From Planctomycetota bacterium (GTDB taxonomy: Bacteria; Planctomycetota; Phycisphaerae; FEN-1346; JAACEH01): a stretch of 17,420 bases of DNA. Positions 1-17,420 of this stretch are shown in pieces. The notes beneath the pieces are model-generated. The model did not search any database, was not told the DNA's origin, and worked only from the letters and a program-made list of their open reading frames with translations. Numbering within the stretch: the stretch's first letter is position 1; each line of letters opens with the position of its first letter. Position numbers and translations under genes: made by a program. The stretch is taken from positions 1-17,420 of the forward strand of contig JAFGPY010000091.1 of NCBI GenBank assembly GCA_016935955.1. Direction: 5' to 3'.

Positions 1-1485
1 AAGTTCACCTACGACCAGAACCACGCCTACATTCCGACGATCGGCATGACGACGGCCGCACTGGCCCTGCTGGGCGAGGTGCCCGAGGCCGACGAGTGGG
101 TGCGTCGCGGCTATGCCGTGATGCGCCGTTGCCGGTACGCCCTGGGCGACGACGGTTACTACTACGAGGGTCTCGGCTACTGGAGCTACGCCCTGCACTG
201 GCACGTGCGGTACGCCGAGTTGATGGGCCGGGCCACGGGGCGGAACCTGTTCGACCTGCCGGCGCTGCGCGAGAACTGGCGGTTCGCCCTGTACCTGTCG
301 CTGCCGGGAGCGCCCAACGGTTTCGACGTCGGCGACACGGGCATCTGGAGCGGCACCGAGATTCCCGAGCTGCGGCTGGGCAACGTCGGCATGTACTGGG
401 CCGTCGCTGCGGCCACGAAGTCGTCGGCGTCGCGGCTCGTCGGCGACATGCTGTCGAAGCGCTGGCCGTCGACCGATTATCCGGCCTCGGCCTTCCTGTG
501 GTACAGCGACGCCGTCGCGCCGGCCGACCTCGACAAGCTGCCGACGTGGCACTACTTCACCGACCAGGGCGTGGTCTCGTGGCGAAGCGGATGGAGCGAC
601 GACGACACGGCGGCACTGTTTCGCGTCGGCCCGCCGCTCGGGCACCAGGCGGCGAAGAAACTGGGCGAAATGACCGACTGGGCGACCAATTGCGGCCACG
701 TGCATCCGGACATCGGGTCCGTGTGGCTCTACGCTCACCGGCAGTACATGGCGAGCGACACGGGTTACCTGGCCGAGAAGTACACGCGCGACCACAACAC
801 GCTGCTGGTGGACGGCAAGGGCCAGGGCGTCGACGGCTCGTACCACAACGAACAAGGCTACCCCTACGAGCGATTCAACAAGGCGCGGCTCGACCGCGTG
901 CGGTTCACGGACAAGTACGGTTACGCGACGGGCGAGTTCGGCAGTGTCTACGGGGCCACGCCCGAGGTGTCGTTGCGGCGGACGGTCGTCGTGACGCGCG
1001 ACTGGCTGCTGACGGTCGACCGGCTGCGCGACGACGAGCCGCACACTCTGACGTGGACGGTGCACGCCGTCGCTCCGTTCCAGCAACGGCAGGACGCCGC
1101 GGGTTGGATCGCCGACTACGGCGAGTCGCGGATGGCCGTGGTGCCGCTGGACGCAACGGGCATGGTCAGCGAAGCCGACAAGTCGATCGTCCAGGCGGGT
1201 ACGGGGCCGGGCAAACCCGTGCCGACGCATCGCGGATACCATCTGCGACGGACCACGGCGGCGCCGGCCAAGGAGGTGCTGCTGGCGCACCTGATGCTGC
1301 CGCTGGCCAAGGACGCCGCGCCGCCGAAGGTGCGGCCGGTCGAACTGACGCCCTCGCGGCTGGTGTTCGAGCTGGAGCCGCCGGAGGGCAAGCCGCACCG
1401 CGTCACAATCCTGCTGCCGTCGGACGGCGCCGACGCGCAGGCCGGCGAAGGCGAGCCAGTGACTGTTGAGGTACCGGAGAAGTAG
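1..1485 (+). CDS. Heparinase II/III-family polysaccharide lyase, 5'-truncated by window edge
   Basis: The frame is open from base 1 (reading KFTYDQNHAYIPTIG before the first in-frame Met), so the gene starts upstream; 494 codons are visible and the stop is TAG. The fold expected is an N-terminal alpha/alpha toroid followed by a beta-sandwich. The visible part starts inside the toroid (QNHAY, then GYYYEGLGYW around codons 53-62) and runs into the heparinase II/III C-terminal sheet domain. That domain shows the typical HVHPDIGSVWLYA stretch, MASDTGYL and the HNTLLVDGKGQ motif. Family members cleave uronic-acid polysaccharides by beta-elimination, usually in the periplasm or outside the cell; the substrate cannot be read from sequence. 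Third positions are almost all G or C, unlike the block just downstream. Alternatives are alginate-lyase-like or chondroitin-type members of the same superfamily. The family call is fairly sure; specificity is unknown. Confidence 0.85.
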   Translation, partial: KFTYDQNHAYIPTIGMTTAALALLGEVPEADEWVRRGYAVMRRCRYALGDDGYYYEGLGYWSYALHWHVRYAELMGRATGRNLFDLPALRENWRFALYLSLPGAPNGFDVGDTGIWSGTEIPELRLGNVGMYWAVAAATKSSASRLVGDMLSKRWPSTDYPASAFLWYSDAVAPADLDKLPTWHYFTDQGVVSWRSGWSDDDTAALFRVGPPLGHQAAKKLGEMTDWATNCGHVHPDIGSVWLYAHRQYMASDTGYLAEKYTRDHNTLLVDGKGQGVDGSYHNEQGYPYERFNKARLDRVRFTDKYGYATGEFGSVYGATPEVSLRRTVVVTRDWLLTVDRLRDDEPHTLTWTVHAVAPFQQRQDAAGWIADYGESRMAVVPLDATGMVSEADKSIVQAGTGPGKPVPTHRGYHLRRTTAAPAKEVLLAHLMLPLAKDAAPPKVRPVELTPSRLVFELEPPEGKPHRVTILLPSDGADAQAGEGEPVTVEVPEK

Positions 1486-1834
1486 CGTCCGAGGCGTGTC
1501 CCCGCAAACCTGCCAAGACCACTCAGTTGGACGACCTTATTGGCGTCGGAATCGCCAAATCGCGGATTTTCCGAATTTCGGTTTGACTTGCCTCAGGGGG
1601 GGGTATGATTACATTACATTTCAGATGCTTATGAATTGTTGTGGCCTGTTGACGGATTCGTTACAGTGGCCTGGATCGGCAGTGCAAGGTTCGAGAATCA
1701 AGCCTCGCGGTGCGCAAGCGATAACGCACGGAGCCAGTTTAGAATGGCATCTTTACTTGGGGTCATGTATTGTTGCTGCAGTATTGCAGCATTTCTCATC
1801 TTCATGACAAACCACCAACGAAAGGAGCACGCGA
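1486..1834 (+). other. Long AT-richer intergenic leader without a supported gene
   Basis: This 349-base gap holds no convincing gene. After the heparinase stop there is a weak hairpin (TTGGCG 1540-1545 facing CGCCAA 1553-1558), possibly a poor terminator. A promoter-like pair lies at 1583-1609. If transcription starts near 1616, the next gene has a leader of roughly 220 nt. A compact 7-bp stem with a 4-nt loop (TGCTGCA 1774-1780, TGCAGCA 1785-1791) sits 30 nt ahead of the ribosome binding site and could affect translation. Two small open frames cross the gap but have no ribosome binding site and no sensible protein features. Confidence 0.5.
1583..1609 (+). promoter_or_regulatory. Candidate sigma70-type promoter with G-octamer spacer
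   Basis: TTGACT (1583-1588) matches the -35 consensus in 5 of 6 positions and TATGAT (1604-1609) matches the -10 consensus in 5 of 6. The spacer is 15 bp, shorter than the usual 16-18. Its last eight bases are an unbroken run of G (1596-1603) abutting the -10 box. The pair lies upstream of the secreted protein at 1835 and would give a leader of about 220 nt. The short spacer is the main reason for doubt. Confidence 0.45.
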
Positions 1835-2614
1835 ATGACAACTGACTACAAGCTGTGGCTGTTTCTGGTTCTTGCAGTCTGCGTTAACGCCGTTCCGGTA
1901 TGGGCCACGGACTGGACGGCGAACGCCGATGAAGAGAACACCGATCCGAGGTACGCGACAGGCGTTTCGGACGGCCACTACATCTATGACACTCGTTCGT
2001 TCGGGACGTATTACATCGGCAACTACGCCAATCATGCTTACGCCAGGGTCAGGTTAGATGCATGGAACGGGCTTTACGTGCATGATGACAACGACCAAAC
2101 CAAGGACGTCCAGACGAGCTGGAAGAAGAGCTACAGCACTGACGATGAGAATCCCGAGGACACGTCTTTCGTGGCCAGCGGCACCCTCACGCTGGGGTGG
2201 TGGCTCGATGGCGACGCCAACAATGGACTGTTTACGGCGGCTATGGCCCTGACGCACTCACAGGCCAGCATAACAATCAACAGCTACCCCGGGACGGACG
2301 GCGACATGTATTTTGACGGCGACTGGAGCATACAGTTGCGTGAAGGCGGCACCCTCACCGCAGGGCTGAACATCAGTTGGCCGCCCGGCTTCACAATCGG
2401 CTACACATCGGGTGACGACGTGTGGACATGTGGCCAGGATACGAAGAACCGTCCTTTTGAGATGGACTTCGGCAGCGACAATGAAACGACTGTCTACACA
2501 AATGTCATCAACTTCGCCAAGGCCCATTCCCAGTATGACACGCGTGCGTGGCATGCATACTCTATGGGCTATGCCTTCCTGAGTACGAATTTTAGCCTGT
2601 CTGTGGGCCCGTAG
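1835..2614 (+). CDS. Secreted protein of unknown function
   Basis: This 259-residue protein is not recognised. AAAGGAG (1821-1827) lies 7 nt before the ATG, which fixes the start. Residues 1-24 form a signal peptide: a short N-region with Lys6, a hydrophobic core LWLFLVLAVCVNAV, and a likely signal peptidase I site after VWA (Ala24). The mature part is acidic and rich in Thr, Gly, Asp, Asn, Tyr and Trp, with alternating polar and aromatic residues (for example SGTLTLGWWLDGD, GTLTAGLNISW), which suggests a mainly beta structure outside the cytoplasm. No lipobox, sorting tail (PEP-CTERM or LPXTG) or C-terminal membrane segment is visible. Only one Cys remains after cleavage (in VWTCGQD). Codon use is less GC-biased than in the flanking genes. 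It has its own promoter candidate and is followed by a strong hairpin, so it is probably monocistronic. Confidence 0.75.
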   Translation: MTTDYKLWLFLVLAVCVNAVPVWATDWTANADEENTDPRYATGVSDGHYIYDTRSFGTYYIGNYANHAYARVRLDAWNGLYVHDDNDQTKDVQTSWKKSYSTDDENPEDTSFVASGTLTLGWWLDGDANNGLFTAAMALTHSQASITINSYPGTDGDMYFDGDWSIQLREGGTLTAGLNISWPPGFTIGYTSGDDVWTCGQDTKNRPFEMDFGSDNETTVYTNVINFAKAHSQYDTRAWHAYSMGYAFLSTNFSLSVGP

Positions 2615-2643
2615 CGTCAAGGAGTGTCGTGGTCGGTATTGAA

Positions 2644-2680
2644 ACACGCACCGCCGGCCGCACAAGCCGGTGGTGCGTGT
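2644..2680 (+). terminator. Strong 15-bp stem hairpin, likely terminator or 3' stabiliser
   Basis: ACACGCACCGCCGGC (2644-2658) pairs with GCCGGTGGTGCGTGT (2666-2680) over 15 positions with one G-U wobble and a 7-nt loop. It begins 30 nt after the stop of the secreted protein. There is no T-tract after it, so classic intrinsic termination is not certain. The stem also covers the upstream GTG that would give the next gene its longest reading frame, which argues against that start. Confidence 0.6.
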
Positions 2681-2753
2681 ACTCATAATGGGCGTGGCCC
2701 AATGGCAGAGCGAATGCCATGATCATGTCCAGGAGATGGTGCGGAGGATGCAG

Positions 2754-3719
2754 ATGCGACCGACAATGATGCTGTATCCTAGCCCGACATTCTTGCGGAA
2801 TCGCGTCGCGGTCGCAGCCCTCTGCTGTGCGTTGACATTGGGCGGTTGTGCTCGTGAGCCCGAGCCTGAACCTGAACCAGAGGCCCAAACCGGTGGCAGT
2901 TCGATAGAGGATGTTGTCGCGACGTGGCGTAGTGGCGCAGCTTCCAGGGGCCTGTCGGAAGAAGCCGTGAACCGCGTGGAGGAAATCCTCGTGGACGCCC
3001 TCGCAGTGGCCGGCAAGAAACCGGATGCTTCATTCTCACGCCGGTTTGCCGAATCGCTTCCCCTGTTCCTGGATTGCCACGAGGCATGGCTCAAGGATCC
3101 ACGGTTCTCTGAGTCGACCGGCAGGTGGCTCGCGTTTTGCACTGCCGAAGCATTGAAACGTGAATCGCCCACGCCCCAGCAACAAGCAGACGCGGAACAA
3201 GCATATTGCGCACTGTTTCAAAAATATGCAGATTGGCTGGAGCAACAGGTCCGCCAGCAGTTGCCGCCCGATGCCCCCGAGAACATGGATCTTCTCATAT
3301 CGCAGGGGTTTGCCGCCTGGACCGACAACGCCATGAAATGGGCGCATCGGCTCCAGAACGACCTGCTCTATCCCTGCCTGCGGGGAGCCATTCCAGAAGA
3401 CGCTGACGAACTGGTGCGGACGGAGTATGGCACCGGGGACCTTATCCCGCAGTGGCGAGAGTCTCCTGACATACTGCAGACACAGGAGGAGTATTTCGTC
3501 CGACAAACAGGCTTGTTTCTGGCAAATTCGCTTGAGACGATGCTCTTTCGCTTGAGCCTGGCGGAGATCAAACCCCAGATTCGAGTGAATCCGTATTGGG
3601 GACATTGCGGGTACGGGGCCATGGGGGGCACAGGAACCGTGTGGCCGATGTGCGTGCGTCTGCGAGTCAAAACGGCTGAGAACGCCCGCCAAGGGTGGAA
3701 ACGGAGTGCGGAACGATGA
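2754..3719 (+). CDS. Putative lipoprotein of unknown function
   Basis: 321 residues from the ATG at 2754, chosen because GGAGG (2743-2747) lies 6 nt upstream; longer starts would run through the preceding hairpin. The N-terminus has a basic stretch (LRNR) and a hydrophobic core VAVAALCCALTLGGC. Cys32 lies in a lipobox-like LGGC, so it is probably lipidated. A Glu-Pro repeat linker (REPEPEPEPEAQ) follows, then an apparently all-helical domain of about 270 residues. Several Cys residues occur in the mature part, including two near the C-terminus in a Gly-rich segment (GHCGYGAMGGTGTVWPMC). No family is recognised. The stop overlaps the start of the next gene (ATGA), which points to translational coupling and a joint role at the cell envelope. 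Codon use resembles the gene before and after it rather than the high-GC surroundings. Confidence 0.75.
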   Translation: MRPTMMLYPSPTFLRNRVAVAALCCALTLGGCAREPEPEPEPEAQTGGSSIEDVVATWRSGAASRGLSEEAVNRVEEILVDALAVAGKKPDASFSRRFAESLPLFLDCHEAWLKDPRFSESTGRWLAFCTAEALKRESPTPQQQADAEQAYCALFQKYADWLEQQVRQQLPPDAPENMDLLISQGFAAWTDNAMKWAHRLQNDLLYPCLRGAIPEDADELVRTEYGTGDLIPQWRESPDILQTQEEYFVRQTGLFLANSLETMLFRLSLAEIKPQIRVNPYWGHCGYGAMGGTGTVWPMCVRLRVKTAENARQGWKRSAER

Positions 3720-4966
3720 GAACGTGTCGCGTCATTGGTTCCATAGTGGCCATGGTCTTGTCTGCCGGAAACAGTGACTTGACGGGTCAAGAACTGCCGT
3801 CCGAACTGTCCAGGACCCAAGTCTTCACGATCATGCAGAGCCGCATTGCCCTGAGCGACGGCCTGAGTGCAACTCTGAGCGAGGAGCAACGTACCGAGTT
3901 ACTGCGTTACCTGCGCGATCACGCAGAACGCGTTGCCGACAGTGCCTTGCCCGAGAGACTCGAAGCCGTGTCGGGGCGCGACATGGCGCGCGCCGTGCCC
4001 AACAGAGTGCTTGTGACCTCAAACAACCTCGCCATCGAGAAGCTTCGCGTCACAAAGGCATTCATGGACGTCACCCTGAACACCCGTTTCCAGCAGCGGT
4101 ATCAGAATACCGTGACGCCGGACACCCTTGAGAGCCTGCGGACGGATGTCGGACGTTTCACTGAAGGAATCAGAACAGCCATGGAGACTCATTTGCTGGG
4201 ACCGCCGCCCCTGTTCTCCCGGGAGGAGATTGCGGCCCAGGTGGAGTCCACGAGAAAAGACCTTCTCGCGCACATCGGCAATGCCAATAGCTACTGGATG
4301 ACTCAATCCGTATCCAAAGAATCTCTGGCGGAGGCCATATCCGGCCTTGAAGAGCGGCTTGTCAAATGTAAGGAGCAGATCAAGAACAAGCTCGATGAAC
4401 AAGGTACAGAGACGACGAACGCAGAGAGCATAGCGCCCGGTCCCGTTGGGATCCATTCGTTGGCGACAGCCACTGCAAGAGCGGAGTTGCTTCGCGAGAT
4501 CACCCACCGGGCGGCCGGTGTGTTTCTCCGCCGCTCAACCGATCCCGAACTGGCGTCAATTGACCCTGAAGAACTCGTGCCTGGGTATAGATCATTGGTC
4601 AAAGAGCTTGTACGCATGGAGCGAGAGACAGCCCTGGAGGCCGAGAGAAAGTGGCACGCAGATCATCCCCCGGAAGCAGAACGTCCCTCGGTGACCACCC
4701 GCCTTGCCGAAAGCCAGTTGCGGAAGATCGAGAAGGACTTCGGCCAGACCATCTCGATGTTCGATTCACTCGACTCGGAAGGCTCGAGTGCCAAGCAAGA
4801 GCCCTCGCCTGGTGCAGCCATACAATGCGAAGAGGACCGCACTGCGGCGGAGGAACTGGCCCAGAGCGATTCCTCACCACCTCTTCTTGGCATCGTTCTT
4901 GCCGTAGGGGCTTGCTGTGCCGTTCTGGCGGGCTGGGCTATTCGCCGTCGAACCCGATCAACCTGA
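3716..4966 (+). CDS. Extracytoplasmic helical protein with C-terminal membrane anchor, unknown function
   Basis: 416 residues. The ATG at 3716 overlaps the stop of the lipoprotein gene by 4 bases (ATGA), and GGAG (3703-3706) lies 9 nt before it. Residues 1 to about 20 (MRTCRVIGSIVAMVLSAG) look like a signal peptide. The middle is helical and strongly charged, with heptad-like stretches (EEIAAQVESTRKDLLAHI, EAISGLEERLVKCKEQIKNK) that suggest coiled coil, then a low-complexity acidic linker near residues 350-385. A single hydrophobic segment, LLGIVLAVGACCAVLAGWAI, is followed by RRRTRST, giving a type I topology: most of the protein outside the cytoplasmic membrane and a short basic tail inside. 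No family is recognised. Its coupling to the lipoprotein suggests a two-protein envelope unit. Transcription converges with the DUF1571 gene; the gap between them is 84 bases and has no strong terminator. Confidence 0.75.
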   Translation: MRTCRVIGSIVAMVLSAGNSDLTGQELPSELSRTQVFTIMQSRIALSDGLSATLSEEQRTELLRYLRDHAERVADSALPERLEAVSGRDMARAVPNRVLVTSNNLAIEKLRVTKAFMDVTLNTRFQQRYQNTVTPDTLESLRTDVGRFTEGIRTAMETHLLGPPPLFSREEIAAQVESTRKDLLAHIGNANSYWMTQSVSKESLAEAISGLEERLVKCKEQIKNKLDEQGTETTNAESIAPGPVGIHSLATATARAELLREITHRAAGVFLRRSTDPELASIDPEELVPGYRSLVKELVRMERETALEAERKWHADHPPEAERPSVTTRLAESQLRKIEKDFGQTISMFDSLDSEGSSAKQEPSPGAAIQCEEDRTAAEELAQSDSSPPLLGIVLAVGACCAVLAGWAIRRRTRST

Positions 4967-5050
4967 GCAGGTACCTCAGTGCCATGCCTGCGACTCACGA
5001 CTGCCGCTGACCAAGCCGCCACCGTCGGGTAACATGCCCACGCTGCGGAC

Positions 5051-5881
5051 TTACGGCGCTTTGCCGAGGGAGTCGAAGTCGAAGACCCATTGGGGCGGCG
5101 CGTCGGTCGGGGCGACGTTGCTGTAGTGGTACATCTCCAGCAGGTTGCCGGCATCGTCGTAGCGAGCGGCCAGGACCGGAAGGTGCGTGGCGGCATCGAG
5201 GCAATAGATCAGCAGATCGGCCGGCGTCTCGGGATCGTCGCTCGCGACAGGACGCCCGACGACGTCCACGGGCCGCTCGTCGAGAGTCGCGCCGCCGAGC
5301 AGGCGGAAACTCTTCTCGTCGGCAGGCACGGACTCGCCCTGATTCAGCAGCAGGCCCGAGGCCAGGGTCGCCAGGCCCATGCGGGTGATGGCGTGGCGAT
5401 TGTCCTTCATGGCCGCATCGCTGAACGGATCGAGGTTCACCCGCATCTTCAGCACCATGTGTCCGGCGTAGACGCGGAGGCGGTCGTCGTTCTCGCCCTC
5501 GACGTAGAGGACGTCCTTGCCGGGATCGACGCGGCCGACCCATCGCATGCGGACGGCGAGCGGGTCCTCGCGAATCCAGACGTCGATCTGCTCGACCGGC
5601 CGCAACTCGGCGCCGACGTACTCCTGCTTCTCGAAACGGGCTGAGTAGGTGTCCAGGGCGCGAGCTGCCTCGACGGCCTGGCGGGCCAGCTCGTAGCCCT
5701 TGCCGTCGGCGTCCGGCCCGGCGGCAACGGACTCCTGCAACCGTCGCACGAAATCGGCGCCGTCGAAACCCTTGCTGATGACGGGCTCGGACGTCGGCGG
5801 CACGTCCGGCTTTTTGCATCCGGCCCCGGCGACGAGGCAGGTCGTGACGGCGATTGCGACAAGTGCGGCAACGGTCCTCAT
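5051..5881 (-). CDS. DUF1571-domain lipoprotein
   Basis: 276 residues from the ATG at 5881; AAAGGA lies 6 nt upstream, inside a longer frame that would start at 5899. The N-terminus MRTVAALVAIAVTTCLVAGAGCKK is a signal peptide ending at a likely lipidated Cys22; the -3 residue is Gly, which is not ideal for a lipobox. The body matches the DUF1571 pattern of planctomycete envelope proteins: DTYSARFEKQE, a WIRED segment, VLYVEGENDDRLRVYAG, and a C-terminal part reading YDDAGNLLEMYHYSNV. The family is compared with LolA/LolB-like lipid-binding folds, but no activity is established. It is the last gene of a minus-strand pair behind the creatininase-like gene (90-base gap) and converges with the unknown membrane protein. 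The family assignment comes from remembered motifs and could be checked by a profile search. Confidence 0.75.
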   Translation of the reverse strand: MRTVAALVAIAVTTCLVAGAGCKKPDVPPTSEPVISKGFDGADFVRRLQESVAAGPDADGKGYELARQAVEAARALDTYSARFEKQEYVGAELRPVEQIDVWIREDPLAVRMRWVGRVDPGKDVLYVEGENDDRLRVYAGHMVLKMRVNLDPFSDAAMKDNRHAITRMGLATLASGLLLNQGESVPADEKSFRLLGGATLDERPVDVVGRPVASDDPETPADLLIYCLDAATHLPVLAARYDDAGNLLEMYHYSNVAPTDAPPQWVFDFDSLGKAP

Positions 5882-5971
5882 GGTTGTTCCTTTCGGCATA
5901 CTGCGTGCTGCACCTCGACACTGTCCGGGACGTCGCGTGCAACGACGACGTCGGGCCGCGCCCTTGCGAGG

Positions 5972-6823
5972 TCACGCGGGTCCGTGGTTGCCTTCGCGGA
6001 GTTCGGCGATGCGCCGGGCGCCGCGACAGGCGGCCAGGCACGGGACCTCGAACAGCGACGGATCGGGATTCCGCAGGGCGGCAAGGCACCGGTGGTTCAC
6101 CTCGCTGACGCGATCGGTGATCAGGTCGAGGGCCTGGCGACCGAACTCGGCTGACGACTTGTCGTGGACGCGCTCGTAGAGGTCGCCGATGGCGCACGGC
6201 CCTTCGGCCCGCGACAGGTCCACCAGGTCGGGCCGCAGGGCCAGCATCAGGCTGGTCTCCCACGGGCCGGCGTGGTCGCCGGAGGCCGGCATCCGGTCGC
6301 GGACCAGTTCGAAGCCGGTGAAAGCCCAGGCGATCTGGCCGCGATCGTTGTAGAACAACTGGCAGGCGGCGCGGGCCGTCGACAGCAGCGGGTAGTGCCC
6401 TGCGGCAATAGCCAGCACCTCGAACCCGTAGCCGGCCATCTCGCGAAGGCAGTGGACCATCAGCAGCGCGCTCTGTTCCTTGCGTTCGAACGGCGAGCCG
6501 TGCATGTAGCCCGGGGCGAAGTCGCGCTTGGTCAGGCCGTAATCGGCGGCAATCAGCCCGTCGGGATCGTGGTTGGCGTCCATGAGGTGGCTTTCGCGCT
6601 GGTCGCCGTAGAAGAGCGTCGGGAAAACCACGCCGCCGGTCTCGCGAGCGACATGCATGCACATGGCGTGGACCTTGACGGCATCGAGGCCGACGCAGTT
6701 GTGGCGGCCGTGCCACTCCAGGCCGCCCACCGGCAGGTAGGCCACGGGGCAAGCCGCGCGGGCCTCGGCGATCTCGTGCGGCAACATCTCTTCGAAACGG
6801 ACCTTGGCCTCTCGGTCAGCCAT
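5972..6823 (-). CDS. Creatininase-family metal-dependent amidohydrolase
   Basis: 283 residues from the ATG at 6823, with GGAGGT 5 nt upstream. The creatininase fold is shown by LPVGGLEWHGRHNCVGLD, giving Glu36, His38 and Asp47. These match the spacing of the metal ligands Glu34, His36 and Asp45 of Pseudomonas creatininase. The later DHAGPWETSLML motif (His183, Glu188) is the usual second metal/catalytic block. The common GHGGN motif is replaced by AAGHYPL (around residues 140-146), so the substrate is unlikely to be plain creatinine; other family members open cyclic amides or act in cofactor and sugar-amide pathways. There is no signal peptide, so it is cytoplasmic. It lies 90 bases upstream of the DUF1571 gene on the same strand. 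Substrate unknown. Confidence 0.85.
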   Translation of the reverse strand: MADREAKVRFEEMLPHEIAEARAACPVAYLPVGGLEWHGRHNCVGLDAVKVHAMCMHVARETGGVVFPTLFYGDQRESHLMDANHDPDGLIAADYGLTKRDFAPGYMHGSPFERKEQSALLMVHCLREMAGYGFEVLAIAAGHYPLLSTARAACQLFYNDRGQIAWAFTGFELVRDRMPASGDHAGPWETSLMLALRPDLVDLSRAEGPCAIGDLYERVHDKSSAEFGRQALDLITDRVSEVNHRCLAALRNPDPSLFEVPCLAACRGARRIAELREGNHGPA

Positions 6824-6861
6824 AGAACACCTCCGTACGTCGCACAATCATCACGCATGCC

Positions 6862-6957
6862 GGGTGCCACGGCTGCCCCGCAGGCATGCGGTCGAACTGG
6901 CATCCCGTACTCAGGCATGGCTGCGGCGCAGCCATGGCACCCGCAGAAGCATGGCAC
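6862..6957. repeat. Palindromic intergenic element with GGGTGCCA termini
   Basis: GGGTGCCACGGCTG (6862-6875) is inverted at 6929-6942 as CAGCCATGGCACCC, with one mismatch. Inside is a near-perfect palindrome (CATGGCTGCG 6916-6925 facing CGCAGCCATG 6927-6936). An extra half-module, GCAGAAGCATGGCACC (6943-6958), follows directly; the same bases end the element near 11379. It lies between the M42 peptidase and the creatininase gene. The type resembles REP/BIME elements. Confidence 0.7.
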
Positions 6958-7005
6958 CGAACAAGGATAAAACGGACACGGCGGGCACGGTCCCCCCGCC
7001 GCTAC

Positions 7006-7053
7006 CCCTCTCCCTTGACGGGAGAGGGTGGCCCGAAGGGCCGGGTGAGGGTG
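7006..7053 (+). repeat. Double-hairpin repeat, TTGAC loop, forward copy
   Basis: CCCTCTCCC (7006-7014) and GGGAGAGGG (7020-7028) form a 9-bp stem with loop TTGAC. A second small stem follows (GGCCC 7030-7034, GGGCC 7038-7042), then GGGTGAGGGTG. The same plan appears inverted at 7099-7145. This looks like a widespread intergenic repeat class of high-GC bacteria. No coding signal overlaps it. Confidence 0.75.
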
Positions 7054-7098
7054 ACGATCGCCAAGGACCAAACAAGCTCGGCACGTTGTTCCGCGCCG

Positions 7099-7145
7099 CA
7101 CCCCCACCACCGCCTAACGGCGGCACCTCCCCCGTCAAGGGGGAG
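7099..7145 (-). repeat. Double-hairpin repeat, inverted copy
   Basis: Read on the minus strand this has the same order as 7006-7053: a C/G-rich stem around TTGAC (plus strand CTCCCCC 7127-7133, loop GTCAA, GGGGGAG 7139-7145), a second stem (CCGCC 7110-7114, GGCGG 7119-7123) and a G-rich GGTGGGGGTG tail. The stems differ in sequence from the forward copy yet pair fully. It ends 30 bases from the stop of the M42 peptidase gene. Confidence 0.75.
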
Positions 7146-7174
7146 AAGTTGTTCACTGCCGCACGATGCGCCGG

Positions 7175-8266
7175 CTACTTCCTGACGATGCCCGTGCGCT
7201 TGGAGACGCCGGGGATGAACTCGTCATCGGCTTTCAGCGACAGGACGTACTCGGTGAGCAGCTTGATCGCGTTGTTGAGGTCCTTGAGGCTGACGATCTC
7301 GTTCGGCGAGTGCATGTAGCGGTTCGGAATGCTGACCAGGGCAGCCGCCACGCCGGCGCGGTTCACCTGAATGGCGTTGGCGTCCGTGCCGGTGGCTCGC
7401 GGTGCGGCCTCGAACTGGTGCGGAATCTTCCTGGCCTTGGCCACTTTCTCCAGACCGTCGAAGACGATCGGGTTGATGTTGGGGCCGCGGGCGATGATCG
7501 GCCCGTCGCCGACCTTGCAGTCGCCGGTGATCTTCTTGTCGATGCCCGGGTAGTCGGCCGTGAAGCCCACGTCCACGGCGATGCCGACGTGCGGGTCAAT
7601 GCCGAAGGCGCTGGTCCGCGCGCCGCGCAGGCCCACCTCTTCCTGGACCGTCGAGACGCTCCACAGGGCAACCTTCGGCTTGCGCGCCGCCACCTCCAGC
7701 ATCGTCTCGACAACGACGAACGTGCCGACGCGATCGTCGAAGCCGCGGCTGGTGACCAGGTCGTTGAGCAGGTACTTCATCTCGGCGTCGACCGTCACGG
7801 GATCGCTGACGCGGACAAGCTTGCGGGCCTCCTTCTCGTCCTTGGCGCCGATGTCGATGAACAGTTCCTCGTACTTGGGCACGACTTTGCGCTGCTCGGG
7901 TTCCATCAGGTGGATGGGCTTGCGGCCAATGACGCCCTGCACGGGCCCCTTGGCCGTGTGGACCAGCACGCGCTGACCGACCAGCACGTTGAGATCGTAG
8001 CCGCCGATGGGCTGGAAGTAGAGGAACCCCTTCTCGTCGATGTGCACGACCATCAGGCCAATCTCGTCGACGTGACCGGCCAGCATGACGCGCAGCGGCG
8101 AGTCGACGTTCGTCCCGGCAATGACGTTGCCGTGCATATCGGTCCGCAGCTCGTCGCAATGGCCGTCGAGGCGTTTGCGAACCACGTCCTGGGCCATCTC
8201 CTCGAATCCCGAGGGACACCACGCCGCCATCAACTCCTCAAGAAACGCCTGTCGCTGCTTCTGCAT
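7175..8266 (-). CDS. M42-family aminopeptidase / TET-type metallopeptidase
   Basis: 363 residues from the ATG at 8266; AAGGAG lies 6 nt before it, inside a frame that could start 15 bases earlier. All M42 landmarks are present: AGHVDEIG (His65, Asp67), FDDRVG (Asp178), VQEEVGLRG (Glu209 as catalytic base, Glu210 as metal ligand), VDVGFTAD (Asp232) and NRYMHSPNE (His319). This is the two-metal set known from TET aminopeptidases, whose dodecameric particles trim peptides in the cytoplasm. An apical PDZ-like insertion would lie near residues 75-160. The length is normal for the family (about 340-370). No signal peptide is seen. Some relatives are annotated as endoglucanase or FrvX; a peptidase role is much more likely. 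Confidence 0.93.
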   Translation of the reverse strand: MQKQRQAFLEELMAAWCPSGFEEMAQDVVRKRLDGHCDELRTDMHGNVIAGTNVDSPLRVMLAGHVDEIGLMVVHIDEKGFLYFQPIGGYDLNVLVGQRVLVHTAKGPVQGVIGRKPIHLMEPEQRKVVPKYEELFIDIGAKDEKEARKLVRVSDPVTVDAEMKYLLNDLVTSRGFDDRVGTFVVVETMLEVAARKPKVALWSVSTVQEEVGLRGARTSAFGIDPHVGIAVDVGFTADYPGIDKKITGDCKVGDGPIIARGPNINPIVFDGLEKVAKARKIPHQFEAAPRATGTDANAIQVNRAGVAAALVSIPNRYMHSPNEIVSLKDLNNAIKLLTEYVLSLKADDEFIPGVSKRTGIVRK

Positions 8267-8296
8267 ATTGTACTCCTTCATGTCCTATACGACTGC

Positions 8297-8340
8297 GGGC
8301 ACGGGCCCTCGGCTTCGCTCGGGACGGGCTGGCCGTGCCC
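8297..8340. repeat. Palindromic element, GGGCACGG stem
   Basis: GGGCACGG (8297-8304) faces CCGTGCCC (8333-8340). The 28-nt interior contains CCCTCGGCTTCGCTCGGG, which itself can fold. The same outer stem recurs at 10681-10747 with a longer interior, and both are preceded by GTCCTA. It lies just upstream of the M42 start. Confidence 0.7.
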
Positions 8341-8496
8341 CTGGGGAATATCGCGTCGGACCTCGCGGCCCGATCCTACGCACAGGAAGTCGCGATTGTA
8401 CGCCGGGCGGGGCCGCGCAGCAAGTGGGGTTTCGCGAATCGCACGAGCCGGGTGCGGCCGGGGATCGAACAGGTGCCGACGTTTCGTATCTCGCCC

Positions 8497-8526
8497 ACAA
8501 GCCCCCGGCACCGCCGGGGGATCGAA
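8497..8526. repeat. Hairpin module ACAAG-stem-ATCGAA
   Basis: CCCCCGGC (8502-8509) and GCCGGGGG (8513-8520) form a perfect 8-bp stem with a 3-nt loop, flanked by ACAAG and ATCGAA. It is the inverse orientation of the modules at 8545-8570 and 11408-11433: same flanks, different stem bases. It lies in the 317-base gap between the M42 and CoA-disulfide-reductase genes. Confidence 0.7.
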
Positions 8527-8544
8527 TGGGTCGCGCCGTTCCGT

Positions 8545-8570
8545 ATCCCGCTGCAGTGCAGCGGGCTTGT
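8545..8570. repeat. Hairpin module ATC-stem-GCTTGT after the rhodanese-fusion gene
   Basis: CCCGCTGCA (8547-8555) and TGCAGCGGG (8557-8565) form a 9-bp palindrome about one base, flanked by AT and CTTGT. On the minus strand it begins 18 bases after the stop of the reductase gene and could act as its terminator or mRNA end, though no T-run follows. Confidence 0.65.
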
Positions 8571-8583
8571 ACGTCGTGCCCCC

Positions 8584-10248
8584 TCATCGCGACTCGTTTC
8601 CTCGGTCGAGGACGGCCTTGACGGCGGCGTAGGTTGTGAAGCCGCCGGTCAAGTTGCGAGCGTCGAACCCGTTCTCCGACAGAATCCGCTGCGCCAGGTA
8701 GGCGCGAAGGCCCACCTTACAGTAGGCGTGGATGACCTTGTCGCGCGGCAGTTCGTCGAGGCGGTCGCGCAGCTCGTCCACGGGAATCAGCATGGCGTTC
8801 TCGACGTGGCCGGTGTCGTACTCCTCACGGGAACGGACGTCGAGCACGAGGGCCTCGGGCTCGCTCCGCGCGGCCACCGTCTCGGGCTGCACGAGCCGAT
8901 TGCCGCCGCACAGGACGTTGGCGGCAATGAAGCCGGCCATGTTCACGGGATCCTTGGCCGAGCCGAACGGCGGCGCGTAGCAGAGTTCCAGTTCCTCCAA
9001 GTCGTAGACGGTCATGCCCGCCCGCAGAGCCGTGGCCAGGACGTCGATGCGTTTGTCGATGCCGTCGTGCCCGACGGCCTGGGCGCCGAGCAGCCGCCCG
9101 TCGTCGGGATCGAAGAGCACCTTCATGGCTATCGGCGCTCCTCCGGGATAGTAGCCCGCGTGGCTGTCCGGGTGGAGGTAGACCTTCTCGAATTTTCGTT
9201 TCGTCCGCCGCAGGGTCTTCTCGTTGGCGCCGGTCATGCCCGCGGCCAGGGAGAAGAGCTTGACGATCGCGGTGCCCTGGGTGCCCTTGTAGGAGCTGTC
9301 GCGTCCGCAGAGGTTGTCGGCGGCAATGCGCCCCTGGCGGTTGGCCGGTCCGGCCAGCGGAACGAGGGCCGGTTGTTCGGTCACAAGGTCGGTCACCTCG
9401 ACGGCGTCGCCCGCGGCGAAGATGTCGGGATCGCTGGTCCGCATGTGGTCATCGACCTTGATGCCGCCGGTCGACCCGAGTTCGAGGCCGGCCTCCTTGG
9501 CCAGACGGACCTCGGGCCGCACACCGATGCCGACCAGAACGAGGTCGGCTTCAGCGGTCGTGCCGTCGGCCAGCGTGGCGGTGACACCGGTCGGTGCGGC
9601 GGCGAAGGACTTGACGGCGTTGCCCAGGTGGACGGTGACGGCGTTGCCCTTGAGTTCGCGGAGCAGGAGTTCGGCCATCTCGGCGTCCAGCGGGGGCATG
9701 ATCTGGTCGGCCATTTCGACGATCGTCACTTCGAGGCCGCGATGGCGCAGGGCCTCGACCATTTCCAGTCCGACATAGCCTCCGCCGACCACGAGGGCGC
9801 GGCGGGCGCCGGCGTCGACGAGGTTCTTGATACGGTCGGTGTCCTGGAGGTTGCGGAGGGTCAGGATACGCGGATCGGCGATGCCGGGGATCGGCGGCCG
9901 CAAGGGGTCGGCCCCGGGAGCCAGGAGCAACCTGTCGTAGGGTTCGCGGTGCTCGGCGCCGTCGGCGGCGCGGACGACGACGTGGCGGGTCTTGCGGTCG
10001 ATCTCGAGGACCTCGGTGCGTGTGCGGACGTCGATGTTGAACCGCCGGCGAAGTCCCTCAGCCGTCTGGACGAGCAGGCGATTGCGTTCGGTGATGTCGC
10101 CGCCGATGTAGTAGGGCAAGCCGCAGTTGGCGAACGAGACGTGGTCGCCGCGTTCGAAGATGACGATCTCGGCCGTCTCGCTGAGCCGCCGGGCCCGGGC
10201 CGCACAGCTCGCGCCGCCGGCCACACCGCCTACGATGATCAGTCTCAT
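8584..10248 (-). CDS. CoA-disulfide reductase-like flavoprotein with C-terminal rhodanese domain
   Basis: 554 residues from the ATG at 10248, with GGAG 6 nt upstream; this removes 20 residues from the longest frame and leaves the FAD motif IIVGGVAGGASCA at the N-terminus, as expected. The SFANCGLPYYIGG motif carries the redox Cys42 typical of CoA-disulfide reductases, which use a single Cys rather than a CXXXXC pair. A second Rossmann motif (ALVVGGGYVGLEM) binds NAD(P)H, and DPDIFAAGDA is the second FAD motif. The dimerisation domain follows. From about residue 455 a rhodanese domain appears, with a CKVGLR active loop at Cys510. Such CoADR-RHD fusions reduce CoA disulfides or persulfides/polysulfides in the cytoplasm. 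Length and domain order are normal. It may handle thiol redox or sulfane sulfur in an anaerobic or microaerobic cell; neighbours give no further clue. Confidence 0.92.
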   Translation of the reverse strand: MRLIIVGGVAGGASCAARARRLSETAEIVIFERGDHVSFANCGLPYYIGGDITERNRLLVQTAEGLRRRFNIDVRTRTEVLEIDRKTRHVVVRAADGAEHREPYDRLLLAPGADPLRPPIPGIADPRILTLRNLQDTDRIKNLVDAGARRALVVGGGYVGLEMVEALRHRGLEVTIVEMADQIMPPLDAEMAELLLRELKGNAVTVHLGNAVKSFAAAPTGVTATLADGTTAEADLVLVGIGVRPEVRLAKEAGLELGSTGGIKVDDHMRTSDPDIFAAGDAVEVTDLVTEQPALVPLAGPANRQGRIAADNLCGRDSSYKGTQGTAIVKLFSLAAGMTGANEKTLRRTKRKFEKVYLHPDSHAGYYPGGAPIAMKVLFDPDDGRLLGAQAVGHDGIDKRIDVLATALRAGMTVYDLEELELCYAPPFGSAKDPVNMAGFIAANVLCGGNRLVQPETVAARSEPEALVLDVRSREEYDTGHVENAMLIPVDELRDRLDELPRDKVIHAYCKVGLRAYLAQRILSENGFDARNLTGGFTTYAAVKAVLDRGNESR

Positions 10249-10366
10249 GGTTGTCTCCGTGAAAAGTCGCTCGGTATTGCCGCTCGTGAAGCGCGCGGCG
10301 GACGTCAAAGTCCAAGGATAGTCGCAACGGCGGCGCGAGGCAACCCCTGGTATCAGAGACAGGGAG

Positions 10367-10496
10367 CATGGCTGCGGAGCAGCCGTGAGGGCGCCACGCG
10401 TTTACAAGTAGACGCGTGCTCGTGCGCAACAGGCTTGTCGGCACGCTTCTGCGAGTTCCAAGCGTGGCCCCCCCGGCCTTCTTCATGCGAAATCCT
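10367..10496. repeat. Compound palindromic repeat (degraded copy of the 14178 element)
   Basis: A CATGGCTGC module (10367-10375 facing 10379-10387), like that at 6916-6936, is followed by a 108-bp unit from 10389 to 10496. The unit has a palindrome CACGCGTTTAC (10396-10406) facing GTAGACGCGTG, a GGCTTGTCGGCACGC core, a decayed second hairpin (CACGCTTCTGC against a damaged partner near 10456-10466), and the tail CTTCATGCGAAATCCT (10481-10496). The same order occurs at 14178-14284. It lies in the long gap between the divergent reductase and small-protein genes. Confidence 0.75.
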
Positions 10497-10680
10497 ACAC
10501 GCCCCCCTGGCCCGGTCCGCTCGGCGCGGGCGTGGAAAATCGGCTGCCGCGAAACCGGTGGAATTCGTACTGAAGGATGAAGAGCGTTTCGGCATCCTGT
10601 CGATAGGACACTTGGTGTAAGACTTGCGGCTATAGGGTCTGTTAACCCGAGTGGCCCATGCCACCCCGTCCTACAACGGC
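10497..10680. other. Intergenic stretch with no supported feature
   Basis: Between the repeat ending at 10496 and the one starting at 10681 nothing is supported as a gene. TTGGTG (10612-10617) and TATAGG (10631-10636) look promoter-like, but the spacer of 13 bases is too short. The promoter of the small gene at 10819 must lie here or inside the next repeat. Confidence 0.4.
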
Positions 10681-10747
10681 GGGCACGGCCCCTCGACTCC
10701 GCTCCCCTCGACGTGCTCGGGGCAGGCGGGACAAGCAGGCCGTGCCC
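10681..10747. repeat. Palindromic element, GGGCACGG stem with long interior
   Basis: GGGCACGG (10681-10688) faces CCGTGCCC (10740-10747). The 51-nt interior holds CCCTCGAC and TGCTCGGG motifs and ends in GACAAGCAGG. The outer stem is identical to the element at 8297-8340. A small stem-loop (CGGGTC 10763-10768, GACCCG 10773-10778) follows, between the repeat and the next gene. Confidence 0.7.
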
Positions 10748-10818
10748 CTAAAGGTTCCGCGCCGGGTCTGGCGACCCGAGCTGCAGATGAAAGACACAGC
10801 TTTCTTGGAGGACAGGCA

Positions 10819-11109
10819 GTGAAGGCACTCGTGGCTATCCTGGTAGTGGTGGGCGTGCTGGGGATCCTGGTGGCGGTCAATGCGGTGGCCCAGGAAGGAC
10901 GAACCAGCAGCGGCAGCGGATTCAATACCGGATCGATGGACTTCAGGGAGCTGGTGGTCGAGTTCAACAGTTCGGTCGGCGGAGAGCCGCTGCGACTGAG
11001 CCGGTGCAAGCTGAAGGTCGCCGGCGACTGGGTGCAGATTGAGACGCGTGGCAGCGACACGACCTTCATCCCGCGCGAGGCGATCAAGAGCATCACCGGC
11101 GGCAACTGA
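10819..11109 (+). CDS. Small secreted or membrane-anchored protein, unknown function
   Basis: 96 residues from a GTG start at 10819, chosen because TTGGAGGA (10805-10812) lies 6 nt upstream. A longer frame from 10651 would translate the palindromic repeat and is rejected. Residues 1-25 (MKALVAILVVVGVLGILVAV and NAVAQ) form a signal peptide with a likely cut after AVA, or an uncleaved N-terminal anchor. The remaining about 70 residues include a Ser/Gly-rich linker (RTSSGSG) and a small domain with FRELVVEFN, LRLSRCKLKVAGDWVQIET and TTFIPREAIKSI. The last part reads like a short beta unit that could bind a partner or nucleotide, but no family is recognised. It is single and stands alone among repeats. 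A hairpin begins 4 bases after the stop. Confidence 0.65.
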   Translation: MKALVAILVVVGVLGILVAVNAVAQEGRTSSGSGFNTGSMDFRELVVEFNSSVGGEPLRLSRCKLKVAGDWVQIETRGSDTTFIPREAIKSITGGN

Positions 11110-11110
11110 C

Positions 11111-11141
11111 GGCATGCCTGACGGGGCAGGCATGACACCCC
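11111..11141. repeat. Palindrome CATGCCTG right after a stop codon (small loop)
   Basis: CATGCCTG (11113-11120) faces CAGGCATG (11127-11134) with a 6-nt loop and is followed by ACACCCC. It begins 4 bases after the stop of the small secreted protein and could end its transcript. A version with a 30-nt module in the loop occurs 100 bases downstream at 11212-11260. Confidence 0.65.
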
Positions 11142-11156
11142 GCACCATGAAGGGTG

Positions 11157-11206
11157 TAGGGGTCGCTCGCGAGCGACCCTATCAGGGCGGCTCACGAGCC
11201 GCCCCT
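11157..11206. repeat. Tandem GC-rich hairpins bracketed by TAGGGG and CCCCTA
   Basis: Two hairpins lie back to back. The first pairs 11157-11169 (TAGGGGTCGCTCG) with 11170-11181 (CGAGCGACCCTA), with one extra G. The second pairs 11184-11193 (AGGGCGGCTC) with 11196-11206 (GAGCCGCCCCT), with one extra C. The outer ends TAGGGG and CCCCTA are themselves complementary. This resembles a repeat type common in intergenic DNA of several phyla. Confidence 0.7.
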
Positions 11207-11211
11207 ACAAC

Positions 11212-11266
11212 GGCATGCCTGCCTCCCGACGGCGCTCGGGGTTCGCGACAAAGCAGGCATAGCCCC
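11212..11266. repeat. Palindrome GCATGCCTGC with ~30-nt loop module
   Basis: ATGCCTGC (11215-11222) faces GCAGGCAT (11253-11260). The 30-nt loop (11223-11252) contains CGACGGCGCTCGGG and ends in GACAAA. It resembles the loop module at 11334-11362 although the outer stems differ. Confidence 0.7.
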
Positions 11267-11283
11267 CGCTCCCGCAGCATGTA

Positions 11284-11379
11284 GGGTGGCTGCTTGCAGC
11301 CACGCGGCTCCTGGCTTGTCGGCATGCTTCTGCCCCTCGACGTCGCTCGGGATCGACGACAAGCAGAAGCATGGCACCC
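11284..11379. repeat. Two-hairpin element with GTCGGCATGC core and loop module
   Basis: The order is a small palindrome (TGGCTGC 11287-11293 facing GCAGCCA 11296-11302), a spacer, the core GGCTTGTCGGCATGC, and a second stem CATGCTTCTGC (11323-11333) facing GCAGAAGCATG (11363-11373), then GCACCC. A 29-nt module fills the second loop (11334-11362). The plan is the same as in the 14178 element, which has only two bases there. Confidence 0.75.
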
Positions 11380-11407
11380 GCTAGACCGTGGCGGTCTGCT
11401 GAACGTT

Positions 11408-11433
11408 CGATCCCCCGGCAGTGCCGGGGCTTG
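11408..11433. repeat. Hairpin module GATC-stem-GCTTGT directly after the GH116 stop
   Basis: CCCCGGCA (11412-11419) and TGCCGGGG (11421-11428) form an 8-bp palindrome about one base. On the minus strand it begins 5 bases after the GH116 stop codon. The flanks match the modules at 8497-8526 and 8545-8570. It may act as terminator or 3' stabiliser. Confidence 0.65.
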
Positions 11434-14079
11434 TCAGGCGTTGGACCAGCGGAGGTCGAGCGGACGGCCGGGCGCGACGGTGACCGTGCGGCCCATGGCG
11501 AATTCCAGGGCGCCCTCCTCGTCGACGAAGCACGTGCAGGGCACGTTGCGCTTGCCCTGGCGCACGCGGGCCTTCGTGCCGCGACGACCGGCGGCCACAC
11601 CCAGGACGACCCAGTGCAGCGGCAGCTTGCCGCCGATCACGTCAATGGTGGCGCAGCCGCCCTGCTTGTCGGTCTTCTGGCTGTAGCGACCCCAGGCGCC
11701 ACCCGTGGAAAAGAAAGTGCGGAAGTCGTTGCGATGGACCTTCGGCGCGAAGACGACGCGCTGCTCGGGGGCGGCATACCGGAACCCGCTGAGCGCCCAG
11801 ACGAGGGCCCACGAGGACATGCTGCGGGCGTAATGGTTGCCGCACTCCACCTCGTTCCACGGGTTGCGATGGTAGCCGTCGTGCCGGTCGCGCGCGGCTT
11901 TGACGATAGCCAGCCCCTCCTCAATCATCCCCTCGTAGACCAGATGGGCGGCAACCTGGTACTCCATACCCGGCCAGATCTCGTGGGCATAGAGAAAAGG
12001 ATTAGTCTCGCGCATGCCGTGCGGCCAGGTGCAGGCCAGCAGCCCGGCCTCGTCGCCCACGGCGTAGACGCGATGGGTGTTGACGTGGTCGGTCAGGGTG
12101 GTGCGGAAGTTGTAGCGGAAGATCGATCGCATGGCCCCGCGGACGTGGTCGCGGTCGAACAGGTAACCCAGGCCGAGCATGTGGGCGTACCATTGGCCGA
12201 TCAACTGGTCGGACAGGCACCCGCGGCCGTACTGGTACGGCGGCTCGTCGGGCGCGAGCACACGGTCCTGCCGGTGCTGAGCGAAAAGAGTCTTCTTGAT
12301 CGGCGTCAGCCGCGCGGCCGCGGGGTCCACCTTCTGAATGTAATAGTCGCCGCACCAGAGGTGCTCGTCCATCCACCGCTTGCCGGACTCGGCCAGCCGG
12401 CGGTACTCCTGGGCCGCATCGGCGTCGCCCATGCGGTCGGCCATGGCGGCGCCGGCCTTGAGTGCGGCCAGGTAGAGCGAGCCCATCATTGTGTTCGGCC
12501 CGTAGAACTCGATGTCGTAGGTGTTGTGCTGGAGGCCTTCCATGACGCCGTCGCGGTCGCGGTCCCAGTACTTCCAGGCGTACTCGATGGCCTTGCGTGT
12601 CTGCGGCCACCAGCGCCCGAGCCAGGCGTCGTCGCCGGTGGATCGCCAGTGGCGGTAGACGCCGAGGACGACGCCCATCTGCCCGTCGGCGGCCGCATGG
12701 AACGAGGCCTGGCCGCGCGTGCCCAGGGGCAGCGGCAGACGGAAGACCATGGCCCCGTCGTCGAGCATCGAGTACTTCAGGTGGTTCTCCAGGGCCGAGG
12801 CCTGGAGGCCGGGATAGAGGGCCGCCGGGGTCTGGGCGTAGTTCCAGACGTGCGTGCACGTGCCTTCGCAGCACCCGGCGTCCGGGTGGCAGCCTTCCCA
12901 ACCGTAGAACGATCCGTCGGGCAGCCGCAGGCAGGTGGTGGTCTTGAGGATCGACATCTGGCTACCCGCGGCATCGAGCACGTGGGCCGGAAGCGTGGAG
13001 CCGTAGAACGTCTCGGCGAACCGCCGCGTGCGATCTTCGAGACGGCGGAGGTTCTTGGCCGCATGGCGTGCGACGGCCCAGGCGTCGGCGAAGAGGCTCG
13101 CGTAATGGTTCCGCCAGACGGGCTGCGAGGTCTCGCACTTGCACGAGTTCCCCAGGGCCGTGTCCCAGTACTTGCGGACGTTCGGGACGTGCCAGGCGAT
13201 GAGGATCGGCAGCGCGGCCTCCTGCCCCGGCTTGAGGTTGACGCTCAGGGCGATCGAGCCGACGTCGGTGCAGCCGTCGTCGCTGGTGACGCGGTCGCGG
13301 CGGTCGTCGAGCCGGCCGGCGGAGGCCTGGTCCCAGAACAGTTCCAACTGGTCGAAGACCGGCAAGCGCGGCCAGCGCGTCTGGACCTGCACGCGACGCC
13401 ACGGCGTGGCCAAGGCCATGGAGCCGAACTGCGGCGAGCGCTTGGCGTGCTTGCGCGTGCTCATGGCCAGGCCGCGGACGCCCTTCTCCTCGACGTACTC
13501 GGTGACGTTGCGGCCCAGGTCGGGGTGACCGGCCATGTTCCGCAGGTTGGCTGTCACGACGGCGCGCACGGATTTCGAGACCGCGGGGTTCTTCAGGTGC
13601 ACGAGCAGAACGGCCACGGGCAGCGAACTGTCGTCGGCCTCCAACGGGATCATCGGGTTGAAGGCTTCCATGGAGACGCGGAGCGGCACCTTCGCGTCGT
13701 CGAAGTCGATCCGGGCGATCGGGAACGTGCCGGTGAAACGGTTGCCGGCGAAGTGCGGCAGCCCTGCCCCGTCGGTGCACGGGATGCCGTGCGCGAACTC
13801 GCGCGGGCCGGCGAGCGGTCCCTGGAGGACGCGCGTCACGGGCCGGTCGCCGTCGCGGCAGGCGTAGAGCGTCAGGAAGGTCATTGGGCAGGTCTGCCCC
13901 TTGGCCGGCCGGTTGAAGATCTCGAAGTCGCGCAGCTGGCCCCAGCCGCCGAGGGAGATGCTGCCCGTGCCGATGCCGCCCAGCGGGAAAGCGATCTGGG
14001 CGCGGTCCTCGCCGGTGAAAGTCCTCTGCGGGCCGACGTGCGTCAGGCGGCTCGTTCGCCTGGGTGAAGGCTTGGCCAT
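11434..14079 (-). CDS. GH116-family glycoside hydrolase (GBA2/beta-glucosidase type)
   Basis: 881 residues from the ATG at 14079; AAGGAG lies 9 nt upstream. The N-terminal beta-domain opens with IAFPLGGIGTGSISLGGWGQLRDFEIFN, the hallmark of the GBA2-type N-terminal domain. The C-terminal (alpha/alpha)6 barrel carries EGTCTHVWNYAQ, with Glu405 at the place of the catalytic nucleophile, and NTYDIEFYGPNTM, with Asp522 at the place of the acid/base. The order and spacing fit the archaeal SSO1353 and bacterial TxGH116 enzymes. Known activities are beta-glucosidase, beta-xylosidase, N-acetylglucosaminidase and, in animals, glucosylceramidase. There is no signal peptide, so it probably acts in the cytoplasm on imported substrates. 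It is divergent from an AraC-type regulator about 295 bases away, a likely local control. Specificity is unknown. Confidence 0.9.
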   Translation of the reverse strand: MAKPSPRRTSRLTHVGPQRTFTGEDRAQIAFPLGGIGTGSISLGGWGQLRDFEIFNRPAKGQTCPMTFLTLYACRDGDRPVTRVLQGPLAGPREFAHGIPCTDGAGLPHFAGNRFTGTFPIARIDFDDAKVPLRVSMEAFNPMIPLEADDSSLPVAVLLVHLKNPAVSKSVRAVVTANLRNMAGHPDLGRNVTEYVEEKGVRGLAMSTRKHAKRSPQFGSMALATPWRRVQVQTRWPRLPVFDQLELFWDQASAGRLDDRRDRVTSDDGCTDVGSIALSVNLKPGQEAALPILIAWHVPNVRKYWDTALGNSCKCETSQPVWRNHYASLFADAWAVARHAAKNLRRLEDRTRRFAETFYGSTLPAHVLDAAGSQMSILKTTTCLRLPDGSFYGWEGCHPDAGCCEGTCTHVWNYAQTPAALYPGLQASALENHLKYSMLDDGAMVFRLPLPLGTRGQASFHAAADGQMGVVLGVYRHWRSTGDDAWLGRWWPQTRKAIEYAWKYWDRDRDGVMEGLQHNTYDIEFYGPNTMMGSLYLAALKAGAAMADRMGDADAAQEYRRLAESGKRWMDEHLWCGDYYIQKVDPAAARLTPIKKTLFAQHRQDRVLAPDEPPYQYGRGCLSDQLIGQWYAHMLGLGYLFDRDHVRGAMRSIFRYNFRTTLTDHVNTHRVYAVGDEAGLLACTWPHGMRETNPFLYAHEIWPGMEYQVAAHLVYEGMIEEGLAIVKAARDRHDGYHRNPWNEVECGNHYARSMSSWALVWALSGFRYAAPEQRVVFAPKVHRNDFRTFFSTGGAWGRYSQKTDKQGGCATIDVIGGKLPLHWVVLGVAAGRRGTKARVRQGKRNVPCTCFVDEEGALEFAMGRTVTVAPGRPLDLRWSNA

Positions 14080-14177
14080 AGTGCACGACTCCTTCCAGTG
14101 GCGAGTTCTCTCCCACAGTCCTACCACAACGACGAGCCGCGTGCAACGGTTCCCGGAAACGAACGGCCGCAGCGCGT

Positions 14178-14284
14178 GGGTGCCACGCGTCTACTTGTAG
14201 ACGCGTGCTCGTGCGCAACCGGCTTGCCGGCACGCTTCTGCGAGCAGAAGCGTGGCACCCCTAGCCATCTTCATGCGAAATCCT
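14178..14284. repeat. Compound two-hairpin repeat, best-preserved copy
   Basis: It is bounded by GGGTGCCACGC (14178-14188) and GCGTGGCACCC (14250-14260). The first palindrome pairs CACGCGTCTAC (14184-14196 region) with GTAGACGCGTG around a TT centre. The core reads GGCTTGCCGGCACGC. The second pairs CACGCTTCTGC (14231-14241) with GCAGAAGCGTG (14244-14254). The tail CTTCATGCGAAATCCT (14269-14284) is shared with the copy at 10481-10496. The element lies in the divergent promoter region between GH116 and the AraC gene. Confidence 0.8.
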
Positions 14285-14322
14285 GCATAGCACTCGGCAG
14301 GACGAACGTGTGCATCAACCCC

Positions 14323-14350
14323 TTGATAATTGCCGCAATCTTGACACAAT
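14323..14350 (+). promoter_or_regulatory. Candidate promoter of the AraC-type regulator
   Basis: TTGATA (14323-14328) and CACAAT (14345-14350) are separated by 16 bp, matching 5 of 6 and 4 of 6 consensus positions. A start near 14357 would leave a very short leader ahead of the AGGAGAG at 14361. The evidence is modest. Confidence 0.3.
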
Positions 14351-14374
14351 GTTGGGGCACAGGAGAGCTTGGGC

Positions 14375-15250
14375 ATGGAAACGAATCACAGCGAGTCGAA
14401 CTGGGAACAGATTCTTGACGAGCAGATGCCCGCGATCATCAATGGGCTGCGCGGCAGTCAACTGAAGCTGCTGGACGGTCGTCCGCCGACGGTGAACCGG
14501 CGTTTCAATTCGCACAACCATCCGGAGTTGTGCGTGGTGACTCGCGGCACGATCGAGGTGCTCAACGAAGGCGAACTGATTCGCGTGCGGGCCCGCGAGG
14601 TGCTGCTGGTGGCGCCGCGGATGCTGCACGAGACGCGCGCCGTCGGCCGCAGCGCCGAGACGCTGTGGATGGCCGCATCGCCGAACCATCTGGGCAGCCA
14701 GGTGGCTCGCTTCGACGCCCAGGGCGGTCACGAGACGCTCGGGGCCCTGGACTTCCTGGATTTCCCGCCGGCCAACCGCATCCTGACGCAACTGATCGAC
14801 GAACTGAACAAGCGCGAGCGCGGCTGGCTGTCGCTGTGCAAGGGGTTGCTGAACATGCTCTTCGCGCAGGCCCTGCGCCAATTGGGCACCGACGGTCGCC
14901 CCCTGCCGCCGCACGAGGACTGGTCCGACGCCCAGGTGGTGGCCTTCAACGCCCGCGACTTCGTGCAGCGAAACTACAGCCGCGACGTGACGCTGGCCCA
15001 GGTGGCGCACCACGTGGCCCTGTCGCCGAACTACCTGGCGAGCCTGTTCAAGAAGCAGTTCGGTCGGACGATCATCGACTTCCTGACGGAGGTGCGGATC
15101 GAGGCGGCCAAGCAGTTGCTGGAACGGAGCGACACGAAGATCTCGCAGATCGCCGAGCAGGTGGGCTACAACAGCCCGTACTACTTCAGCCGCGCGTTCA
15201 AGAAGGTGGTCCGCTGCTCGCCCAAGGAATTCCGCGACCGCACCCGATAG
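14375..15250 (+). CDS. AraC/XylS-family transcriptional regulator
   Basis: 291 residues from the ATG at 14375; AGGAGAG (14361-14367) lies 7 nt upstream. The N-terminal part (about residues 40-100) reads as a cupin-type sensor: NSHNHPELCVVTRGTIEVL and VLLVAPRMLHET follow the AraC cupin pattern with a His-rich ligand site. The C-terminal 100 residues hold two helix-turn-helix motifs: VTLAQVAHHVALSPNYLASLFKK and, near the end, ISQIAEQVGYNSPYYFSRAFKK followed by SPKEFRDR. Such proteins activate nearby catabolic genes when a sugar or similar ligand binds. It is divergent from GH116 and in line with the aminotransferase and ceramidase-like genes, which are its most likely targets. The ligand is unknown. 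Confidence 0.92.
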   Translation: METNHSESNWEQILDEQMPAIINGLRGSQLKLLDGRPPTVNRRFNSHNHPELCVVTRGTIEVLNEGELIRVRAREVLLVAPRMLHETRAVGRSAETLWMAASPNHLGSQVARFDAQGGHETLGALDFLDFPPANRILTQLIDELNKRERGWLSLCKGLLNMLFAQALRQLGTDGRPLPPHEDWSDAQVVAFNARDFVQRNYSRDVTLAQVAHHVALSPNYLASLFKKQFGRTIIDFLTEVRIEAAKQLLERSDTKISQIAEQVGYNSPYYFSRAFKKVVRCSPKEFRDRTR

Positions 15251-15369
15251 TGACATTTTACAACATGAATCGTAACTCAGTACATGGCGTCGCCCGGACC
15301 CAAGGGTACACTGGTGACGAGTGGTGTATTGGGGACAACTCTCTATCAAGAAAACAGGAGTGATTCGGT

Positions 15370-16647
15370 ATGGCGAAGTTGGCGATTAACGGCGGCAAGA
15401 TGGTTCTGCCCAAGGGCGTGCAGGTCAAGTGGCCGCAGTTCGACAAGAGCGACGAGAAGGCGCTGCTGGCGGTCTTCCGCAGCGGCAAGTGGTGGCGCGG
15501 CGGCACGATCGCGGACCAGGCGGCGAGCGAGTGCGGCAAGTTCGAGCGTGCCTTCGCCAAGTACCAGGACGCCAAGTTCGGCCTCTGTGTGCCCAACGGA
15601 ACGATCGCCGTGGAGTTGGCCCTGCGAGCCGCCGGCGTCAAGCCGGGCGACGAGGTGATCGTGCCGGCCCTGTCGTTCGTGGTCTCGGCCTCGGCGGCCC
15701 TGCCGCTCGGAGCGGTTCCCGTCTTCGCCGACTGCGACCCCAAGACGCTGCAGATGGACCCGGCGGCCATCGAGGCGGCCATCTCGCCGCGGACCGCGGC
15801 CATCGTCATCGTCCACTTCGGCGGCTACCCGGCCGACCTCGACCGCATCGTCAAGATCGCCCGCAAGCACAAGCTGCCGCTGATCGAGGACTGTGCCCAC
15901 GCCCAGGGCTCGCAGTGGCGCGGCAAGGGCGTCGGCTCGTACGGCCAGTTCGGCACGTTCAGCTTCCAGCAGTCCAAGGCCCTGACCTCGGGCGAGGGCG
16001 GCATCGTCGTGTGCAACACGGCCGACGACTGGCGGAAGGCTTACCGCTTCCACAACCTCGGCCGCCTCGAGACGCAGGGCTTCTACGACTTCTACGAGAT
16101 GTCGTCGAACTACCGGCTGACCGACCTGCAGGGCGCGATCCTGAACTCGCAGTTCGTCAAGTTGAAGAAGCAGGTCGGCGTGAAGATGGCCAACACGAAG
16201 GCCCTCGGCGCCACCCTGAAGAAGATCGGCGGCCTGGAGCCGCTGCCGGCGGATAAGCGGATCACGCGTCGTGGCTACTATTACTTCTGCCTGCAGTACG
16301 ACGCCGACGAGTTCAAGGGCCTGCACCGCGAGGACTTCCTGGAGGCCATCCGGGCCGAGGGCGTCATGATGGGCCACGGCTACGGCCGCTCGATCCACAA
16401 CTACCCGCTGTTCCAGAACATGAAGGTTCCGGGCAAGTACGCCGGCGCGCAGTACAAGAAGGTGCACTGCCCGAACACCGAGAAGGCCTGCGCCGACACG
16501 CTCTGCACGATCCACCAGGCGGCGCTGCTGGCCGATCGCAAGCAGTTCCTGAAGATCGCCGACGCCGTGGCCAAGATCAAGGACAACATCGACGAGCTGG
16601 TCAAGCCCAAGAGCACCGCTCGCAAGGCGATGGCGAAGAAGAAGTAG
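15370..16647 (+). CDS. DegT/DnrJ/EryC1/StrS-family PLP aminotransferase
   Basis: 425 residues; AGGAG (15356-15360) lies 9 nt before the ATG. The fold is a type I PLP aminotransferase. GLCVPNGTIAVELAL is the phosphate-binding start of the family, PALSFVVSASA follows, and IEDCAHAQG holds the Asp that contacts the pyridine nitrogen. SFQQSKALTSGEGG carries the PLP Lys203, and the SSNYRLTDLQGAIL motif is typical. Members make amino sugars or amino-cyclitols, transferring an amino group to a keto sugar; some act only in sensing or dehydration. The C-terminus ends in a Lys/Ala tail (ARKAMAKKK) that is not part of the enzyme core. It follows the AraC gene by 119 bases and precedes the ceramidase-like gene by 129 bases. 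It is not obvious what an amino sugar would do in this locus. Confidence 0.93.
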   Translation: MAKLAINGGKMVLPKGVQVKWPQFDKSDEKALLAVFRSGKWWRGGTIADQAASECGKFERAFAKYQDAKFGLCVPNGTIAVELALRAAGVKPGDEVIVPALSFVVSASAALPLGAVPVFADCDPKTLQMDPAAIEAAISPRTAAIVIVHFGGYPADLDRIVKIARKHKLPLIEDCAHAQGSQWRGKGVGSYGQFGTFSFQQSKALTSGEGGIVVCNTADDWRKAYRFHNLGRLETQGFYDFYEMSSNYRLTDLQGAILNSQFVKLKKQVGVKMANTKALGATLKKIGGLEPLPADKRITRRGYYYFCLQYDADEFKGLHREDFLEAIRAEGVMMGHGYGRSIHNYPLFQNMKVPGKYAGAQYKKVHCPNTEKACADTLCTIHQAALLADRKQFLKIADAVAKIKDNIDELVKPKSTARKAMAKKK

Positions 16648-16684
16648 ACCGGTCGCGGCAAGCGGCCAACCAACTGTAATCCGA

Positions 16685-16731
16685 GGGTGCCACATTCCGG
16701 CGGCGGTCGGCACGCGCTGGAGTGTGGCACC
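16685..16731. repeat. GGTGCCACA palindrome after the aminotransferase gene
   Basis: GGTGCCACATTCC (16686-16698) faces GGAGTGTGGCACC (16719-16731), with one mismatch. The interior contains GTCGGCACGC, as in the other compound elements. It lies 38 bases after the stop codon and is followed by CTTT, so it could serve as a terminator. Confidence 0.7.
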
Positions 16732-16776
16732 TTTGGCCTCATCTGTTGGACAGTGCCGAAGTGGGGAGGAACTCGC

Positions 16777-17420
16777 ATGGCCGACAAGTTGCTGATCGGC
16801 ATCGCCTCAACCGACATCACCCCGCCCGTGGGCGTGACGCTCTCGGGATACACCCCGCGGCTGAGCACATCGGTCGGACACACCCTGCGGGCCGAGGCCC
16901 TGGCCTGCCGCCGCGGCAAAGACGCCTGGGTCATGATCACCAGCGACACGATCGGCTACTCGCGCGACGACGTGGCCGACATCCGGGCCGGCATCACCAA
17001 GGCCTGCGGTCTGCCGCGCGAGGCCATCCTCGTCTGCGCCACCCACACCCACAGCGGACCGGCGACCCTCTTCGGCGGCGACAACCTGTCGGACATGGAC
17101 CGCCAGTACATGGCCGACCTCAAGGGCAAGCTGGCCGACGTGGCCGTTGCGGCCTTCAATGCGGCCGAGCCCGGGCAACTGGAGACCGCATGGGCCGAGG
17201 CCCCGACGCTGAGTTCGAACCGTCGCGTTCAACTCCCCGACGGCACGTGGGGCAACGAGTGGAACGATCCCGACGGCAAGCACCCGGGCTACTTCGACCC
17301 GACGGTGATGCTTATCGGCGCTCGCCGTCCGAATGGGCGACTTGCCGCCCTCGTGGTGGCCTACGGTTGCCACCCGGTCACCCTCGGGTACGACAGCTAC
17401 GCCATCTCGCCGGACTATCC
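16777..17420 (+). CDS. Neutral/alkaline ceramidase-like hydrolase, 3'-truncated by window edge
   Basis: 214 complete codons are visible, starting at the ATG at 16777 with GGGGAGGA 6 nt upstream. No signal peptide is seen; the protein begins MADKLLIGIASTDITPPVGV. This start and LSGY are typical of the ceramidase N-terminal domain (the ITPP box). CATHTHSGPA gives zinc-binding His90 and His92, and YGCHPVTLG gives His199, the second zinc block. The remaining ligands (a Glu and a Tyr in the second half) lie beyond the window. In bacteria this family includes true neutral ceramidases, but most planctomycete members are uncharacterised metal hydrolases. Its place after the AraC and DegT genes and opposite GH116 suggests joint regulation. 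True ceramidases are usually exported, so the missing signal peptide speaks for a cytoplasmic relative with another substrate. Confidence 0.85.
   Translation, partial: MADKLLIGIASTDITPPVGVTLSGYTPRLSTSVGHTLRAEALACRRGKDAWVMITSDTIGYSRDDVADIRAGITKACGLPREAILVCATHTHSGPATLFGGDNLSDMDRQYMADLKGKLADVAVAAFNAAEPGQLETAWAEAPTLSSNRRVQLPDGTWGNEWNDPDGKHPGYFDPTVMLIGARRPNGRLAALVVAYGCHPVTLGYDSYAISPDY

Follow-up and report, generated by a model that had tools for sequence, protein, structure and literature searches.

A short dispersed palindromic unit that probably enters the loops of other palindromic repeats and genes in Phycisphaerae

The stretch of DNA analysed here, referred to as the window, comprises 17,420 nucleotides of contig JAFGPY010000091.1 from a planctomycete of the class Phycisphaerae (assembly GCA_016935955.1). 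Ten main genes of the window were scanned with Pfam, which named GH116 and seven more and gave no match for two. The window has no tRNA, and nothing in it matches Rfam above the gathering score. A search of plasmids with the GH116 gene found no match. The best relative of the GH116 protein in the sampled class is that of genome G003 (62% identical); G003 and a second genome, G040, are too distant from the window for intergenic synteny.

The intergenic spaces of the window contain many hairpins. Hairpins with 9-bp arms and loops of 2–6 nt occur six times against a mean of 0.64 in dinucleotide shuffles, a number reached in none of 200 shuffles, and those with 10-bp arms and the same loops occur twice (reached in 1 of 200). 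With loops of up to 50 nt, there are three hairpins with 11-bp arms (mean 0.43, reached in 2 of 200) and five with 10-bp arms (mean 1.52, reached in 4 of 200). The hairpins that concern us, and the short sequence found in some of their tips, which we call the module, are listed in Table 1. An earlier note, made from the letters of the window, had given the positions and sequences of these hairpins, and direct reading confirms both.

Table 1. Positions in the window of the GH116 gene, the host hairpins and the module copies
Feature	Position	Strand	Remarks
GGGCACGG host hairpin (CACGGSC type)	8297..8340		module at 8305-8332
Decayed copy of CACGCTTCTGC hairpin	10442..10466		repeat families D2, D6, D10; by eye
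GGGCACGGCC host hairpin (GGGCACGG stem, CACGGSC type)	10681..10747		47-nt loop, 10691-10737
Empty host hairpin CATGCCTG-ACGGGG-CAGGCATG	11113..11134		6-nt loop
Filled host hairpin ATGCCTGC-30 nt-GCAGGCAT	11215..11260		same-arm loops: 32 nt, against 6 nt when empty
Degenerate module copy CTCCCGACGGCGCTCGGGG...GACAAA	11223..11252	+	loop similarity to 11334 and 10691
Filled host hairpin CATGCTTCTGC-29 nt-GCAGAAGCATG, then GCACCC	11323..11373		
Module copy CCCTCGACGTCGCTCGGGATCGACGACAA	11334..11362	+	
GH116 gene	11434..14127	-	
Composite element, outer GGGTGCC...GGCACCC around CACGCGTCTAC and CACGCTTCTGC hairpins	14178..14260		inverted repeat I2 and sequence reading
Empty host hairpin CACGCTTCTGC-GA-GCAGAAGCGTG	14231..14254		2-nt loop

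Two host stems had been described as occurring both with a tiny loop and with a loop of about 30 nt, and both pairs are found in the window. With like-for-like arms, the CATGCCTG/CAGGCAT stem has 6 nt in the empty loop and 32 nt in the filled one (+26), and the CTTCTGC-type stem has 2 and 29 nt (+27). The two tips of the CACGGSC type are longer by 19 and 42 nt than an empty loop of 5 nt. None of these increments is 24 nt, and the four tips would be diverged examples of the module, the last with two modules; by eye, the 47-nt loop reads as one module broken by a second. The loops had also been described as alike across unrelated stems. In local alignments of the four loops this holds for five of the six pairs, whose scores were reached by at most 3 of 500 letter shuffles (none for 11223/11334, three for 11223/10691), and fails for the pair 8305/11223, which is not significant at 51 of 500.

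Two further arrangements were seen in the window. Positions 11155–11209 contain two opposed hairpins with GTAG and CTAC near their outer ends (TGTAGGGGTCGCTC...GAGCCGCCCCTACA), arranged as in a GTAG REP dimer. At 8503–8526 and 11406–11429, CCCCGGCRNYGCCGGGG and its flanks are present as inverted copies, which resemble the CCGGGGGC hairpins around a RAYT in G004 (L129). Hairpins similar to CCGGGGGC carry the module in their tips in G171 (L211 and L216, and L217 with the variant CCGTGGGC).

The module is an imperfect palindrome. Its core, CCCCTCGACNNCGCTCGGG, is present in 41 of the 397 genomes of the class, with 110 copies in all and at most 20 exact copies in one genome (G040), and the core pattern read backwards, as a control, is matched in 1 of 397. 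The commonest form on the other strand is CCTGYCCCGAGCGNAGTCGAGGGG. A first module pattern with up to two mismatches had given few matches, in 2 of 5 genomes, and a pattern with the tail GACAAGCAG gave none in the 8 genomes of the order of G003. We read 101 of the 110 core copies, drawn from all 41 genomes. In the copies of the module that were read, the stem takes the form CCC/GGG, or ACCCC/GGGGT with a bulge. The core continues as RCAGG (CCTGY on the other strand) in 40 of the 101 copies, as GTGAC (GTCAC) in 13, as RCAAG in 5, as GTAAAC in 2 and otherwise in 41. Copies of the module in G160, G142 and, twice, G154 come after one and the same short coding stretch, whose stop codon the module, by eye, seems to supply (L183, L184, L224, L226).

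Inverted arms of at least 8 nt flank 11 of the 101 exact copies, against 1.8 expected when flanks are re-paired between genomes and 2.1 at pseudo-positions. Hairpin tips are thus enriched for the module, yet they are a minority home: 90 copies fail the 8-nt arm test, and other copies lie in genes or in plain intergenic DNA. Comparison shows that the module is a dispersed unit, found at some orthologous sites and missing cleanly from others.

Outside the window, comparable tips filled with the module are 24 nt longer than the empty ones, in several unrelated host hairpins. The search of G384 for the CACGGSC pattern with loops of 4–34 nt gave 49 sites, all of which were read by eye. Forty are 19 nt long and empty, and six, all exactly 43 nt long, contain the module or a close variant; the remaining three measure 42–44 nt without the module, and two of these span two hairpins. 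The empty sites fall into 20 with an ATCCT or ATCTT loop (on either strand) and 20 with another loop. Three of the fills are at ATC^CT and three at ATC^TT, and no fill has a loop of the types seen at the remaining 20 empty sites. Two outcomes that the earlier note had named as contrary to insertion were not found: copies of one stem do not all carry the same loop, with six module-filled and 20 empty copies of the same loop type in G384, and the loops do have a module in common, which recurs.

Module-filled hairpins of the CACGGSC type are found in G384, G321 and G250; among the 26 of 50 sites listed for G321, three are 43 nt long with the module or a close variant. One CACGGSC tip of that genome (G321:C24:16111-16150) is 40 nt long (+21 relative to empty) and holds a different small palindrome at the same point, so the CACGGSC site accepts other modules. 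The slot CCCTCACC...ACCCTCTCCC of G003 contains CGGCCCTGAAGGGCC in 15 nt in one copy, and in one copy the same with the module in its tip in 39 nt. A further host, hairpin B (GTGGTGAGC...TCGAACCA), has loops of 3–4 nt in G384, G191, G195 and L372. Its loop grows from 3 to 27 nt with the module in G191, and from 3–4 to 28 nt in G181, where the module is reversed. An apparent filled B loop in G181 (CAGGTCGAACC...) was rejected, being a tandem of two B units. Inspection of the flanks of the insertions by eye gave no target word common to them. In the genomes compared, the same tips appear both empty and filled, and two unit types appear nested in one another.

The host stems of the window are themselves repeated elsewhere. 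A scan for CTTCTGC hairpins in one genome per species gave at least 120 stretches, and the 80 titled ones are all from planctomycetes. At least 151 distinct sites lie in the 120 stretches listed, and among these the loop is 2 nt in 136, 3 nt in one, 5–8 nt in 11, 16 nt in one and 21 nt in two. The three longest loops among the matches listed (16, 21 and 21 nt) hold other short palindromes, and the host/module pair seen at 11323, with the module in a CTTCTGC loop, occurs at none of the 151 sites listed. In the two genomes of the G003 family, filled CTTCTGC loops come down to a single site, read on both strands, with overlapping hairpins. All 15 distinct CATGCCTG hairpins in the DNA fetched from G040 have a 6-nt loop. 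The CACGGSC pattern gives 46 to 180 matches in 6 of the 8 genomes searched, against 5–21 for the pattern read backwards, and is not enriched in G250 (2 against 2 reversed) and G199 (3 against 7).

One alternative to entry at the tips is that hairpins combining host and module originated on one or a few occasions and were then multiplied as whole composite REPs. The filled hairpins of G384 and G250, which have nearly identical letters and the same partner hairpin, would fit such a history; host and module vary little within G384, and the fills of G384, G250 and G321, alike in host, in module and in position, may all derive from a single composite. Against this, the same module is found in both orientations in the unrelated hosts CACGGSC, GGCCCTGA/GGGCC, hairpin B and, in G171, CCGGGGGC, the window hosts CTTCTGC and CATGCCTG also carry it, and orthologous gene sites show empty as well as filled tips. 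We regard spread as ready-made composites as unlikely, although it is the best placed of the alternatives.

The orthologous sites lie in coding genes. In RluD of G077 the module adds eight codons (CPERSRGA). All 60 homologues aligned with it, the best 60 of 120, lack the insert, and the nearest of them is 91% identical. NIF3 of G354 is eight codons longer than L317 at the module, which is absent from the seven other rows examined; L337 (G321) has another small palindromic insert there. For AddB, the module is present in G195 and G283. In G195 it has two bases at a variable loop position, and at the orthologous place in G280 (88% identical protein) it has 26 bases, equivalent to an extra 24-nt B-type unit. 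The other 14 AddB rows examined have neither unit, and the spot is variable. The AddB gene of G250 (L288) contains another small palindromic insert at this variable spot, where relatives carry the module. For these two genes the rows were caught by a motif script, with 8 rows read of 30 loci for NIF3 and 16 of 30 for AddB, and the exact boundaries are less sure because the variable spot also holds other sequences in some relatives.

RsmB was compared in 40 aligned rows, namely the query and P0121–P0159. At site 1, two rows are nested, with unit B carrying unit A in its tip (+16 codons), one has B alone (+8 codons) and 37 have neither. At site 2, two rows are nested, one is a truncated nested form (P0122), five are B-like (P0128, P0134, P0137, P0145, P0151), one has another form (P0147) and 31 have neither. 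P0123, the nearest sister of the nested query (97% identical), has neither unit at both sites, which points to fast turnover; precise loss or recombination may also occur, and some of the states may have come about in this way instead of by stepwise gain. Filled and empty versions at orthologous sites, which the earlier note had named as a check on insertion, are thus found in relatives (AddB of G195 and G280, and RsmB in three states) and not at the window's own sites.

A difference of a whole nested insert at both sites between such close sisters would also be expected if nested hairpins were old and the inner unit had been deleted precisely across the hairpin, leaving stems that only look empty. 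The short direct repeats that flank the RluD and RsmB inserts, seen by eye, are compatible with this. Empty is, however, the common state, in 37 of 40 rows at RsmB site 1, in all 60 RluD homologues and, as a 2-nt loop, in 136 of the 151 CTTCTGC hairpins among the matches listed. Loss alone also does not account for one module in unrelated hosts, and we consider it improbable as the general explanation.

Replication slippage, which the earlier note had offered as a second way for the module to spread at tips, fares worse. Palindromes are prone to slippage, and the module is itself an imperfect palindrome that might be made in place. Slippage copies neighbouring sequence, however, not a common module, and the inserts were not found to copy adjacent sequence; identical letters turn up in stems of unrelated sequence and inside genes. 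This recurrence of one module leads us to reject slippage alone, and we give it very little chance. That selection on structured RNA or terminators, rather than movement, produced the similarity is least credible of all: the window hairpins are intergenic, and complementary flanking triplets are present in 10 of 17 distinct cores that are not of the searched CCC/GGGG stem type, but the module lies in frame in the coding sequences of RluD, RsmB and AddB and is absent from homologues, and no structured RNA of Rfam is matched in the window.

The presence of a REP-associated tyrosine transposase (RAYT) gene had been named as another check. Matches to Y1_Tnp (PF01797) were found in 5 of 5 and in 7 of 7 genomes searched, with G003 in both sets, and 40 RAYT-like loci were fetched out of 75 distinct matches. 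One Y1_Tnp open reading frame in G040 (L371) has four CATGCCTG hairpins around it, and in G002 (L390) and G003 (L392) intact CACGGSC hairpins lie on both sides of a RAYT-like domain that is in frame inside valS. These loci show two host stems, CATGCCTG and CACGGSC, on the flanks of RAYT-like genes. The check has a negative outcome for the CTTCTGC stem, found beside the Y1_Tnp match in 0 of 40 loci, and for the module, whose core is on both sides in 0 of 40 and occurs singly in 2 of 40. The flanks of the host hairpins read GGGTGCCA or GTGGCA, and the GTAG tag is absent.

The valyl-tRNA synthetase genes of four Phycisphaerae, G004 (L389), G002 (L390), G003 (L392) and G321 (L393), have an in-frame RAYT-like (Y1_Tnp) domain in the same place, with 245–275 residues between YPL and TTRPET. 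The flanking CACGGSC hairpins are on both sides in L390 and L392, on one side in L393 and on none in L389. In L392, the host hairpin in frame gives HGQDARAT-like peptides (CACGGGCAAGATGCCCGTGCCACT), again in 24 nt. Titles and abstract beginnings in the open-licence literature yielded no description of a RAYT inside valS.

The best explanation of these observations, with a probability of about 0.65, is that the module is mobile: a dispersed, REP-like short palindrome, typically of 24 nt, which can enter the loops of other palindromic repeats as well as genes. We go no higher, and leave some weight with the spread of composites, since the host/module pair of the window turned up at no other site listed. 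The proposal that a small module enters hairpin tips is supported by its dispersal, by its presence in the tips of several unrelated hairpins and by the empty and filled states of orthologous sites. The insertion idea of the earlier note is thus largely supported and its interpretation as a whole partly so.

The module (CCTGYCCCGAGCGNAGTCGAGGGG or its complement) would move as an intact piece. Host palindromes may extrude from single-stranded DNA, such as the lagging-strand template, during replication, and the exposed loop would then preferentially attract an event in which one folded unit is added. A candidate actor is a RAYT/IS200-like Y1 transposase working in trans; alternatively, template switching between palindromes that share a few bases could have the same effect. 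Composite hairpins of host and module may then spread as one unit. A more specific version of entry by a mobile unit, which we put forward only tentatively and think doubtful, is a system of two tiers, in which RAYT-driven palindromes have a parasite of their own, a unit exactly 24 nt long and without a gene, which targets the extruded loops of other palindromes, with one folded copy per event. If this were true, loops would grow in 24-nt steps, and the unit would be among the smallest mobile units known, targeted by structure and not by sequence. Orthologous coding sites that show empty, single and nested states of a unit whose length hardly varies provide insertion junctions that can be aligned, and with these one can ask whether the loops of single-stranded hairpins are what is targeted, and by which enzyme.

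Among known systems, the CGTC-tagged REPs (with TGTC and CCTC variants) have short loops, intragenic copies and no dedicated transposase, and they have been equated with RPE-4/RPE-6 of Rickettsia and dRS3 of Neisseria (Di Nocera et al. 2013, PMC3733652). The module is similar in that it is a short palindrome with a short loop, is dispersed, occurs in pairs and also within genes, and has no dedicated RAYT beside it in the 40 loci fetched. The CGTC REPs have their tag unpaired at one end, and the module may have a comparable TGTC/CGTC-like end. The intragenic sites are also comparable, as CGTC REPs lie in recBCD and pseudouridine synthase genes (PMC3733652) and the module in AddB and RluD. The stems of CGTC REPs measure 8–9 bp with a near-invariant complementary AT start (PMC3733652), which the stem of the module lacks, and for this reason we describe the module as CGTC-REP-like without assigning it to that superfamily. 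The same paper also documents REPs that lie within palindromes; for GTAG-23 of T. roseum, whose target has hundreds of copies, many targets are empty. Its Discussion leaves open how REPs of the CGTC type multiply without a transposase. The sections of PMC3733652 compared describe neither a step fixed at 24 nt nor a stepwise nesting of units at coding sites that are orthologous.

REP-targeting insertion sequences provide a second comparison. ISPsy8 inserts at the symmetry axis of a REP hairpin, and IS1397 and IS621 also target REPs (PMC1525189); judging from the parts of that source compared, such elements carry a transposase gene, whereas the unit here is about 24 nt long (26–27 nt in the window) and has none. 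In Volvox organelle genomes, palindromes have inserted into palindromes, with repeats averaging 50 nt (PMC2670323). This nesting is similar to that of host and module, and the passages of PMC2670323 compared contain no orthologous series of filled and empty sites.

The host stems CATGCCTG and CACGGSC, as repeats that flank Y1_Tnp genes, are similar to those of RAYT/REP systems such as the GTAG REPs and REPtrons; they differ in that the host hairpins have no GTAG tag and the inner module has no RAYT of its own. Elhai and colleagues reportedly described, in 2008, small dispersed repeats of cyanobacteria, one of about 24 nt, that nest in other repeats. These belong to a different lineage, and we liken them to the module by description, not by sequence. 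No description of the 24-nt unit was found in titles and abstract beginnings of the open-licence literature. As far as our literature searches reach, two features are new: the step of 24 nt, seen outside the window, and the nesting in three states at coding sites that are orthologous. The module with its hairpin nesting belongs to a known kind of bacterial repeat and offers a case of it that can be put to the test.
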